NCBI RefSeq assembly: GCF_021372645.1
Contig: NZ_JAJFUC010000037.1
Coordinates: 1-64,000 of the forward strand
DNA from: Clostridium sp.
Lineage (GTDB): Bacteria > Bacillota > Clostridia > Clostridiales > Clostridiaceae
Reading direction: 5' to 3'
DNA length: 64,000 bases
This document shows positions 1 through 64,000 of this stretch, piece after piece. Below the pieces are notes generated by a model. It was not told the origin of the DNA. It searched no databases and worked only from the letters and a program-made list of their open reading frames with translations. Position 1 is the first letter of the stretch, and each line of letters begins with the position of its first letter. The translations under genes and the position numbers were made by a program.

Positions 1-15
1 TTTATTTACTAAAAA

Positions 16-459
16 CTCTCAAAAATTGAGAGGATATGTCTCGAAAATCAATTTTTTCGAGTCAATCGAAAATCTGCGATTTTCGTGCCAAAAAAACTGT
101 CAAAATTTATAATTTTGACGCCGTAGGAAACCCTCGAAATCTATGATTTCGGGGCAACAAATCAAAGATTTGTTTGTTTAATTCCCCCGGCCCCGAACAT
201 GAAATGTTCGTGGGCGATAAACACTGTCAAACACTTTGTGTTTGACGCAGCGAAAACGGAGTTTTCACAAGCTATCGAAATCTACGATTTCGATGTTTGC
301 GAAACTCTGTTCCGCAACTGCAAAAATCTTTGATTTTTGCTTGCATCGAAAATTTACAATTTTCGAATGCTTCGTGTTTGTCAGCTTTGTTTTTTTTAGG
401 TTGAGGAAATTCTCAAAATTCTATGAATTTCCGAACCACAAAAAAACTTTGTTTTTTTG
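16..459. repeat. Array of at least 14 mini-palindromes with three-base loops
   Basis: This 440-bp gene-free stretch is built almost entirely of short inverted repeats with arms of 6-9 bp around a 3-nt (once 6-nt) loop. Examples are CGAAAATC-tgc-GATTTTCG at 67-85, GTCAAAATT-tat-AATTTTGAC at 99-119, CGAAATC-tat-GATTTCG at 135-151, ACAAATC-aaa-GATTTGT at 157-173, CGAACAT-gaa-ATGTTCG at 194-210, GTCAAACAC-ttt-GTGTTTGAC at 225-245, ATCGAAATC-tac-GATTTCGAT at 274-294, GCAAAAATC-ttt-GATTTTTGC at 320-340 and CAAAAAAAC-ttt-GTTTTTTTG at 439-459. The arms differ in sequence, so only the architecture is shared. It lies downstream of dnaK. A 74-codon open frame through it has no credible protein content. 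Confidence 0.9.
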
Positions 460-588
460 AGGCTTTAAAAATAGAAGGAGGATTTTTCCCCAATCTTTTT
501 ATCTTATTTATCTATAAGATTTTTCATATTTATATTTATAAGAAGTAGTAAACTACTCCTTTAAATTTCAATATTTTAAAGATGAAGT

Positions 589-2436
589 TTATTTTTTAAC
601 TTCATAATCTGCATCAACGGCGTCATCATCTCCGCCTTGCTGGCTTCCTTGAGCACCCTGTGCATCTTGCCCTGCCTGTTGCTGGGCTTGTTGAGCCTGC
701 TGTGCTTCCTGGTAGATTTTAGCACCTACTTCTTGAACTACTTTAGTTAACTCTTCAGTTTTGCTTTTAATTGCAGAAATATCGTCTCCGCCAATTAAAT
801 CCCTGAGTTCTTTAACTAAAGCTTCTATTTTCTCTTTCTGGTCCTTATCTACTTTTTCGCCGAGTTCTTCGAGAGTTTTTTCTGAAGTGTAGATCATGGA
901 GTCTGCATCATTTCTGACCTGAATTTCTTCCTGTCTCTTCTTATCTTCTTCAGCGTGCATTTCAGCGTCTTTAATTTTCTGGTCGATTTCATCCTGTGAT
1001 AATTTGGTTGAAGCAGTTATTGTTATGGCCTGCTCTTTACCAGTTCCCATATCTTTAGCTGAAACGTTCATGATACCGTTTGCGTCTATATCAAATGTTA
1101 CTTCGATTTGAGGAATTCCTCTTGGTGCTGGAGCTATTCCTGAAAGTGTGAATTGTCCTAATGACTTATTATCCATAGCCATTTGTCTTTCACCTTGAAC
1201 TACATTTATTTCAACTGATGTTTGGCTATCTGCTGCAGTTGAGAATACTTGGCTCTTCTTTGTTGGAATAGTTGTATTTCTTTCGATTAATGGAGTAGCG
1301 ATTCCACCTGCTGTTTCAATTCCAAGTGTTAATGGAGTAACATCAAGTAATACTACATCTTTAACTTCTCCGGTTAATACACCTGCTTGAATAGCTGCAC
1401 CAACTGCAACGCATTCGTCTGGATTAACTCCCTTAGATGGTTCTTTTCCTGTAAAGTTTTTAACTGCTTCTACTACTGCTGGAATTCTTGTTGAACCACC
1501 AACTAAGATTATTTTTTCAATATCACTTAATGAAAGTTTAGCATCAGCTAATGCTTTTTTCATTGGCTCAATTGATCTTTGAACTAAATCATGAGTAATT
1601 TCGTTAAATTTAGCTCTAGTTAAAGTTAAATCTATATGCTTTGGACCTGTTGCATCAGCTGTAATAAATGGTAAATTAATACTTGTTTGCATTGATGCTG
1701 ATAATTCGATCTTTGCTTTTTCAGCAGCTTCTTTTAATCTTTGAAGTGCCATTTTATCTTGCATTAAATCAATTCCATTTTCAGCTTTAAATGTATCTGC
1801 AATATAGTGCATGATCTTTTCATCAAAGTCATCTCCACCAAGTTTTGTATCTCCATTCGTTGATAATACTTCGAATACTCCATCTCCTAAATCTAGAATA
1901 GATACGTCGAAAGTACCACCACCTAAGTCATAAACTAAGATTTTGTGATTATTGTCTGTTTTATCTAAGCCATAAGCTAGCGATGCTGCTGTTGGTTCAT
2001 TTATTATTCTTAAAACTTCAAGACCTGCAATTTTTCCTGCATCTTTAGTCGCTTGTCTTTGGCTATCATTAAAGTAAGCTGGTACAGTAATAACTGCTTG
2101 AGTTACTGTTTCACCTAAATAAGCTTCTGCATCTGCTTTAATTTTTTGAAGTACCATAGCTGAAATTTCTTGTGGTGAATATTGTTTTCCATCTATATCA
2201 ACTTTGAATCCTGTTCCCATATGTCTCTTTATTGAGATAATTGTTTTATCTGGATTTGTTATTGATTGTCTCTTTGCAACTTGACCAACTAATCTTTCTC
2301 CATTTGCTTGAAATGATACTACTGATGGAGTAGTTCTAGATCCCTCTGCATTTGCAATAACAGTTGGTTCTCCACCTTCCATAACTGCTACACATGAATT
2401 TGTAGTTCCTAAATCAATTCCTATAATCTTTCCCAT
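589..2436 (-). CDS. dnaK: Molecular chaperone DnaK (Hsp70)
   Basis: DnaK is the ATP-dependent cytosolic Hsp70 that binds exposed hydrophobic segments and cycles with DnaJ and GrpE. The 615-residue protein is full length. It opens with the phosphate-1 loop [10 protein letters not shown], has the actin-type ATPase motifs [12 protein letters not shown] and [12 protein letters not shown], then the linker [13 protein letters not shown], a beta-sandwich substrate-binding domain and a helical lid. The C-terminus is a Gln/Gly/Ala-rich tail ending in acidic residues. An AGGAGG-type ribosome site precedes the ATG. It is the third gene after hrcA and grpE. The usual next gene, dnaJ, is not within the 588 bp that remain in the window. 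Confidence 0.99.
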
Positions 2437-2538
2437 TTTATATTCCTCCTAAAACTTTATTCGTTTATTTTTAATTTCAATTTTGCATTTATATATTTTA
2501 AATTTATATTTTAGCTATAAATTCTAAAATTAAATTTT

Positions 2539-3159
2539 TTAATTAGCTACTTTAACCATTGTATGTCTTATTATTTTGTCATCCTTTTTATATCCTTTTT
2601 GGAACACTTCTGCTATTACATTTGTGCCTAAGTTTTCATCGTCTACATGCATTACTGCATTGTGAACATTAGGATCAAATTCTCCTGAAGTATCTATTTC
2701 TTCAACTCCAAGCTTTGTAAATGAATCTTGACAACCTTTTATTGTCATTTCAATTCCTTTTTTCAAGTCTTCTATGCTTCCATCAGCTACAACAGCTCTT
2801 TCTAAATTATCAAGAATTGGAACAATTTCTTTTAATACATCTACATATGCATCACTATATATTCCTTCTTTTTCTTTAGTAGTTCTTTTTCTATAATTGT
2901 CATATTCAGCTGTTAATCTTAAAAGTCTATCTTTAGTCATATCTAATTCTTCTTGTAATTTCTTATTTTCCTCTTTTTGTTTTTTTACTATATTTAATTC
3001 ATCGTCTTCTGTAGTCTCTTGATTTTCAGAAACTCCATCACATGTTTCACTAGATTCCTCATTTTCTATTTGGCCATTATTTGTAGTTTCTTTTTCATTT
3101 TCTTTAGTTTCTGTCTCATTTTTAAGTTCTTCATTTTTTATATCTTTCTTTTCTTTCAT
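2539..3159 (-). CDS. grpE: Nucleotide exchange factor GrpE
   Basis: GrpE releases ADP from DnaK and works as a dimer in the cytosol. The 206-residue protein has a long, very acidic and Asn/Glu-rich N-terminus (about residues 1-70), then a coiled-coil dimerisation helix containing RLTAEYDNYRKRT. The C-terminal beta-wing carries FDPNVHNAVMHV and VFQKGYKKDDKIIRHTMVKV, the conserved family signature. It sits between hrcA (37-bp gap) and dnaK (about 100-bp gap), in the standard order of the class I heat-shock operon, and should be transcribed from the CIRCE-controlled promoter upstream of hrcA. Confidence 0.97.
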   Translation of the reverse strand: MKEKKDIKNEELKNETETKENEKETTNNGQIENEESSETCDGVSENQETTEDDELNIVKKQKEENKKLQEELDMTKDRLLRLTAEYDNYRKRTTKEKEGIYSDAYVDVLKEIVPILDNLERAVVADGSIEDLKKGIEMTIKGCQDSFTKLGVEEIDTSGEFDPNVHNAVMHVDDENLGTNVIAEVFQKGYKKDDKIIRHTMVKVAN

Positions 3160-3196
3160 AGCTCTAAAAACACACCTCTTCTCTTCAAATTAACAT

Positions 3197-4228
3197 CTAT
3201 ATTTTTTGATTATTTAACATATTATTAAGTTCTTTTATGACTTCAGACATAATTGTTATTACCTTTGAATAATTAATTCTTCTAGGCCCAATTAATCCAA
3301 TTTTGCCAATTGGTCTATCTCTAAAAGAATATTCAGCAGATATTATACTACATTCCTTAGCTTGTTGTTTATAATTCTCATCACCTATACTAATTGTGAT
3401 ATTCTCTTGTGGATTGAATAAATCCATTAAAGATTCTTTATCGTTAAAAAGTGATAATATTTCTTTAGCTTTATCAATATCATTATATTCTGCATAATTG
3501 AATATATTTGTTGTCCCATCCATAAATACTTCTGATGAATCTGATACATTTAATGTCTCATATAAAACAGGTAAAATTGCATTAAATATTTCTTCATATT
3601 CCCCTAAATCTTTTTTAAGATTATTAATTACTTCTAGATTAATTTCTTCTATGGAAAGATTTACTAATCTATTATTAATAACTTGATTTATTCGCATTAA
3701 AGTTTCAATTGGTGGAACTCTGCTATTTAATTTCATTATGTGATTTTTTATAAGTCCAGTATCTGTTAAAAAAACGGATATTAAATTATAATCATCAATC
3801 TTAATAAGCTGAATTGATTTAACAAAGCTCTTTTTAACTGATGGAGATTCAATCACACAGGTCAGTTTAGTAAGCTCTGATAATAATGCACTAGTTTGTT
3901 TTACAATTTTATCTACTTCAAGCATTGCAGAATCAATTATATATTGCTTGATTTTCAAATCTTCCTCAACTGTTAGCCTTTGATTATCCATAAGTTTATC
4001 AACATATAATCTATATCCCTTACTAGAAGGAATTCTGCCTGCAGAAGCATGAGGTTGTTCTAAGTATCCCATATCTTCAAGATCGGCCATTTCATTTCTT
4101 ATAGTTGCAGAGCCGATACCCAAGTTATAGTTTTTAGCAATTGTTCTTGACCCTACAGGATCTCCTGTACGAATATAGTCATTGATAATAGCTTGAAGTA
4201 TTTTTATTTTTCTGTCCTCAATACTCAT
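3197..4228 (-). CDS. hrcA: Heat-inducible transcription repressor HrcA
   Basis: HrcA binds CIRCE operators and represses the class I heat-shock genes; GroEL stabilises it. The N-terminal winged helix includes [46 protein letters not shown], shown here only as the family signature around residues 30-75 and given in short: [21 protein letters not shown]-like domain follows. I chose the ATG at 4228 because AGAGGTG lies just before it. A longer GTG start at 4252 would fall inside the CIRCE operator and is unlikely. The protein would be 343 residues, normal for the family. As first gene of its own operon it is autoregulated. Confidence 0.97.
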
Positions 4229-4245
4229 AACTTCACCTCTTTTTG

Positions 4246-4272
4246 TTAGCACTCATTAACCTCGAGTGCTAA
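4246..4272. promoter_or_regulatory. CIRCE operator (HrcA-binding site)
   Basis: This is a perfect CIRCE element: TTAGCACTC (4246-4254), nine-base spacer, GAGTGCTAA (4264-4272). It lies between the sigma-A promoter and the hrcA start, so HrcA bound here would block transcription of hrcA-grpE-dnaK. Confidence 0.98.
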
Positions 4273-4285
4273 TGACTATGTTTTT

Positions 4286-4314
4286 AATATATTATTTATG
4301 ATGTTTTTTGTCAA
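4286..4314 (-). promoter_or_regulatory. Sigma-A promoter of hrcA-grpE-dnaK
   Basis: On the minus strand, TTGACA (4314-4309) is followed after 17 bases by TATATT (4291-4286). The predicted start of transcription falls just upstream of, or at the edge of, the CIRCE operator, the usual arrangement for this operon. Confidence 0.85.
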
Positions 4315-4468
4315 TTCCATTTCTATTTATTATAGCTTTCTACAGTTCAAAATAAATTAATCTTATTAATTTATCTCATTATTTCTGCTGTTTACTTTGA
4401 TTTCCTATGTTATTTATTTTTATATGTAAATTTTAAATATTTATTATAATCTTTTTAATATATATTTC

Positions 4469-5596
4469 CTATGACAATATAAAATCACTCATCACATAAT
4501 TAGATATTTCCATGCCTCTAGAACTTAAGAATAGTTTCTCCGAATTACAAATTAATAATTCCCTTTTTATATTTTTTTCAATTATATCGCCATAGACTTC
4601 ATAAATATCTTTATTAAATCTTTTCTTAAATTCATTTATTTTTATTCCTTCAATCATTCTAAGTCCCATAAAAATAAATTCTTCCATATCATCGCTTATA
4701 TCATTTACATGAATTTGTTCTATTACATTTTCATCTTCATTTATCTTTTTTATATACTCTTCAATATCATCTATATTCTTAATCCGCTTTTCATCTATAA
4801 ATGAGCTAGCTGACACACCTAATCCTAAGTATTCATTACATTTCCAATAAACTTTATTATGAAAACACTCTTTACCTACCTTTGCAAAATTAGATATTTC
4901 ATATTGATGATAACCATATTTATTTAGAATCTCCTTTGTAGCTAAATACATAAATCTTTCTTTATCTTCTTCCGGCAAATTCAATTTATCTTGTTCATAT
5001 AAATTGTAAAAATGTGTTCCTTCCTCAATTATCAAGCTGTATGCCGATATATGATTTGGTTCAAGCTTTGCTATCTCCTCTAAAGATTGTTTCCAATCTT
5101 CAAAATTTTGATTTGGCAATCCAAACATTAAATCCACATTTATGTTGTCAAAGCCTATATCTCTAGCTAAAAAATAATTGTTTTTAAATTCTTCATAATT
5201 ATGTATTCTTCCAATTTCTTTTAAAATGGAATTTTTTGTAGCTTGTAGCCCTATGCTAATCCTATTTACATTATATTTTTTCATAACATCAAGCTTTTTT
5301 TTATTTAATGTTCCAGGGTTACATTCTACTGTAAATTCTAAATTTTCTTTTAATTTCAAATTATTTAAAGTAACTAACAAGCTTTGTAAATTTGAGTCCG
5401 TTAAGTAAGAAGGTGTACCCCCACCAATAAATATACTATTTATACTATATTTTTCAGCCTTTTGTAATATTTCTTTATTTAACGCATCTATATATTCATT
5501 CATGAACTTTTCTTTTCCCGAAAAAGATGGAAAATCACAATAAAGACATTTTTGCTTACAAAATGGAATATGTATATATAAAGATATCTCCTTCAT
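4469..5596 (-). CDS. hemW: HemW-like radical SAM protein
   Basis: This is a radical SAM protein of the HemN/HemW family. The [4Fe-4S] motif CKQKCLYC follows the start (SLYIHIPFCKQKCLYCDF), with the SAM-binding Gly-rich motif FIGGGTPSYL near residue 60. At 375 residues it matches HemW, which is shorter than true HemN and lacks its extra N-terminal Cys. HemW proteins are thought to bind or deliver haem and are often misnamed coproporphyrinogen III oxidase. A C-terminal HemN-type domain is present (ISDDMEEFIFMGLRMIEGI). It lies upstream of hrcA in the same direction, with about 150 bp of AT-rich DNA before the hrcA promoter. Confidence 0.88.
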   Translation of the reverse strand: MKEISLYIHIPFCKQKCLYCDFPSFSGKEKFMNEYIDALNKEILQKAEKYSINSIFIGGGTPSYLTDSNLQSLLVTLNNLKLKENLEFTVECNPGTLNKKKLDVMKKYNVNRISIGLQATKNSILKEIGRIHNYEEFKNNYFLARDIGFDNINVDLMFGLPNQNFEDWKQSLEEIAKLEPNHISAYSLIIEEGTHFYNLYEQDKLNLPEEDKERFMYLATKEILNKYGYHQYEISNFAKVGKECFHNKVYWKCNEYLGLGVSASSFIDEKRIKNIDDIEEYIKKINEDENVIEQIHVNDISDDMEEFIFMGLRMIEGIKINEFKKRFNKDIYEVYGDIIEKNIKRELLICNSEKLFLSSRGMEISNYVMSDFILS

Positions 5597-5624
5597 ATAA
5601 TCCTCCTCTAATTTTTTTAATATC

Positions 5625-5673
5625 AGAAAAAATACTTGCAGTAATATTTAATCATTAAATTTACTGCAAGTAT
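5625..5673 (-). terminator. Intrinsic terminator after the TerB-like gene
   Basis: An inverted repeat with 13-bp arms, ATACTTGCAGTAA at 5633-5645 and TTACTGCAAGTAT at 5661-5673, is followed on the minus strand by a run of T (5632-5625). It would end transcription of the 5692-6132 gene before hemW. Confidence 0.8.
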
Positions 5674-5691
5674 CTTTTATATTACAAATTC

Positions 5692-6132
5692 TTATGCTAA
5701 TAGTTTTTCTGCTTGTTCTTTTAGTAAAATAATTTTGCTTTCTGCATCTACAACAGAAAAACCATATACATCTACAAAATTATAGAAATAATTGGCAAAA
5801 GATATTCTTTTATTACGTTTTATATCTAAATTTTTACCTATTTCCTCCAAAAAATCAACTTCTTTTTCATCGTATTCCCCATCAATAAGTGCAAGACCTA
5901 TTAATTCAAAATAAATAATATTCTTGTTTCTTTCAGAAGAATTTTTTAAAGTTTCATATACAGAATTTAAATTTATGTCTGATATTTCATTTTCTTTTAT
6001 ATTTAGTTCCTCTAGATAATCATTATAAAGATTCTTTTCTTCTTTTGCGAAAGTATTATCTGAATTTACAAGATCTCTAACCAATTGCATAAAAGCAATT
6101 CCTTCACTTTTACTTAATTCATTTAAAAACAT
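5692..6132 (-). CDS. Small TerB/DjlA-N-like helical protein of unknown function
   Basis: I do not recognise a named gene. The 146-residue protein is predicted to be all helical and acidic. It repeats a pattern of the TerB/DjlA N-terminal type: an early segment LVNSDNTFAKEEKNLYNDYL and a second one IGLALIDGEYDEKEVDFLEEIG. The [LI]-A-x-x-D-G-x-[YF]-x-x-x-E pattern in the second half is typical of that superfamily. There is no signal peptide or membrane segment. GGAGGGG precedes the ATG. It stands alone between a hairpin upstream and a terminator downstream. The family assignment is by pattern only, and the role is unknown. Confidence 0.6.
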   Translation of the reverse strand: MFLNELSKSEGIAFMQLVRDLVNSDNTFAKEEKNLYNDYLEELNIKENEISDINLNSVYETLKNSSERNKNIIYFELIGLALIDGEYDEKEVDFLEEIGKNLDIKRNKRISFANYFYNFVDVYGFSVVDAESKIILLKEQAEKLLA

Positions 6133-6162
6133 TTAAACCCCTCCTAAATTTCTCCCAATAAA

Positions 6163-6199
6163 AATTATTTGTATAATACTAATTATTATACAAATAATT
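6163..6199. terminator. AT-only perfect hairpin between lepA and the TerB-like gene
   Basis: Perfect 16-bp arms (6163-6178 and 6184-6199) surround a 5-nt loop, followed on the minus strand by TTTTTATT. It could terminate lepA transcription. It lies only 31 bp before the TerB-like start, so it could instead act as an operator or leader hairpin for that gene. Confidence 0.55.
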
Positions 6200-6270
6200 C
6201 CTTAAAAATAATATACTTTTATTTTATACATTTATTAATTTTTTATTATACTTCTTAGAAATTTAGGGAT

Positions 6271-6300
6271 ATGAGATAAAATAACAAGTCAAAGATGCTA
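6271..6300. repeat. Solo end of the ATAACAAGTC repeat family
   Basis: ATAACAAGTC at 6281-6290, with AAAGATGCTA after it, matches the end of the structured repeat at 10411-10599. No second end is visible here, so it may be a relic. Confidence 0.4.
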
Positions 6301-6306
6301 TGTATA

Positions 6307-8118
6307 TTAATCTACTTTTAAGATTGCCATAAATGCTTCTTGTGGAACTTCAACTGATCCAACCTGTCTCATTCTCTTTTTTCCTTCCTTTTGCTTTTCA
6401 AGCAATTTCTTCTTTCTAGAAATATCTCCACCATAACATTTAGCTAATACATCTTTTCTCATAGCCTTTACAGTTTCTCTTGCTATAATCTTACCTCCAA
6501 TTGCTGCTTGAATTGGAACTTCAAACATTTGTCTTGGAATTGCTTCTTTTAATTTTTCAGCTATTCCTCTTCCTTTATGATATGCCCTTTCCTCTGGAAC
6601 TATCATTGATAGTGCATCAACTATATCTCCATTTAATAATATATCTAACTTAACTAGCTTAGTTCTAATATATCCTTTTAATTCATAATCTAAAGATGCA
6701 TATCCTTTAGTTCTAGATTTTAAGGTGTCAAAGAAATCATATATTATTTCATTTAGTGGAATATCATATTTTACAACTGCTCTAGTTTCTTCTACATATT
6801 CCATATCAATATATACGCCTCTTCTGTCTTGACATAATTCCATAACTGATCCAACATAATCTTTCGGAGTAATTATAGATGCCTTAACCACAGGTTCTTC
6901 CATATAATCCACTTCAGTTAAAGGTGGTAAATTAGTTGGATTTGTTATTTCTAATATTTCATCATCTGTTTTGATTATTTTATATATAACTGATGGTGCA
7001 GTTGTAATTATGTCTAAATTAAACTCTCTTTCAACTCTTTCTTGAATTATTTCCATATGTAATAATCCTAAGAATCCACATCTAAATCCAAATCCTAAGG
7101 CCATCGATGTTTCTGGTTCAAAGTTTAATGCTGCATCATTTATTTGCAATTTTTCTAGAGCTTCTCTTAATTCATCATACTTTGCTCCATCTACTGGAAA
7201 TATTCCTGAATAAACCATTGGTATAGCAGGTTTATAACCTGCAAGTGCCTTTTCTGTTGGTCTATTAGCTTCTGTTATAGTATCTCCAACTCTAGCATCT
7301 CTAACATTTTTAATTGATGCTGTTACATAACCAACATCTCCTGCTCTTAATTCATCAATTGGAAGTACTCCTGGAGTAAATACTCCTACTTCAGTAACCT
7401 CATAGGATTTATTAGTTGCCATAAGCTTAATTTTGCTTCCAATTTTTATTTTTCCATCCATTACTCTTACTATACACACAACGCCCTTATAGCTATCATA
7501 ATATGAATCAAAAATTAATGACTTTAAAGGTGCTTCTTCGTCCCCATCTGGTGACGGTATATTCTTAACAACATATTCTAACACATCGCCTATATTAAGC
7601 CCTGTTTTAGCAGATATCATAGGTGCTTCTGATGCATCTATTCCTATTACATCTTCAATTTCTTTTTTAATTTCTTCTGGTCTGGCAGATGGCAAATCAA
7701 TCTTATTTATTACTGGTGCAATTTCCAAATTATTATCTAATGCTAAATAGCAATTAGCTAAAGTTTGAGCTTGAACACCTTGTGTTGCATCAACAACCAA
7801 TATAGCACCTTCACAGGCTGCTAAACTTCTTGACACTTCATAATTAAAATCTACATGTCCTGGAGTATCAATTAAATTAAGAATATATTCTTCACCATTA
7901 TCTCTTTTATATATAAGTCTCGCTGCTTGAGACTTTATTGTGATTCCTCTTTCTTTTTCTATATCCATATTATCTAGAACTTGTTCTTCCATTTCCCTTT
8001 TAGTTAATGTCCCTGTAGTTTCAAGTAATCTATCAGCAAGGGTTGACTTACCATGATCAATATGTGCTACTATTGAAAAATTTCTGATATGTTCTTGTCT
8101 TTCACTTTTCATACGCAT
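6307..8118 (-). CDS. lepA: Elongation factor 4 (LepA), ribosome-associated GTPase
   Basis: LepA/EF4 is a translational GTPase that acts on ribosomes, with proposed roles in back-translocation or 30S assembly. The 603-residue protein is full length. G1 is AHIDHGKST, the switch I region carries [12 protein letters not shown]3 is DTPGHVDF, G4 is NKIDLPSA and G5 is SAKTG. The LepA-specific C-terminal domain ends ...[20 protein letters not shown]. The codon at 8118 is the first ATG ([10 protein letters not shown]); a second ATG lies at 8112. The ribosome site is unusual (see 8119-8155). In B. subtilis too, lepA lies near gpr, spoIIP, rpsT, holA and comEC, a conserved neighbourhood. Confidence 0.98.
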
Positions 8119-8155
8119 AACTGCCTTTTCGAACTTGAGGCAGTTCCTTCACCCC
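8119..8155 (-). promoter_or_regulatory. Structured translation-initiation region of lepA
   Basis: The strong G-rich ribosome site GGGGGTGAAGGA lies about 27-37 nt before the lepA ATG, too far for direct use. Between them is a perfect 7-bp hairpin, AACTGCC (8119-8125) with GGCAGTT (8139-8145). The only nearby SD-like bases (AAGG) sit in the hairpin's ATG-proximal arm. No other ATG, GTG or TTG is in frame in between. Confidence 0.55.
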
Positions 8156-8382
8156 CGTTATAATTAAATCAGCTAAATTATAACATACATCCATTTAAAA
8201 AGGCTATAAGAAAATCTGCTTCATAAACTTTTCAATGCACAATTATGGATGAAATTACTTTGTAATTTCTTCATGTTATAATTTCTGGGTTGTGTTTCAC
8301 GTTTTTTTATCTTTTAAATGATCTTGATTACGCTTAATAAGTTTTTAATGTTCTTTGCACTTTTTCAGTTGTGCGTGCTTTT

Positions 8383-8793
8383 TTATCTGTGTATGTTTTT
8401 TATCATTTCTTCTATTTTATTTATGAACACAGATTCATTTTTTATTTTAAAATTACTATCTCCTAATCTTACTAATGTGTCGTTTCCTAATTCTTTATAA
8501 ATTTTTAAAAATGAATTATCTTTTATAAAATTCGAAAAATCTTCTCCAAATTTTTCACTTACAAGGTTATAATTTTCAGTTGTATTCCCAAGAGGTGATA
8601 ATGCTTTAGTATTAATCACATCTACTTTAATAATTCCAGCTAAAACAAAAAATAAAATTAAAAATGCTGGTAATACTTTTTTTAATATGTATCCTTTAAA
8701 AATATTCTTCAATAAACAAACACCCATTTCAATAAATTTATATTTTAACTTTCTAATAAAATTCTCTTCAAACTTTTGCTTGAAAAGTTTCAC
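8383..8793 (-). CDS. Small membrane-anchored protein of unknown function
   Basis: I do not recognise this gene. The 136-residue protein has one clear hydrophobic segment, LPAFLILFFVLAGIIKV (about residues 41-57), preceded by a Lys-rich N-terminus. A charged, presumably extracytoplasmic, C-terminal part of about 80 residues follows. A second start (MGVCLLKN) about 22 codons in is also possible. It lies between spoIIP and lepA in the same direction, a position where clostridia often have a short hypothetical gene. The downstream gap 8156-8382 holds small palindromes such as GTTATAATT/AATTATAAC (8157-8184) and GAAATTAC-ttt-GTAATTTC (8252-8270). Confidence 0.6.
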   Translation of the reverse strand: MKLFKQKFEENFIRKLKYKFIEMGVCLLKNIFKGYILKKVLPAFLILFFVLAGIIKVDVINTKALSPLGNTTENYNLVSEKFGEDFSNFIKDNSFLKIYKELGNDTLVRLGDSNFKIKNESVFINKIEEMIKNIHR

Positions 8794-9001
8794 TTTACTT
8801 AGATTCTTTCCACATTAAAAAAGTATTATTCATTACTTCACTAATATTATGTTATTGATAGATATACCATAATTAATTTTTTAATCTAATACTGTATTAA
8901 CTCGAATTTTACAAATAATAATTTAATTGGTTGAACATTTAAGAGAAATGATACTAAGTTTATAAGATATGTTATAGAAATGTAAGATATATAAAGAAAA
9001 T

Positions 9002-9062
9002 TCGTATAATGTTCGTTAAGGAATAATAGTAGAGTGTATTAAATTCTTAACTACATTATACG
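9002..9062 (-). terminator. Long imperfect hairpin after spoIIP
   Basis: Outer arms TCGTATAATG (9002-9011) and CATTATACGA (9053-9062) enclose inner arms around GTTAAG/CTTAAC. On the minus strand ATTTTCTTT follows. It is a likely terminator for spoIIP. The rest of the gap 8794-9001 is AT-rich with no other feature I can support. Confidence 0.55.
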
Positions 9063-9078
9063 AGAATATCTAGGTTAT

Positions 9079-10137
9079 TTATTTATTTATAATTTCCGCA
9101 ATTACTCTAGCCATGCATTCTGCTGTAACCTTTGATTCATCTGGAGTATTAGTATGTGAACCTATTTCAAAAAGCAAACATCCATCGCTCTTACTTTGAT
9201 TAAATGCATTTTTTCCTCTATTATAAGTTAATATTTTTATAGGTAAACTTGGGAACAATTCAGAAGTTTTAGCAAACACCTTATCTGTAAGTTCTTTATT
9301 CTTATTATATCTTGTACTATTTTTAGCATTTACAAACATTACTTTCGATGCGCTCATTCCGTAAACTTGCGTTGTAGTCAAGGACTTATTCTCTACTGAA
9401 TCTCTATGCAAATCTATAATCATTTTAAAATCTCCATATTGCTTTAAATACTTATCAACAGTTTCTCCAGATCTTGTATAACTATCATTATAAGAAATAC
9501 AATGATCCGTCTTATCGTGTATTACTGAAATACCATAATTCTCTTCAAGTTCCTTAGAAAGAACATCCCCTACCCCAACTACATTTGTATTTTCATCTGA
9601 GCTTTCTGGTTCTGCTGCATTATAATTTTCAGTAGTATGACTATGATAAATTAATACTTCTGGCTTTGACTTATTTATTTCTTTTTTTAAACTTGAATCA
9701 TAAATCTGTGTATTTTTGCTATCATTATTTGTTGGTAATTTAGAAATACTATCTTCACTTACTTGGAATGGATTAAACGTAAAAGTTGATTTAGTGTCAT
9801 TATCATCTATATTATAAAAAAAACTAATTTCATTTTGTATTATTCCTCTGTAACTAAAATTGTTTAAACCCAATACTTCAACGCAAACATTTTTTATTGA
9901 AAGCTTATTTTCAGCATAAGTCCCTTCATCATAAATTTGAGATTGTACTATTGGCATTCCTAAATTTAATAATTGAACATAAGCAAAAGCTCCTCTTTCT
10001 TTATTCTCTTTTAAAACATTGCCAAGCCTTATAAATAAGATACTTATAAGCAAAATCAGCACTACTACACCTATATTAATATTAGGTTTTGTTTTCATTT
10101 TATTATTGATGTTATATTTATTTCCTCTTCTGCTCAT
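9079..10137 (-). CDS. spoIIP: Stage II sporulation protein P (SpoIIP)
   Basis: SpoIIP is a membrane-anchored peptidoglycan amidase/endopeptidase that works with SpoIID and SpoIIM to thin septal wall and drive engulfment of the forespore. The protein has an N-terminal membrane anchor, NIGVVVLILLISILFIRLG. The catalytic domain shows the family signature EVLIYHSHTTENY (metal-binding His), then MIIDLHRDSV and LLFEIGSHTNT. AAGGTG lies 6-7 bases before the ATG at 10137, which I prefer over a GTG at 10146 inside that ribosome site. It lies downstream of gpr, as in B. subtilis, but here the 491-bp gap is filled with repeats. Confidence 0.95.
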   Translation of the reverse strand: MSRRGNKYNINNKMKTKPNINIGVVVLILLISILFIRLGNVLKENKERGAFAYVQLLNLGMPIVQSQIYDEGTYAENKLSIKNVCVEVLGLNNFSYRGIIQNEISFFYNIDDNDTKSTFTFNPFQVSEDSISKLPTNNDSKNTQIYDSSLKKEINKSKPEVLIYHSHTTENYNAAEPESSDENTNVVGVGDVLSKELEENYGISVIHDKTDHCISYNDSYTRSGETVDKYLKQYGDFKMIIDLHRDSVENKSLTTTQVYGMSASKVMFVNAKNSTRYNKNKELTDKVFAKTSELFPSLPIKILTYNRGKNAFNQSKSDGCLLFEIGSHTNTPDESKVTAECMARVIAEIINK

Positions 10138-10170
10138 ATATATCACCTTAATCCCCCCCTTGTACTTTTT

Positions 10171-10262
10171 TATCCGATATCTAGCATCCGTAACACTCCA
10201 ATATATATGAATAGGGAGATAACGGCTGCACGCTCCTGGATAAGTTCTTCTAAACTTCAGGT
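10171..10262 (+). repeat. Structured intergenic repeat, copy A
   Basis: The core TCTAGC-ATCCGTAACACTCC ... GGGAGATAACGG-CTGCACG ... TCCTGGA ... TTCAGGTGAAT parallels, block by block, the element at 28060-28200 (TCTAGCCGTTCTAACACTCC ... AAGAACGG-CACGATCCTAGA ... TTCAGGTGGAGT). The shared pairing blocks suggest a transcribed or single-stranded structure. No reading frame is present. Confidence 0.6.
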
Positions 10263-10410
10263 GAATAAAAATTGTATTCTTATTTAAGAAAACTCTACTT
10301 GAAGCTAAGAATCACTATATAATTATATTAATGAATTTACATAATTATTCTGATTAAATTAAGAATTAAAAATACAAAACGACGAAAGTTGCTGCGCCAC
10401 ATTTTTTAAT

Positions 10411-10599
10411 TGAAAAAATAACAAGCCAGCATGCTAGTCTATTTCGTGTGATACTACGTCGGTATATTCACCTAATAGCCTGCTCCTCATCTGACGTAAG
10501 GTGAAACTTTACATTCCAGCTGAATCTAGTTGAACCTATCTTAAGACAAAATACACATCGCATCATTGACTTGTTATTTTCTTTCATATGCCTAAATCA
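10411..10599. repeat. MITE-like structured repeat, copy B
   Basis: The ends are inverted: GAAAAAATAACAAG at 10412-10425 and CTTGTTATTTTCTTTC around 10570-10585. The interior on the minus strand carries GTTCAACTAGATTCAG and TGGAATGTAAAGT, nearly matching GTTCAACTAAATTCAG at 28160 in the plus direction. It fills much of the spoIIP-gpr gap and encodes no transposase. The right end reads into CATATGCCTAAAT, a string that recurs at 54961. Confidence 0.65.
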
Positions 10600-10628
10600 A
10601 TTGTACATTACCTTCACATTCTAGCCAT

Positions 10629-11612
10629 TTATCCCATAAATTTATTAATATCTTCCATATCCATATTAGGTTGCACAGCCATATTTATCCCATTAGCTAT
10701 TATTTTTGATAAAGAACTAATAACCAAGTCAATATCTTTTGGTGTAACTATCATTTCTGCACTATTTTTTGATAACATTACTTCCTTAATGAGATTCTCT
10801 TTTTCATTTTTATCAAGAGATTTTAGCATTTTATAAAAGTCATTCCCATTTGATGAATTGTTTATTAGTGAATCTACAACTAAGTCTATAGTATCATTAG
10901 CAATTGTGATTGCATCTACAACTGTTGGTACTCCTATAGCAATGACCTTAACTCCTAAATTTTCTTCATTTATTTGCTTTCTATTATTCCCGACTCCAGC
11001 ACCTGGTGATATTCCTGTATCTCCAATTTGAATTGTTGTATTTACCCTTTCAACCCTTCTTGCAGCTAATGCATCTATACATATTACTAAATCTGGTTTG
11101 ATTTTTTCCACAACGCCCTTAATTATTTCCACAGTTTCAATACCTGTAACTCCTAATACTCCCGGAGCAATTGAGCAAACTGGTCTAACAGAGTCATCAA
11201 TTGCTTCAGGCATGACTGCTTTCAAATGCCTTGTTACCATTATTTTTTCTGTTACTTTGGGACCTAACGCATCTGGAGTTACTTGCCAATTTCCAAGCCC
11301 TACAATTAATGCTGTTTTTTCAGTACCAATTTCAATTAATCTTTCTAAAACTTCTGCTACCACCTCCGAAACTCTATCCATAGTTTCTCCATCATAAGCA
11401 GTAAATTCAGGAATATTTATAGTTATATAATTCCCTTTTGGCTTTCCAATTTTTTTAGCTCCATCTTCATTTTTTACTTTCACTGTAGTTACTTTAATAT
11501 CTTTTTCAGTTTCTTCAATAACTTCAATTCCATCTATATCAACCTCATCTTTATGGTTTTCTTTATAGATTTCCCTTGCTTCAAGTACTAGATCAGTTCT
11601 AATATTTATCAT
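10629..11612 (-). CDS. gpr: Germination protease GPR
   Basis: GPR is the spore protease that degrades small acid-soluble proteins (SASPs) during germination. It is made as a zymogen in the forespore and self-cleaves near its N-terminus. The 327-residue protein shows family landmarks: the N-terminal pro-segment INIRTDLVLEA, GLGNWQVTPDALGPKV, PGVLGVTGIET, CIDALAARRV and SPGAGVGNNRK. The acidic residues proposed for the aspartate-type active site fall in these blocks. It is divergent from rpsT and upstream of spoIIP, matching the conserved holA-rpsT-gpr-spoIIP-lepA order of Firmicutes. The start has AGGTG just upstream. Confidence 0.96.
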   Translation of the reverse strand: MINIRTDLVLEAREIYKENHKDEVDIDGIEVIEETEKDIKVTTVKVKNEDGAKKIGKPKGNYITINIPEFTAYDGETMDRVSEVVAEVLERLIEIGTEKTALIVGLGNWQVTPDALGPKVTEKIMVTRHLKAVMPEAIDDSVRPVCSIAPGVLGVTGIETVEIIKGVVEKIKPDLVICIDALAARRVERVNTTIQIGDTGISPGAGVGNNRKQINEENLGVKVIAIGVPTVVDAITIANDTIDLVVDSLINNSSNGNDFYKMLKSLDKNEKENLIKEVMLSKNSAEMIVTPKDIDLVISSLSKIIANGINMAVQPNMDMEDINKFMG

Positions 11613-11672
11613 ATAAACACCTCATTATTAATTTAATCAGTCTTATTTTTCCTTTTTCTTTGAATTTAATAC

Positions 11673-11701
11673 TTGAATTACATAACTTCTGATGCTATAA
11701 T
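11673..11701 (+). promoter_or_regulatory. Sigma-A promoter of rpsT
   Basis: TTGAAT (11673-11678), a 17-base spacer and TATAAT (11696-11701) form a near-consensus promoter. It gives a leader of about 75 nt before rpsT that ends in the ribosome site AAGGGGGTG. Confidence 0.85.
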
Positions 11702-11784
11702 AAGGTTTGTTGAATATGAACTCGTACGCAGATTTCCCCAAAAGCTGCAGAGACCCTATAAAAATTTAAGGGGGTGAATTAAGA

Positions 11785-12048
11785 ATGGCAAATATAAAAT
11801 CAGCAAAAAAGAGAATCAAAGTTACTGAAACTAAGACTTTAAAGAATAGAATGGTTAAGTCTGCTTTAAAGACTGCAATAAAGAAATTTGAAACTGCTGT
11901 AGAAGCTAAGAATATCGAAGAAGCTACAACTTTATATACATCAGTTGTTAAGTCATTAGATATGGCTACTACTAAGGGAGTTGTTCATAAAAATATGGCT
12001 GCTAGAAAGAAATCAAGATTAGCTACAAAGTTACACGCTATGGCATAA
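11785..12048 (+). CDS. rpsT: Ribosomal protein S20
   Basis: S20 is a primary 16S rRNA-binding protein of the 30S subunit. The 87-residue Lys/Ala-rich helical protein opens with the invariant [13 protein letters not shown] and ends ...[19 protein letters not shown], both typical. AAGGGGGTGAATTAAGA precedes the ATG. It is one of only three plus-strand genes in the window. It has its own promoter and a strong terminator, and converges on holA. Confidence 0.99.
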
Positions 12049-12054
12049 TCTTTA

Positions 12055-12086
12055 AACCCATCTACCACTAGATGGGTTATTTTTTT
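12055..12086 (+). terminator. Terminator of rpsT
   Basis: AACCCATCTA (12055-12064), loop CCAC, TAGATGGGTT (12069-12078), then ATTTTTTT. This is a textbook intrinsic terminator. A mini-palindrome AAAGTGC-aaa-GCACTTT follows at about 12098-12114. Confidence 0.95.
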
Positions 12087-12150
12087 GCTGAAATTACAAA
12101 AGTGCAAAGCACTTTAATTTTCATTGATTGTGCTTCACAAAATCTGTAGT

Positions 12151-13185
12151 TTATTTCTTAACTGTAAGAGTATTTATTAGGAGAAATTCCATCTCCATGG
12201 TTTTGTCCACTCCTGTGGATTTTAATTTTGTTTCTGTTTTAACACAAAGTTTAATTAATTCCGTTAAATGTTTTTCGGTAAATCTATTGGCTTGAGTTAT
12301 TAATTTTTCACATACAAACTGTGGTAATCTATATTCTGATATAATATCTTCTAATTTTTTTCCTTTATTAATTTTAATTTTTATTTCATATAATCTTAAA
12401 AAGTGTTTTTGAATCGAACTTATTATAAGCATATGTTGGTCTGATTTATATAGAATTTCTTTCATTATATCTATAGCCTTATCAATTTTTCTTGTAGCTA
12501 TCAATTCTACTAAATCAAAAATATCATCTTCATTGGAATTTGAAATAAGTAAATTAATGTCATCTTTCTTAATTTCTCTACCTTCGCAATAAGATGTAAG
12601 CTTATCAGCTTCTCTTTTTATAATATCAAAATTATTTTGCACCTTCTCACAAAAATACATTAATTCAACTCTCCCAATTTGCTTTCCCTTTTCTTTAAAT
12701 ACCTCAGAAACCTTTTTCAAATACTTATCTCTTTTTATCTTATCGCAATATACTATAGGTAAAAACTTACTTAAAGCAGTTAATTTTTTATTTTTATTAG
12801 GTCTATCTCTCTTGTCATTTAATAAATAATACATTATTAAAATAGTATATGGAGGTAAATTCGATACATAATTCTTAATATCATTATATATTTTAGTACC
12901 TGTTGAATCACTTTTATCCTGCAAAAAGCTTGCTCTATAAACAATCACAACTTTCTTTTCACTAATAAAAGGCATTGTTTCACAAGCATTCATAATGTCA
13001 TTAAAACTCGTATTCATCCCATCTATTTTGATTAAATTAAGCTCTCTGAATTCTTGTGATACTTCTCTTTTAATAATTAGTTCTATTCCATCTTTAATAA
13101 GCCCTTCATCTAATCCACAAAATATATATCCATTCTTTACATTATTTTTTTCAATTTCTTCTTCATAAACTTCATAATTAATCAA
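12151..13185 (-). CDS. holA: DNA polymerase III delta subunit
   Basis: HolA (delta) is the clamp-loader subunit that opens the beta sliding clamp for loading at replication forks. The 344-residue protein has the family layout. An N-terminal AAA+-like domain without a functional P-loop carries YIFCGLDEGLIKDGI, MPFISEKKVVIVYRA and a beta-binding region. Then come the lid domain with FDLVELIATRKIDKAI and the C-terminal collar domain ending LKSTGVDKTMEMEFLLINTL. It is 23 bp downstream of comEC and probably co-transcribed with it, as in other Firmicutes. Confidence 0.93.
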   Translation of the reverse strand: MINYEVYEEEIEKNNVKNGYIFCGLDEGLIKDGIELIIKREVSQEFRELNLIKIDGMNTSFNDIMNACETMPFISEKKVVIVYRASFLQDKSDSTGTKIYNDIKNYVSNLPPYTILIMYYLLNDKRDRPNKNKKLTALSKFLPIVYCDKIKRDKYLKKVSEVFKEKGKQIGRVELMYFCEKVQNNFDIIKREADKLTSYCEGREIKKDDINLLISNSNEDDIFDLVELIATRKIDKAIDIMKEILYKSDQHMLIISSIQKHFLRLYEIKIKINKGKKLEDIISEYRLPQFVCEKLITQANRFTEKHLTELIKLCVKTETKLKSTGVDKTMEMEFLLINTLTVKK

Positions 13186-13208
13186 TTTAATTTTCCTCTC
13201 GTATAACT

Positions 13209-14909
13209 TTATGAACAGGCCTCTATAACTTCACCATCTATTACAAATAGCTTATTAGTAAGTCCATCTTTAAAATTTATTATATCATATTCGGTTAATG
13301 CCTTGCCACTTACCATTTTTAATAAATATCTTTCTTTTGAAGTCTCTAAAACATAATTCTTCCCCTGTAATTTAACATTACAAATTCCATCAATATTAAT
13401 TGATTTTCCATATCTATAAGTTCTTGTTGCCATTGTAGCTTGTGAAAGTCTTTTTAAATCAATTTGATTTTTATTAGCAATAAGCACTCTTTGATTTCCA
13501 TAGTTAACTAAAATAGCCCCTTCTGTATAATATTTTATATTAAGAATTGGACTATATATTTGAAGTCCAATTACTAATATAGATATAAGCGGCAAATAAA
13601 TAAACTTTTTATATCCTTTTCTTACGAAATAAAAACTTAACATTAAAAACAAATAGAAAAATACTACATACTCATTTCCATAAAACATTGGTAGCGAAAT
13701 TTTATCAATAGTATCTAACATCCAATCAAACATTTTTATTATATTTAAATTTAAATAGCTACAAAAATCAAATAATTTAGGAAATACATATGTAAGTGCT
13801 AATATATTTCCAGTAATAACTATAAGATCTACAAAGGGAACTAAAAATAAATTACCAATAATGAAATTTACAGAAAAGTCCTTAAATATTAAAATTAAAT
13901 ATGGTATTGTAAAAACTTGAGCACTTAATGTTAAACTTAGTGATTGCCTTAGCTTAACATGCACTTTGTATAGTATATTATTAAATTTCTTATTAAACAT
14001 TATTATTCCAAGTGTAGCTAAGTAAGACAAATGAAAAGATATGCTGAAAATACTATAAGGCTGATAAATCATTAAAATAATAGCAGAAAGACATAGTGCT
14101 GAAATTGAACTATTATTCCTTTTCAATATATGTCCCACTTCTACGCATGAAAGCATTGCGAAAGCTCTTATGCTTGAATAATTATAACCAGTAAATATAA
14201 CGTATATCATTGTAGCTAAAAGTCCAAACTTACCTCCCATAAAAATTCTTAAAAAGCCATAAACTATAGCTACATGTAATCCTGAAACACTTATGCTATG
14301 TATAACTCCAAAATTTTTCATGTCATCCTTATCTTCTTTACCTAAAGAATCAGAATATCCAAAAGCAATTGATGCTATTAACCCTGCTTTTCTTCTGCCT
14401 AAGTTTTCTTCTAAATTAGTATATATATTTCTTTTAAAATCATAAAGTTTAGTTATAAAATCTCCATCAATTTTATTTATTACCTGGGGTTCAAATTCTC
14501 CAACAATTCCATTACTTTTATCTTGTATATTTTTAACTTTACCTATAACCTTATATTTTTCTCCTACATATAAATTTTTATTATCAGTTTTTAATGTAAT
14601 ATTTTTCCCTTCATAACTTGCTATAATACTATAGTTATTTACCTTTACTATTCTTACTTCACCACTGATTTTATTTTGAATTCTATAATATGAAAAATTC
14701 ATAAGTATTCCAATAGTAAAAAATGTAATCATAATTAAGGTAAAATTAATTCCACAATAATAAAATATGCACATAAAAAAGGAGGCTACAATAAATATCG
14801 TAAGCCCTCTAAATTCTTGATTTATTCCATAAGAAATACAACTAATTGCTAATGTTAAAAAAATATATACTATTGGATTTCCTACTTCCTTTATTTTTTT
14901 AGAAAACAT
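13209..14909 (-). CDS. comEC: ComEC/Rec2-family DNA-uptake channel, lacking the metallo-beta-lactamase domain
   Basis: ComEC is the membrane channel for single-stranded DNA uptake. About ten hydrophobic segments are visible. After an N-terminal OB-like region (SGEVRIVKVNNYSIIASYEG), the competence domain carries the signature KNFGVIHSISVSGLHVAIVYG and SSIRAFAMLSCVEVG. At 566 residues it is about 200 shorter than B. subtilis ComEC, and no HxHxDH-type metallo-beta-lactamase domain follows the last membrane segment, only about 110 other residues. I chose the ATG at 14909 behind GAGGTGAGTTG. It abuts the end of the P-type ATPase-like gene by a few bases, which suggests translational coupling. Confidence 0.88.
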   Translation of the reverse strand: MFSKKIKEVGNPIVYIFLTLAISCISYGINQEFRGLTIFIVASFFMCIFYYCGINFTLIMITFFTIGILMNFSYYRIQNKISGEVRIVKVNNYSIIASYEGKNITLKTDNKNLYVGEKYKVIGKVKNIQDKSNGIVGEFEPQVINKIDGDFITKLYDFKRNIYTNLEENLGRRKAGLIASIAFGYSDSLGKEDKDDMKNFGVIHSISVSGLHVAIVYGFLRIFMGGKFGLLATMIYVIFTGYNYSSIRAFAMLSCVEVGHILKRNNSSISALCLSAIILMIYQPYSIFSISFHLSYLATLGIIMFNKKFNNILYKVHVKLRQSLSLTLSAQVFTIPYLILIFKDFSVNFIIGNLFLVPFVDLIVITGNILALTYVFPKLFDFCSYLNLNIIKMFDWMLDTIDKISLPMFYGNEYVVFFYLFLMLSFYFVRKGYKKFIYLPLISILVIGLQIYSPILNIKYYTEGAILVNYGNQRVLIANKNQIDLKRLSQATMATRTYRYGKSINIDGICNVKLQGKNYVLETSKERYLLKMVSGKALTEYDIINFKDGLTNKLFVIDGEVIEACS

Positions 14910-14913
14910 CAAC

Positions 14914-17433
14914 TCACCTCATTAATGAGTTTTGCCACTTTCTAGCTAAAATTTCAAAAATGATTAAAAATATTATTGAAACTAATAATTCAATTATAAT
15001 TATATCTCTAGGTAATATATTATTAATTAATATAACACAAACTACAGCTATAATAATTATTAAAAATGATACTATTCCCATAATTAATTCCTTAGATGAT
15101 TTTCGTATTGAAACATTACTATTAAACAAGGTGAACAATAGAATTCCCATTGATAGAATAGTTAACGGTATTAATGTTGCTTCCTTACCATTAACCTTAT
15201 AAATTGAAATCATAGTAATTATACTTAATAATGAAGCTCTAGTTATCACTTCATTATTACTAACATCTCGTCCACTTTTCAACAAAATTATTAAAGATAA
15301 TGGAATAAATAAAATTCCATTTACAAATAAGATGTTCCAAAAATCTATGCTTTCAGTTTGTCCCATTATAAGACAACCTAGTAAAACTAAAAGTTCTGAA
15401 AGAATAGTCATAAAATATATTTTAAAACCTCTATCTATATTCTTATTAAATATTCTTGCAAAATCTCTTATTTTGAAAAATCCATCTAAATAATTTTCTT
15501 GAATATAAACATCGCATAATCTTTTTACCATTACAGATGCCTTTCCCTTACCTATTCCAACATTAGATAAATTAAGGCCTGGCAAATCTCTTAAAGTTTC
15601 TCCTGTAGTTGCAACTTTATGGCCATCTCTTATGAATAATGAAACTATTTTTGATTTAATTTCAGGATTTACTCTACAAAATACCCTAACTCTACAAAGC
15701 AAATCTTTAAGTTCTTGGTGATTTAAAGAATCTAATTCGATTCCTGCTACTACTTGATTATCATTTCTGATTATATTGGCTCTTTTCGCATTTGTTATAG
15801 CACTTAATTTGCTTTCTTCAGTAAATAAGATCGGTACTATTGCTTTATCCTTAATACGTCCTATGCTATTTTCAAGATTTTCTTCAAGAGGATTCTCAAG
15901 TCCAATTATCCCCACAAAAACCATATTACTTTCTATGTTCTCATCTCTAGATGGTTCATAGCTAAAGTTTCTATAAGCAAAACCTTCTGTTATTAATCCC
16001 TCTATAGATAAATTCATATCTATCTCTTTTATTATAGCTTTATATTCATCTGTAAGCTCTCTCTCAACGCCTTCAAGCATAATATATTTACATTGTTCTA
16101 AAACATCATCCACATTTCCTCTAGTATTTGCCCTATATCTTCTATTGAAATTACTTACAACAGTCAAAAACCTTTTATCAGAATCCATAGGTATTTCTAA
16201 TGTTCTTGAATTTCTACTATCTATTGATGCCTTATAAATTTTCTTTTGAGCCGCATAACTTAAAAAAGCAAGTTCATCTAATTCGCCTTTTCCACTATCA
16301 TCACTTGCGTTATAAATTGCATTATTACATATTAATGATATTTCCATTATTCTATCAAAAGTTATTTCTTTTAAATACGGATTGCTTGCAGATACAACAT
16401 TATTATTAATAAATATCTTTTTTACAATCATTTCTTTTTTGCTTATGGCTCCAACCTTATCTAAAAATAAAATATTAATCTCTTTTATTAAATTAAATAC
16501 TGAGAAATTTATTATTTCAATATTTTCCTTTAAGAAACTTTTAACTACATTTTTTAAAATAAGATTTGCAATTATAGCACATGGAAAACAAGCTAATGCA
16601 AATAATGCTGTACATATATAATTATTTTGTACATCTTGTCCTGTATACACAAAGTATGAACCTATAACTACAATTCCTAGAAAATATATTAATAAATATT
16701 TTTCTAAAATCTTTGATATCATTGTCCCAAAATTATGTTTCCTATTACTTGCATACGTAAGCATTGCAAGAACTCTTCCTAATTGTGTAAAGTTTCCAGT
16801 TGCAATAACTATTCCTAAACCATCACCAGATTTTATTACAGAACCTTTAAATAATATATTCTTCATATCTGCAAGTGACGAAATATTTCCCACTATTTTA
16901 CTTTCAAATTTTTCTTTATAGAAATTTTCTCCTGTTATACTCTTTTCATCTACCTTTATATCCTTAGCACTTATTATTCTTAAATCTGCTGGTATAACAG
17001 AATCCCTCTTAAACTTAACTATATCTCCCATTACTAATTCTTCAGACTTAATAATTTTGCATACTCTATCTCTAATAACTACTGTATCTGCAGAATTTAA
17101 TCTTTCTAAAACTCCAATTTCTTTATCTCTTTTTGTAGTATGAATTATCATTATTGTTAAATTTGATATTAACATTAATGCTGCTATTCCACCAAATAAA
17201 TAAAACCTAAATACAAATAATATTATTGTAATTATTATATATATAATTATAGCTTTTTGTTTTACCCCATTAAATATATGCTTATAAAGTCCATTTCCAC
17301 TTGGCAAATCAATTTTATTTGTACCATATTTCAATCTTATTGCTTCACAATCATTTTCACTAATTCCATTTTGAATATTACTATTTAATTGTTCAACTAT
17401 TTGAGCCCAGGAATTAATACAATACTTTTCCAA
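14914..17433 (-). CDS. P-type ATPase-like membrane protein with degraded catalytic motifs (probable pseudoenzyme)
   Basis: The 839-residue protein has the layout of a P2-type cation ATPase: N-terminal cation-ATPase domain, membrane pairs at about 62-98 and 246-298, a large cytoplasmic loop and six C-terminal membrane segments. Every catalytic motif is altered. The phosphorylation site DKTGT is DKVGA (Asp325 kept), TGES is TGEN (167-170), and PEGL is replaced in ACFPCAIIAN. KGAPE becomes LEGVE, and TGDGVNDAPAL becomes TGETLRDLPGL (610-620). The reading frame is intact and long, so it is not simply decaying. It lies between the spoVA operon and comEC. It could be a scaffold or regulator; transport by ATP hydrolysis looks unlikely. 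Confidence 0.85.
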   Translation of the reverse strand: MEKYCINSWAQIVEQLNSNIQNGISENDCEAIRLKYGTNKIDLPSGNGLYKHIFNGVKQKAIIIYIIITIILFVFRFYLFGGIAALMLISNLTIMIIHTTKRDKEIGVLERLNSADTVVIRDRVCKIIKSEELVMGDIVKFKRDSVIPADLRIISAKDIKVDEKSITGENFYKEKFESKIVGNISSLADMKNILFKGSVIKSGDGLGIVIATGNFTQLGRVLAMLTYASNRKHNFGTMISKILEKYLLIYFLGIVVIGSYFVYTGQDVQNNYICTALFALACFPCAIIANLILKNVVKSFLKENIEIINFSVFNLIKEINILFLDKVGAISKKEMIVKKIFINNNVVSASNPYLKEITFDRIMEISLICNNAIYNASDDSGKGELDELAFLSYAAQKKIYKASIDSRNSRTLEIPMDSDKRFLTVVSNFNRRYRANTRGNVDDVLEQCKYIMLEGVERELTDEYKAIIKEIDMNLSIEGLITEGFAYRNFSYEPSRDENIESNMVFVGIIGLENPLEENLENSIGRIKDKAIVPILFTEESKLSAITNAKRANIIRNDNQVVAGIELDSLNHQELKDLLCRVRVFCRVNPEIKSKIVSLFIRDGHKVATTGETLRDLPGLNLSNVGIGKGKASVMVKRLCDVYIQENYLDGFFKIRDFARIFNKNIDRGFKIYFMTILSELLVLLGCLIMGQTESIDFWNILFVNGILFIPLSLIILLKSGRDVSNNEVITRASLLSIITMISIYKVNGKEATLIPLTILSMGILLFTLFNSNVSIRKSSKELIMGIVSFLIIIIAVVCVILINNILPRDIIIIELLVSIIFLIIFEILARKWQNSLMR

Positions 17434-17702
17434 AAGAACCCCACCATTCTAAATCTCTTTATTATATTTTTCTTTAATCATTATACTGTAATTTATCATT
17501 TTATATAGTTATATTTATCTCATAGTATAATTATAATTGCTAATACAACAAAAGGCAAAGTTTTAATATAATATGATTTTTTCAATAAATTCTTGTTTCT
17601 GCTTAATGCTACATTGCCCTATATGTTAATTTTAACTCAAGTTAGTACTTTCTTCATTAAAATGCCTGATTTTTTACTTATTTTAATTAAAAATATATAT
17701 TA

Positions 17703-18059
17703 CTATTTTTTTGTTTTGGGATTAAATATAAGTGCCATTAAATATCCAAAGAATATTGATGCTGTAATTCCTGCTGCGGCTCCTTTAATACCACCTGTAA
17801 ATGCTCCTAATAATCCAATTTCTTTTACTTCCTTTATTGCAGCCTTAGATAAAGCATTTCCAAAGCTTGGCAACGGAACTGTAGCCCCAGCTCCACCAAT
17901 ATCAACTAATTTATCATACCATCCAAAAGCTCCTACTATTGCTCCAAGTACAACAAATACAACTAATATTCTTCCTGGTGTTAATTTGGTAACATCTATT
18001 AATATTTGACCTATAACACAAATCATGCCTCCAACTATAAATGCACTTATATAATCCAT
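17703..18059 (-). CDS. spoVAE: Stage V sporulation protein AE (SpoVAE/SpoVAEb)
   Basis: SpoVAE is part of the inner spore-membrane complex that moves Ca-dipicolinic acid in during sporulation and out at germination. The 118-residue protein has about four membrane segments, starting MDYISAFIVGGMICVIGQIL, a typical opening, with ATVPLPSFGNALSKAA in the middle. It resembles SpoVAC (at 19193) in layout, as expected for this family. It follows spoVAD in the usual spoVAC-AD-AE order, 90 bp downstream. The 270-bp gap upstream of it, to the ATPase-like gene (17434-17702 lies on its other side), has no feature I can support. Confidence 0.95.
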   Translation of the reverse strand: MDYISAFIVGGMICVIGQILIDVTKLTPGRILVVFVVLGAIVGAFGWYDKLVDIGGAGATVPLPSFGNALSKAAIKEVKEIGLLGAFTGGIKGAAAGITASIFFGYLMALIFNPKTKK

Positions 18060-18149
18060 TTAAACATACCTTCCTTTCTATTAACATTATCTTTATAGAA
18101 TTAATAATTTTTTATCTTGAATATTTTTCACACATTTTCCATTCTAAAT

Positions 18150-19169
18150 TTACTTCATTTCAATAGCAACTGCATGCGCTATTCCTGGAATTGTTTCCCC
18201 TTGAAGTGAAGATGTTGTACTCATAAGTGCACCTGTTGAAACCAACAATAATTTCTTTATTTCTTTTTTCATAAGTTTCTTATATAAATATCCTGTAAAT
18301 ACAACTGCTGAACATCCACATCCACTTCCTCCAGATTCAGTTTTTTGTTTTTCCTTATCAAAGATAATCTCACCGCAATCTATATGTTGCTTCCTAATAT
18401 CATAACCAAATTCTTGTATTAATTTATCAGCAAGTTCTCTTCCTATTACCCCCAAATCCCCAGTTGCTATTACATCATAATCACTTGGTTTTCTTCCCGT
18501 ATCTTTAAAATGATTTACTATTGTATCAACAGCTGCTGGTGCCATGGCAGCTCCCATGTTATTAGCATCTTTCTGCCCAAAATCTTTTACCTTTCCAGTT
18601 GTTACATGAGTTACTTCTGGATAATTTCCCTCATATCCTAAAATCAATGCTCCCGACCCTGTTACTGTCCATTGAGCTGTCTGTGCTCTTTGAGAACCAT
18701 ATTCAAGCGGAAATCTAAATTGCCTTTCTGCTGAGCTAAAGTGAGAAGAAGTTGTTGCAATTACATGCTTAGCAAATCCGCCATCCATTATAATTGCAGC
18801 TAAACTTAAAGATTCTGACATGGTAGAACATGCTCCATATAGTCCAAAGAATGGAATACTAAATTCCCTTGCTGCAAAGCTTGATGAAATTATTTGATTT
18901 AATAAATCTCCAGAAAACAAATAATCTATATCAGTTTCTTTAAGTTTTGCTTTCTTTAATGTTTTAGTTATAGCTGTAAACATCATTTGACTCTCTGCTT
19001 TTTCATAACTATCTTTTCCCAATGTATCATCATTTAAGACTTCATCAAAATATCCGCTCAAAGGTCCTTGACCTTCCTTAGGTCCTACTATAGAATGTAC
19101 TGCTATTATTTTAGGCGGATTATCAAACTTTACTGTTTGATTACCCATTTTTTTATTATGCATTTTCAT
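18150..19169 (-). CDS. spoVAD: Stage V sporulation protein AD (SpoVAD)
   Basis: SpoVAD is the soluble dipicolinic-acid-binding component of the SpoVA channel and has a thiolase-like fold. Landmarks include GPKEGQGPLSGYFD, PFFGLYGACSTMSESLSLAA (the thiolase-like Cys region), RFPLEYGSQRAQTAQWTVTG and GSGCGCSAVVFTG. The start is taken at the ATG at 19169, eight bases after AAGGAG; a GTG at 19178 overlaps that ribosome site. The protein is then 339 residues, the family's normal length. It is 23 bp downstream of spoVAC. Confidence 0.97.
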   Translation of the reverse strand: MKMHNKKMGNQTVKFDNPPKIIAVHSIVGPKEGQGPLSGYFDEVLNDDTLGKDSYEKAESQMMFTAITKTLKKAKLKETDIDYLFSGDLLNQIISSSFAAREFSIPFFGLYGACSTMSESLSLAAIIMDGGFAKHVIATTSSHFSSAERQFRFPLEYGSQRAQTAQWTVTGSGALILGYEGNYPEVTHVTTGKVKDFGQKDANNMGAAMAPAAVDTIVNHFKDTGRKPSDYDVIATGDLGVIGRELADKLIQEFGYDIRKQHIDCGEIIFDKEKQKTESGGSGCGCSAVVFTGYLYKKLMKKEIKKLLLVSTGALMSTTSSLQGETIPGIAHAVAIEMK

Positions 19170-19192
19170 ATTATCCACTCCTTCTACAATCT

Positions 19193-19663
19193 TTAACTGA
19201 ATAATGTGATTATATAATGAACTATGCCTATAATTACAGAAGTCCCAATACCATATACTAAAACTGGACCTGCAATTGTAAACATCTTTGCTGCAACTCC
19301 AAATATAAATCCTTCTTTTTTAAATTCTATTGCAGGAGAAACTACTGCATTTGAGAAGCCTGTTATAGGAACAACTGTACCTGCTCCACCAAATTGAGCT
19401 AACTTACCATATATCCCTGTTCCTGTTAACAGTGCCCCTAAAAAAATCATTACAATTGGAATAATATTCGCAACTTGTTCTTTAGGAAATCCATAGTTCG
19501 TTGCTATATTATTAATAAGTTGACCTATATCACAAATTAAACCTCCAACTAGAAAAGCCTTCAAACAATTTTGAAATATCTTAGATTTTGGTGTGGCTTC
19601 ATTTGCCATAGTCTTATACTTTTCTTTAATTTTTGCTTCTTTTATTTCCCTATTGCTACTCAA
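19193..19663 (-). CDS. spoVAC: Stage V sporulation protein AC (SpoVAC)
   Basis: SpoVAC is a multi-spanning membrane protein of the dipicolinic acid channel; in B. subtilis it behaves as a mechanosensitive channel. The 156-residue protein has a charged N-terminus of about 35 residues, then membrane segments in FLVGGLICDIGQLI, IPIVMIFLGALLTGTGIYG and GPVLVYGIGTSVIIGI, with GGAGTVVPITGFSNAV between. It uses a TTG start at 19663, with GGAGAGTGG upstream. It heads spoVAC-AD-AE. spoVAA, spoVAB and spoVAF are absent, as in many clostridia. Confidence 0.96.
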   Translation of the reverse strand: MSSNREIKEAKIKEKYKTMANEATPKSKIFQNCLKAFLVGGLICDIGQLINNIATNYGFPKEQVANIIPIVMIFLGALLTGTGIYGKLAQFGGAGTVVPITGFSNAVVSPAIEFKKEGFIFGVAAKMFTIAGPVLVYGIGTSVIIGIVHYIITLFS

Positions 19664-19751
19664 AATAATCCACTCTCCTTTTTACCTATATATCTATGCT
19701 TTACAAAATTATGAAAACTAATCATGTTATTTTCTGGTAACATATATAAAA

Positions 19752-19817
19752 AAATAGAATGCTATTTGTTCAATTTTCTTAATGAATTTAAACAAATAAA
19801 CATTCTATTTCTTTATT
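19752..19817 (-). terminator. Terminator between sigF and spoVAC
   Basis: The arms are AAATAGAATG-c-TATTTGTT and AACAAATA-aa-CATTCTATTT (19752-19810). On the minus strand the hairpin is followed by a run of seven T. It separates the spoIIA operon from spoVA, so spoVA needs its own promoter (expected forespore sigma-G; I could not identify it with confidence). Confidence 0.85.
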
Positions 19818-19831
19818 TTTGTTGTATTTTA

Positions 19832-20584
19832 TTATTCTAATTTTTTTCTCATTTCAGCTAAAACTTTTTTCTCAATTCTAGATACTTGAACTTGGTTTAT
19901 TCCAAGCATATTAGCCACTTGAACTTGTGTCTTATCTTTAAAATAGCGTAACAATATAATTTGTCTTGCCTTATTATCTAAACTACTTAAAGCTTCTTTA
20001 AGAGCTATCTTTTCAATAAGATTTCCATCATCTACACTCTTTTCACTTAATTTATCTATTAAAAGAACTGGTGCTCCATCATCTTGGTGTATTGTATCAT
20101 ATAAATACTGTAAACTATTAGAAGATTCTATTGCAAATAAAATTTCTTCCTTGTTAACATCTGCATACTCTGCAAGTTCTTCTATGGTAGGTGATCTCTT
20201 AAGTTTTTTAGTTAAAACTTCTTTGTAGAAATATATTTTTCTGGCTAAGCTTTTAACATTACGACTTACTTTTATCATTCCATCATCTCTTAAGAATCTT
20301 TTAATTTCTCCTATAATCATAGGAACTGCATAAGTTGAAAACTTAACATTATAAGTTAAATCAAAATTATTTATAGCTTTAACTAATCCAATTGATCCTA
20401 TTTGAAATATATCTTCATAATCATATCCTCTATTTAAAAACTTTTTACTTATAGATGATACTAATGGTAAATTCATTTCTATTAATTTATTCATAGCATC
20501 AACATCACCATTTCTAGCTAAAGCTATTAGTTCTGGATTCTTGTCATAATTATAATCCTCTCGTTTTAAATCCTCTTTCTCCAT
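19832..20584 (-). CDS. sigF: RNA polymerase sigma-F factor
   Basis: Sigma-F is the first forespore-specific sigma factor of sporulation. The protein of about 250 residues has region 2 (RGYDYEDIFQIGSIGLVKAI, FDLTYNVKFSTYAVPMIIGEI), region 3 and region 4 (DNKARQIILLRYFKDKTQ with VANMLGINQVQVSRIEKK). It follows spoIIAB, which binds and inhibits it until SpoIIAA frees it. The ATG at 20584 has AGGTG upstream; a GTG at 20593 lies within that site. It is the last gene of the operon, before a strong terminator. Confidence 0.97.
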   Translation of the reverse strand: MEKEDLKREDYNYDKNPELIALARNGDVDAMNKLIEMNLPLVSSISKKFLNRGYDYEDIFQIGSIGLVKAINNFDLTYNVKFSTYAVPMIIGEIKRFLRDDGMIKVSRNVKSLARKIYFYKEVLTKKLKRSPTIEELAEYADVNKEEILFAIESSNSLQYLYDTIHQDDGAPVLLIDKLSEKSVDDGNLIEKIALKEALSSLDNKARQIILLRYFKDKTQVQVANMLGINQVQVSRIEKKVLAEMRKKLE

Positions 20585-20593
20585 ATATTTCAC

Positions 20594-21025
20594 CTAACTT
20601 ACCACGTTGAATTTCTTCTTGATTACCACCTTTGTGCCAATTCCCTTTTCACTTTCGACCTTTAAATCATCCATAAATGTTTCCATTACAGTAAATCCCA
20701 TACCTGATCTTTCTATATCTGGTCTTGACGTATATAATGGCTGCATAGCTTGCTCTATATCATCAATTCCAATCCCCTCATCAATGATGACTATTATAAC
20801 TTCATTGTCATTAATTTCTGCTTCAATTCTAATTAATTTATCTTCTTTATTCTCATATCCATGTATTATAGAATTAGTAACTGCTTCAGATACTGCTGTT
20901 TTTACATCATTTATTTCATCAATTGTTGGGTCCAATTGAGCAACAAAAGCTGCAACAGCAACTCTTGCAAAACCCTCATTTTGAGATTTGCTTACAAATT
21001 CTATGCTCATTTTATTGTCAGACAT
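20594..21025 (-). CDS. spoIIAB: Anti-sigma-F factor and kinase SpoIIAB
   Basis: SpoIIAB holds sigma-F inactive and phosphorylates SpoIIAA on serine. The GHKL-type kinase motifs are clear: the N box [15 protein letters not shown], the G1 box [19 protein letters not shown] and the G2 region [16 protein letters not shown] chose the ATG at 21025, preceded by GGAGGGG, over a start at 21049 that would overlap spoIIAA. The protein is then 143 residues, like its homologues. It lies between spoIIAA and sigF in the standard order. Confidence 0.97.
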
Positions 21026-21039
21026 GATAACCCCTCCAT

Positions 21040-21375
21040 CTAAATGCACCTTACTGCTTCATCTACAGTATTATAATTTTTAATTACCTTATATAAACCT
21101 GCCAGTTCAAAGATTCTATTAACATTTTTGTTAGGTTCTGCAATGCAAAGCGCTCCCCCTTTATTGGATAGCTTCTTATATCTACCTAGCACTGCTCCAA
21201 TTCCTGAACTATCCATAAAAGTAACTCCTGAAAAATTTAAAATTACCTTTTCTATATTATCCCTATCAATTCTATCATCAATCTTTACTCTAACCTCCTC
21301 GGCACTATTATGATCTAGTTCTCCACTAAGAGTAGTAATTAGAATATTTTCCTGCTTTTCAAATTTTAAATACAT
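21040..21375 (-). CDS. spoIIAA: Anti-anti-sigma factor SpoIIAA
   Basis: SpoIIAA is a STAS-domain protein that, when dephosphorylated, binds SpoIIAB and frees sigma-F. The 111-residue protein has the phosphorylation-site motif [19 protein letters not shown], with the serine pair in DSSG. The ribosome site is weak compared with its neighbours. It is the first gene of spoIIAA-AB-sigF. Transcription is expected from a sigma-H promoter; in the leader I could find only a sigma-A-like one (21571-21600). Confidence 0.97.
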
Positions 21376-21501
21376 ATTAATTAAGAATATCTCAAATTAA
21401 ATTTTAAAATATAATATATCTTCAAATTTACAACTGATAATGTTTTATTGATGACAGTTAGAGTAGATTATTAATTGCAACATATATATTATAAATTAAA
21501 C

Positions 21502-21600
21502 TTATATATCTTGGTGTTGAGATATCTTGATTTCACCTCCTTCTTTACCTTCGCTTAATCCTTTTACCATATTTTAACATGGTTTTTTATTTAACGTCAA
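21502..21600 (-). promoter_or_regulatory. Promoter-like site and orphan ribosome-binding site upstream of spoIIAA
   Basis: On the minus strand TTGACG (21600-21595) and TAAAAT (21576-21571) lie 18 bases apart. Downstream, AAGGAGGTG (about 21544-21536) is one of the best ribosome sites in the window, yet no ATG, GTG or TTG stands at a useful distance after it. A 22-codon frame (ATG at 21570, stop at 21502) runs through it, but its ATG touches the -10 box. The gap 21376-21501 shows nothing more. Confidence 0.4.
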
Positions 21601-21698
21601 ACTATTTATTCAAGTTTTTTTCTATTTCATAGTGTTTTAATCATTAATTTCTAGAATAATTATATAATTATCATCATATCTTTAATTCTAGAAAATGA

Positions 21699-21746
21699 AA
21701 GATACCTTTGTTTGATTTTTATAAATCTACCAAACAAAGATATCTT
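21699..21746. terminator. Terminator hairpin after the Lon-like gene
   Basis: Arms of 16 bp with one mismatch, AAGATACCTTTGTTTG (21699-21714) and CAAACAAAGATATCTT (21731-21746), surround a 16-nt loop. T-rich DNA lies on both sides. It would end transcription of the Lon-like gene. Confidence 0.7.
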
Positions 21747-21800
21747 CTATTTTTCTTCACTTTAGGCATATTCCATTTATTTGCAATCAAGTTATATATT

Positions 21801-24107
21801 TTATTTTTTCTTTTTTCCACCTTTATATTTCAAAATTTCATTTTCTATTTCTTTAAAAAAACTATTTACAGATTCACCTTGATCAAGAATCAATACCTCA
21901 ATAGCATCTTCTAAAGTTTCCATAGTATAAATATGAAATTTTTTCTTTCTAATATCCTCTTCAACTTCACTTCTCAATATTAATTCATCAACATTTGTAC
22001 TTGGAATTAAAACACCCTTACCATTTATTTTATCTATAATACTACAAACCCTATGAAAACCTTCAATTTTTTCATTAACACCACCAATTGCTTGAATTTC
22101 TCCAAACTGATTTATAGATCCAGTTACTGCAATATTTTGTCTTATCCCTCGTTTGCTTAATGCTGATAAAGTGCAAATTATCTCTGCAACAGATGCACTA
22201 TCACCTTCAATCATCCCATAGGTTTGTTCGAAGCTTAATTGAAAATCTACAGGTAATTTTTCATATGGACTTATTAAATCACTTAAAAGTCCTCGAAGTA
22301 TACTAATTGATTTTTCATGAATGTTCCCACTCATTTTACATTCCTTATGAATATCAATTATTCTACCCTCTCCTATATGAGATAAACATGTCACTCTCAT
22401 AGGCTTACCAAAACTATAGCATCCGTTTCCAACTACAGCAAGTGCATTAATTATTCCAACTTTTTTTCCACTTGTAGTAATTAATGTCTTTTTATTTTTA
22501 TAGTTATCCATTATATCCTCTAAAATTTTTTCATCTTCATAAGCAACATCTATTATATCTTGCCTTTCTATATTTTTTCTATTATCCTCTTTTGCATTGT
22601 TATTTGCTAAATATAATAATTTATTTATATAGTAATCATCTATAGAAAGCTTATTTCTTTGGCCTGTAACTCTAACTAAATATTTAATCATTTCATTAAT
22701 TGCATCATCAGTTATATTTAATAAATTGTCTTTTCTTATTTTCTCATTAATCATTTCCAAAATATAATTTCTATTAGTATCACAATATTTCAATTCAATA
22801 TCTGCATCAATTCTAAGTGGAAATATTCTTTTAAAATCCTCATCATTATCATATAATATTTGAAAACTTTCATAATCTCCTATTAAAATAACCTTTACAC
22901 TAATAGGAATAGATTCTGGTTTTAGCCCCGCAATAGAAAGTACTTCTAAATAGCTTTTCGTATAATTATAATTTGCTTTTCCATGAATCAATGTCTTTTT
23001 TAAATAATAATAACTTAACCCACTACTTATTAAAGAAGATAATCTTAGTATTAAACAGCCTTCATTAGCTCTTAATAAACTTCCTGCACTAATTAAAGAA
23101 ACATCTGTACTATATCCACCATTATTATTCCTGTATTCAATATTTCCAATTAAATTTCCAATAGTAGGGTCATCTTCATATATGACATTCGGGTGACTTT
23201 CTTTAGAATTATCAACAATCACATTCACATTATATTTAGAAAATATATTTTTTATAGATTCCTCATCATCTTCTAAATTTATTGTATAACATTCAACTAT
23301 TGTTTCCTCAAAATCATCATACATTTGAATCAAATATTTATAAGCCTCATCTTGAGATATAAACTGAAGTAATAAATCATCTTTATCTTTCTGCATATTG
23401 TTTTTTATATATTCTCTATAAAGCTTCTTAAGTTTTTCAATTGATTTTATTTCAATATTTTTTAATGTTTCTAAGATAGATTCTGCTTCTTTTTTTAGCT
23501 TTGATGCTTGCTTTTCAATGGTTTCTTGAGTGAGATTTTCTAATTTATCATATTCATTTTGAGTCATCTCATCTCCTTCATCTTTTAACGGAATAAAAAC
23601 AAATCCACCACTAGTTGCTTTAACATCAAAATTTTTAGTCTTTGCTGAATCCATAAGCTTAGTTATATAATCATTCCTTTTTTCGCTTATCTCTTCAATT
23701 ACATCTTCTTTTTCATCATCTGAAGAACTACTGTAAAAGTCCATTATACATTCAAAATATTTTTCTTTAATATCTTCAATCATTTCTTTTAATAAATTGC
23801 CCTTACCATTTGGTAAAAATAAAGGAATAGGATTTAATTGATCTTGTTCTGTCACATAACAAATATCCTTAGGTGGAGGAAGTTTTTCATATATATTCTT
23901 AACATGTTCCACTAAACTTTCTAATTTTTCTTTTGAAAATGAATCTACATAATATATATTGTATCCGTCCTTTTGAATGCTCAAACTCTTTTTTATTTTA
24001 TTTAAAGTAGATGTAGTTTCGAGTATTCTATTAATATTATTTTTCTTAACAGTATCTGTACAAGATGCACAAAAAATAATTTCACTTGGAGTTAATTCTT
24101 TTTTCAT
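21801..24107 (-). CDS. Lon-like protease with intact Ser-Lys dyad but no visible P-loop
   Basis: The C-terminal 200 residues are a Lon protease domain. The Ser637 motif GMIEGDSASVAEI and Lys680 in GGVNEKIEGF are 43 residues apart, as in true Lon. The front is the AAA_32/LonB-LonC type of ATPase domain. At the place where relatives have GYNI(F)V-x-G-x-x-G-x-G-K-T, this protein reads GYNIYYVDSFSKEKLESL (48-65), with no Walker A. The Walker B-like strand is GCLILRLSSLI. A long coiled-coil insert (about 160-270) is present. The 768-residue length fits the family. It probably cleaves peptides or unfolded proteins without normal ATP-driven unfolding. A paralogue with an intact P-loop may exist elsewhere. 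Confidence 0.85.
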   Translation of the reverse strand: MKKELTPSEIIFCASCTDTVKKNNINRILETTSTLNKIKKSLSIQKDGYNIYYVDSFSKEKLESLVEHVKNIYEKLPPPKDICYVTEQDQLNPIPLFLPNGKGNLLKEMIEDIKEKYFECIMDFYSSSSDDEKEDVIEEISEKRNDYITKLMDSAKTKNFDVKATSGGFVFIPLKDEGDEMTQNEYDKLENLTQETIEKQASKLKKEAESILETLKNIEIKSIEKLKKLYREYIKNNMQKDKDDLLLQFISQDEAYKYLIQMYDDFEETIVECYTINLEDDEESIKNIFSKYNVNVIVDNSKESHPNVIYEDDPTIGNLIGNIEYRNNNGGYSTDVSLISAGSLLRANEGCLILRLSSLISSGLSYYYLKKTLIHGKANYNYTKSYLEVLSIAGLKPESIPISVKVILIGDYESFQILYDNDEDFKRIFPLRIDADIELKYCDTNRNYILEMINEKIRKDNLLNITDDAINEMIKYLVRVTGQRNKLSIDDYYINKLLYLANNNAKEDNRKNIERQDIIDVAYEDEKILEDIMDNYKNKKTLITTSGKKVGIINALAVVGNGCYSFGKPMRVTCLSHIGEGRIIDIHKECKMSGNIHEKSISILRGLLSDLISPYEKLPVDFQLSFEQTYGMIEGDSASVAEIICTLSALSKRGIRQNIAVTGSINQFGEIQAIGGVNEKIEGFHRVCSIIDKINGKGVLIPSTNVDELILRSEVEEDIRKKKFHIYTMETLEDAIEVLILDQGESVNSFFKEIENEILKYKGGKKKK

Positions 24108-24267
24108 ATTTTATCCTACTTTGAAGTTATTATTGGGTAATCTAAGGCACATGGAAAAAATAACATTCCAAAGCAGACTCCTCCCTAAATTTATAGTATA
24201 TAATATTAATATTCTTAAAATACCAAAATAGATATACTTTTCTAAATTTTTCTGATTATAAAGTAAT

Positions 24268-24311
24268 ATGCTTAAAAATATTTATTTAATGCAACGAATA
24301 TTCTTAAGCAT
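24268..24311. repeat. Inverted repeat upstream of the Lon-like gene
   Basis: ATGCTTAAAAATATT (24268-24282) pairs with AATATTCTTAAGCAT (24297-24311) with one mismatch. It lacks a T-run on the minus strand, so it is unlikely to be a terminator. It may be a leader hairpin of the Lon-like transcript. Confidence 0.5.
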
Positions 24312-24420
24312 AAAAAAATAAAAACATATAAAAATTTATTATAAGATATCCAATAGATAAAATTAATTCAACTTCTTTATAGATTATTTAACTACTTTAG
24401 ACATACGAAACCTTAGGTTT

Positions 24421-24480
24421 ACTATACCATATGTAATGAATCAAAAATATTACCTATTAATTCATTACATATGGTATAAT
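24421..24480. promoter_or_regulatory. 19-bp perfect inverted repeat with -10 boxes at both outer ends
   Basis: The arms 24423-24441 and 24460-24478 are perfectly complementary around an 18-nt loop. The right end reads TATAAT (24475-24480) towards the plus-strand gene at 24542. The left end reads TATAGT on the minus strand (24426-24421) towards the Lon-like gene. It may be a shared divergent promoter-operator. Confidence 0.5.
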
Positions 24481-24541
24481 GATAAAGTATTATTAGTACA
24501 ATAGCGTTATTAACGATATTTTATGTAAGGGAGCAATTATT

Positions 24542-24970
24542 ATGGGTTTTAAAGAAAAATTAAGCGGTAAATTTAGTAACTATTTTCAAAGTGCTTATAT
24601 GAAAAAATACGGAGACAGAATTACAAGTATATCTGGAACTGTTTTATCTGTAAAGCTTATTGAAAAGAGTTATATTATCTTCAATAGATTAATGGTTGAA
24701 ATGGTTATTAAGCCTGAAGTTGGCAAGACAATTGTTAAGTGTTGGTACAAAAAAAATAGATGGTTTAAAAAACCTGAATTCATTTCTGTAAAACAAGGAA
24801 ATAAAGTTATTATTATGGGTGTTACAGGAGAAAAGAATAGCAAGAAGGAAAATTCACAACAAGTACAAATTATGAATGTGCTAAACCTTACAACAAAAAA
24901 GGATTTAGTACCAATAGATCACAGTCAACTAAAAAAATCACGCCAACAACAAATGAACATGAGAAGATAG
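24542..24970 (+). CDS. Small basic protein of unknown function
   Basis: I do not recognise it. The 142-residue protein is basic, with no signal peptide or membrane segment. The middle (GDRITSISGTVLSVKL ... KTIVKCWYKK ... GNKVIIMGVTG, about residues 25-105) looks like a compact beta-barrel, possibly an OB fold. The tail is rich in Lys, Gln and Arg (QLKKSRQQQMNMRR). These features would suit nucleic-acid binding, but that is inference. The ribosome site is GGGAG. It is one of three plus-strand genes, transcribed away from the Lon-like gene across a palindromic promoter region, and it ends in a perfect bidirectional terminator. Confidence 0.7.
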   Translation: MGFKEKLSGKFSNYFQSAYMKKYGDRITSISGTVLSVKLIEKSYIIFNRLMVEMVIKPEVGKTIVKCWYKKNRWFKKPEFISVKQGNKVIIMGVTGEKNSKKENSQQVQIMNVLNLTTKKDLVPIDHSQLKKSRQQQMNMRR

Positions 24971-24974
24971 TACT

Positions 24975-25020
24975 TAAAATTAATGCACAATTAACAATTG
25001 TTAATTGTGCATTAATTTTA
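24975..25020. terminator. Bidirectional terminator, perfect 46-bp palindrome
   Basis: Every base from 24975 to 25020 pairs about the centre 24997/24998 (half-site AACAATTG at the core, TTAATGCACAA outside). It ends in A/T runs on both sides. It serves the convergent genes at 24542 (+) and 25018 (-) and contains the stop codon of the latter. Confidence 0.9.
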
Positions 25021-27633
25021 TTTTGATTTAATCAATAAATAAACACTATTAATAAATGCAATTATCCCAGAAAAGAACATTACAATAAGCCATTGATTAA
25101 GCGATAATGCTACTGTATGGAATACACCTTGTAAAAATGGTACATATAATACTGAACATATTAGTAATATTGATATTGTAACAGCTCCAACTAAATATGG
25201 ATTTGTAAATAATTTTATTTGGAAAATAGAATGTCTTTCTGATCTACATTCGAATACATGTATAAGCTGAGACATAACTAATGTACATAAAGCTAAAGTT
25301 CTACATGTTTCCAAATTCATTTTGTAATATCTACCTACCATAAATGATAATAAAGTACATAATCCTATTAAAGCTCCTCTAATCGCTATCTTTTCAACTA
25401 ATCCTCTTGCAAATATACTTTCCTTCTTGTCTCTTGGAGGTTGTCTCATTATATCTTGTTCTGGTGGATCAACTCCAAGTGCTATGGCTGGAAGTCCATC
25501 AGTTGCTAAATTTACAAGTAAAATTTGTATTGGACTTAATGGATTAGGTAAATAAAACATTGTTGCTAAAAACATTGTTAATACTTCTCCAAGGTTGCAA
25601 GATAACAAATATCTTATAAACTTTCTTATATTATCATATATTATTCTTCCCTCTTCCACCGCTGCAACTATAGTTGCAAAATTATCATCCATAAGAATCA
25701 TAGATGATGCTTCTTTAGTTACATCTGTACCTGAAACTCCCATTGCAATACCTATATCTGATTCTTTAATAGCAGGTGCATCATTTACGCCATCTCCTGT
25801 CATAGCAACAATGTTTCCTTTTTTCTTAAATGATCTTACAATTCTTAATTTGTGACTAGGTGAAACTCTTGCAAATACCCTTATTTTTTTTATTTTGCCT
25901 TCTAATTCTAAATCACTTATTGCTTCAATTTCCTCACCTGTCATAACTTGCTCAGAAGTATTACATATATTTAAAGATTTAGCTATTGCAAGGGCAGTGT
26001 TTTGATGATCGCCTGTTATCATAATAGGCTTTATCCCTGCAAGCTTGCATTTTAAAACTGCATCCCTAGCTTCTTCTCTAGGCGGATCTATGCTTCCTGC
26101 TATGCCTAAGAAAATTAAATTTTGTTCCAAGTTTTCGCCCTTTATTAAATTCTCTTCTTTATACGCCCCTGCTATACATCTTAGTGCCCTAGATGACATT
26201 GCTGTAATAAAATCAGATACTTGCTTTTTCTTTTGATATGTGAAAGGTTTAATTTTATTATTTTCTAATATATAATCGCATCTTTCTATTATTCTTTCTG
26301 GTGCACCTTTTACATAACAAGTTTCCTTTTCTCCATCCTTAACTATAACTGACATCATCTTTCTATTTGAGTCAAAAGGTATATCAAATACTCTAGTACT
26401 CTTTTTTATAAAATTTTCAAGATCATTAACGTCATGAAAAAACATATTTATTAATGCAGTTTCTGTTGGATCTCCATGAAGTGCTTCACTCATTTTTTTC
26501 TTAGTAAAATCATAATTACAATCATTACAATAAATAAGAGCTTTCATAAATTTTGAACAATCGCTTATTTTTTCTTTCTCAAGTTCATGAAGTCTACCAT
26601 TTATATACACTTCTTTTACAGTCATTTTATTTTGAGTTAAAGTCCCAGTCTTATCAGAACATATTACAGATGTGCATCCTAATGTCTCTACTGCTGGGAG
26701 TTTTCTTACAAGGGCATTTTTCTTAAGCATTCTCGATACTCCAAGCGCTAATGAAACTGTAACAATAGCAGCTAGCCCTTCTGGAATTGCAGCAACTGCA
26801 AGACTAACGCCAAGTAAGAACATCTCTGTTACATCATTTCCTCTTATTATTCCCATTGCAGTAACAATAGCACATATTATAATGCAGATAATTACTAAAA
26901 CTTTCCCTAATGAATCTAATCGTTTATTTAAAGGGGATTTTTCTTCCTCAATACTTTGAATTAAATCTGCTATTTTACCCATCTCAGTTTTCATGCCTAT
27001 GCAATCAATTTTAAATAAGCCTTTTCCCTTTACTACAGTGGTGCCCATAAATCCTACATTATTTTTCTTTGCCTTCTCTAACTTATGACCATTATTCTCA
27101 TTTTCTACTTTCATTTTTCTATTATTAATTTCATATTGCTTAGCATCTTTATTTACACCAACTGACTCTCCAGTTAATAAAGATTCATCAACAACTATTC
27201 CTGAACTTTCAATAAAAAATCCATCAGCTGGTATTCTGTCTCCAGCTTCTAAAATAACAATATCTCCAATTGTTAAATAAATTGAATTTATAATTTTTAT
27301 ACTAGAATCCCTTAAAACTTTACAAGTTGGAGCTGCTAGTTCCTTTAATGCCTCTAATGATTTCTCAGTTCTAAATTCTTGAACAAATCCTAATATTGCA
27401 TTAATAACAACTATTATAAGTATAGTAACCGCATCTGCTTTATCCCCAATCACCCCTGAAATTATAGTTGCTGCAATTAACACCCAAACAATAAAGTCAT
27501 TAAATTGAGATAAAAATATCTTAAATGCTGATGCTTTCTTATTGTGCTTCAATTCATTAAACCCAAAGTTATTAATTCTCTTTTCTGCTTCCTTCGTGGT
27601 GAGACCAGATGTAAATTCCTTTTCCTGTATCAC
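25018..27633 (-). CDS. P2-type Ca2+-transporting ATPase (PMR1/SERCA-like)
   Basis: This is a canonical P-type ATPase that pumps cations, most likely Ca2+, out across the membrane. All motifs are present: TGES (154-157), PEGL (284-287) in the Ca-site helix, the phosphorylation site CSDKTGTLTQ (Asp327), KGAPE, DPPRE, MITGDH and MTGDGVNDAPAI. About ten membrane segments are visible, four before and six after the catalytic loop. NLATDGLPAIALGVD near the C-terminus is typical of PMR1/SERCA types. At 871 residues it is full length. It serves as a functional contrast to the degraded relative at 14914. The upstream region holds a tandem repeat array. Confidence 0.95.
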   Translation of the reverse strand: MIQEKEFTSGLTTKEAEKRINNFGFNELKHNKKASAFKIFLSQFNDFIVWVLIAATIISGVIGDKADAVTILIIVVINAILGFVQEFRTEKSLEALKELAAPTCKVLRDSSIKIINSIYLTIGDIVILEAGDRIPADGFFIESSGIVVDESLLTGESVGVNKDAKQYEINNRKMKVENENNGHKLEKAKKNNVGFMGTTVVKGKGLFKIDCIGMKTEMGKIADLIQSIEEEKSPLNKRLDSLGKVLVIICIIICAIVTAMGIIRGNDVTEMFLLGVSLAVAAIPEGLAAIVTVSLALGVSRMLKKNALVRKLPAVETLGCTSVICSDKTGTLTQNKMTVKEVYINGRLHELEKEKISDCSKFMKALIYCNDCNYDFTKKKMSEALHGDPTETALINMFFHDVNDLENFIKKSTRVFDIPFDSNRKMMSVIVKDGEKETCYVKGAPERIIERCDYILENNKIKPFTYQKKKQVSDFITAMSSRALRCIAGAYKEENLIKGENLEQNLIFLGIAGSIDPPREEARDAVLKCKLAGIKPIMITGDHQNTALAIAKSLNICNTSEQVMTGEEIEAISDLELEGKIKKIRVFARVSPSHKLRIVRSFKKKGNIVAMTGDGVNDAPAIKESDIGIAMGVSGTDVTKEASSMILMDDNFATIVAAVEEGRIIYDNIRKFIRYLLSCNLGEVLTMFLATMFYLPNPLSPIQILLVNLATDGLPAIALGVDPPEQDIMRQPPRDKKESIFARGLVEKIAIRGALIGLCTLLSFMVGRYYKMNLETCRTLALCTLVMSQLIHVFECRSERHSIFQIKLFTNPYLVGAVTISILLICSVLYVPFLQGVFHTVALSLNQWLIVMFFSGIIAFINSVYLLIKSK

Positions 27634-27699
27634 AACTTTTTCCTCCTAAATATAGACTATATACTATATATATTTTCCTTTATAAAAGTTATGCACATT

Positions 27700-27897
27700 A
27701 AAAAAAAGTGCGTAGCACAAATATAATCTTTTTACCTTTTTAAAAAGTGCTTTAGCACAAATATAATCTTTGCACCTTTTTAAAAAAGTGCTTTAGCACA
27801 ACTAAGATCTTTTCACATTAAAAAAAAGTGCGTAGCACAAATATAATCTTTTTACCTTTTTAAAAAGTGCTTTAGCACAACTAAGATCTTTTTACAT
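27700..27897. repeat. Tandem array of five 37-41 bp units with GTGC/GCAC core
   Basis: Units start at 27700, 27741, 27781, 27820 and 27861. Each reads AAAAAAGTGC, a 3-4 base centre (GTA or TTTA), GCACAA, then ATATAATC or CTAAGATC, then TTTTTACCTTTT or similar. The units alternate between two variants. The same unit occurs in the opposite orientation at 46135-46251. There are no unique spacers, so it is not a CRISPR array. Confidence 0.9.
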
Positions 27898-27979
27898 AAA
27901 AAAAGGATTAAAAACTAAATCCACAAAAAGTACTAATAACTTTACACAATTAAAAGAAAACACAAAAAACTTTAAACGT

Positions 27980-28027
27980 ATAAAAAAGATATCTTAAAAT
28001 GACATATTACTCATTCTAAGATATCTT
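27980..28027 (-). terminator. Terminator of ppaC
   Basis: AAGATATCTTA (27986-27996) and TAAGATATCTT (28017-28027) pair perfectly, extended inside by AATGA/TCATT, and are followed on the minus strand by TTTTTTATA. It lies about 185 bp beyond the ppaC stop, on the far side of the structured repeat. Confidence 0.8.
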
Positions 28028-28040
28028 ATAATACAGATAT

Positions 28041-28203
28041 TTAATTCGACCCTTGCACTCTCAATATTCTATCTGATGTCTAGCCGTTCTAACACTCCTA
28101 TCTCTTTAGATGTGAGCTAAGAACGGCACGATCCTAGACGAGGTGCCCCTTGAGGTTATAAGTTCAACTAAATTCAGGTGGAGTATAAAAGTCCACCTGA
28201 AAA
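28041..28203 (+). repeat. Structured intergenic repeat, copy C
   Basis: Nested inverted repeats are visible: GTCTAG/CTAGAC, inside it GCCGTTCT/AGAACGGC, and then a separate hairpin TCAGGTGGA/TCCACCTGA (about 28173-28200). GTTCAACTAAATTCAG before the last hairpin matches copy B, and the front half matches copy A. It lies between ppaC and the Ca-ATPase promoter region and has no reading frame. Confidence 0.65.
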
Positions 28204-28211
28204 GTTTCACT

Positions 28212-29858
28212 TTATTTCATTGAATTAATTACATTTGTAAGTGGTGGTATTACTTGTTTCTTTCTTGATAGTACTCCAGGTAAGAATGCCATTGAATCTT
28301 TTAATTCAACATTAAATGTCTTTTCAACATAGTCATGTCTTTCACCTGCAACTAACACTTGTGAACCTTCAGTTAATATGTCAGTTAAAAGTAGCATCAC
28401 TACATCATAACCTTTGCTATCTACTTCACTTTTCATGAAACTCAACATTTCATCTTTTAATGGCATGAATCCATCAATATCCATAGTATTAACTTGAGCT
28501 ACTCCAACTTTAGCCTCTCCCATTTTAAATGGTTTGAAGTCTTGGTTAAATATTTGAGATAAACTCATTCCTTTTAAAGAAGTTCCTGCTTTAAACATTT
28601 CCTTTGCAAATTCTTCTAAACTTGAGATTCCAGCAAGTTCAGCTAATTTATTGCATACTTCCTTATCTTGATCTGTACAAGTAGGACTCTTAAATAATAA
28701 AGTATCTGAAATGATAGCTCCACATAATAGTCCTGCAACTTCTTTAGATGGAGTTATACCATGCTCAAAATAACATTTACCAACTATAGTTGAAGAACTT
28801 CCTAGTGGTTCATTTCTAAAATATATTGGATTGCTTGTTTGAATATCTGCAACCCTATGATGGTCTATGACTTCAAGAACTTCTGCTTCATCTAAACCAT
28901 CAACAGATTGACCTCTTTCATTATGATCTACTTGAATGACCTTTTTCTTATGATTTGAAATAAGATGATATCTTGAAACAGTTCCAATAACTCTTCCATC
29001 CTCATCACTTACAGGATAGCTATTATATCTGGTTTCAGCCATAGTATCCTTAATATCTTCAACTAAATCATCCTTTGAAAATGATATTAAATCATCAGTA
29101 GCCATAACATAACTTACTGGTATACTTTGAATTAATAATCTTGAAGCTGTAAAAGAATGATGTGGTGTGCTTATTATAGTAACTCCATTTTCCTTAGCTT
29201 TAGAAAGTAAATTACCTGCAATTTGATGGGAACCAGTTATTATAATTAATGAAGCTTTTATATCTATTAAAGCTTCTTGCACATCAGGTCTATCTCCTAC
29301 AATTGCAATATCACCTTCACCAGCAATTTCTTTTACGCTTTCTGGTTGCATTGCAGTAACTATAATCTTACCCTTAAATATTTTACAATCTTCATTTATG
29401 TATATACTACTAGCTGAAAGTGCATCTAATATATTTTCTATTGATGTTTTACTTTTAGCTAATATATTATTATCTAATATATCCATATATGATGATGCTA
29501 AGTTTGATATTGAAAGAATTCCTACTAATCTCTCATTTTCATCAACTACTGGTAAAGATTTAATATGATTATCTCTCATAATAATCCATGCCATCTTCAA
29601 AGAAATACTTGGTAATATTGATGCAATAGTATCGATATCTAAATCTTCCACTTTAAGTTTAACTGTTTCCAATAATCTTGGAGCAGTGACACCAAAGTAA
29701 TCTAAAATAAATTGTGTTTCCGTATTTACATTACCTAATCTTACGGGTATAGTTGGAAGATTACTAGTCTTATTTTTAAATTCAGAATAACCATATGCAG
29801 CACAAATAGAATCTGAATCAGGATTTTTATGCCCAGTTACATAAACTATATTTTCCAA
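28212..29858 (-). CDS. ppaC: Manganese-dependent inorganic pyrophosphatase with CBS and DRTGG domains
   Basis: This family II pyrophosphatase hydrolyses PPi in the cytosol. The DHH motifs are VTGHKNPDSDSICAAYG at the N-terminus, QVDHNERGQ, and EVIDHHRV, followed by the DHHA2 domain with the substrate-binding SRKKQ near the C-terminus. Between the first two motifs lie two CBS domains split by a DRTGG domain (about residues 70-310), making 548 residues against about 310 for the simple enzyme. In characterised clostridial relatives the CBS domains bind adenine nucleotides, AMP inhibiting and ATP activating. It lies alone just downstream of the flagellar operon, 75 bp after the last rod gene. Confidence 0.95.
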   Translation of the reverse strand: MENIVYVTGHKNPDSDSICAAYGYSEFKNKTSNLPTIPVRLGNVNTETQFILDYFGVTAPRLLETVKLKVEDLDIDTIASILPSISLKMAWIIMRDNHIKSLPVVDENERLVGILSISNLASSYMDILDNNILAKSKTSIENILDALSASSIYINEDCKIFKGKIIVTAMQPESVKEIAGEGDIAIVGDRPDVQEALIDIKASLIIITGSHQIAGNLLSKAKENGVTIISTPHHSFTASRLLIQSIPVSYVMATDDLISFSKDDLVEDIKDTMAETRYNSYPVSDEDGRVIGTVSRYHLISNHKKKVIQVDHNERGQSVDGLDEAEVLEVIDHHRVADIQTSNPIYFRNEPLGSSSTIVGKCYFEHGITPSKEVAGLLCGAIISDTLLFKSPTCTDQDKEVCNKLAELAGISSLEEFAKEMFKAGTSLKGMSLSQIFNQDFKPFKMGEAKVGVAQVNTMDIDGFMPLKDEMLSFMKSEVDSKGYDVVMLLLTDILTEGSQVLVAGERHDYVEKTFNVELKDSMAFLPGVLSRKKQVIPPLTNVINSMK

Positions 29859-29933
29859 AATAATTCCTCCTATGAATTTTCATTTTATAATACATACTTA
29901 TTTTACTTATAAAGTGAAACAATGTAAAGACTA

Positions 29934-30701
29934 CTACCTCATATTATTTATCATACTCCAAAGATCATCTGCTGTTGTTATTGCTTTTGAATTAAGTTGA
30001 AAAGCTCTTTGAGTTAATATAATATCTGAAAATACTTCACCAGTGTCTACATTTGATGATTCTAAAGCACCTTGTACTACATTATAATTAGTACTTAATG
30101 TTACTTGCGCATCTAAACTTGGAGTAAAACAATTGTTTCCTATGGGTAGAAATCCTTTATCACCTATAGCTGTAAAAATTGGAATACTTCCAATTCTAGC
30201 TGTTTGATCTCCAACATTCATTGTTATTCCGCCATCTTTATCTATAGATATATTATCACTTTCTAAAGCTGGATTTCCTTCTGAAGCCCCATTTTCATAT
30301 TGAATATATACTTTTGTGCCATTTGAATCTACTAAAGTTCCACTTGAATCAATCTTAAAATTACCATCTCTAGTATATACTATACTTCCATCATTTTGCG
30401 TAAGAGCAAAATATCCTTTTCCATCTATAGCTAGGTCAGTTTTTCCACCTGTTGTTAAAAGATTTCCTTGTTTATTTGTTGCATAATTTATTCCAAGTTT
30501 AACTCCAGTACCATTTATTGCTGTTTTATCTACAAGTGGAGTACCTTTTCTATCTAGTGATTCTGTTAAAAGGTCTTTAAATTCTACATCCGTACTTTTA
30601 TACCCCGTTGTTGCACTATTAACTAAGTCATTTGAAAGATAGTCAAGTTTTTCTTGATATGCACTCATACCACTTTTTGCAGTAGCAAAAATATTAAACA
30701 T
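29934..30701 (-). CDS. flgG: Flagellar basal-body rod protein, FlgG/FlgF type
   Basis: This is a distal or proximal rod component of the flagellum, exported by the type III apparatus. It has the N-terminal rod motif LDYLSNDLVNSATTGYKSTDVEF (ANNxANxxTxGxK-like), TDLAIDGKGYFAL and the conserved C-terminal NVVQGALESSNVDTGEVFSDIILTQRAFQLNSKAI in outline. At 255 residues it fits FlgG (about 260) or FlgF (about 250). It is the second of two such genes in tandem, 24 bp apart. Which of the pair is FlgF and which FlgG cannot be settled by eye. It appears to be the last flagellar gene of the long operon. Confidence 0.85.
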   Translation of the reverse strand: MFNIFATAKSGMSAYQEKLDYLSNDLVNSATTGYKSTDVEFKDLLTESLDRKGTPLVDKTAINGTGVKLGINYATNKQGNLLTTGGKTDLAIDGKGYFALTQNDGSIVYTRDGNFKIDSSGTLVDSNGTKVYIQYENGASEGNPALESDNISIDKDGGITMNVGDQTARIGSIPIFTAIGDKGFLPIGNNCFTPSLDAQVTLSTNYNVVQGALESSNVDTGEVFSDIILTQRAFQLNSKAITTADDLWSMINNMR

Positions 30702-30724
30702 AATTATTTCCTCCTCTATTTACC

Positions 30725-31495
30725 CTATACACGACCTAATTCAGTTGCAGCTTTTTGTACTGTTTCATCTTGCATCTTAACAAACTTTTGATTTGTTTCA
30801 AATTGTCTTTTTACTTCCATAAGCTTTACTAATTCTGTTGAAGGATCTACATTTGAACTCTCAAGTGTATTCTGTGCTACATTAACCTTAGCATTATAAA
30901 TAGGACTATCTAGTGTTACATAATTATCTCCCATTGGTTTTAAATTATTATAATTATTAAAATCAGCTGTTAATAATTTATGAGTTGCGCCAGTTCCTTC
31001 AATATCAATATTATTTTCTCCATCTAATGAAAATTTCATATCTCCTACATATATTGGTTCTCTTGCACCAGTAGTATTGTTTACACCTAATACTTCACAT
31101 CCATCACTTGTTATTAAATATCCTTGTTGATTAACCTTGAAATTTCCATCTCTTGTATAAACCTCTTTATTACCATTTTGAGCTACGAAAAATCCTCTTC
31201 CATCAATAGCAAAATCAGTTATATTATCTGTAGATTTAAAAGAGCCTTGAGTAAAAGTTGTTTCTACATCTCTTACCTTCACTCCTAAGTTTAAATTACC
31301 AATATCATTTCTAACATATTTATCACCTAAAAGCTTTTGTCTATTAGATATCATAACATCTTCAAAACTTTGTTTTGTCAATTCACGTTTCTTATAACCA
31401 GTATTATTTACATTTGCAATATTATTAGTAATTACGTCTTGCTCATTTTGTAATGTTATTAATCCTGAAACAGAAGTATAAAATCCTCTAATCAA
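30725..31495 (-). CDS. flgF: Flagellar basal-body rod protein, FlgF/FlgG type
   Basis: This is the first of two paralogous rod genes. It shows VITNNIANVNNTGYKKRELTKQ near the N-terminus, TDFAIDGRGFFVAQNG and VAQNTLESSNVDPSTELVKLMEVKRQFE near the C-terminus. The length is 256 residues. It begins with TTG at 31495, nine bases after AAAAGGAG. The SD and start overlap the end of the small membrane gene upstream, so translation is probably coupled. In clostridia these two genes usually follow sigD at the end of the flagellar operon. Confidence 0.85.
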   Translation of the reverse strand: MIRGFYTSVSGLITLQNEQDVITNNIANVNNTGYKKRELTKQSFEDVMISNRQKLLGDKYVRNDIGNLNLGVKVRDVETTFTQGSFKSTDNITDFAIDGRGFFVAQNGNKEVYTRDGNFKVNQQGYLITSDGCEVLGVNNTTGAREPIYVGDMKFSLDGENNIDIEGTGATHKLLTADFNNYNNLKPMGDNYVTLDSPIYNAKVNVAQNTLESSNVDPSTELVKLMEVKRQFETNQKFVKMQDETVQKAATELGRV

Positions 31496-31496
31496 T

Positions 31497-31718
31497 TTAA
31501 TCCGCTCCTTTTAAAATTGACTTACTCTCATTTTCATAAATCATGCCTAAATTCCTAGCTTTTTCCTCTATTTGGCTATCAGAAAGATTAATTGTATATT
31601 TATATCCAAGCATACATATAACCCCTAAAACTAGCCCTATTCCTATTCCAAATAAAATTTTTTTATCTATGAGAAAATATATATTTTTCTTTATTTTTTG
31701 AATAACCCCTTTACTAAT
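31497..31718 (-). CDS. Small single-pass membrane protein with no standard start codon
   Basis: A frame without stops ends at TAA 31497-31499. It encodes a Lys-rich stretch, a membrane helix FGIGIGLVLGVICMLGY, then a short tail containing LSDSQIEEKARNLGM. The frame opens after a stop at 31733. The first ATG is inside the membrane helix (31613). The only candidates with the full helix are ATT or ATA codons, for example ATT at 31718 seven bases after AAGGGGG, inside the end of the gene upstream. The start is therefore uncertain. The helix-plus-tail form and the position between the 31691 gene and flgF argue that it is a real gene. Confidence 0.5.
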   Translation of the reverse strand: MSKGVIQKIKKNIYFLIDKKILFGIGIGLVLGVICMLGYKYTINLSDSQIEEKARNLGMIYENESKSILKGAD

Positions 31719-32275
31719 AATACTTCCCCCTTACTCACAGATAATTCATGACATATTTGTTCTTCTGTTAATCCTTCTTTTAAAAGTTTTTTAATTTTTT
31801 GAGTTTTACTGCTATCTACATTTTCTGAAAAATCAATTTCAGATATTATTCCATCTGCTATATCTGAATCAACAAACAAAGTTTTGTCTATTTCCTCCAT
31901 GATCTTATCTACTTGGTTAAGCTCTTCTACTTTTTGATTATTAACTTTATTATATTCATTATTTATATTACTATCTATATCATTTTCTAAACCCTCTTTA
32001 TTTTCGTACATTTCTTTATCATTCTTGAGTTTATTTAGATTCTTTCTTATATCTACAATTTCTTCTTGCAATTCTGTTAAACTTTCAGCTATATCTCTTC
32101 TTAAAATCCCAATTTCCATTTTATAATCGTTTAGCTCTTCTTTATTATCTTGCAATACACTTTGAAAAGATATATTTAAAATATCCTCTTCTCTTTCAAT
32201 TTCATTTTCTTCTTTCATAGCATGATAATTATAAATTATTAAAACAAGACCTATTGTTATTAATATTAATGGCAT
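31691..32275 (-). CDS. Membrane-anchored coiled-coil protein of the flagellar operon (DUF6115-like)
   Basis: I do not recognise a named gene. The roughly 194-residue protein has an N-terminal membrane helix (PLILITIGLVLIIYNYH), a long acidic coiled coil (about 30-140), and a C-terminal helix-turn-helix-like segment KKLLKEGLTEEQICHELSVS ending VKGLFKK. The ATG at 32275 has GAGGTG upstream. Similar proteins follow sigD in other clostridial flagellar operons. Their role is not known to me. The upstream gap 32288-32404 has a CAGTTAAC-type repeat. Confidence 0.7.
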   Translation of the reverse strand: MPLILITIGLVLIIYNYHAMKEENEIEREEDILNISFQSVLQDNKEELNDYKMEIGILRRDIAESLTELQEEIVDIRKNLNKLKNDKEMYENKEGLENDIDSNINNEYNKVNNQKVEELNQVDKIMEEIDKTLFVDSDIADGIISEIDFSENVDSSKTQKIKKLLKEGLTEEQICHELSVSKGEVLLVKGLFKK

Positions 32276-32286
32276 AAAACACCTCA

Positions 32287-32403
32287 ATTCAGTTAACAGT
32301 TAAGGAACAACTGTAAGTTGGTTTTCTTTCATTTGGTTAGTTGAACTTTCTCTTTGTGCTTTCTCCTTAATTGTACATTGTAAATTTTTAACTGTACATT
32401 GGT
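32287..32403. repeat. CAGTTAAC-type intergenic repeat, partial
   Basis: The left end reads CAGTTAACAGTTAAGGAAC (32288-32306), as in the elements at 43372 and 48075. The inside, and the right end with TTAACTGTACATTGG, are more diverged. Confidence 0.4.
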
Positions 32404-32404
32404 A

Positions 32405-33133
32405 TTAATTTATGTAATGCAATTTTTTCATACATTCTCTTAAATTACTAATGGATCTACTATGTAATTGGCAAACTCTAGATTCAGAAACACTTAATAC
32501 TGTTCCTATTTCCTTTAATGTTAAGCCTTCGTAATAATAAAGATTTAATATAGTTCTATCCTTTTCCTTAAGCAAATTTATTGCTTGTGTTAAAATCTCT
32601 AATTGCTCCTTATCTTGAAGATAAGCATCAGGACTCGGACTATTTTTATCTTCTATAATGCCAATAAGATTTATATCTTCATCGTCTGAAAAAATAACAT
32701 TTTCTAAAGATACCATTGAAATATAGTTTATATAATTTTCAATTTCTGCTACTTTACTTAAAGAAATCTCTAAATGTTTTGCTATTTCATCATTTGTAGG
32801 TTCTCTTAATAACTTCATTTGTAAATCATCAATAGCTTTATTGTATTTATTTAATTTATCCATAGCACCTTTAGATATTGGTCTATTTTTTCTTAATTCA
32901 TCTATCATTGAACCTTTAATTCTTATAGATGCATAAGATGAAAATTTCATTCCCTTGGTATTGTCAAACTTATTTATTGCATCCATAAGTCCGATAAAGC
33001 CATAACTCACTAAATCCTCATACTCCATGTATTTGTTTTTTCCAAACATGACTCTAGAGGCAATATACTTTACTAATGGAATATATTCTTGTATTATTTG
33101 TTCTTTTTTATCCACATCATTTACAGCGTGCAT
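32405..33133 (-). CDS. sigD: RNA polymerase sigma factor for flagellar genes (sigma-28/SigD, FliA type)
   Basis: Sigma-28 directs late flagellar and flagellin promoters. The 242-residue protein has region 2 (MEYEDLVSYGFIGLMDAINKF, MKFSSYASIRIKGSMIDELRK), region 3 with PTNDEIAKHLEISLSKVAEI, and region 4 (LKEKDRTILNLYYYEGLTLKEIG, VLSVSESRVCQLHSRSI). The Gly-Ser-Met-Ile-Asp-Glu-Leu-Arg run is diagnostic of the FliA/WhiG class. AGGGGG precedes the ATG. A matching sigma-28 promoter is visible at 54750 in front of yjfB and flagellin. No flgM is in the window. Confidence 0.94.
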   Translation of the reverse strand: MHAVNDVDKKEQIIQEYIPLVKYIASRVMFGKNKYMEYEDLVSYGFIGLMDAINKFDNTKGMKFSSYASIRIKGSMIDELRKNRPISKGAMDKLNKYNKAIDDLQMKLLREPTNDEIAKHLEISLSKVAEIENYINYISMVSLENVIFSDDEDINLIGIIEDKNSPSPDAYLQDKEQLEILTQAINLLKEKDRTILNLYYYEGLTLKEIGTVLSVSESRVCQLHSRSISNLRECMKKLHYIN

Positions 33134-33194
33134 ATTATCCCCCTGACTTTTTCTATATCATTAGTTAATATCCCCTACATCCATGTTTTTTAAT

Positions 33195-33836
33195 TTATAA
33201 CTTAGCTCTTTGTTTTCTCACTAGTTCAAAAAGTCCTTGAATTATAATATCAGTTTGAACTGGTGTAATATCTAAAAATTTTAAACCATACAATTTTTCT
33301 TTATTTTCTGTACTTTCAATTCTCACAATATTGCACTTTAATTCAATTTCATGTCCTTTTATTTTTATCTTAATTAAAAGTAAATCCTCTTTTTTTATCT
33401 CATCGTTTACTTTAATTTTTAATCCCCCACCACTTAAATCTATCATATATGCTTCTTTATAAGATATACTATCGAATTCTTTTTTATCTATATCAGTAAT
33501 TATTTTATAATTTATAGTATCAAATAAACTTACTCTAAAAAAATTTCTTCTTTGTATTTTTTTTATGTCAAAAGGTTTTGATATCTTATAATATATTATA
33601 TTTCCTTCTTTCCCCCTTGAAATTACCTTAGAATAAAATTTAAAACATCTTCCATCATCTAAAAAAGAATTCATTTCAATTTTCTCATTTATATGTACCA
33701 TTAGATATTCACCATCATTAACTGGCAAATTTATTCTTAAAAAATCATCTTGTACATCTATAATTAAGGCTTTATATATTTTTTCCCCTGTCACTACTTC
33801 TATTTTGTCATTAACTTTTAAGTTAATATCATCCAC
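33195..33836 (-). CDS. PilZ-domain flagellar brake protein (YcgR type)
   Basis: This is a c-di-GMP receptor expected to slow or stop the flagellar motor. An N-terminal YcgR-type domain (about 1-95) precedes a C-terminal PilZ domain. Both PilZ ligand motifs are present: RxxxR in QRRNFFRVSL and DxSxxG in DLSGGGLKI. The 213-residue length is normal for YcgR/DgrA in Firmicutes. It lies between flhG and sigD. A c-di-GMP riboswitch lies upstream of the same operon, so the nucleotide may act both on synthesis and on function. Confidence 0.88.
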   Translation of the reverse strand: MDDINLKVNDKIEVVTGEKIYKALIIDVQDDFLRINLPVNDGEYLMVHINEKIEMNSFLDDGRCFKFYSKVISRGKEGNIIYYKISKPFDIKKIQRRNFFRVSLFDTINYKIITDIDKKEFDSISYKEAYMIDLSGGGLKIKVNDEIKKEDLLLIKIKIKGHEIELKCNIVRIESTENKEKLYGLKFLDITPVQTDIIIQGLFELVRKQRAKL

Positions 33837-33848
33837 CTTAAAATCCCC

Positions 33849-34709
33849 CTATGAAAATAAATTAAACCATCTCTTAAATAATCCTTTTGCTCCATTTAAT
33901 GAGTTCATTTCTTGACCCATAAGTTTCATCGCGATATTTTCTATATCTTTAGCTGCATCACAATTAGGATACAACACAACAAAAGGTTTTTGCTGTCTTA
34001 CACTTTGTACTAATTTCTTATCATCTAGTATGCATCCCAAATATTCAATATTAATTTTCAAGAATTTACTAACTGCTATATTAAACCGATTATAAGTGTC
34101 TTCTCCTTCTTCTCTAGTAAATGCTTTATTTACTATTACTTTTGCGCTAGTTTTAAGTTTATAATGATCTATAGCCTTTATTAAACTATATCCATCTGTA
34201 AGGGAAGTCGGTTCAGGCGTAGTTATAAGGATTAATTCTTCGGATGCTGCTATAAATGATAAAACATCTTTATTAACCCCCGCTCCTGTATCCATTAGTA
34301 TGTAATCATACTCATCTAATGTATCCAATTTTTCTAAAAATATTTTTTTATCGTTTTCTTCTAAGTCTTGAGCCTTACTCAATGCAGATCCTGCTGGAAT
34401 TAAACTTACTCCATTAGTTCCTTCTACAATTATATCTTTTATTCCCAAATCAGTAAATATTATATCAAATATATTATTTTTAGGATAAATACCCATTAAA
34501 ACATCATCATTTCCCATACCTAAATCTGCATCAAAAATCAAAACCCTTTTACCCTTATTTTGAAGAACTATAGCTAAATTAACAACAAAATTACTTTTTC
34601 CAACGCCACCTTTTCCTGATGTTACTGTTATAAATTTAGTAGATGTTTTTTTATTTTTCTGATCTTCACTATTTATCAATTTTCGTAACGATTCTGCTTG
34701 ATCTAGCAT
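33849..34709 (-). CDS. flhG: Flagellar number regulator FlhG (YlxH), MinD-like ATPase
   Basis: FlhG is a ParA/MinD-type ATPase that with FlhF controls the place and number of flagella. The 286-residue protein has the deviant Walker A TVTSGKGGVGKSNFVVNLA, the switch ILMDTGAGVNKD and the region RVLIFDADLGMGNDDVLMG. An N-terminal DQAESLRKLI segment resembles the motif that stimulates the FlhF GTPase. It overlaps the end of flhF by 7 bp, consistent with translational coupling. Confidence 0.95.
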   Translation of the reverse strand: MLDQAESLRKLINSEDQKNKKTSTKFITVTSGKGGVGKSNFVVNLAIVLQNKGKRVLIFDADLGMGNDDVLMGIYPKNNIFDIIFTDLGIKDIIVEGTNGVSLIPAGSALSKAQDLEENDKKIFLEKLDTLDEYDYILMDTGAGVNKDVLSFIAASEELILITTPEPTSLTDGYSLIKAIDHYKLKTSAKVIVNKAFTREEGEDTYNRFNIAVSKFLKINIEYLGCILDDKKLVQSVRQQKPFVVLYPNCDAAKDIENIAMKLMGQEMNSLNGAKGLFKRWFNLFS

Positions 34710-35968
34710 AGAATTTCCTCCCCTAGAATGAAACTTGTAATTTCTTCTTTTGTAGGCACCTTTATATCATCGGGTACATTTTGTCCTATAGTTATAAAAT
34801 TAACTGGTTTATTAGCAATCTTAGCTATATTATACAAAGATCCATATACAGTAGTTTCATCAAGTTTTGTAATAATAATATTATCATATTTAAGTTCTGC
34901 ATAACCTTTTAGTATACTCTTTATATCACTATTTTTTGTAGTTGCACTTATTACCATATTTACATGATCAGGATTTGCTTTTTGAACAAAAGCTCTAAGC
35001 TCTGAGATTTGCATTGCATTTTTACTACTTCTTCCTGTAGTATCTATAAGTACAACCTCACATTCCTTCATATTTTCAATAGCTTCTTCCATTTCTTTCA
35101 TAGTGATAACTACTTCAAAAGGAATATTCATTATTTCAGCATAAGTTTTAAGTTGCTCTACAGCTCCAATTCTATATGTGTCTACTGTTATTAATCCAAC
35201 TTTCTTTTTTTCAACAAGAGCAAGTCTTCCTGCAAGTTTTGCTATAGTAGTAGTTTTTCCAACACCAGTTGGTCCTACTAATACAACTCTTCCACTTAAA
35301 CCTTGTCTAGATATCAAAATGTCTTTTTCAAAAACATCTCTTAGGGCTTCTATTTCATCCTTGATTTCATTAGATTCTTCCTTTATTGCTTGTACAATTT
35401 CATTTTGAAATTCTTCATCAATATCTAAATTCTTTAATTTCTCTTTTAAAGAATCAGTTGATTTTTCTTGGTATGGTGTACCCTCTATTACTTTTTTAAA
35501 TAAACTTTTTAATTCACTTACGTCTTTATGTATAGCTTCTATATTGGTATCTTCTAACTTTTTATCTTCTTTCTCTATATTAACTTTAGAAACCCCTTTT
35601 TCTATATTAGAATTATGTTCAAATATTCTACTATTTAATGTTTCAGGCTTTTCAGTTTCTTTAAATTTTACTGATTCCCTTGAAACCAATACTTCATCTT
35701 GCATCAATCTTTTAATGCTTTCTAAAGAATTTTGAAATTCTTCATCTTTTTTTAAATAATTTTTATCTTGATTAAAATTATTTTTTTCTACATTTGATGA
35801 ATTTTCAACTGCTGCTGTAACTTCAATTATTTTTTTTGAAAATAACCCTTTTAACCCTGGACTTCTGACCTTTCTTTGACTTATTATAATAGCATCTTTT
35901 CCCATTTCATATCTAATACGAGTCAAACCTTCATTCATATTTTTCACAAGATATTTTTTAATAACCAT
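34703..35968 (-). CDS. flhF: Signal-recognition-particle-type GTPase FlhF
   Basis: FlhF is the third SRP-family GTPase and marks the site of flagellar assembly. The N-terminal B domain (MVIKKYLVKNMNEGLTRIRYEMGKDAII) is followed by a charged, poorly conserved stretch, then the NG domain: G1 VLVGPTGVGKTTTIAKLA, VDTYRIGAVEQLKTYAEI, G3 IDTTGRS and G4 TKLDET. At 421 residues it is typical. It sits directly after flhA (one base between) and before flhG, the common order. Confidence 0.96.
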   Translation of the reverse strand: MVIKKYLVKNMNEGLTRIRYEMGKDAIIISQRKVRSPGLKGLFSKKIIEVTAAVENSSNVEKNNFNQDKNYLKKDEEFQNSLESIKRLMQDEVLVSRESVKFKETEKPETLNSRIFEHNSNIEKGVSKVNIEKEDKKLEDTNIEAIHKDVSELKSLFKKVIEGTPYQEKSTDSLKEKLKNLDIDEEFQNEIVQAIKEESNEIKDEIEALRDVFEKDILISRQGLSGRVVLVGPTGVGKTTTIAKLAGRLALVEKKKVGLITVDTYRIGAVEQLKTYAEIMNIPFEVVITMKEMEEAIENMKECEVVLIDTTGRSSKNAMQISELRAFVQKANPDHVNMVISATTKNSDIKSILKGYAELKYDNIIITKLDETTVYGSLYNIAKIANKPVNFITIGQNVPDDIKVPTKEEITSFILGEEILC

Positions 35969-38035
35969 CTATATTCTTACGACTCCTTCACTATTAATTT
36001 GAACATCATTTGGCACTTCATTTAAAGAAATCACCATAATATGAGAAAATACCATTTCTATTAATTTTCTAAATACAGGTCTTATATTTGGAGAAACCAA
36101 TATAATTGGTTGATTATTGTAAAAATAAACTGATTCCACAGTGTTTTTTATACCATTAAGTATCTTTGTAGTTATATCTGGATTTACTGTTGGAAAAGAA
36201 CCTTGAACAGATTTTTGGGTATTATTCGCAATCATTTCTTCTATGTTAGGGTCCAAAGTTACTACTGTAATTGTCCTATTCTCATTAACTATTTGATTGC
36301 AAATAGTTCTAGCTAATGAAAATCTGACATATTCAGTTAAAGTTTCTAAATCTCTAGTATTTTTAGAATTATCAGCTAAAGATTCCATTATAGTTACAAT
36401 ATCTTTGATTGGTACTTTTTCTTTCAGTAAATTTTGTAATACCTTTTGAAGCTCACCAATTGATAGCAAATCTGGTATAAGTTCCTCAACAACTGCACTA
36501 TATTTTTCTTTTGCATTTTCAACAATAAGTTTAACTTCTTGTCTTCCCAGCAATTCATAAGAATGGTTTTTTATAGTTTCAGTTAAGTGAGTTACCATAA
36601 CTGTTGTTGGGTCAACTACTGTTAAGCCCTTAATTTCTGCTTCTTCTCTTTGATCCTTATTTATCCAAACTGCTGGAAGACCAAAGGTTGGTTCAATTGT
36701 CTTTATACCTGGTATATCTGAGTTTTCTCCAGTTGGATCCATACAAAGTAACATACTTGGCATTAATTCTGAAGAAACAACCATTGTACCTCTAATTTTT
36801 ATTATGTATTCATTAGTCCTAAGTTGTAGATTATCCCTAATTCTTATAGGCTGAACCACAATTCCCATTTCTATAGCACACTGCCTTCTAACAGATGCAA
36901 TTCTTTGAAGTAAATCTCCTCCTGATGCTTCATCTGCAAGAGGTATAAGACCATACCCTATTTCAACTTCCATTGATTCTACAGAAATTAAATTCATAAC
37001 ATTTTCTGGTTCTTTACGTTCTGATTGAATGATTTCCTCTTCTTCTGATACAATTTCTCTTGCTTCTTTAACTGCTGCCTCTTTATAAAGTAAATAAGTT
37101 AATCCTCCCGTAGCTATAGAAGCTGTAAAAAACGGAACTTTAGGCATACCGGGCACAAGTCCCAAAAATAACATTAACCCACTTGCAATTCCTGTAGCAA
37201 CTGGAAAAGCTGTTAATTGTGTTGATAAAGTATCTCCAAAATTATCTGAACTGCCTGAACGTGTAACTAAAATACCTGATGCTGTTGATATAAGTAGTGC
37301 TGGAACTTGACTTACAAGACCATCACCAACAGTTAAAATAACATAAGTTTGAGCCGCCACTGCTGCACTCATATTTTTTTGAAGTACACCTATTATAACC
37401 CCAGCTACTATATTTATAACTGTAATAATAATACCTGCTATGGCATCACCTTTAACAAATTTAGATGCACCATCCATAGATCCATAAAAATCTGCTTCTG
37501 ATTGAAGGTCTTGTCTTCTCTTTTTAGCTACAGCTTCATCAATCATTCCTGAATTTAAATCTGCATCAATGCTCATTTGTTTACCTGGCATAGCATCAAG
37601 TGTAAATCTAGCTGATACTTCTGCAACTCTTCCAGCACCATTTGTAATAACCATAAATTGTATTACTACTATAATTAAAAATATAACTATACCAACTACA
37701 TAGTTTCCACGTATAACGAACTTACCAAAGGCTGTAATAATAGTTCCCGCATCTGCCTCTGTAAGTATTAATCTTGTTGAAGATATGTTAAGTGCTAATC
37801 TAAATAATGTTGTAACCAGCAACAATGTAGGGAATACTGAAAGTTGTAATACACTAGTTGTAAACATTGTAATCATAATTATAACTATAGAAAGTGTTAT
37901 ATTTAAGGCTAAAAGTAAATCAATTAGTTGTTTAGGCAGCGGTATTATTATCATAAGTACTATGGTAATAACGCCCAATGCCACTATTACATCCAAATTG
38001 TTTTTTATATTTAGCCTTTTATTACCAAATTCCAA
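35969..38035 (-). CDS. flhA: Flagellar export gate protein FlhA
   Basis: FlhA is the major membrane component of the flagellar type III export gate; its cytoplasmic ring docks chaperone-substrate complexes. The 688-residue protein has about eight membrane segments in the first half, including the signature NGAGRVAEVSARFTLDAMPG and GKQMSIDADLNSG. A cytoplasmic domain of about 350 residues follows. It ends ...NEVPNDVQINSEGVVRI. It lies between fliR-flhB and flhF. Confidence 0.98.
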   Translation of the reverse strand: MEFGNKRLNIKNNLDVIVALGVITIVLMIIIPLPKQLIDLLLALNITLSIVIIMITMFTTSVLQLSVFPTLLLVTTLFRLALNISSTRLILTEADAGTIITAFGKFVIRGNYVVGIVIFLIIVVIQFMVITNGAGRVAEVSARFTLDAMPGKQMSIDADLNSGMIDEAVAKKRRQDLQSEADFYGSMDGASKFVKGDAIAGIIITVINIVAGVIIGVLQKNMSAAVAAQTYVILTVGDGLVSQVPALLISTASGILVTRSGSSDNFGDTLSTQLTAFPVATGIASGLMLFLGLVPGMPKVPFFTASIATGGLTYLLYKEAAVKEAREIVSEEEEIIQSERKEPENVMNLISVESMEVEIGYGLIPLADEASGGDLLQRIASVRRQCAIEMGIVVQPIRIRDNLQLRTNEYIIKIRGTMVVSSELMPSMLLCMDPTGENSDIPGIKTIEPTFGLPAVWINKDQREEAEIKGLTVVDPTTVMVTHLTETIKNHSYELLGRQEVKLIVENAKEKYSAVVEELIPDLLSIGELQKVLQNLLKEKVPIKDIVTIMESLADNSKNTRDLETLTEYVRFSLARTICNQIVNENRTITVVTLDPNIEEMIANNTQKSVQGSFPTVNPDITTKILNGIKNTVESVYFYNNQPIILVSPNIRPVFRKLIEMVFSHIMVISLNEVPNDVQINSEGVVRI

Positions 38036-38048
38036 ACTTTAAACCTCC

Positions 38049-39887
38049 TTATTTTTTAAGTTTAATTACCACTGCTAAAATTTCTGCAACACCTTGATAT
38101 AAATCTTGTGGTATATCATCATCTATTTCTACCCTATCATACATCATTCTTGCAAATGGTTTATTTTCAATAACTGGAACTTCATGTTTCTTTGCCATAC
38201 TCTTTATATTAAGTGCAACATAATCTGCTCCTTTAGCTACAACTTTGGGAGCCTCCATATTCCCATCTTCTTCATATTTTAAAGCAATAGCCAAGTGAGT
38301 AGGGTTTGTTATTACAACTGTAGCATCTGCAACAGATGACATCATTCTTTTCATACCCATTTCCCTTTGCCTTTGCTTAATTTGCCCTTTTACTTTTGGG
38401 TCTCCTTCTGATTGTTTATATTCATCCTTAATTTCCTGCTTTGTCATCTTCATATCTTTACTATGCATTCTAACTTGAAGAAAATAATCAATAGCTGCAA
38501 CAATAACAAGAACTAAACATATTTGTTTAAAAATACCCACTACTAAATTTTTAACTTCATCTCCCAATGAAGGTAAGTATAAATTTGAAATACCTAATAT
38601 ACTTTGATAATTTTTTGCTATATAATTATACGCTAAAATTGATATTATAGTTATTATTATCATATTTTTTCCCAAATCCACTAAACTTCTTTTGGACATA
38701 ATATTTTTCATTCCTGATATTGGATTCAATTTTCCAAAGGAAGGTTTTAAAGGTTCTCCTGTAAATAAAAAACCTGTTTGAAGCAAACTTGCAATAATTC
38801 CACCGATCATTATAGGTAATGCAAAAGGTAAAAGCAGAGCTGCTATTTTTAAAATAACAGTAATCACGATATTAGAAAGTGTTCCTTTATCAAAATTTTC
38901 TAACATAGGAAGTTTCAAAAAATAAATGATTACATCTTTAAATCCAGATGTTAACATTCCCCATAAAGAAGAAATAAGCATTGTACAAATAAGCATTGTA
39001 ATTGCAACTGATACATCTTTACTTCTAGCTAATTGACCTTTATTTCTAGAATCTGATTTTTTCTTTGGAGTTGCTTCTTCTGTTTTATCATCACTTGCAA
39101 AAATTAATGCTAATGGAACTGCTGGTACTAAATTAACTATTTCCCGGAAAATATTCGGTAAATTATATATAGCTGTACCTACTAATTTAAGCATTAGTGG
39201 TAATAATATAATAAATGTTACAAAACCAAGCATATTTTTAATAGGCATACCAAAAATCATAATTGGTATTGTTGGTACTGTTCTTGAAATTAATCCCAAG
39301 CATACGTCTGTTATAACAATTATCAATACCAAAGGTATTGCTATTTTCACACCTAATGTAAAGTAACTAAAAATAGTTTGCATAACTCCCATCAATGTTT
39401 CTTGATAAACTATTGTTTTGCCAATTGGTACTATTTTTGTACTTTCAACTAGCATCTTAATAACTACATGGTGTCCATCAACTATAAAAAAGAAAGCTAG
39501 AGAAATAAAATATGAAAAATTCCCAAGTAAAGTTGATGTAGTATGGCTTGTTGGATCTAATATAGATACCATTGAAAAGCCTGCATGAATATCCATCCAT
39601 GCTCCTGCTAGTTTTACTGCTTGAAAAACTAAATTGGTTATGTAACCTAGTATTAACCCAGTCATTATTTCACTTATTGCATAAAATACTAAAATATAGC
39701 CATTGTTTATAGCATTTACTGTGGAATGATCTATTCCAGATATAATTCCAAATGAAAGTATAAGTGAGAAAACACCTTGAAAAACTTGAGGTGTTCCAGT
39801 TGGAAAAAATATTTCAACAGCTATAAAATATGAAGTTATTCTTAAAAAAATCAAAAACAATGCAAGGAAGTAGACTGCATCTATCAC
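38049..39887 (-). CDS. fliR-flhB: FliR-FlhB fusion, flagellar export gate and specificity switch
   Basis: One 612-residue frame carries FliR (about 1-262, with MDIHAGFSMVSILDP) joined to FlhB (from about 265, DDKTEEATPKKKSDSRNKGQ). FlhB keeps its autocleavage site NPTH (Asn528) in VVITNPTHLAIALKY, needed to switch from rod/hook to filament export. FliR and FlhB touch in the assembled gate. The same fusion is known in other Clostridium species, and engineered fusions work in Salmonella. There is no stop or frameshift at the junction. It follows fliQ by 14 bp. Confidence 0.96.
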   Translation of the reverse strand: MIDAVYFLALFLIFLRITSYFIAVEIFFPTGTPQVFQGVFSLILSFGIISGIDHSTVNAINNGYILVFYAISEIMTGLILGYITNLVFQAVKLAGAWMDIHAGFSMVSILDPTSHTTSTLLGNFSYFISLAFFFIVDGHHVVIKMLVESTKIVPIGKTIVYQETLMGVMQTIFSYFTLGVKIAIPLVLIIVITDVCLGLISRTVPTIPIMIFGMPIKNMLGFVTFIILLPLMLKLVGTAIYNLPNIFREIVNLVPAVPLALIFASDDKTEEATPKKKSDSRNKGQLARSKDVSVAITMLICTMLISSLWGMLTSGFKDVIIYFLKLPMLENFDKGTLSNIVITVILKIAALLLPFALPIMIGGIIASLLQTGFLFTGEPLKPSFGKLNPISGMKNIMSKRSLVDLGKNMIIITIISILAYNYIAKNYQSILGISNLYLPSLGDEVKNLVVGIFKQICLVLVIVAAIDYFLQVRMHSKDMKMTKQEIKDEYKQSEGDPKVKGQIKQRQREMGMKRMMSSVADATVVITNPTHLAIALKYEEDGNMEAPKVVAKGADYVALNIKSMAKKHEVPVIENKPFARMMYDRVEIDDDIPQDLYQGVAEILAVVIKLKK

Positions 39888-39901
39888 AGTGGCTTACCTC
39901 C

Positions 39902-40171
39902 TTATGTGGTAATCTTTGAAATTAAATCAAAGATTCTAGTAGTAAAAGACATAATTGTTTCAAGCATCCAGCTACCTAAAAATATTCCAACAACAGCTGT
40001 TGCTATTAATTTAGGGACAAAAGTTAATGTTTGTTCTTGTATTTGAGTAGTTGCTTGTAAAATACTTATAATTAATCCTAGTACAAGAACTATTATTAAT
40101 ATAGGTGCCGATACTTTTGCTGCTGTTATTATTGTATCTTTAACTACTGCATTAAGCATTGTTTGTGTCAT
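39902..40171 (-). CDS. fliQ: Flagellar export gate protein FliQ
   Basis: FliQ is a small subunit of the FliPQR export gate. The 89-residue protein has two membrane hairpin helices (IITAAKVSAPILIIVLVLGLII and LIATAVVGIFLGSWMLETI) joined by ATTQIQEQTLTFVPK, the family signature. It lies 11 bp after fliP. Confidence 0.97.
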   Translation of the reverse strand: MTQTMLNAVVKDTIITAAKVSAPILIIVLVLGLIISILQATTQIQEQTLTFVPKLIATAVVGIFLGSWMLETIMSFTTRIFDLISKITT

Positions 40172-40182
40172 AACATCTCACC

Positions 40183-40962
40183 TCACATAAAACTCTGTAC
40201 TAAAGATTTTGTCAATAGATACCATCCATCAACCATTACAAATACTATTAACTTAAATGGAAGAGATACCATTGTAGGTGGCAACATAAACATACCCATG
40301 GCCATTAAAACACTAGATATCACCATATCTATCACAAGAAATGGCAAATATATTAAAAATCCTATTTGAAATGCTGTTTTTAATTCACTTATCGCAAAAG
40401 CAGGAATTAATGTAGTAAATGAAACATTTTCTTTTGTTAAATTCGTTTTATCAACTCCACTAATTTCAATAAATAATTCTAAATCCTTTTCTCTTGTTTG
40501 TTTTAACATAAATGATTTTAATGGCTTTGAAGATTCTTCAAATGCTTGTTCCTGAGTTATTTTATTTTCTAAATATGGTTGAATTCCATTAGTATTAATT
40601 TCATAATAAACAGGCGACATAATAAACAGAGTTAAGAATATAGCAAGACCTGTCAAAATTTGATTTGGAACTGCCTGTTGTACTCCCATTGCACTTTTAA
40701 GGAATGAAAAAACAACTATAATTCTAGTGAAAGATGTCATCATTATTACTATAGATGGTAATAATGATATAATTGTAAAAAATATTAATATTTTAATGCT
40801 TGATACATAATCTTGTGGTGTACCACTTTTATCTCCAAGTGATATATTAAGTTGAGGTAAATCTGTACTACTTGGAGCAGCATATGCATTTATAGTGCAA
40901 AACATCATGATTCCAAGAGCCATCATGAGAGTAAATATAACTCTTTTTTTATTATTTTTCAT
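40183..40962 (-). CDS. fliP: Flagellar export gate protein FliP
   Basis: FliP forms the core ring of the export gate. The 259-residue protein has a cleavable signal peptide (VIFTLMMALGIMMFCTINAYAAP), then the signature MMTSFTRIIVVFSFLKSAMG, and the late pair MVISSVLMAMGMFMLPPTMVSLPFKLIVFVMVDGW in outline. It overlaps the end of fliO by 11 bp. Confidence 0.98.
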   Translation of the reverse strand: MKNNKKRVIFTLMMALGIMMFCTINAYAAPSSTDLPQLNISLGDKSGTPQDYVSSIKILIFFTIISLLPSIVIMMTSFTRIIVVFSFLKSAMGVQQAVPNQILTGLAIFLTLFIMSPVYYEINTNGIQPYLENKITQEQAFEESSKPLKSFMLKQTREKDLELFIEISGVDKTNLTKENVSFTTLIPAFAISELKTAFQIGFLIYLPFLVIDMVISSVLMAMGMFMLPPTMVSLPFKLIVFVMVDGWYLLTKSLVQSFM

Positions 40963-41350
40963 GTTTCTCTTCCTTTGATTTTATATTCTTTACTATCTTA
41001 GAAAAACTATTTTTTAATTTCAATATTAGTTTATTATAATTCTCATTTATCTCTTGAGCTACTTTTTTCTTATCTTCTTCAACAATATTAATTTCTTCTT
41101 CAGATAGTTCTGATAATTTTTCCATATGTCCTGCAGTGCTAGTCATAACATACCCTTTTTGTCCAATTTTAACTATTAATATAGTATTTTCTTTTGTTAC
41201 TTGTACTCTCTCAATAACCTTAACATATTTATTATTATTAATTGCACTCAGTTTTGTACCCATTAATTTAAAGCTTAAAAACATTAATCCGAGTGTTACT
41301 CCTAAAGCTAAAATAAGCTTTGCTATCATTCCTAATAATTCAAAATTCAT
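40952..41350 (-). CDS. fliO: FliO/FliZ-like flagellar membrane protein
   Basis: FliO is an accessory protein that helps FliP assemble. The 132-residue protein has one membrane helix near the N-terminus (LGMIAKLILALGVTLGLMFLSFKLMG), then a short beta-rich domain (VKVIERVQVTKENTILIVKIGQKGYVMT), which is the recognisable FliO/YscV-like part, and a Lys-rich coil. Sequence conservation in this family is low. Position between fliL and fliP supports the call. Confidence 0.85.
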   Translation of the reverse strand: MNFELLGMIAKLILALGVTLGLMFLSFKLMGTKLSAINNNKYVKVIERVQVTKENTILIVKIGQKGYVMTSTAGHMEKLSELSEEEINIVEEDKKKVAQEINENYNKLILKLKNSFSKIVKNIKSKEEKHEK

Positions 41351-41359
41351 TTTTTCACC

Positions 41360-41845
41360 CTACTGAACTATCATACTTTTAAATCTTATATCTGTAATCT
41401 TCCCTTTTGTTAAGTCCTTATTAATAGCATCCATCAGTTGTTTTTTCATAGCTTCTTTATTTTCTACATTATTTATATATTCAGCTTTTTGACTTTTTAA
41501 ATAGAATATAATATCATCTCTTACAACTACTTGATTAGCTGTTAATTCTTCAGTTAGCTTTGTTTTTGTCTTATCATAACCTAAAGATATTTCCCCTTTA
41601 AAATATCTTTTTCCACCTTCATCAGCTAAATTAACTGTAAATTCTGCCAAATCCACATATGTGTTTTCTACAACAACCTCTTGGGCTTCTATTGTTTTAC
41701 TAGTTTTCATATATAAATATACTCCCCCAAAAGTCGCTGCTCCTAAAACTATCAACCCTAAAATAAATAATATTACCATAACTCCTTTATTACTTTTACC
41801 AGTGTTTTCACCCTTTTCTTTTTCTTTGCCTTTTCCAAAAGCCAT
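41360..41845 (-). CDS. fliL: Flagellar basal-body-associated protein FliL
   Basis: FliL is a single-pass membrane protein that surrounds and stabilises the stator units. After a Lys-rich start it has a membrane helix (VMVILFILGLIVLGAATFGGVYLYM) and a periplasmic-type domain with VDLAEFTVNLADEGGKRYFKG. The start is the ATG at 41845 with AAGGAG upstream; a GTG at 41854 lies in that site. In many clostridia motA and motB precede fliL. Here flbD does, with no stator genes between. Confidence 0.93.
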   Translation of the reverse strand: MAFGKGKEKEKGENTGKSNKGVMVILFILGLIVLGAATFGGVYLYMKTSKTIEAQEVVVENTYVDLAEFTVNLADEGGKRYFKGEISLGYDKTKTKLTEELTANQVVVRDDIIFYLKSQKAEYINNVENKEAMKKQLMDAINKDLTKGKITDIRFKSMIVQ

Positions 41846-41887
41846 TATTATCACTCCTTACTATTGCAACAATTAAAATGTTAATTT

Positions 41888-42079
41888 TTATATTTTGCAC
41901 TTAAATATCTTATTTTTGTACTTTATAACTGCACTTATTACTTCTTCTACACTTTCTAGGACTATATATTTTTTCCCATTTGTCAATGTTATTATTGTTT
42001 CAGGTACCTCTTCTATTTTTTCAATATGATCATCATTAAGTATGAATTTCTCGTGGTTCATTCCTGTTACGTCTATCAT
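41888..42079 (-). CDS. flbD: FlbD family flagellar protein
   Basis: The 63-residue protein has the FlbD pattern: INV(T)GMNHEKFILNDDHIEKIEE, TIITLTNGKKYIVLESVEEVI. FlbD proteins are short, lie after flgE in Gram-positive flagellar operons and have no settled function. It has a ribosome site GGGGTG. The gap 42080-42321 holds degenerate TTCACAATA-type repeats and a hairpin at 42257-42285. Confidence 0.9.
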   Translation of the reverse strand: MIDVTGMNHEKFILNDDHIEKIEEVPETIITLTNGKKYIVLESVEEVISAVIKYKNKIFKCKI

Positions 42080-42256
42080 AAATTTTCACCCCTTATTTTT
42101 TCTAATTCATCAATGTACAATTCACAATACACACTTTTCAATTGTCCATTATATTTTGGTCACTAAAAATTCTATAATTTCTATACATTAAAATAATTCA
42201 ATAATGAATTTTATTATGTGTATTCTGCATTATGCATTGTAATTTAATAAATATTT

Positions 42257-42285
42257 GCAAGTTGAGAAATCTATACTCAACTTGC
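42257..42285. terminator. Hairpin between flgE and flbD
   Basis: Perfect 10-bp arms GCAAGTTGAG (42257-42266) and CTCAACTTGC (42276-42285) surround a 9-nt loop. The T-run on the minus strand is poor (AAATATTTATT). It may attenuate or protect an mRNA end rather than stop the operon. Confidence 0.5.
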
Positions 42286-42321
42286 TTATTATTATATTAT
42301 ACTATTACTAACTTATAAAAA

Positions 42322-43302
42322 CTATCTCATCAATCCAGTAATAGTTTGAAGAATTTCATCTCCTGTTGTTATCATCTTACCTGCTGCTTGAAAACTTCTA
42401 GTTGCTGTAATCATATCTGTAAATTGTTCTGTTAAATCTACATTTGATCCTTCAAGACAACCTTGAACTAAATCTCCATAACCACCACTATTGTCAGTAG
42501 ATGATCCATATCCAGATTTTACTATAGTAGCTCCTGAATTTGATGACACTTGTAGCAGATTACCTCCAATACCTGTTAAACCTTCTGGATTTTTAAAATT
42601 TGCCATAGCTATTTGACCAAGAACAGTTCTACTACCACTTCCAAGTACAGCTGTAATACGACCGTCTTTTCCTATTTCAAATTTTTTAATTGGATCTTGT
42701 ATAGAACCATTAGTTACTGAATCTGGTATTATTAATGGAATTAACTTTGACTCATCTGCTGTTTGAGTTGTATCATCAGCATTTACATAGGTAGCTGTTG
42801 TTCCAGTGGTAGCCTGTGTAAGTGCTGAACCAACATTGTAACCCATAACTCTATATCCATCTGCTGTTAATAAATTTCCATCTTTGTCCAAAGTTAAATT
42901 TCCATCTCTCGTATATAAAGTTTCTTGCATAGTTCCACCAGTTATTGCATTAGAAGTTAATGCAATATTTCCATCTACAGCTCCTTTTCCAACCATTAAA
43001 TATCCATCCCCATCAACACAAACATCAAGTGATCTTCCTGTTGATAAGGCATTTCCTTGTGACATTACTTTGTTTATACTTGATAATTTTGCTCCAAGTC
43101 CTACTTGTTTAGCATTTGTTCCACCTTTAGTTGATGTAGGTGCACTTGCTTCTCCAGCATTTTGATATAACATATCGCTAAACTCTGCTCTTGAAGACTT
43201 AAATGAGGTAGTACCTACATTGGCTATATTATTACCTATAACGTCTAATTTAGTTTGATTAACTTTCATTCCGCTTATTCCAGAATACATACATCTTAAC
43301 AT
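42322..43302 (-). CDS. flgE: Flagellar hook protein FlgE
   Basis: FlgE builds the hook joining rod and filament. The 326-residue protein starts with the rod/hook motif LRCMYSGISGMKVNQTKLDVIGNNIANVGTTSFKSSRAEFSD in outline. It has DVCVDGDGYLMVGKG and ends with VQGCLEGSNVDLTEQFTDMITATRSFQAAGKMI. It is short for FlgE, with a small variable domain. It lies after the hook-assembly genes flgD and 43497, as usual. Confidence 0.95.
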   Translation of the reverse strand: MLRCMYSGISGMKVNQTKLDVIGNNIANVGTTSFKSSRAEFSDMLYQNAGEASAPTSTKGGTNAKQVGLGAKLSSINKVMSQGNALSTGRSLDVCVDGDGYLMVGKGAVDGNIALTSNAITGGTMQETLYTRDGNLTLDKDGNLLTADGYRVMGYNVGSALTQATTGTTATYVNADDTTQTADESKLIPLIIPDSVTNGSIQDPIKKFEIGKDGRITAVLGSGSRTVLGQIAMANFKNPEGLTGIGGNLLQVSSNSGATIVKSGYGSSTDNSGGYGDLVQGCLEGSNVDLTEQFTDMITATRSFQAAGKMITTGDEILQTITGLMR

Positions 43303-43371
43303 AAACGTTCCTCCAAATCATTTTTTTATTTAACTTGATTCTATCGTTCACCAAGTTGAGGCCCCCGCATA

Positions 43372-43491
43372 TCAGTTAACAATTAACAGTTGCTAATAAA
43401 TGCTTTTAGCATTTATTATTTATATATTTTCTCAAAGCACAAAGTGCTTTGTTCATTAACTGTTCCTTGTTCACTATTAACTGATTTAAGT
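43372..43491. repeat. CAGTTAAC-bounded element with nested mini-palindromes
   Basis: The left end ATCAGTTAACAATTAACAG faces an inverted right end TTAACTGTTCC ... TATTAACTGAT. Inside are AATAAATGCT-ttt-AGCATTTATT (43397-43419) and CAAAGCAC-aaa-GTGCTTTG. It fills the flgE-43497 gap and is about 120 bp, like the element at 48075. Confidence 0.6.
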
Positions 43492-43496
43492 CCAGC

Positions 43497-43892
43497 CTAT
43501 AAAATCACTACACTGTCTATATTTGTAAATATGTTATCTTTTGCTCGCTCTTTTTCAACAGCTGTTATAAGTGTTTTGTTTTCAACGCTTGCAATTAGTG
43601 CCACGTCTTTATATAACATAACTGTATTTTTTGAATTTTTATCTTTTGCAATTTTAAATCCTTTTTCTATTTGTTTCATGTCTTCCTCTGTAAAATTAAT
43701 TTGATTTAGTCTTAGAGCTGCATGTTTAGATATAGTAAAACCTTTATCTTTATTCTTAACATTATCTAAAACATCTTTAAAGCTTGTTTTATCCTTAGAA
43801 TTAGTTGTATTACTTATCTTAGTTTGTGTACTAGTAATTTGTCCAAAATTCCCTACTGAATATGCTTGTCCGTTAATAATTCTATAACTCAT
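43497..43892 (-). CDS. Flagellar operon protein, TIGR02530 type
   Basis: This is a conserved small protein of Gram-positive flagellar operons found beside flgD and flgE. The 131-residue protein has the signature FTISKHAALRLNQ, then INFTEEDMKQIEKGFKIAKDKNSKN and a C-terminal ALIASVENKTLITAV. The function is not established, but a role in hook assembly is likely from context. Its start codon is adjacent to the flgD stop. Confidence 0.88.
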   Translation of the reverse strand: MSYRIINGQAYSVGNFGQITSTQTKISNTTNSKDKTSFKDVLDNVKNKDKGFTISKHAALRLNQINFTEEDMKQIEKGFKIAKDKNSKNTVMLYKDVALIASVENKTLITAVEKERAKDNIFTNIDSVVIL

Positions 43893-44729
43893 CTATGCTC
43901 CTGTTGTTGCGGTGGTAGTTGCTGTATCTGTTGTAGTAGTGCCTGATGTGCTAGTTGCTATATCTGTTGTGGTGCCAGTAGTTGTAGTTGGTAGTTGTAC
44001 ATTCATCTCATCAGCTGTTAAATCACCAGCTCTTACAATATCTCCATAGTCATATGTCTTAGTTGTTGAATTTCCATCTGAATCTAAAACATCAACTTTT
44101 ATTTTTACTGTTGCACTACTAACAGTATCAATATAAGCACCACTTGCTGTTCCTTTTACAAGAGTAGTCTTACCATCCGTACCTACTTCTGCTAGAACAA
44201 CATTTTTTTTGTTAGCTGCCAAAGCTGAAGCCGCTAAAAAATCCGAATTAAGTGCCGCTCTGCTATTTGAAACTGTGTTAGTATCTGTTGTTTGTACAGT
44301 TCCTATTACATTTGCAACAGAAATTTCTTCTTTTTTTCCATCAATCAGCATATTCAAATAAGTTCCTCCAGATTTTTTTATTACCCCAGTTACAGAACCT
44401 TGAACATATGCACCATTATCATCTTTTTCATTTGTTATTACTGTTTTACCAACCATTTGTTGATACGCAGAATCTGACATAGTAGTATTTAAATTTGTCA
44501 TTTGTTCCATTGACGCAAATTGAGCCATTTGACTAACATAAGCACTTGAATCTTGATTTTGTGTTGGATCTAAATTACTTAATTGTGCTGCCAAAATCTT
44601 CAAAAACGAATTTTTATCCATATCACCGCCAGTTGATGATTTTGGTACAATTTTAGTTCCATTACTAGTGGTTCCTGAAGTTGCAACATTAACAGTAGAA
44701 TCATTCAAGGCGTTTACAGAACTACTCAT
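43893..44729 (-). CDS. flgD: Flagellar hook capping protein FlgD
   Basis: FlgD caps the growing hook and is needed for FlgE polymerisation. The conserved N-terminal part is present: DKNSFLKILAAQLSNLDP, QDSSAYVSQMAQFASMEQM. Then comes the region GKTVITNEKDDNGAYVQGSVTGV. The C-terminus has a Thr-rich low-complexity tail of about 40 residues (TTTTGTTTDIATSTSGTT...), unusual compared with B. subtilis and possibly variable between strains. It lies 11 bp after fliK. Confidence 0.94.
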   Translation of the reverse strand: MSSSVNALNDSTVNVATSGTTSNGTKIVPKSSTGGDMDKNSFLKILAAQLSNLDPTQNQDSSAYVSQMAQFASMEQMTNLNTTMSDSAYQQMVGKTVITNEKDDNGAYVQGSVTGVIKKSGGTYLNMLIDGKKEEISVANVIGTVQTTDTNTVSNSRAALNSDFLAASALAANKKNVVLAEVGTDGKTTLVKGTASGAYIDTVSSATVKIKVDVLDSDGNSTTKTYDYGDIVRAGDLTADEMNVQLPTTTTGTTTDIATSTSGTTTTDTATTTATTGA

Positions 44730-44740
44730 ATTTTTACCTC

Positions 44741-46042
44741 CTATGCAAAAAATTCTATATTGTTATTATCTGATGTAATATTATCTATCAACTCTTCTTC
44801 ATTGATTTTTGTATTATTGCTCGTATTACTGTTGTTATTATTGCTTCTTTCTTGTTCTCCAGAAAGTTGTCCACCAAAACCTTGTTCCTTAAAGAAAGTT
44901 GTATCATCTTGATAAAGTTCAATATTAACATCTGATATTTTTATGTTTTGTTCACTTAATTGCTTTTTAATATCTGTTAGATTTTGTGAAAGTAGTGAAG
45001 TTGTTTCCTTTGAGCTAGCTTTTAAGTTAGCTTTCATAATACCATCTTCTTGCACTAATTTTATAGTTATCTCCCCCAAATTTCCTGGGTTAACTTTAAG
45101 TGTTAATTCCTTAAGTCCATTATTACTCATAAATTTAACATCTTTTATTAAATCATCTGTAAAAGTAGCCTTATCTATTGTAAGTCCTCTAACAGTATCA
45201 ACACCTTGATTTTGAACAGTTTGAGTTCTTGATGCAAATAAATTTATTTTATTTAAAGAACTATCCTTATCATCATCAATTAAAGAATTTAAAAATTTAT
45301 CTTCTTTTGAAACTTCCTTGCTATCCTTTGATCTTGTAGCATTATTACTTTCATTTTCAGTTGAACTTTCTTTATTATCTTGTGAATAGTTTTTATTTAA
45401 CATATCTTCAAGAGTTAAAACTTTTCCATTTTGATTTTGCTTATTATCTAGCATGTTAGATATTTCTGACATTAAATTTTTTATACCACTTTTAATATCT
45501 TTTGTAGCTTCAGTATTATCATCTGCAAGATTAGTACTTAAATTACTTAAAAGCTTTTCCATCAATTTTAATGAATCAGTATCTAATCCATCTGCACCAA
45601 TTCCATTAATCATATTTTTTAAATTATCAGAATTAATTTCGACTTTTGATTTCAAATCGTCTTCCTTAATGCCTAATTTCGCAAGTAAACTTAGTAATTC
45701 ATTTAAAATATTATTAACATCATCTTTAGAAGCAGATTTACTATCTTTCTCTAGTTCTTCAAGTTTCCCTTTTAATTCATCAATTTTAGCAGTATCTTTA
45801 GTTTTAGTTTTATTAGTGTTATCTACTTTTTGAGCATCTGCCTCTTTAGAATTAGCTTTTGAACTTAGTACATCTTTAAAATTTTCACTTTTAGAACTTT
45901 CAGATCCTGAAGTAGTTTTACTATTCTCTGCTTTATATAATTCTGTGGTAGATTTACTAGATAAATTTGTCTTAGAATCTTTTACTGAAATGTCTATGCT
46001 ATTAGTTGTAGAATTAATTGATGTTTTTGTAGCTGCAACCAT
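44741..46042 (-). CDS. fliK: Flagellar hook-length control protein FliK
   Basis: FliK measures hook length and triggers the export switch in FlhB. The N-terminal about 280 residues are Ser/Lys/Asn/Asp-rich and low in complexity, as expected for the ruler part. The C-terminal domain has the conserved GLKELTLKVNPGNLGEITIKL and LRxxL-like region. It ends in an Asn/Ser-rich tail. The ATG at 46042 follows GGGGGGTGAG; the GTG at 46051 lies inside this site. It lies after fliJ across a tandem repeat. Confidence 0.92.
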   Translation of the reverse strand: MVAATKTSINSTTNSIDISVKDSKTNLSSKSTTELYKAENSKTTSGSESSKSENFKDVLSSKANSKEADAQKVDNTNKTKTKDTAKIDELKGKLEELEKDSKSASKDDVNNILNELLSLLAKLGIKEDDLKSKVEINSDNLKNMINGIGADGLDTDSLKLMEKLLSNLSTNLADDNTEATKDIKSGIKNLMSEISNMLDNKQNQNGKVLTLEDMLNKNYSQDNKESSTENESNNATRSKDSKEVSKEDKFLNSLIDDDKDSSLNKINLFASRTQTVQNQGVDTVRGLTIDKATFTDDLIKDVKFMSNNGLKELTLKVNPGNLGEITIKLVQEDGIMKANLKASSKETTSLLSQNLTDIKKQLSEQNIKISDVNIELYQDDTTFFKEQGFGGQLSGEQERSNNNNSNTSNNTKINEEELIDNITSDNNNIEFFA

Positions 46043-46134
46043 TATTCTCACCCCCCTTCAATTTACAATTGATAATGTATAATTCACAATTAATGAACAA
46101 ACTCCTAAGGAATTTTGAAAATATCCATTAAAAT

Positions 46135-46251
46135 TGATCTTGGTCGTGCTTCGCACTTTTTTCAGCAGCCAAATGATCTTGGTTGTGCTTCGCACTTTTT
46201 TCAGCAGTGAAATGATCTTTGTTGCTCTTCGCGCTTTTTTCAGAAGTGTAT
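46135..46251. repeat. Three tandem 39-bp repeats between fliJ and fliK
   Basis: Units 46135-46173, 46174-46212 and 46213-46251 are exactly 39 bp each. On the minus strand each reads CTGAAAAAAGTGC-GAA-GCAC then AACCAAGATCATTT, matching the unit at 27700-27897. The third copy is the most diverged. A 75-codon frame over it (46058-46285) is a repeat artefact. Confidence 0.92.
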
Positions 46252-46256
46252 ATTTT

Positions 46257-46694
46257 CTACTTATATTGATTTCTCGCATACGCATAAAGAGCTAATTCAT
46301 CAAGATTTATTTGTTCTACCCTATCTTGATCCCTTACATATGCTTCATATTTTTTATCCTTTAAGGTTTCAACAGTTTTTCTTTCCATTTGCTTTACTGT
46401 TAAATCTCTTCTTCTTTTATCAATTTCTTGATTTTTTATAACTAAGTCTTTTTCAGTTGACTTTATTCCACTTTGTACTCCTTGAATATAGTATCTTTTT
46501 AGTTTTTGATATATTATATCTTCATTAGGATCTATGCCCTTATATTTATGATAATTTTCATTAAGTTCTTCTAGTTTTTCTTCTATTTTCTTTTTTTCTC
46601 TCTGACTTTCAGTAAATAACCTTTTGCTTTCTTCTTCTTTTTCATTTCTAATTTGAAGAAGTTTATCTAAACCAAACTTAAATCTTTCAGCCAA
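46257..46694 (-). CDS. fliJ: Flagellar export chaperone FliJ
   Basis: FliJ is the coiled-coil stalk of the flagellar export ATPase. The 145-residue protein is charged and helical throughout (FKFGLDKLLQIRNEKEEESKRLF at the start, typical of FliJ, and RRRDLTVKQMERKTVETLKDKKYE near the end). It follows fliI. Its stop is only 5 bp from the tandem repeats. Confidence 0.92.
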   Translation of the reverse strand: MAERFKFGLDKLLQIRNEKEEESKRLFTESQREKKKIEEKLEELNENYHKYKGIDPNEDIIYQKLKRYYIQGVQSGIKSTEKDLVIKNQEIDKRRRDLTVKQMERKTVETLKDKKYEAYVRDQDRVEQINLDELALYAYARNQYK

Positions 46695-46736
46695 AGTGGA
46701 CCCCCCTTTTATTGATTAAATAATACATCTGGATTA

Positions 46737-48053
46737 TTATTTAAACATTGATATCAAAGCCTCTTCTGTCACTTCAAAACTTGATTTTTCATCAATCCCT
46801 TGACACAGAAAATTATTTAATACATCATTATAATTGATTGCCATATCAATTTTTTTGTTACTTCCTTTAACATAAGCACCTATATTTATTAAATCTTCTG
46901 AATCCTTATAAGTTGCTAAAAGATCTCTTGCCATAGACGCTGCTTCTTTATGTTCCTTAGGTGCTATTTGACTCATAAGTCTACTAACGCTATTTAATGT
47001 ATCAATAGCTGGATAATGATTTTTATGTGCTAAATCTCTTGATAACACTATATGTCCATCTAGTATACCTCTAACAGCATCTGCTATAGGCTCATTAAAA
47101 TCATCACCATCAACAAGTACTGTATAAAATGCTGTTATTGATCCATCTGAAGATGTACCCGACCTTTCCATAAGTTTAGGAAGCTTTGCAAATACTGAAG
47201 GTGTATAGCCTTTAGTTGCTGGTGGCTCGCCTATAGCAAGTCCAACTTCTCTTTGAGCCATGGCAAATCTAGTAACTGAATCCATCATGAGAATTACTTT
47301 TTTGCCTTTATCTCTAAAGTATTCTGCTATTGCTGTAGCTGTTAGTGCTCCTTTAATTCTTATTAAAGCAGGCTTGTCTGATGTAGCACAAACTACAACA
47401 GATTTCTTCATACCTTCCGGTCCTAAATCCTTCTCTATAAATTCTAAGATCTCTCTGCCTCTTTCACCTATTAATGCAATAACATTAACATCTGCTTTAG
47501 CTTCTCTTGCAATCATTCCTAGTGTAGTACTCTTACCAACTCCACTACCTGCAAAAATACCAATTCTTTGTCCATCGCCACAAGTTAAAAATCCATCTAT
47601 TGCTCTGACTCCAGTTGGCATTATATCCGTTATCCGTTTTCTTTTTAAAGGGTCTGGAGCATCATTTTCTAGTAGATAATCTTCACCTTCAATTGATATA
47701 TAATCACAATCTAGAGGATTTCCAAGTCCATCGATTATATGCCCAAGTAACTTATCTGAACATTTAACACTTAATGGTTTGCGTTGTGGTACAACTCTAC
47801 AGCCCGGTGAAATCCCTATAAGCTCATCAAGAGGCATAAGAATTATAAATTCATCTCTAAAACCTACAACTTCACAATTTACAGAAGTATTTTTCTCGTT
47901 ATATATTATACAAAGTTCACCAACAAATGCCTTAATACCTTGTACTTCAATAGTAAGTCCTATTACCTTCTTAACAACACCTTCACTATATATTGTTGAT
48001 ATACTCTTGACTTTTTTAATTAATTTATTAAAATCTAAGTCCAACTCTAACAT
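46737..48053 (-). CDS. fliI: Flagellum-specific ATPase FliI
   Basis: FliI powers early steps of flagellar protein export and resembles the F1 beta subunit. The 438-residue protein has the P-loop GIFAGSGVGKSTTLGMIA, VIALIGERGREILEFIE, Walker B VILMMDSVTRFAMAQRE and the motif ISLSRDLA-like IVLSRDLAHKNHYPAID. It lies between fliH and fliJ. The 130-bp gap before it holds a repeat. Confidence 0.98.
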   Translation of the reverse strand: MLELDLDFNKLIKKVKSISTIYSEGVVKKVIGLTIEVQGIKAFVGELCIIYNEKNTSVNCEVVGFRDEFIILMPLDELIGISPGCRVVPQRKPLSVKCSDKLLGHIIDGLGNPLDCDYISIEGEDYLLENDAPDPLKRKRITDIMPTGVRAIDGFLTCGDGQRIGIFAGSGVGKSTTLGMIAREAKADVNVIALIGERGREILEFIEKDLGPEGMKKSVVVCATSDKPALIRIKGALTATAIAEYFRDKGKKVILMMDSVTRFAMAQREVGLAIGEPPATKGYTPSVFAKLPKLMERSGTSSDGSITAFYTVLVDGDDFNEPIADAVRGILDGHIVLSRDLAHKNHYPAIDTLNSVSRLMSQIAPKEHKEAASMARDLLATYKDSEDLINIGAYVKGSNKKIDMAINYNDVLNNFLCQGIDEKSSFEVTEEALISMFK

Positions 48054-48071
48054 ATAAAACTACCCCCACCT

Positions 48072-48197
48072 TTTTCAGTTGATAGTTAACAGTTAGCAGT
48101 TAATAATGTATGATGGAATTTCTACGAATTTTTTAAACTCTGAAGGAGTTTTTTTCTAAACTGTTTATTATTAACTGTTCCTTGTTAACTGATTAGA
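48072..48197. repeat. CAGTTAAC-bounded element between fliH and fliI
   Basis: The left end CAGTTGATAGTTAACAGTTA faces an inverted right end TTAACTGTTCCTTGTTAACTG. Inside is AAACTC-tga-AGGAGTTT. The right end runs into fliH and supplies its stop codon (TAA at 48187-48185), so insertion or turnover of the element has shaped the end of that gene. Confidence 0.6.
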
Positions 48198-48967
48198 GCT
48201 TTTCGTATTTGTTCCATTCCAGTATCTACGCCAACTTTTACTATACCACTAGGTTTTTCCAAAGTTGCATTTCCTGGATTCATAAAATCATCAGCAATTA
48301 TAAAAATCTCATTTTTTATTCCATATGATATCTTCCATCTTTCAACTTGAGATTTTAATTCTTTAACATGAATTGAATTTGCTTTTAAAATAACATTATC
48401 TTCTCTTTTTGAAATTTTAAAAGCCTCTTCAATAATTGAATTCATTGAATCATCCCTGCTTAATGTTTTTTGTGCAATACTTTCAGCTATCTCTAGTGCT
48501 AAATTTACTATATCTGCTTTTTTATCATCTAAATATTTGGAATAATTCTCATATGCACACTTTAAAATTAGTTCTGCTTTATTTACAATTTCAGCTGCCT
48601 CTGCTTTTGCTACATCAATAGTCTCATCATAAGCTTTTTTATATCCATCATCATATCCATTTTGAATTCCTTGTTCATAACCTTTTTCATAAGCCTTCTT
48701 TTCTGCAACATTGGCATCCATTTGTGCTCTTAATAAAATAACTTGTTTTTCTTTTTTTGCATCTTGTATTATTCTTTCTCCAATGTCTTCATAACGTTTT
48801 AAAAGTTCTTCTGGATCAATTTGAGGTGCTTTTACTATAACCTCTTCGTCTTTTTCTTCTTCAATCTTTTCTGACACTGAACTCTTCCTAATATATTTCG
48901 TTGAAACAACCTTATGTTCGCCTTGCTTTACAGACGCTTTCTTTATTAAGCTATACGATGATTGCAT
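48185..48967 (-). CDS. fliH: Flagellar assembly protein FliH
   Basis: FliH binds and regulates FliI and links it to the C ring. The 260-residue protein has the typical middle part with spaced glycines (YEKGYEQGIQNGYDDGYKKAYDE), and a C-terminal V-ATPase E-subunit-like domain (LALEIAESIAQKTLSRDD). The ATG at 48967 follows AGAGGTGGAG and overlaps the fliG end by 17 bp; a longer frame to 49006 is less likely. Its stop codon is part of a repeat element. Confidence 0.92.
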   Translation of the reverse strand: MQSSYSLIKKASVKQGEHKVVSTKYIRKSSVSEKIEEEKDEEVIVKAPQIDPEELLKRYEDIGERIIQDAKKEKQVILLRAQMDANVAEKKAYEKGYEQGIQNGYDDGYKKAYDETIDVAKAEAAEIVNKAELILKCAYENYSKYLDDKKADIVNLALEIAESIAQKTLSRDDSMNSIIEEAFKISKREDNVILKANSIHVKELKSQVERWKISYGIKNEIFIIADDFMNPGNATLEKPSGIVKVGVDTGMEQIRKALIS

Positions 48968-49967
48968 CTTCTCCACCTCTTGAAATGATGATTTCGTTAG
49001 CATCATCTAACCTCCTAATAACAGAAACAATCTTTTGTTGTGCTTTTTCAACATCCATAAGTCTTACTGGTCCTAAGAATTCCATATCTTCCTTTAATGA
49101 AGCAGCAGCTCTCTTTGATTGATTCTTGTAAATGCTGTTAGCAACTTCCTCAGAACATCCTTTAAGTGCAAGTGCGAGCTCGTTAATTTCAATTTCTCTA
49201 AGAATTCTTTGAATAGATACATCATCAAGAGAAACAATATCCTCAAATACAAACATTGAACTTTTAACTTGATCAGCAAGTTCTGCATCTTCTCTTTCTA
49301 AACCTTCAGTAATATTCTTTTCAGTTGTTCTATCAACTGCATTCAATATATTAACTAACGTTTCTACTCCACCTAAGCTTGTCATCTCAGTTCTTACTAC
49401 TGAAGATAATTTGCTTTCAAGTACAGATTCTATTTCTTTAATTACCATAGGAGACGTATTGCTCATAGTTGCTATTCTATATGCAACTTCACTTTGTGTC
49501 TCTTCTGGTAATTCTGCCATAACTTGAGCTGCTTTATCAGCTTGAAGATAACATAAAATCAAAGCAATAGTTTGTGGCTGTTCTGATATAATTACATTTA
49601 ATAATTGATGAGAATCTGCCTTCCTTGCAATTGAAAAAGGTCTGTATTGAGCTGTAGCTTCTGATACCTTTTCCAATATTTCATTTGCCCTTTGAGATCC
49701 TAATGCTTTTGACAATAATGCCTTAGCATAGTCCATACCACCTTCAATTATATAATCTCTTGCCTTATTTATTTGTAAAAATTCATTTAATATTTCTTCT
49801 CTTTGTTCTGGCGTAACAGATGTTATATTAGCAATTTCATAAGTTATTTTTTGAATTTCAGCTTCCGGTAATTTTTTCAATATTCCAGATGATGCTTCTG
49901 GTCCAAGGGTTATAAATAATATAGCTGCTTTATGAACTCCTGTTAATTCCATTGTTTCTTTTGCCAT
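48951..49967 (-). CDS. fliG: Flagellar motor switch protein FliG
   Basis: FliG is the C-ring protein that contacts the stator. The 338-residue protein has LTGVHKAAILFITLGPEASSGILK at the N-terminus, the middle-domain EHPQTIA-like SEQPQTIALILCYL, and the C-terminal torque helix with charged residues in MFVFEDIVSLDDVSIQRILREI. Length and order are normal. It overlaps fliH. Confidence 0.98.
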   Translation of the reverse strand: MAKETMELTGVHKAAILFITLGPEASSGILKKLPEAEIQKITYEIANITSVTPEQREEILNEFLQINKARDYIIEGGMDYAKALLSKALGSQRANEILEKVSEATAQYRPFSIARKADSHQLLNVIISEQPQTIALILCYLQADKAAQVMAELPEETQSEVAYRIATMSNTSPMVIKEIESVLESKLSSVVRTEMTSLGGVETLVNILNAVDRTTEKNITEGLEREDAELADQVKSSMFVFEDIVSLDDVSIQRILREIEINELALALKGCSEEVANSIYKNQSKRAAASLKEDMEFLGPVRLMDVEKAQQKIVSVIRRLDDANEIIISRGGEDAIIV

Positions 49968-49976
49968 AGCTATAAC

Positions 49977-51551
49977 CTACCTCTCATTTTCAGCTAACCA
50001 TGATTTAATTATCTCTACAACTTGTTCTGGTTTTTCTGTTGCGTATTTCTTAATTTCGTCTTCTAAATGAGACTTTTTAGTTTTTGCTTCAAATTCTATT
50101 GGCTGATAAGCTTCAGTTTCCTTAGGTATTATAGTATCATCTATTAATGTATCTAATAGTTGTTCCTCTTCTACTTTCTTTTTCTTTCTTCTCTTTATAA
50201 TAAAGCCAATAATTATCCCTAAAAGTAATGTTCCTAAAATTCCTGCTATAATCATCATTTTATTCCTACTAGCTGTAGCTGCTTCTGCATTCATTGCATC
50301 TACCTCTGCCTTAGCTTGATCTTGAACAGTTGTATCAAATGCCATTCCAAGCACTGAAACTTGATCTCCCCTAAGTGCATCCAATCCAATTGCATTTCCT
50401 ACTGCATTTTGAAGTGTCTGCTGTGTTGCAGAATCTAAATTTCCATCAACTACAACTGATGCAGTAAGTCTCTTGACTTCTCCTGGTGCACTAATAACTT
50501 TTGATTCACTTTTACCAACCTCATAGTTAGTCTTTTGATCTTCCTTACTTGAAGTTGACTTATCACCATTAGTAGTAGTTGATGTTATTGAATTGGTCAT
50601 ATTATTATCTACAGGGCTTTGACCTGTTGTAGTCCCTGTACCTGAATTATTCAACTCTTTAGAATTTTCTTGGCTTATAATAACTTTATTAGGATCTACT
50701 ACTGTTTGCGTCTTTTGCTTTGAGTCAAAATCTAAATTAACATTAACAGTTGCTTTAACTTTATCTTTGCCGACAATTGGCTCTAACAAAGTAACAATTG
50801 CTTTTTGAAGCTTATCTTCATAAGCTTTTTCTGCATCTTGTTGCTTTGATATAGTTTCAGAACTTACTGAATCAGCTTTATCTGTATTAATATCCTTAGT
50901 AAGTAAATTCATCTTATCATCTATAACATCTATGTTCTCTCTTGGAATATTTTCAGTACTTCCTGATACTAAGGCTACTATTGATTTAACTTGATCTTCA
51001 TTAATAGTTGTCCCATTTTTTAATTTCAAATAAACAGCTGCTTTTCCTGGTGTTGCATCCTTTGCAAAAACAGAAGTTGTAGCCTCAGTTATATGTACTC
51101 TTGCATCTTGCACTTGCGGAAAACTTTTTATAGTTTTTTCTAGCTCACCTTGTTGCATTCTAACTTTTTTAATTTTAAATTCTTCATCTGTCATACCAAA
51201 GGAACTTCCGCTATCCATAAGCTCAAATCCCGTGCTTCCCGTTGTTAGACTTGGAGCTAATTCCAGCCTTAGTTTGTCCACTTGACTTCCAGGAACTGTA
51301 ATAGTATTTGTACTTTTATCTATTTTGGCATCTACTTTTTTATTGTTTAAAGTATTCATTACAGTTTGTAAATTTGCATCATCAAGGTTAGAAAATAAAA
51401 CTTGATATTGGTTAGAAGACGAATAGAAAATTGCACTTATTATAGCAATAAAAACTGCTATAATTGATACTATTACTGCAATTTTTATTTTCTTACTCTT
51501 GGATTTAAACTTTTCCAAAAGCCCTTTAACTTTTTCTAAAAGTTTTTTCAT
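49977..51551 (-). CDS. fliF: Flagellar MS-ring protein FliF
   Basis: FliF forms the membrane MS ring that nucleates the basal body. The 524-residue protein has two membrane helices, IAVIVSIIAVFIAIISAIFYS near the N-terminus and MMIIAGILGTLLLGIIIGFIIK near the C-terminus. Between lies the ring-building region with QQGELEKTIKSFPQVQDARVHI. The FliG-binding C-terminus is KYATEKPEQVVEIIKSWL. It follows fliE. Confidence 0.98.
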   Translation of the reverse strand: MKKLLEKVKGLLEKFKSKSKKIKIAVIVSIIAVFIAIISAIFYSSSNQYQVLFSNLDDANLQTVMNTLNNKKVDAKIDKSTNTITVPGSQVDKLRLELAPSLTTGSTGFELMDSGSSFGMTDEEFKIKKVRMQQGELEKTIKSFPQVQDARVHITEATTSVFAKDATPGKAAVYLKLKNGTTINEDQVKSIVALVSGSTENIPRENIDVIDDKMNLLTKDINTDKADSVSSETISKQQDAEKAYEDKLQKAIVTLLEPIVGKDKVKATVNVNLDFDSKQKTQTVVDPNKVIISQENSKELNNSGTGTTTGQSPVDNNMTNSITSTTTNGDKSTSSKEDQKTNYEVGKSESKVISAPGEVKRLTASVVVDGNLDSATQQTLQNAVGNAIGLDALRGDQVSVLGMAFDTTVQDQAKAEVDAMNAEAATASRNKMMIIAGILGTLLLGIIIGFIIKRRKKKKVEEEQLLDTLIDDTIIPKETEAYQPIEFEAKTKKSHLEDEIKKYATEKPEQVVEIIKSWLAENER

Positions 51552-51572
51552 TATTTAGCTCTCCTCATCTTA

Positions 51573-51890
51573 CTACAATTGCAACCTTGATAATTGATTA
51601 TACCCTTCCAATAATTTATCTCTGGTTTGAGTTAAAAATTGTAAATTTAAACTAGCTTCTTGATTTTTAATCATTACTTCATCAATATTAACGTCTTCTC
51701 CCTTAATAAAGCTAGTTGCAGCTGAATCAGATTTTACTATCTTATCATTAGTATCATCAATGCACTTTTTCAGAACATCTCCAAACCCAATTGAATCACT
51801 TTTTTCTTCTTTATTTTCACTGCTACCAATATTTTTAAATTTATTATTAAACATTACTTCATTTAATGCAAAATTATCTTCTATTCTCAT
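51573..51890 (-). CDS. fliE: Flagellar hook-basal body complex protein FliE
   Basis: FliE joins the MS ring to the rod. The 105-residue protein has the signature SFADVLK-like IGFGDVLKKCIDDTND and the C-terminal EVMIKNQEASLNLQFLTQTRDKLLEGYNQLSRLQL in outline. It lies 15 bp after flgC. Confidence 0.95.
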   Translation of the reverse strand: MRIEDNFALNEVMFNNKFKNIGSSENKEEKSDSIGFGDVLKKCIDDTNDKIVKSDSAATSFIKGEDVNIDEVMIKNQEASLNLQFLTQTRDKLLEGYNQLSRLQL

Positions 51891-51904
51891 ATTTCAATCC
51901 CTCT

Positions 51905-52312
51905 CTACCTTCCAATTTCTAAAGCTTTTGAAAACATACTTTTTAGGGCATTAAAAGTATCAACATTTGCCTCATAAGACCTTGTTGCTACCATCATATC
52001 AGCCATTTCATTTAACACATTTACATTAGGCATAGTAACATATCCTGTTGCATCTGCATCTGGATTAGTAGGATCATATACTTTTCTTAAAGGTGAATTA
52101 TCTTTTTCAATTTTCACTGCCTTAACTCCAGCCATTTCCTTATTAGCATCAAGAGCTTCTTGAAAGACAGCTATCTTTCTAACATAGGGACCCGTTCCAT
52201 CAGCACTTCTTGTTGTACTTGCATTTGCCATATTAGAAGTTATAGTATCCATTCTTAATCTTTCTGCAGAAAGACCTGTTGCACTTATTTGCATAGAACT
52301 AAATGCGTTCAT
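51905..52312 (-). CDS. flgC: Flagellar basal-body rod protein FlgC
   Basis: FlgC is a proximal rod protein. The 135-residue protein has the rod motif [53 protein letters not shown] and a C-terminal [12 protein letters not shown]. It follows flgB by 55 bp. Confidence 0.97.
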
Positions 52313-52367
52313 TTACAATCCCCCTTCTCTAAATAACAATTTTTAAATAATTTAATTTGTTTCTCTA

Positions 52368-52769
52368 TTATTTAATAACCGTTTTTAAATTATTGAATTT
52401 ATTATTTATATTAGTAATTAGAGCATTATACTTAAGTGTATTAGCCGCTTGATTAACTTTTTCTATATCTAAGTCAACATTGTTACCATCACTTCTCATG
52501 CTAGTACTATTGTCTTGTTCTATTGATATATTCTCATTTTCTGAATTACTACTAGCAAAATGAGCAGAGTTGGTTCTCTTTAATTCTAATCCTGACGAAT
52601 TATTTTCTTTTTTTAAGTTCTCTTCAAAAACCACATTAAATTTCTTATAATCCTTAGTATTGATATTTGCCATATTATTAGCGATTGCCTTTGCCCTAAT
52701 GTTTGATGCCTTAATCCCTGATTTAATTAGCTCATAAGTAGCATCAGAATTAATAGATTGTATTGCCAC
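52368..52769 (-). CDS. flgB: Flagellar basal-body rod protein FlgB
   Basis: FlgB is a proximal rod protein and here the first gene of the flagellar operon. The 133-residue protein has RAKAIANNMANINTKDYKKFNVVFEE in outline, NNVDLDIEKVNQAANTLKYNALITN and a normal length. It uses a GTG start after GGATGTGAAATT. A leader of about 365 nt separates it from the riboswitch terminator at 53134. I see no other clear feature in 52770-53133. Confidence 0.96.
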   Translation of the reverse strand: MAIQSINSDATYELIKSGIKASNIRAKAIANNMANINTKDYKKFNVVFEENLKKENNSSGLELKRTNSAHFASSNSENENISIEQDNSTSMRSDGNNVDLDIEKVNQAANTLKYNALITNINNKFNNLKTVIK

Positions 52770-53133
52770 AATTTCACATCCTTACATTTTTCCTTTTATA
52801 TTCATAAATATTCAAAATTCCCTCTATAAATATAGATTTTACGTTATCAACTATAATTTGTAAAATTATTTTTTCTCTAATAAATTTTATTCAACTAAAA
52901 TCTCATATTTTTCTTATAAATTGCTAATATTCTAATTATAGAATAATTAAAGTGTTTTATCCATAATTTTCTCACAATTTTTCTATAATTTATTTACCAA
53001 TATTATCTATTTATATATCTTTTAACATATTATTCTATAAACTAATGATATATCTCAAAAAAATCTTATTTCAAAACTACATCTCCTCCCCATTTTCATA
53101 AAATTATACACAGATTTGACTTTATAATACTTT

Positions 53134-53169
53134 TCTAAAATAAAAGGTGTCTATGTAATCATAGACACC
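53134..53169 (-). terminator. Riboswitch-linked intrinsic terminator upstream of flgB
   Basis: On the minus strand GGTGTCTATG, loop ATTA and CATAGACACC (arms 53160-53169 and 53146-53155) are followed by TTTTATTTT. It lies 50 nt downstream of the c-di-GMP aptamer and before the whole flagellar operon, so it can act as the expression platform. Confidence 0.9.
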
Positions 53170-53218
53170 AAAATATAACGAACATAAACAAATATAAAAT
53201 TTATTACAATCATATTTT

Positions 53219-53298
53219 GGCAGCCTGACGATCATAGAAAATAAAATTTCCCTTAGACTCATGGTTTTGCGACCTTATTTTTCAATAAGTGTGCTATT
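53219..53298 (-). ncRNA. Cyclic-di-GMP class I (GEMM) riboswitch aptamer
   Basis: The minus strand reads AATAGCACACTTATT-GAAA-AATAAGGTCGCAAAACC, then ATGAGTCTAAGG ... CTATGATCGTC and AGGCTGCC. This is the class I layout: a hairpin capped by a GAAA tetraloop (CTTATT/AATAAG), the CGCAAA joining segment, and a second hairpin carrying the CTAAG/TATG tetraloop receptor, closed by GCTGCC. Compared with the usual clostridial GGGTCTAAGG ... ATAGCC, the GAG/GTC pair here is a covariation that keeps pairing. A TATAAT at 53328-53323 may be its promoter -10. By analogy with C. difficile Cd1, ligand binding would promote termination, but this is inference. Confidence 0.88.
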
Positions 53299-53530
53299 AT
53301 CATTTATAATTTACTCTTTTAAATTATAAAATATTCCAAAGGTTTTTGCCACAACTATTTTCTAATTTTCGATAAATTTTACATAATTATATTATAATAA
53401 GTTTGTTAAATTAGCATTACAATTACCAACATAGTCATATTTATAAGTTATATTTATACAATAATGTCATAACTTCTAACAAAATTAACTCAACATCTCC
53501 TTTTAAATATTTATACTTTAAATCTACAAA

Positions 53531-53583
53531 AATAATAAGCTATAGTAAATTTTAAACATTTAAATTTACTATAGCTTATTATT
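53531..53583. terminator. Terminator after the short flagellin gene
   Basis: Perfect 22-bp arms (53531-53552 and 53562-53583; core CTATAGTAAATTT) surround a 9-nt loop, followed on the minus strand by TTTTTGTAG. It ends the yjfB-flagellin unit. Confidence 0.85.
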
Positions 53584-53602
53584 TAAAATATCATTTTAAT
53601 AA

Positions 53603-54433
53603 CTATTTAACATTAGCTAAAATATTTAATGCATCTTTAGGAAAATTATTGCTTTGTGCCAGTAATCCAATTGAAGAATTAACTAATAATTGACTTTTTG
53701 AAAAATTCATCATTTCCTCTGCAATATCTGCATCCCCAATTCTACTTTGAGCTGTTTGAATAGAAATATCTTTACTGCTTAAATAATCAGCTGTTCCTTC
53801 TAATCTGTTTTGAATTGATCCATATTTACTTCTTATTTTACTAACAGTTTGAGTTGCTTTATCAATAGCTTCAAGAGATGAATTTACATCACTTATATCC
53901 AATGTGCTGCCAACACCTAAATTATCTGCACTAACATTATAAAAAGGTATATCCATACTTTCACCTTCCATTGTTCCAATAGCAGTTTTTATTGTTTTAG
54001 TTGCACTTCCACTTAAACCAGAATCAGATAGTTTAATTCCATTAAATTCCGTATTATTTGCTAAAGCATCTATATCCTTCTTTATACTTTCAATTTCAGC
54101 TTTAATATTATTTCTATCTTCTTCTGTTAAAGCCCCTGATCCAGCACTAACTGTTAATTCCCTCATTCTATTTAAGTTGTCATTAATCCCTTGAAGAGCA
54201 CCATCATAAGTCTGAAGCATAGAATTAGTATCTTGAATATTTTTACTTGCTGCATCATTTGTTAATACTTGTATCTTTAATGTTTCATTTTTTCCTATCT
54301 TCCCAGGATTATCTTTAGCAGAATTCAATCTACTACCAGTACTTATATTATTTAGTGCTTTTGATTCATCAGTAATTCTACCTTTATATGTTTTATATAT
54401 ACTTAAGGAATACATATTATGATTAAGTCTCAC
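53603..54433 (-). CDS. Short divergent flagellin
   Basis: This is a flagellin-family protein of 276 residues with the N-terminal D0/D1 helices (LNHNMYSLSIYKTYKGRITDESKALNNISTGSRLNSAKDNP) in outline, and the C-terminal D1/D0 (AQSRIGDADIAEEMMNFSKSQLLVNSSIGLLAQSNNFPKDALNIL). The usual LSSGLRI is ISTGSRL, and the usual end QANQQPQQVLQLLR is SNNFPKDALNILANVK, so it departs from the main flagellin at 62144. It uses a GTG start after AAAGGAGGTAACAAA. It is probably a minor filament or junction subunit. It is transcribed with yjfB from the sigma-28 promoter at 54750. Confidence 0.85.
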   Translation of the reverse strand: MRLNHNMYSLSIYKTYKGRITDESKALNNISTGSRLNSAKDNPGKIGKNETLKIQVLTNDAASKNIQDTNSMLQTYDGALQGINDNLNRMRELTVSAGSGALTEEDRNNIKAEIESIKKDIDALANNTEFNGIKLSDSGLSGSATKTIKTAIGTMEGESMDIPFYNVSADNLGVGSTLDISDVNSSLEAIDKATQTVSKIRSKYGSIQNRLEGTADYLSSKDISIQTAQSRIGDADIAEEMMNFSKSQLLVNSSIGLLAQSNNFPKDALNILANVK

Positions 54434-54490
54434 TTTGTTACCTCCTTTAATTCTTTATTGATCACAAGTAAACAAAAAATATGAGCTAAT

Positions 54491-54670
54491 TTATGCTCTT
54501 GCATCTATATTGTTTCCTCTACTTGTATCTACTGCCATATTGCTCATCATATCTGTAATTTGAGTTGCTGTTTCAATTCCATTATTCATCGCTAACTTCA
54601 TAACTGATATTGATACTGCACTTTGCAATGATGCCTGATGCATACCTACTGACATTGCAGCTATATCCAT
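54491..54670 (-). CDS. YjfB-type small putative motility protein, copy 1
   Basis: The 59-residue protein starts MDIAAMSVGMHQASLQSAVS and has VMKLAMNNGIETATQ, the pattern of the YjfB family (putative motility protein). Members are short, helical, and often under sigma-28 control. No biochemical role is known to me. It is the first gene after the sigma-28 promoter at 54750, upstream of the short flagellin. A paralogue lies at 61288. Confidence 0.85.
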   Translation of the reverse strand: MDIAAMSVGMHQASLQSAVSISVMKLAMNNGIETATQITDMMSNMAVDTSRGNNIDARA

Positions 54671-54749
54671 AAGATCAAATCCCTTCTTTTGACAAAAGTA
54701 ATTTTAATATTCCACTCTATTTTATATCCATATATCTAAACATAATTTA

Positions 54750-54776
54750 TTATCGTAAAAATCAAAAATATCTTTA
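54750..54776 (-). promoter_or_regulatory. Sigma-28 (SigD) promoter of yjfB and flagellin
   Basis: On the minus strand TAAA (54776-54773), exactly 15 bases, then TACGATAA (54757-54750). The consensus is TAAA-N15-GCCGATAA. It lies 80 bp upstream of yjfB copy 1. The sigma factor itself is encoded at 32405. Confidence 0.85.
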
Positions 54777-54861
54777 GTAATACATCCTTGTTATTCTTAT
54801 AAATTTTGTTCCACGTCATTTATGGTATTTGCTTGCAGAACTATTAGCCTGAATCCCAAGT

Positions 54862-54906
54862 TAAAACAAGCACCAATAGCTATTAATTTAACCACCGATG
54901 CTTGTA
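54862..54906 (-). terminator. Terminator after the leucine-rich-repeat gene
   Basis: On the minus strand an ACAAGCATCGGTGG...ATTGGTGCTTGT hairpin is followed by TTTTAAC. It resembles the terminators at 56923 and 60990 in sequence, all with a GCATC/GATGC-type stem. Confidence 0.7.
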
Positions 54907-54929
54907 TAGATATTTTCTTAATCTTAAAT

Positions 54930-54973
54930 CACTAAGGCACATTCAAATAAATAACAAGTCCATATGCCTAAAT
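54930..54973. repeat. Minimal end-to-end remnant of the ATAACAAGTC repeat
   Basis: CTAAGGCACATTC ... ATAACAAGTC is followed directly by CATATGCCTAAAT, as if both ends of the 10411 element were joined with the interior lost. It overlaps the last codons of the leucine-rich-repeat gene. Confidence 0.45.
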
Positions 54974-56821
54974 TATTTGAGTTTTTTTATTAATTGATGG
55001 CGTACTCTTAATAAGTAAGTCTTGTACAGTTACACTACCACTTAGATTATATTTAACATATTTACTACAATAACTAAATGCACCAGAACCTATACTTGTT
55101 ACAGTAGTTGGAATTGTTACTGCTGTTAATCCATAACAATAACTAAATGCACGATCACCCATACTAGTGACACTGCTTGGAAGTGTTATTGTTGTTAATT
55201 TGCTACAATTATAAAATGCACCAGAACCTATACTTGTTACACCAGTTGGAATTGTTATTGCTGTTAAACTACCACAACCGCTAAATGCATTATCTCCTAT
55301 GCTTGTCACACTACTTGGAATTGTTACTGTTGTTAATTTACTACAATAACCAAATGCACTAGAACTTATTCTATTGATACCAGTTTCAATTGTCACTGTT
55401 GCTAATTTACTACAATTATAGAACGCACGTACTCCCATGCTAGTCACACTGCTTGGAATTGTTACTGTTGTTAGACTAGAACAGCCACTAAATGCATTAG
55501 AACCTATGCTTGTAATATTATTAATAGGTGCTATTGTTAAGCTGCTACAATTGTAAAATGCGTTATTTCCTATACTTATAACACTGGTTGGAATTGTTAC
55601 TGTTGTTAATCTAACACAACCACTAAATGTTCCCTCACCTATACTTGTGATACCATCTGGAATTGCTACTGTTGTTAAATTACTGCAACCATTAAATGCA
55701 TTTTCACCTATATTGGTTACACTATTTGGAATTGTTACTGTTGTTAATCTAGCACAACCACTAAATGCATTATTTCCTATGCTTGTTAGATTATTACCAT
55801 CTATCGTTACTATTGTTAAGTTATTACAACCACTAAATGCATTTTCCCCTACACTTGTAACATTCTCTGAGATTGTTACTGCTGACAACCTAATACATCC
55901 CTTAAATGTATTATCACTTATACTTGTTACAGTATCTGGAATTGTTACTGTTGTTAATCTAACACAACCACCAAATGCTCCATCACCTATGCTTGTGACA
56001 CCTTCTGGAATTGTTATGGTTGTTAAGTTACCACAACCACTAAATGCATTTTCACCTATACTTGTAACACTATTATCGACCATTGTTACTGTTGATAAAT
56101 CGCCACAGCCATTAAATGCGCTAGCACCTATGCTTGTAACACTATCTGGAATCGTTACTTTTGTTAACTTAGAACAACCATTAAATGCATTATCGCCTAT
56201 AGTTGTGGCACCTTCTGGTATTGTTACTGCTGTTAAGTTATTACAACCGCTAAATGCACTAGAATCTATACTTTTAACACTATCAGGAATTGTTACTGTT
56301 GTTAATTTACTATAATTATAAAATGCCTTATCCCCTATACCGGTAATAGTTTGTCCATTTATTTCTGATGGGATTATAATTTTACTATAATTTAATTTAG
56401 ACTTCGGAGTTAATACTCCATTTGCAACATCTGCATTAGTACTATTAAGAGTTATTTCATTTTGATCTGCTAATATTACTGTACAAGTTGCATATTTTCC
56501 ACTTCCGTCGTTTGCTGTACATGTTATTGTTGCTGTTCCTGCCCCTACTGCTGTTACATTTCCATTAGCATCTACAGTTGCTACTTTTATATTGTTTGAT
56601 TTCCATGTTACACTTTTATTAGTTGCATTGCTTGGCAGAACTGTTGCTTTTAAAGGTCCTACTTTCAAATTCATCTTATTTGTATTTAATGTTATGGATG
56701 TTACTTTTACTGGTGTAGTTACTGCTGCACTAGCTGTTATTGAAGTAACTCCACTTACCTGAATCAATAATAGCATTGCAAGAACTATTCCAATAATTTT
56801 TGAGCATATGTTTTTCTTCAT
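54968..56821 (-). CDS. Secreted BspA-type leucine-rich-repeat protein with a bacterial Ig-like domain
   Basis: The 617-residue protein has a signal peptide (IIGIVLAMLLLIQVSGVTSITASAA) and a Big_2 Ig-like domain (about 38-115, NKSVTWKSNNIKVATVDANG). About 19 BspA/LRR_5 repeats of roughly 23 residues follow, with the pattern SIGxxAFxGCxxLTxVTIPxxV. The last about 25 residues are not repeats, and there is no LPXTG or other obvious wall anchor. Such proteins act as adhesins or surface-binding proteins in other bacteria. Its site between flagellin and flagellin-modification genes is unusual. The GGGGGAG ribosome site is strong. Repeat DNA makes copy-number change likely. Confidence 0.9.
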   Translation of the reverse strand: MKKNICSKIIGIVLAMLLLIQVSGVTSITASAAVTTPVKVTSITLNTNKMNLKVGPLKATVLPSNATNKSVTWKSNNIKVATVDANGNVTAVGAGTATITCTANDGSGKYATCTVILADQNEITLNSTNADVANGVLTPKSKLNYSKIIIPSEINGQTITGIGDKAFYNYSKLTTVTIPDSVKSIDSSAFSGCNNLTAVTIPEGATTIGDNAFNGCSKLTKVTIPDSVTSIGASAFNGCGDLSTVTMVDNSVTSIGENAFSGCGNLTTITIPEGVTSIGDGAFGGCVRLTTVTIPDTVTSISDNTFKGCIRLSAVTISENVTSVGENAFSGCNNLTIVTIDGNNLTSIGNNAFSGCARLTTVTIPNSVTNIGENAFNGCSNLTTVAIPDGITSIGEGTFSGCVRLTTVTIPTSVISIGNNAFYNCSSLTIAPINNITSIGSNAFSGCSSLTTVTIPSSVTSMGVRAFYNCSKLATVTIETGINRISSSAFGYCSKLTTVTIPSSVTSIGDNAFSGCGSLTAITIPTGVTSIGSGAFYNCSKLTTITLPSSVTSMGDRAFSYCYGLTAVTIPTTVTSIGSGAFSYCSKYVKYNLSGSVTVQDLLIKSTPSINKKTQII

Positions 56822-56868
56822 TATTATCTCCCCCTCACATATTTAGCAAAACTTTTATCTTTTTCCTT

Positions 56869-56877
56869 ATTATATCA
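56869..56877 (-). promoter_or_regulatory. Extended -10 promoter of the leucine-rich-repeat gene
   Basis: TGATATAAT on the minus strand is an extended -10 box with no good -35. It lies about 48 bp before the start codon. A mini-palindrome ACACCCC-t-GGGGTGT (56901-56915) lies just upstream. Confidence 0.55.
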
Positions 56878-56922
56878 CAAAAACTACAACAACATCTTTT
56901 ACACCCCTGGGGTGTTAGTACC

Positions 56923-56962
56923 AAAAACAAGCATCAACAGCTACTACTTCAGCCATTGATAC
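56923..56962 (-). terminator. Terminator of coiled-coil gene copy 1
   Basis: On the minus strand GTATCAATGGCTG ... AGCTGTTGATGC is followed by TTGTTTTTGG. It touches the stop codon of the gene. Confidence 0.8.
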
Positions 56963-57214
56963 TCATTCAAGTATTCTTCCATCTTCGTTTTTTCTACTTT
57001 CACTATCTAATGCTCTAACTTGTATTGCTAAGTCGTTTAACCTAACGTTTATTACTTCCAGTTCTTCTTCTGTAAGATTGTTCTGCTTAGCCTTTTCTGC
57101 CAACTGTCTCATTTGTAGTAACTTCTCATCAATAATATCCAATATCCTCTGTCTGTACTTTATCCACTGAATTTCCTGTTCTAATTCTTTCTTCAACTCG
57201 CCTCTTTCATCCAT
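56963..57214 (-). CDS. Small coiled-coil protein, copy 1
   Basis: I do not recognise a named family. The 83-residue acidic protein is helical: MDERGELKKELEQEIQ, YRQRILDIIDEKLLQMRQLAEKA, LNDLAIQVRALDSES. It is a clear paralogue of 61031-61282 over its full length, with the same LLQM(R/K)QLAE and LNDLAIQVRALD blocks. The two occur in the same flagellin-modification region, so a role as a small chaperone or adaptor of filament or modification proteins is possible but unproven. The GGGGGGGAG ribosome site is strong. Confidence 0.75.
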   Translation of the reverse strand: MDERGELKKELEQEIQWIKYRQRILDIIDEKLLQMRQLAEKAKQNNLTEEELEVINVRLNDLAIQVRALDSESRKNEDGRILE

Positions 57215-57307
57215 CTAATCTCCCCCCCACCCAAATATTTACCACTCAGATATTTATTCATTTTTTCTAAACCACAATTATTTTTAATAATCTTTGAAAC
57301 TATTCTG

Positions 57308-58363
57308 CTAATTCAACTGTGCTTTAAGCCCATTTCTTGCTGGTTCATAATCACCACACATACTATAATATTCTATAGCTTTTTCTCTAAAACCTAATAC
57401 ATTATATATAACTCCTATATTATAATAGGCACTATATGTAGTTATCCCTTCTACCTTACTATATGAAAATTTCGTACATTCTAAAAAACTTTTCACTGCC
57501 TGTGTAAATTTAGCATTATTCATATATATTAATCCCATAAGAAAGTGAAAATCAGAACATTTTGAGTAGATTTCAAGACAATTTTCTAAAATAAGAGCAT
57601 CTGAATATCTACCACTGTTAATTAGAGAATATCCGTAGGTCTCAACCAAATCCTCCACATATTCTAACTTAAAATCCAACTGAAAAGATAATGCCTTCTC
57701 AAAGTATTTGGTAGAAGTTTTATAATCTTTCAACATATAATAGGACTTACCTAGTTGAAAATAGAGATATGGATCTTCAGAATTATCTTTTACTGCTTGC
57801 TGCAGCAAATCTACATTCCTCTTAAGCTTATCTGTTCTACTTAATACTTCCTTTGTATAGCCTACATGATCCACAGTTATATCTATATTTTCTGTTTCAT
57901 AAACTTTACCATTTAAAGCTACAATCTGCTCATGAATTATTCCTTGATAATGAAAATAATGCTTATTAAAAAGTCTATTTACTCTCTCTACATATTTCTT
58001 AGTTTCATTTGAATCCTCCATTATGTTAATTCGTTGAATCCTTCCAACTTTATTTTGGTTTAAAGAATTATTTATAAATCCATATAAACTATCTCTTGAG
58101 AAATCTGTAATAAATTCATCTGCATCTAGTATAAGTATCCAATCGTTAGAAGACTTAGATATAGCGAAATTTCTTGCTTTTGAAAAATCATTACACCATT
58201 TAAAATCATAAATTTTATCAGTAAATTCTGATGCAATAATCTTTGTATTATCATTAGAACCTGTATCTACTACAATTATTTCATCTACGAAATTTGCCAC
58301 TTTAGATAAGCAATTTTCAAGACTTTCTTCTTCATTTTTAAGTATCATGCATAAAGTCAACAT
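57308..58363 (-). CDS. Glycosyltransferase family 2 protein with TPR repeats
   Basis: The first about 230 residues are a GT2-type transferase: LCMILKNEEESLENCL, DEIIVVDTGSNDNTK and the DxD-like ILDADEF. The C-terminal part has TPR-type helices (YFQLGKSYYMLKDYKTSTKYFEKAL, FHFLMGLIYMNNAKFTQAVKSF). The 351-residue protein has no membrane segment, so it is cytosolic. Position between two flagellin genes and next to a flagellin methylase suggests flagellin glycosylation, as in other clostridia. The donor sugar cannot be told. AGGAGG precedes the ATG, and the start overlaps a 29-codon frame. Confidence 0.88.
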   Translation of the reverse strand: MLTLCMILKNEEESLENCLSKVANFVDEIIVVDTGSNDNTKIIASEFTDKIYDFKWCNDFSKARNFAISKSSNDWILILDADEFITDFSRDSLYGFINNSLNQNKVGRIQRINIMEDSNETKKYVERVNRLFNKHYFHYQGIIHEQIVALNGKVYETENIDITVDHVGYTKEVLSRTDKLKRNVDLLQQAVKDNSEDPYLYFQLGKSYYMLKDYKTSTKYFEKALSFQLDFKLEYVEDLVETYGYSLINSGRYSDALILENCLEIYSKCSDFHFLMGLIYMNNAKFTQAVKSFLECTKFSYSKVEGITTYSAYYNIGVIYNVLGFREKAIEYYSMCGDYEPARNGLKAQLN

Positions 58364-58446
58364 CTTATTCCTCCTATAGACTTCTGCTTAAAATTAATGT
58401 ATTGATCAAAAACAATTTTATCTGATTTAGCTTTAAATAATATCAT
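58357..58446 (-). CDS. 29-residue ORF overlapping the glycosyltransferase start
   Basis: GAGGTGAAACTT stands right before ATG 58446. The frame encodes MILFKAKSDKIVFDQ and a few more residues, and stops in TGA overlapping the glycosyltransferase ATG. It could be a leader peptide coupling translation, or the remnant of a longer gene. There is no homology I can name. Confidence 0.35.
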   Translation of the reverse strand: MILFKAKSDKIVFDQYINFKQKSIGGIRC

Positions 58447-58636
58447 AAGTTTCACCTCACTTCAATTTATTATTCGCTATATCTTTACTAGTTCCTTTAT
58501 AAATTTGCAAAATATTGTTTTTTAATGTAATTATATTCTAAATTTTCTTTAGATAAATATAGGATATTCCAGCATAAATCTATAGTAAATTACAAATAAT
58601 AATATATCACATAATCTAAAATTAGGAGTTTAAAAA

Positions 58637-59497
58637 ATGAATACATACATTAATAAAATATATAATATTACAGAAATAGAACAAAATATTATTGTAGGAA
58701 GCCTTTTTGGAGATGGAAGTCTTGCACTATATGGTAGAAGTAAAAATGCCTATTATAGAGAACATGGCTGTACTGAACAAATACCTTATAGATTATGGAA
58801 ATGTAAAAAGCTAAACAATTTAGATTTTAATCTAAACACAAATTGTAAGTATGCAAAACTTTCTTCCCATAGTAATATATTTTTTACTGAGTTGTACAAT
58901 AAATTTTATATTAATGGTATTAAAACCATTACTACTGATAATATAAAGTTACTTACTCATCCAGTAGGTTTAGCTTGTTTTTACATGGATGATGGAACAT
59001 TAGTTATAGATTCAACAAAACGCAAAAATAATTCTGTTTATATTTTCCCAAGAATATCTTTATATACTTTAAGTTTTTCTAAAGTTGAGAATATTATTAT
59101 AAAAAATCATTTAGAAAGTACATTTAATATTAAAACAAAGCTTAAATATAGAAAAGATGGCAAGAAAACCATTATTGAAATAAACAAAAAAGAAGAAATC
59201 ATTAAGTTCATCAATATCGTAAGACCTTATGTATCTCAGATTCCATGTATGAAATATAAAATTGATTTAGAAGAGAGATTTGAAGAAAAGAAATTTAGCG
59301 TTAAAAAACTTAGTTATGCAAACATCAATTCTTGGACTAAAAATGTTATTGATAATTCTTATAGCAAAGAAGAGATATCATTTATTATAGAATCAAAGAA
59401 AAAAGGAACATCAACTAAAGAAATTGCCAAAACTCTCAATCGACCTTATTGGGGAGTAGTAGATAAATTACGCAGACTAAAGAAAAATTTAATCTAG
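58637..59497 (+). CDS. Free-standing LAGLIDADG homing endonuclease
   Basis: The 286-residue protein has two LAGLIDADG motifs: IIVGSLFGDGS (about 18-28) and VGLACFYMDDGT (about 110-121), with the acidic catalytic residues Asp26 and Asp118/119 in place. Each is followed by a mixed alpha/beta half-domain. The C-terminus adds a helix-turn-helix-like part (YSKEEISFIIESKKKGTSTKEIAKTLNRP). A monomeric two-motif enzyme cuts long, specific DNA sites and drives its own or an intron's spread. It is on the opposite strand to all its neighbours, with AGGAG before the ATG. It is not inside an intron or intein here, but a group I intron lies about 2.3 kb away. Confidence 0.88.
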   Translation: MNTYINKIYNITEIEQNIIVGSLFGDGSLALYGRSKNAYYREHGCTEQIPYRLWKCKKLNNLDFNLNTNCKYAKLSSHSNIFFTELYNKFYINGIKTITTDNIKLLTHPVGLACFYMDDGTLVIDSTKRKNNSVYIFPRISLYTLSFSKVENIIIKNHLESTFNIKTKLKYRKDGKKTIIEINKKEEIIKFINIVRPYVSQIPCMKYKIDLEERFEEKKFSVKKLSYANINSWTKNVIDNSYSKEEISFIIESKKKGTSTKEIAKTLNRPYWGVVDKLRRLKKNLI

Positions 59498-59515
59498 GAC
59501 CCTATGGATCCTAGA
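59493..59515 (+). terminator. Terminator of the homing endonuclease gene
   Basis: TCTAGGACCC (59493-59502), loop TAT, GGATCCTAGA (59506-59515) with one mismatch. It includes the stop codon. TATAGGATTTT follows. Confidence 0.6.
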
Positions 59516-59682
59516 TATAGGATTTTATATATGACTAACACTAATCCATACTATAAACATTTTTTGTACATTTTTATTTCTTCTCAGAAACGATATATAA
59601 TGTAAGAGACTATATAGTAGGAATATCTAGAAACCTTCCGAAATTTTTCTTAACCCTACTTTCTAGTTACTCACTTAATATA

Positions 59683-60879
59683 TTACCTAACTAATATAGT
59701 TAAATATGCTAGTGTATCATATCCTGCCTCTTTTATGTTTTTATAAATTATCTCAATAAATTTTTCACTATGCTCTAGTACTCTAGAAAAAGAATATAAA
59801 ACATCTATAATATCTTCTTCTTTTAATAATTTATCACTTTTACTCCATCTAGCTATCAATAATACCTTTATCACAGAATAACTTAATATTAATCTCACAA
59901 TTTCTTTATTCAAATCTTTACTATATAATGCTTTCATATAATTATTATATAAGTTATAAACTATATAATTTTCTAAAATATACTCTTTTTCTTTAAAATA
60001 CTCATTAAATTCTTTTTCTTTATTTTCCAACAGCTCTAATACTTCATCTTCACTCTTTTCATTAACAAGAACATTAAAATCAAATAACAAACTAAAAAAA
60101 GTATTATTAGTTATACCAGAATTTGATCTTGCTTTAAGGAACGTACTTATAAATAAAAGTTTAACTTTATCAACTTTTTTAATTTCATCCAATGATTCTA
60201 TTATTCGCGAATCAATTACACTTTCTCTCAAACTATTAATTAAATTATCTGCTTGATCATATTCTGATGTATTTATTATATTTTGTATCTTTTCTTCAAC
60301 TAATTTTATAAATAAAAGTCTCTTCCAAATTTCTATTTCTCTGAATTGAGCAATTTCAATTGATAATGATCTCGCTTCCCATAATAAATTATATAGTTTA
60401 TTATTATATTTTTCTTCACTAATGTATTCTTTTTCAAAATCAGTTAATGGTTCATCATCCAAATTAAAACTAAATGGATTATTGAAACTACTAATAATTC
60501 TAGCAACCTCTGGACAGGATAGTGTTAAATACTTTTCATAAATCTCCCCGTATTTCCTCACCATTCTAGGATATATTTTACATGTATTACATAAATAATC
60601 TTTGCCTAAATTTATATACAATTCACAAAGATTATCTTCACTTAATAGTGGACATCTACTAGAATTTAGTTTCATTTTTCCATATGCCAAATCATTTAAA
60701 TCTTTTCTATTTCTTACAATATTCTTATTTAGACTTCTCCCAAAATCACCCTTGACCTTTTTGTATTTATTATAACTTTTCTTATCAATATGTACCGTCC
60801 AACCTATACAACAACTATCTTTACATTTATCAGCAATGCATTTAAAATCATCATAATAAAATGGCTTTAAAATTTTCAT
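59683..60879 (-). CDS. fliB: FliB-type flagellin lysine N-methylase
   Basis: FliB methylates lysines of flagellin in Salmonella, and homologues are common in clostridia. The 398-residue protein has the family's Cys-rich N-terminal part: CIADKCKDSCCIGWTVHI, CPLLSEDNLCELY, CNTCKIYPRMV and LSCPEVARI. These probably bind an iron-sulphur cluster or another metal. The rest is helical. Neighbouring flagellin, YjfB and glycosyltransferase genes support a role in filament modification. Gene name by homology only. Confidence 0.85.
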   Translation of the reverse strand: MKILKPFYYDDFKCIADKCKDSCCIGWTVHIDKKSYNKYKKVKGDFGRSLNKNIVRNRKDLNDLAYGKMKLNSSRCPLLSEDNLCELYINLGKDYLCNTCKIYPRMVRKYGEIYEKYLTLSCPEVARIISSFNNPFSFNLDDEPLTDFEKEYISEEKYNNKLYNLLWEARSLSIEIAQFREIEIWKRLLFIKLVEEKIQNIINTSEYDQADNLINSLRESVIDSRIIESLDEIKKVDKVKLLFISTFLKARSNSGITNNTFFSLLFDFNVLVNEKSEDEVLELLENKEKEFNEYFKEKEYILENYIVYNLYNNYMKALYSKDLNKEIVRLILSYSVIKVLLIARWSKSDKLLKEEDIIDVLYSFSRVLEHSEKFIEIIYKNIKEAGYDTLAYLTILVR

Positions 60880-60989
60880 ATATATTCTCCTCTTGCTTTA
60901 TAGTTTTTATTTGCTAAAATATCTATATATAATTATCGTACAAAACAACCTACTATTTACACTTTGTTTTAAATTATAAAAAACTATTC

Positions 60990-61031
60990 AAAAAATCAGC
61001 ATCAACAGCTATTTCTACAGCCATTGATGCT
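60990..61031 (-). terminator. Terminator of coiled-coil gene copy 2
   Basis: On the minus strand AGCATCAA-tg-GCT ... AGC-tg-TTGATGCT is followed by GATTTTTT. It closely matches the terminator at 56923, as if gene and terminator were duplicated together. Confidence 0.85.
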
Positions 61032-61282
61032 CATTCTAGTATTTTTCCATCTTCTGTTGTTCTACTTTCTCCATCTAATGCTCTAACCTGTATTGCTAAA
61101 TCATTTAGTTTAGAGTTTAGTGCTTCCATTTCTTCTTGAGTAAGACTTTTCTGCTCAGCCTGCTCTGCTAGCTGCTTCATTTGCAATAGCTTTTCCTCCA
61201 TTATATACAACATCTTCATTCTATACTGCACCAACTGAAGTTCTTCTTCCAATTCTTGCTTTAGTTCTTTTCTTTCATCCAC
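61031..61282 (-). CDS. Small coiled-coil protein, copy 2
   Basis: This 83-residue protein is a paralogue of 56963-57214. It starts MDERKELKQELEEELQLVQY, has EEKLLQMKQLAEQAEQ and ends LNDLAIQVRALDGES plus a short acidic tail. Here it follows yjfB copy 2 by 5 bp, in one unit. The function is unknown. The pairing with yjfB strengthens a link to motility or the filament. Confidence 0.75.
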   Translation of the reverse strand: MDERKELKQELEEELQLVQYRMKMLYIMEEKLLQMKQLAEQAEQKSLTQEEMEALNSKLNDLAIQVRALDGESRTTEDGKILE

Positions 61283-61287
61283 CTGTA

Positions 61288-61467
61288 TTAGACACTCACA
61301 TCTATGTGATTACCTAGATTAGGGTCTAACGCAACATTCTTTATCATTTCTGTCATTTGGTTTGCATTTTCCTTACCTGTATCCATTGCCATCTTCATCA
61401 CTGCTATACCAGCATCTTGTTGTACTCTAGATTGACTCATTATCATTGATAACACTGCTATATCCAT
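61288..61467 (-). CDS. YjfB-type small putative motility protein, copy 2
   Basis: The 59-residue protein starts MDIAVLSMIMSQSRVQQDAG, has VMKMAMDTGKENANQM and ends near NHIDVSV. It shares the layout of copy 1 at 54491. GGAGGTGG precedes the ATG. It lies downstream of the large flagellin and its terminator, and 5 bp upstream of the coiled-coil gene. No sigma-28 promoter is clear in its 99-bp upstream gap. Confidence 0.85.
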   Translation of the reverse strand: MDIAVLSMIMSQSRVQQDAGIAVMKMAMDTGKENANQMTEMIKNVALDPNLGNHIDVSV

Positions 61468-61565
61468 ATAACCACCTCCAATTTACTATTTTTTCCAATA
61501 GCAATCACTTTAATAAAGAAACAACTTAGGCTTATTTCTACCATAAACATTTTCTCCTAAATATT

Positions 61566-61596
61566 TAAAAAGAGCCAGAGCTTATAACTCTGACTC
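61566..61596 (-). terminator. Terminator of the flagellin-intron transcript
   Basis: On the minus strand GAGTCAGAG, loop, CTCTGGCTC (arms 61588-61596 and 61572-61580, one mismatch) is followed by TTTTTAAA. It lies about 110 bp beyond the second flagellin stop codon, so the intron and second exon are inside the flagellin transcript. Confidence 0.85.
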
Positions 61597-61708
61597 CTAA
61601 TTATTACTTCTATAAATTCATCAAATATATGAAACTCCTTCTCCTTACGTCGAATGAGTACTCACAGAGTAAGCGACTCACTTAAAATCATAGATTTAGG
61701 TTCGCTGC

Positions 61709-61753
61709 TTATCTTAATAATTGAAGAACTTGTTGAGGTTGTTGATTTGCTTG
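61709..61753 (-). CDS. Second copy of the flagellin C-terminal coding sequence (3' exon)
   Basis: Fifteen codons read QANQQPQQVLQLLR and stop (TAA 61711-61709). This is the standard flagellin D0 end. It starts right after the predicted last G of the group I intron and has no start codon or ribosome site of its own. It makes sense only as a 3' exon joined by splicing, or as a remnant of the gene into which the intron first inserted. It differs from the upstream copy by one residue (NQ for NN) and by many silent bases. Confidence 0.8.
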   Translation of the reverse strand, partial: QANQQPQQVLQLLR

Positions 61754-62152
61754 CGTTTCATCAATGACCTTTCAATCATTGCCAGACTATATCTTCACCC
61801 GTTTTTAGTTGAAACTTCAGAATTGAGAGTTATATATTACCCAAACTTTCAATTTTCCACTTTCCACTATCAACTAATCCTCGGGGTTGGGCACTTCGGG
61901 AAACCTCATCCCTACGAGTTTCATCACCATGGCTACTCGCTTTAGGTGGTATACTCTAGTCGTTGAGCCTTCTCCAACTTTTCAGTCCAGGAGCTTGGCT
62001 GCTGATTATCCAATCCGTTTGCTTTTCAATCTATCACGTTTGTCTTTTCAAACTCCGCTGTAGAGAAACGGCTTAAGGAAGTTCCAGCAATTCACCCAAT
62101 GTGTGCTTAAAGATTACTCTTTAAGAGACCCTTAAATAATCAATTACCTAAG
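61754..62152 (-). ncRNA. Group I self-splicing intron in the flagellin gene (5' end at 62152 or 62188)
   Basis: On the minus strand all core elements appear in order. P2: CTTAAAG/CTTTAAG (62125-62119, 62112-62106). P3: TTGGGTG (62099-62093) with CACCTAA (61948-61942). P4: TGCTG (62089-62085) with CAGCA (62004-62000), in the P and Q elements AATTGCTGGAAC and AATCAGCAGCCAAGC. P6: CTCC/GGAG. R element CTCAACGACTAGA; P7: GACTA (61961-61957) with TAGTC (61789-61785) in the S element AAGATATAGTC. P8: GCGAGT/ACTCGT. P9: CAATGA/TCATTG. The last base is G 61754. There is no ORF inside. The 5' splice site is ambiguous: after GGCT at 62189 or after CTT at 62153. Group I introns in flagellin genes are known from Geobacillus. 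Confidence 0.9.
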
Positions 62153-64000
62153 AAGTTGTAACACTTGTTGAGGTTGATTATTTGCTTGAGCCAACATAGC
62201 TTGAGCAGCTTGAGAAAGAATATTATTCTTTGAGAATGTTGACATTTCTTTAGCCATATCAACGTCTCTAATTCTTGATTCAGCAGAAGTTAAGTTTTCT
62301 GATGAAGTTCCCAAGTTATTAATTGTGTGTTCTAATCTGTTTTGAGAAGCACCTAAGTCAGCTCTTTGGCCAGATACTGATTTTATAGCATTATCTATAA
62401 CCTTAATAGCTGCAGTTGCTTTATCATGATCTGATATATCAAGAGCATATTCTGTATTAGTACTAGTTGTTCCATTAGTTACTGTTGTATCTTTTGTAAA
62501 TGCTGCTCCTTCAGTACCTGCTGATGCTCCAGATATGTCTCCAGACACTCCAAGAGCTTTTGATCTCATATCTCCTATTGCAATTTCAAAACTTTGTCCT
62601 TGATTAGCTCCAATTTGTAAAGTAGCTTTAAATGTACCACCTGATGCATCTTGACCATCAGTGATTCCACCTAGTAATGTTGCTGCATAGTCTCCTGATA
62701 CCTTTAATGTTGGTGTAGCTCCATCTGTTGGAATTGCACCTGTTTGCATCTCAAATGATATTTTATCTGATGCTTGTGAAGCTTGAAGCTTAGATGTCAA
62801 GTCTACAGTATTTCCATCCTTATCTACAGCAGTTTTCAATGCTTCATTAAGTGATGCTGTTAAACCAACTATAGTATCAGCTGCTGCAAGACCACCAGCC
62901 ACTTTAATTGCAGCATCATTTAAAGTCACAGTGTAATTTGTACCATTTAAAGTAACATCAATTTTTTTACCTTGAGCTGTATCAGCATTTATTTTATCTG
63001 AATCAGTTCCAAAGGATGTTGTTGCTACAGTATTACCAGTAACTTTAGCTGCTGTTCCATCTTGACCTACAGATACAGATGTTCCTTTTGCAGTAGCTAA
63101 AACATCCCAAGTAGCGGAAGCACCAGCATCGTAGTTCATATTTCCAAATCCTAATTGAGCTAACTCAGCTGTTATATCTTTAGTAGTATCTACTTTTCCA
63201 GTTCCATCATTAGCATTTGATGCAAGTGTTAAGTTTTGATCAATACCAGTTCCCTTAGTAGCAAAACTTAGTTCTCCATTATCTTTTACAGTAACATTTA
63301 CCAAACTTCCCAATTTAACCAATCCACTATCATCAGTTAAATTTTCTAATGCTAACTGCATCCCTTCAGCTGTACCAGTTTTTCCAGCAAAATCTATTTC
63401 AGTGCCTGCAACCGTAACTTTTGTTCCACCTGCATATGCCGCTAATACATCTTTATTTGCTTTACCTACAGCGTCACTAAAATCAAATTTAATACCTTTT
63501 GCAATACCAGTTGTATCATCAATTCCTCCAACATATAATCCTAAATCAGCTAAGCCAGCTAATGAGAAAGTATTTGTTGTTTTTACTGCATCTGCATTAA
63601 TATTAGATACGACCGCTGCTTTAGCTCCAGTACCTGTAGCTTCATTACTACCAATTGCTAAAGTATTTGCTGATGCACCACCATTTAATAATTTTTGAGT
63701 ATTAAATTCAGTAGTATTACCTATTCTGTTAATTTCTGATGTTAATTGATTCATTTCTTTTTGTATTGCAGTTCTATCAGAACTAACATTAGTATCATTA
63801 GCTGATTGAGTAGCTAATTCTCTCATTCTTTGAAGAATTGAAGTAGTTTCATTTAATGCACCTTCAGCTGTTTGAATCATTGATATACCATCTTGAGCAT
63901 TAGCTGAAGCTGTATCAAGACCTCTTATTTGTCCCCTCATTTTTTCAGATATAGCTAATCCTGCTGCATCATCTGCTGCACTATTAATTCTAAGACCTGA
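62144..64000 (-). CDS. Large flagellin, 5' end beyond the window
   Basis: The frame is open to the window edge. The visible part starts SGLRINSAADDAAGLAISEK, the conserved D1 region, so only about 32 N-terminal residues are missing. D1 continues with GQIRGLDTASANAQDGISMIQTAEGALNE. A large Ala/Thr/Gly/Asp-rich variable region of about 400 residues follows (the surface-exposed D2/D3). The C-terminal D1/D0 has NRLEHTINNLGTSSENLTSAESRIRDVDMAKEM and ends AMLAQANNQPQQVLQLLR. With about 650 residues it is long for a flagellin. The stop codon is immediately upstream of, or inside, a group I intron that is followed by a second copy of the last 14 codons. Confidence 0.95.
   Translation of the reverse strand, partial: SGLRINSAADDAAGLAISEKMRGQIRGLDTASANAQDGISMIQTAEGALNETTSILQRMRELATQSANDTNVSSDRTAIQKEMNQLTSEINRIGNTTEFNTQKLLNGGASANTLAIGSNEATGTGAKAAVVSNINADAVKTTNTFSLAGLADLGLYVGGIDDTTGIAKGIKFDFSDAVGKANKDVLAAYAGGTKVTVAGTEIDFAGKTGTAEGMQLALENLTDDSGLVKLGSLVNVTVKDNGELSFATKGTGIDQNLTLASNANDGTGKVDTTKDITAELAQLGFGNMNYDAGASATWDVLATAKGTSVSVGQDGTAAKVTGNTVATTSFGTDSDKINADTAQGKKIDVTLNGTNYTVTLNDAAIKVAGGLAAADTIVGLTASLNEALKTAVDKDGNTVDLTSKLQASQASDKISFEMQTGAIPTDGATPTLKVSGDYAATLLGGITDGQDASGGTFKATLQIGANQGQSFEIAIGDMRSKALGVSGDISGASAGTEGAAFTKDTTVTNGTTSTNTEYALDISDHDKATAAIKVIDNAIKSVSGQRADLGASQNRLEHTINNLGTSSENLTSAESRIRDVDMAKEMSTFSKNNILSQAAQAMLAQANNQPQQVLQLLR

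Follow-up and report, generated by a model that had tools for sequence, protein, structure and literature searches.

A flagellin group I intron of Clostridium whose predicted 5' end carries a second copy of the interrupted C-terminus

Results

A group I intron near the 3' end of a flagellin gene

The window analysed here, a stretch of 64,000 nucleotides from a Clostridium sp. contig (NZ_JAJFUC010000037.1), ends inside a flagellin gene on its minus strand (Table 1). The product of exon 1 matches both flagellin families of Pfam (PF00669, Flagellin_N, 2.3e-39; PF00700, Flagellin_C, 4.4e-31), and the flagellin frame in the ORF list, read through without splicing, stops at 62144 with ...MLAQANNQPQQVLQLLR and a stop codon. 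An earlier sequence-only reading of this locus had paired a group I core by hand. When 801 bases were scanned with Infernal under permissive settings, RF00028 matched positions 61763-62148 of the minus strand over model positions 1-253 with 81.6 bits (cut-off 50, E 4.4e-21), which exceeds the curated cut-off over the whole core and confirms the proposed group I element; a Rfam scan of the whole window at gathering thresholds with fast filters did not list it. The folds also predict a U.G pair at the 5' splice site (GGCU/GGGUC), and the element has a terminal G. From this U.G pair, the terminal G, the reading frame and conservation in relatives, we infer an intron that splits the flagellin codons between MLA and QANQQPQQVLQLLR plus stop, giving a predicted spliced-exon junction of GGCT^CAAGCAAATC. 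Codons for the flagellin C-terminus were found on both sides of the core, as had been noted earlier, with the second copy directly behind the terminal G; we refer to the first copy as the mimic.

Table 1. Features of the flagellin locus and its surroundings in the window (^, predicted splice junction)
Feature	Position	Strand	Basis or remark
Flagellin exon 1	62189..64000	-	ORF; runs past window edge; ends ATG TTG GCT (MLA)
Group I intron, 435 nt	61754..62188	-	RF00028; borders GGCU^CAAGC ... AAACG^CAAGC
Mimic: in-frame QANNQPQQVLQLLR plus stop, first 45 nt of intron	62144..62188	-	Predicted 5' strand and loop of P1 extension
Segment after mimic stop, pairing with mimic bases 6-15 (AAATAATCAA/TTGATTATTT)	62134..62143	-	MFE folds, helix search, permutation test
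Internal guide GGGTC	62127..62131	-	Pairs with exon end GGCU and first intron base C; folds, register by eye
Exon 2: QANQQPQQVLQLLR plus stop (stop codon 61711-61709), ordinary flagellin C-terminus	61709..61753	-	Resembles intronless flagellins
Terminator-like hairpin, then five T, 3' of exon 2	about 61598-61567	-	Folding
CxxCxxCC-domain protein, downstream of flagellin gene	59683-60879		Below cut-off; may be a flagellin lysine methylase
Stand-alone LAGLIDADG homing endonuclease gene, 286 aa	58637-59497	+	PF03161, 2.7e-26; convergent to flagellin
Glycosyltransferase, downstream of flagellin gene	57308-58363	-	
Second flagellin-like gene	54340-53618	-	Extent of match
c-di-GMP-I riboswitch aptamer	53216-53305	-	72.3 bits; just past end of second flagellin-like gene

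The sequence-only reading had placed the first copy before the intron. With the 5' splice site after the mimic stop codon, the first copy would be the real flagellin end, with the intron in the 3' untranslated region and with exon 2 as an untranslated relic; such a layout agrees with an RF00028 match that begins at 62148, the end of the first copy, and with a first copy that by itself gives a full flagellin. However, the internal guide pairs with the GGCU upstream of the first copy. Both copies also begin with CAAGC, the mimic at the first intron base and exon 2 right behind the terminal G, each of them in frame (MLA followed by Q). Given the guide pairing with its U.G pair and these in-frame starts, the first copy most likely forms the 5' end of the intron itself, with the 5' splice site between 62189 and 62188. 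The guide type in relatives was compared with exon base -4. By eye, P1 proper is short (three pairs plus a C-G pair past the junction in most Bacillales, and five pairs in all in Clostridium), and a convincing P10 was not definable in the intron. RNA folds of the region beat shuffled sequences modestly (z -1.3, 9/100 shuffles as stable for the whole element; z -2.0, 8/200 for a fold of its 5' end), and the whole-element minimum free energy is not a strong argument for an intron.

Downstream of exon 2, the terminator-like hairpin has a predicted stability of -17.1 kcal/mol, which none of 200 shuffles equalled, and is absent from the output of a consensus terminator scan. Since this hairpin lies 3' of exon 2, transcription should cross both C-terminus copies, in keeping with the earlier expectation. 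Apart from the flagellin frame, a single ORF of 60 aa or more overlaps the intron, an antisense frame of 74 aa; the intron contains no nuclease reading frame, and the homing endonuclease gene lies outside it, downstream and convergent. Insertion of an IStron or another IS element was considered and rejected, as the 435-nt intron has no room for an IS605-type transposase ORF. BLASTN searches of phages and plasmids returned similarity to core elements only, covering at most 36% of the query among the matches listed. Compared with its closest relative (L003, 358 nt), the window intron has 77 nt more, in the form of an AT-rich insert in the P8 loop (about 61801-61882, minus strand); L081 has a similar-looking insert elsewhere in the intron.

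The same layout recurs widely in Bacillota

A DNA search of 68 congeneric genomes gave matches at E <= 0.001 in 13, namely the window's own genome and G004, G010 and G047 with long matches and the same layout, and nine with short core pieces. RF00028 is present in 28 of these 68 congeners, and among 30 intron loci examined (L146-L175) a flagellin end was found only in the same four genomes. Beyond the genus, a pattern made of the intron end plus QANQQP was searched in named genomes and returned at least 117 stretches; the 123 matches considered below come from 117 listed stretches and the four congeneric loci, the latter found without the pattern. The pattern fixes exon 2 as QANQQP, and residues 1-6 of exon 2 are therefore no evidence in the 117 stretches.

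By script, 104 of the 123 matches listed were found to have, within the 900 nt upstream, an in-frame copy ending in a stop codon. Three of the 104 were dropped: L121 and L122, in which the apparent mimic is a neighbouring gene's exon 2 and an intron core is missing, and L046, a duplicate of L024. From the 123 we set aside four chance matches in Enterobacteria (L035, L045, L048, L063), nine loci cut too close, ending within 302 nt of exon 2 (L028, L031, L053, L070, L093, L099, L112, L118, L138), and the duplicate, leaving 109 testable matches. The mimic layout is present in 101 of these 109 among those listed, widely in Bacillota, one of the 101 (a copy in L134) sitting in a decaying gene. The eight others comprise L041, whose mimic has internal stops, L094, an ordinary intron without a mimic, four rearranged loci without a copy (L033, L055, L067, L123), and L121 and L122. 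The last intron base is G in 100 of the 101 mimic loci listed. An identical layout recurring at this frequency is not due to chance.

With an intron of Peribacillus cavernae (L090) as DNA query, matches were obtained in 127 of 299 genomes from the order to which G462 belongs, a genome with a 93% identical intron, and in 20 of 398 genomes across the phylum; both counts take in introns at other insertion sites as well as short matches to the core. Two introns are present in several Bacillales flagellins (L061, L074, L077, L102, L105, L210), where one precedes MAKEMM and the other sits at the C-terminus.

The mimic is predicted to pair with a segment just before the guide

A helix search showed complementarity between mimic bases about 4-15 and the bases that follow the mimic stop codon and directly precede the guide. 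The mimic/partner pairs are AAATAATCAA/TTGATTATTT in the window, AAATTCTCA/TGAGAATTT in L025, GCGAATAG/CTATTCGC in L135 and GCAAATAACCAGC/GTTGGTTATTTGC in L049. Duplexes between each mimic and its own partner average -6.53 kcal/mol, compared with -5.08 (sd 0.15) when partners are permuted, and none of 2000 permutations was as low; exon 2 against the same partner segment gives -4.11 kcal/mol. Swapping partners among identical mimic peptides gives a mean of -5.51, relatedness being only partly controlled in the permutation test, and some single loci pair poorly (about -3 kcal/mol). The test used 100 distinct pairs from 102 of the 104 rows listed, which may still include the false mimic L122; L121 and one L134 match were lost for want of a guide. 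The mimic thus co-varies with its RNA partner segment, and it probably forms part of the ribozyme as the predicted 5' strand of a P1 extension. That the first copy co-varies with intron bases argues against an intron confined to the 3' untranslated region.

Both copies look selected as protein

Mimic and exon 2 of the same locus were compared over codons 7-14 in 97 distinct loci among those listed, leaving out L121, L122, L046, both L134 matches (decaying), and L106 and L119 (exon 2 cut). The comparison yielded 438 synonymous and 13 non-synonymous differences at a DNA identity of 72%. In 93 of the 97 loci listed, the two copies match at residue 8 as well as at residue 14 (permutation mean 65.8, maximum 74), and lineage-specific residues are tracked by both copies, such as Q, A or S for the G before VLQLL and a final G or Q for R. 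Mimic and exon 2 therefore both look selected as protein. Exon 2 lies behind the mimic stop codon and about 300 nt of ribozyme and should be reachable only by splicing, and selection on its codons implies that it is indeed reached in this way. Similarly, selection on the mimic codons implies that the unspliced message is translated to a useful product.

These data also bear on the untranslated-relic explanation introduced above, because an exon 2 that keeps its protein sequence while synonymous sites drift, and that tracks the lineage-specific residues of the first copy, is not expected of a relic. A further point against it comes from intron-free genes. Clostridium C-termini without an intron core directly behind them read QANQQP (21/26) or QANQAP (5/26), with Q as residue 4 in 26/26, which is the exon 2 form, whereas QANN, QANT, QANN and QANS begin the mimics of the window and its three congeners. 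Taken together with the guide pairing and the co-variation, these observations make a relic exon 2 behind a 3' untranslated intron quite improbable.

Because the intronless Clostridium C-termini carry the exon 2 form at residue 4, exon 2 probably represents the original end, to which the mimic was added. The argument is weaker in Bacillales, where the pattern fixed exon 2 as QANQQP and intronless C-termini read QANQQP in only 18/28 (QANQLP in 6, others in 4; residue 2 is A in 27/28, against S in the commonest mimic, QSNQMP). Intronless C-termini were read at L181-L209 (29 loci) and L251-L280 (30 loci), and only where they fitted the search expression. The best solved-structure match, 5wjt, a flagellin that we take to be that of B. 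subtilis, ends QANQQPQNVLQLLR, also QANQQP.

Copies that are alike as protein could also reflect a recent duplication kept alike by gene conversion, with a functionless first copy. By contrast to what conversion would produce, nucleotide identity is low and synonymous changes predominate. In a tree of 168 intron cores, moreover, one split (support 0.93) unites 114 of 116 mimic introns with three unclassified ones, and this suggests a design that is old and has been retained. We consider recent duplication with conversion very improbable indeed. Two mimic introns of Anoxybacillus (L049, L059) fall across that split, with introns of two other flagellin positions (site A and after ML, see below), possibly through a second origin or recombination.

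The sequence-only reading had further suggested that the insertion may allow two filament proteins. This holds in a trivial sense, the two predicted proteins of the window differing by one residue (N/Q), but not as diversification, since the last eight residues differ in only 13 codons across the 97 loci, which points to redundancy. A host device in which regulated splicing switches the cell between two isoforms of flagellin, comparable to that of the surface-layer gene of C. tetani, would fit two isoforms that both appear selected, Bacillales copies that often differ at residues 2 and 5 (QSNQMP, the commonest Bacillales mimic and 38 of the 97 mimics listed, versus QANQQP), and a temperature role that has been proposed for flagellin introns in thermophiles, as cited in PMC4853749. 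Nevertheless, the distribution is patchy (4/68 congeners) and linked to a homing nuclease, and we rank an isoform switch low because the isoforms are nearly identical; it appears unlikely, though less so than the two alternatives above.

A convergent LAGLIDADG gene accompanies the intron

The endonuclease gene in the window scores 92.9 bits against LAGLIDADG_2 (PF03161; cut-off 25), and its product is similar to I-SceI chains (E 1.9e-6). It lies 2.2 kb from the intron locus with other genes between. At E <= 1e-10 it occurs in 4 of the 68 congeneric genomes, exactly the four with the mimic intron, and is broken in G004. With tblastn (E <= 1e-3), homologues were found in 42 of the 123 matches listed (41 distinct, L046 repeating L024); all 42 lie downstream of exon 2 and face the flagellin gene, and in 24 the match ends within 130 nt of the exon 2 start. 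Of 78 listed mimic matches with at least 1.5 kb of downstream sequence, 51 had no detectable homologue within 2.5 kb, which would suit a decaying homing cycle. The gene is a probable mobility partner of the intron. In collaborative homing, the stand-alone nuclease F-CphI reportedly acts with an intron lacking its own nuclease gene. The window similarly combines a free-standing nuclease gene with a nearby group I intron that is ORF-less; it differs in the LAGLIDADG family, the cellular flagellin gene and the convergent orientation, and the evidence here consists of linkage and co-occurrence. The C-terminus of the window endonuclease (residues 219-285) matches the phage regulator family phrog_323 as an appended domain.

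Sister introns end the unspliced frame in degron-like tails

Other Bacillota flagellin introns sit after RDVD (site A) or after ML (as in L094). In these sister introns the unspliced frame soon ends, with -AA and a stop codon in 52 of 55 distinct cases and with YALAA in 33; the three other endings are VLSVA, YALAV and YALVA. The last codon is GCT in 20, GCA in 14, GCC in 13, GCG in 7 and GTA in 1, and in the ML group the last alanine codon appears, by eye, in a hairpin loop. The count covers loci L210-L250 and the Bacillota among L026-L142 (for example L210 minus, L094, L213 and L220), leaves out L041 and L248, and includes cases related by descent. Prediction of tmRNA in eight Bacillota genomes gave tags in six: ANENYALAA, ANDNYALAA, GKSNNNFALAA, AEDNFAIAA (two genomes, including the window's own) and ANDNLAYAA. 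The -AA tails resemble these tags and may possibly represent an intron-encoded degron.

In phage contigs (viral loci L281-L515), we considered frames of 100 or more codons that terminate right in front of an intron-core motif, a motif that alone does not prove an intron. These frames end in -AA in 9/66 and 5/32 distinct cases, compared with 12/1032 for other frames, of 150 or more codons, from the first contig set (Fisher 1e-6 and 9e-5). A usable frame was lacking for 58/130 core matches in the first of the two scans and for 87/137 in the second.

Discussion

We put a probability of about 0.8 on the reading that a mobile group I intron, inserted between the A and Q codons of the flagellin C-terminus, has been made safe against failed splicing by carrying, as its own 5' end, a second and independently maintained copy of the interrupted 14 residues and stop codon. 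At the RNA level, the first bases of the mimic would pair just before the guide, extend P1 and hold the splice site at GGCU^C. Ribosomes that arrive at the junction before splicing, or where splicing fails, would read the mimic, stop and release a complete flagellin, and exon 2 would give the ordinary C-terminus once the intron is removed. A flagellin complete either way would keep the heavy translation of this gene from clashing with the folding of the intron. The earlier idea that the insertion is harmless if unspliced should hold on this account, the unspliced frame ending in its own C-terminus copy and stop codon. As to spread, the downstream LAGLIDADG endonuclease would probably cut intronless flagellin genes, into which intron, exon 2 and endonuclease gene would be copied.

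Flagellin group I introns are already known. Hayakawa and Ishizuka (2009, 2012; as cited in PMC3984707 and PMC4853749) reported self-splicing of such introns from thermophilic Bacillus/Geobacillus, and another flagellin intron was assigned to IA2 in PMC4853749. Like the window intron, those of Hayakawa and Ishizuka are group I introns in a Bacillota flagellin gene; unlike it, they are cited without a duplicated C-terminus, and their splicing was suggested to promote motility. We found neither a duplicated C-terminus inside a flagellin intron nor a degron-like tail in open-access full text, where the work of Hayakawa and Ishizuka is represented by citing papers, and a prior description is possible; the accessible part of a LAGLIDADG preprint (PMC13405050) has no occurrence of 'flagell'. 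As far as the sources cover them, the nearest ideas are a C. tetani group II intron and fungal C-terminal duplications. In the former (C.te.I1 of the surface-layer gene, PMC3919590), unspliced and spliced messages both encode proteins, and the 5' splice site is shifted upstream, as in the window; however, C.te.I1 makes distinct isoforms at one locus, whereas the present design involves a group I intron and near-identical isoforms at about a hundred loci among those listed. In the latter (PMC3630166), LAGLIDADG mobile ORFs of fungal mitochondria (GIY-YIG in one gene) likewise bring an in-frame host C-terminus, and the copies diverge mainly synonymously. In the fungal genes the spare end is a direct fusion, and in two of the four the native end that it displaces was not expressed, whereas in the window the spare end lies within a ribozyme and splicing would join exon 2 back on.

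Reports of group I introns in bacterial protein genes are rare, and transcription-translation coupling is thought to be one reason (PMC3984707). We lean, with clearly less confidence than for the window locus, towards a broader proposal in which introns of bacterial protein genes carry a built-in answer to translation before splicing. The window class would encode a working copy of the missing protein end, and the sister introns of the two other flagellin sites, along with a fraction of the introns in phages, would encode an ssrA-like degron that leads to destruction of the truncated protein; the first intron codons would then act as a protein signal under selection, superimposed on the P1 extension.

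The mimic design is a widespread solution visible from sequence alone, in which one RNA stretch serves as both a predicted ribozyme structure and a selected spare protein end. Since exon 2 is apparently readable only after splicing, codon-level selection on it provides indirect evidence of splicing in nature at about a hundred loci among those listed. The contrast with the degron-like sister introns would offer a direct and cheap test of how mobile introns survive in highly expressed genes.
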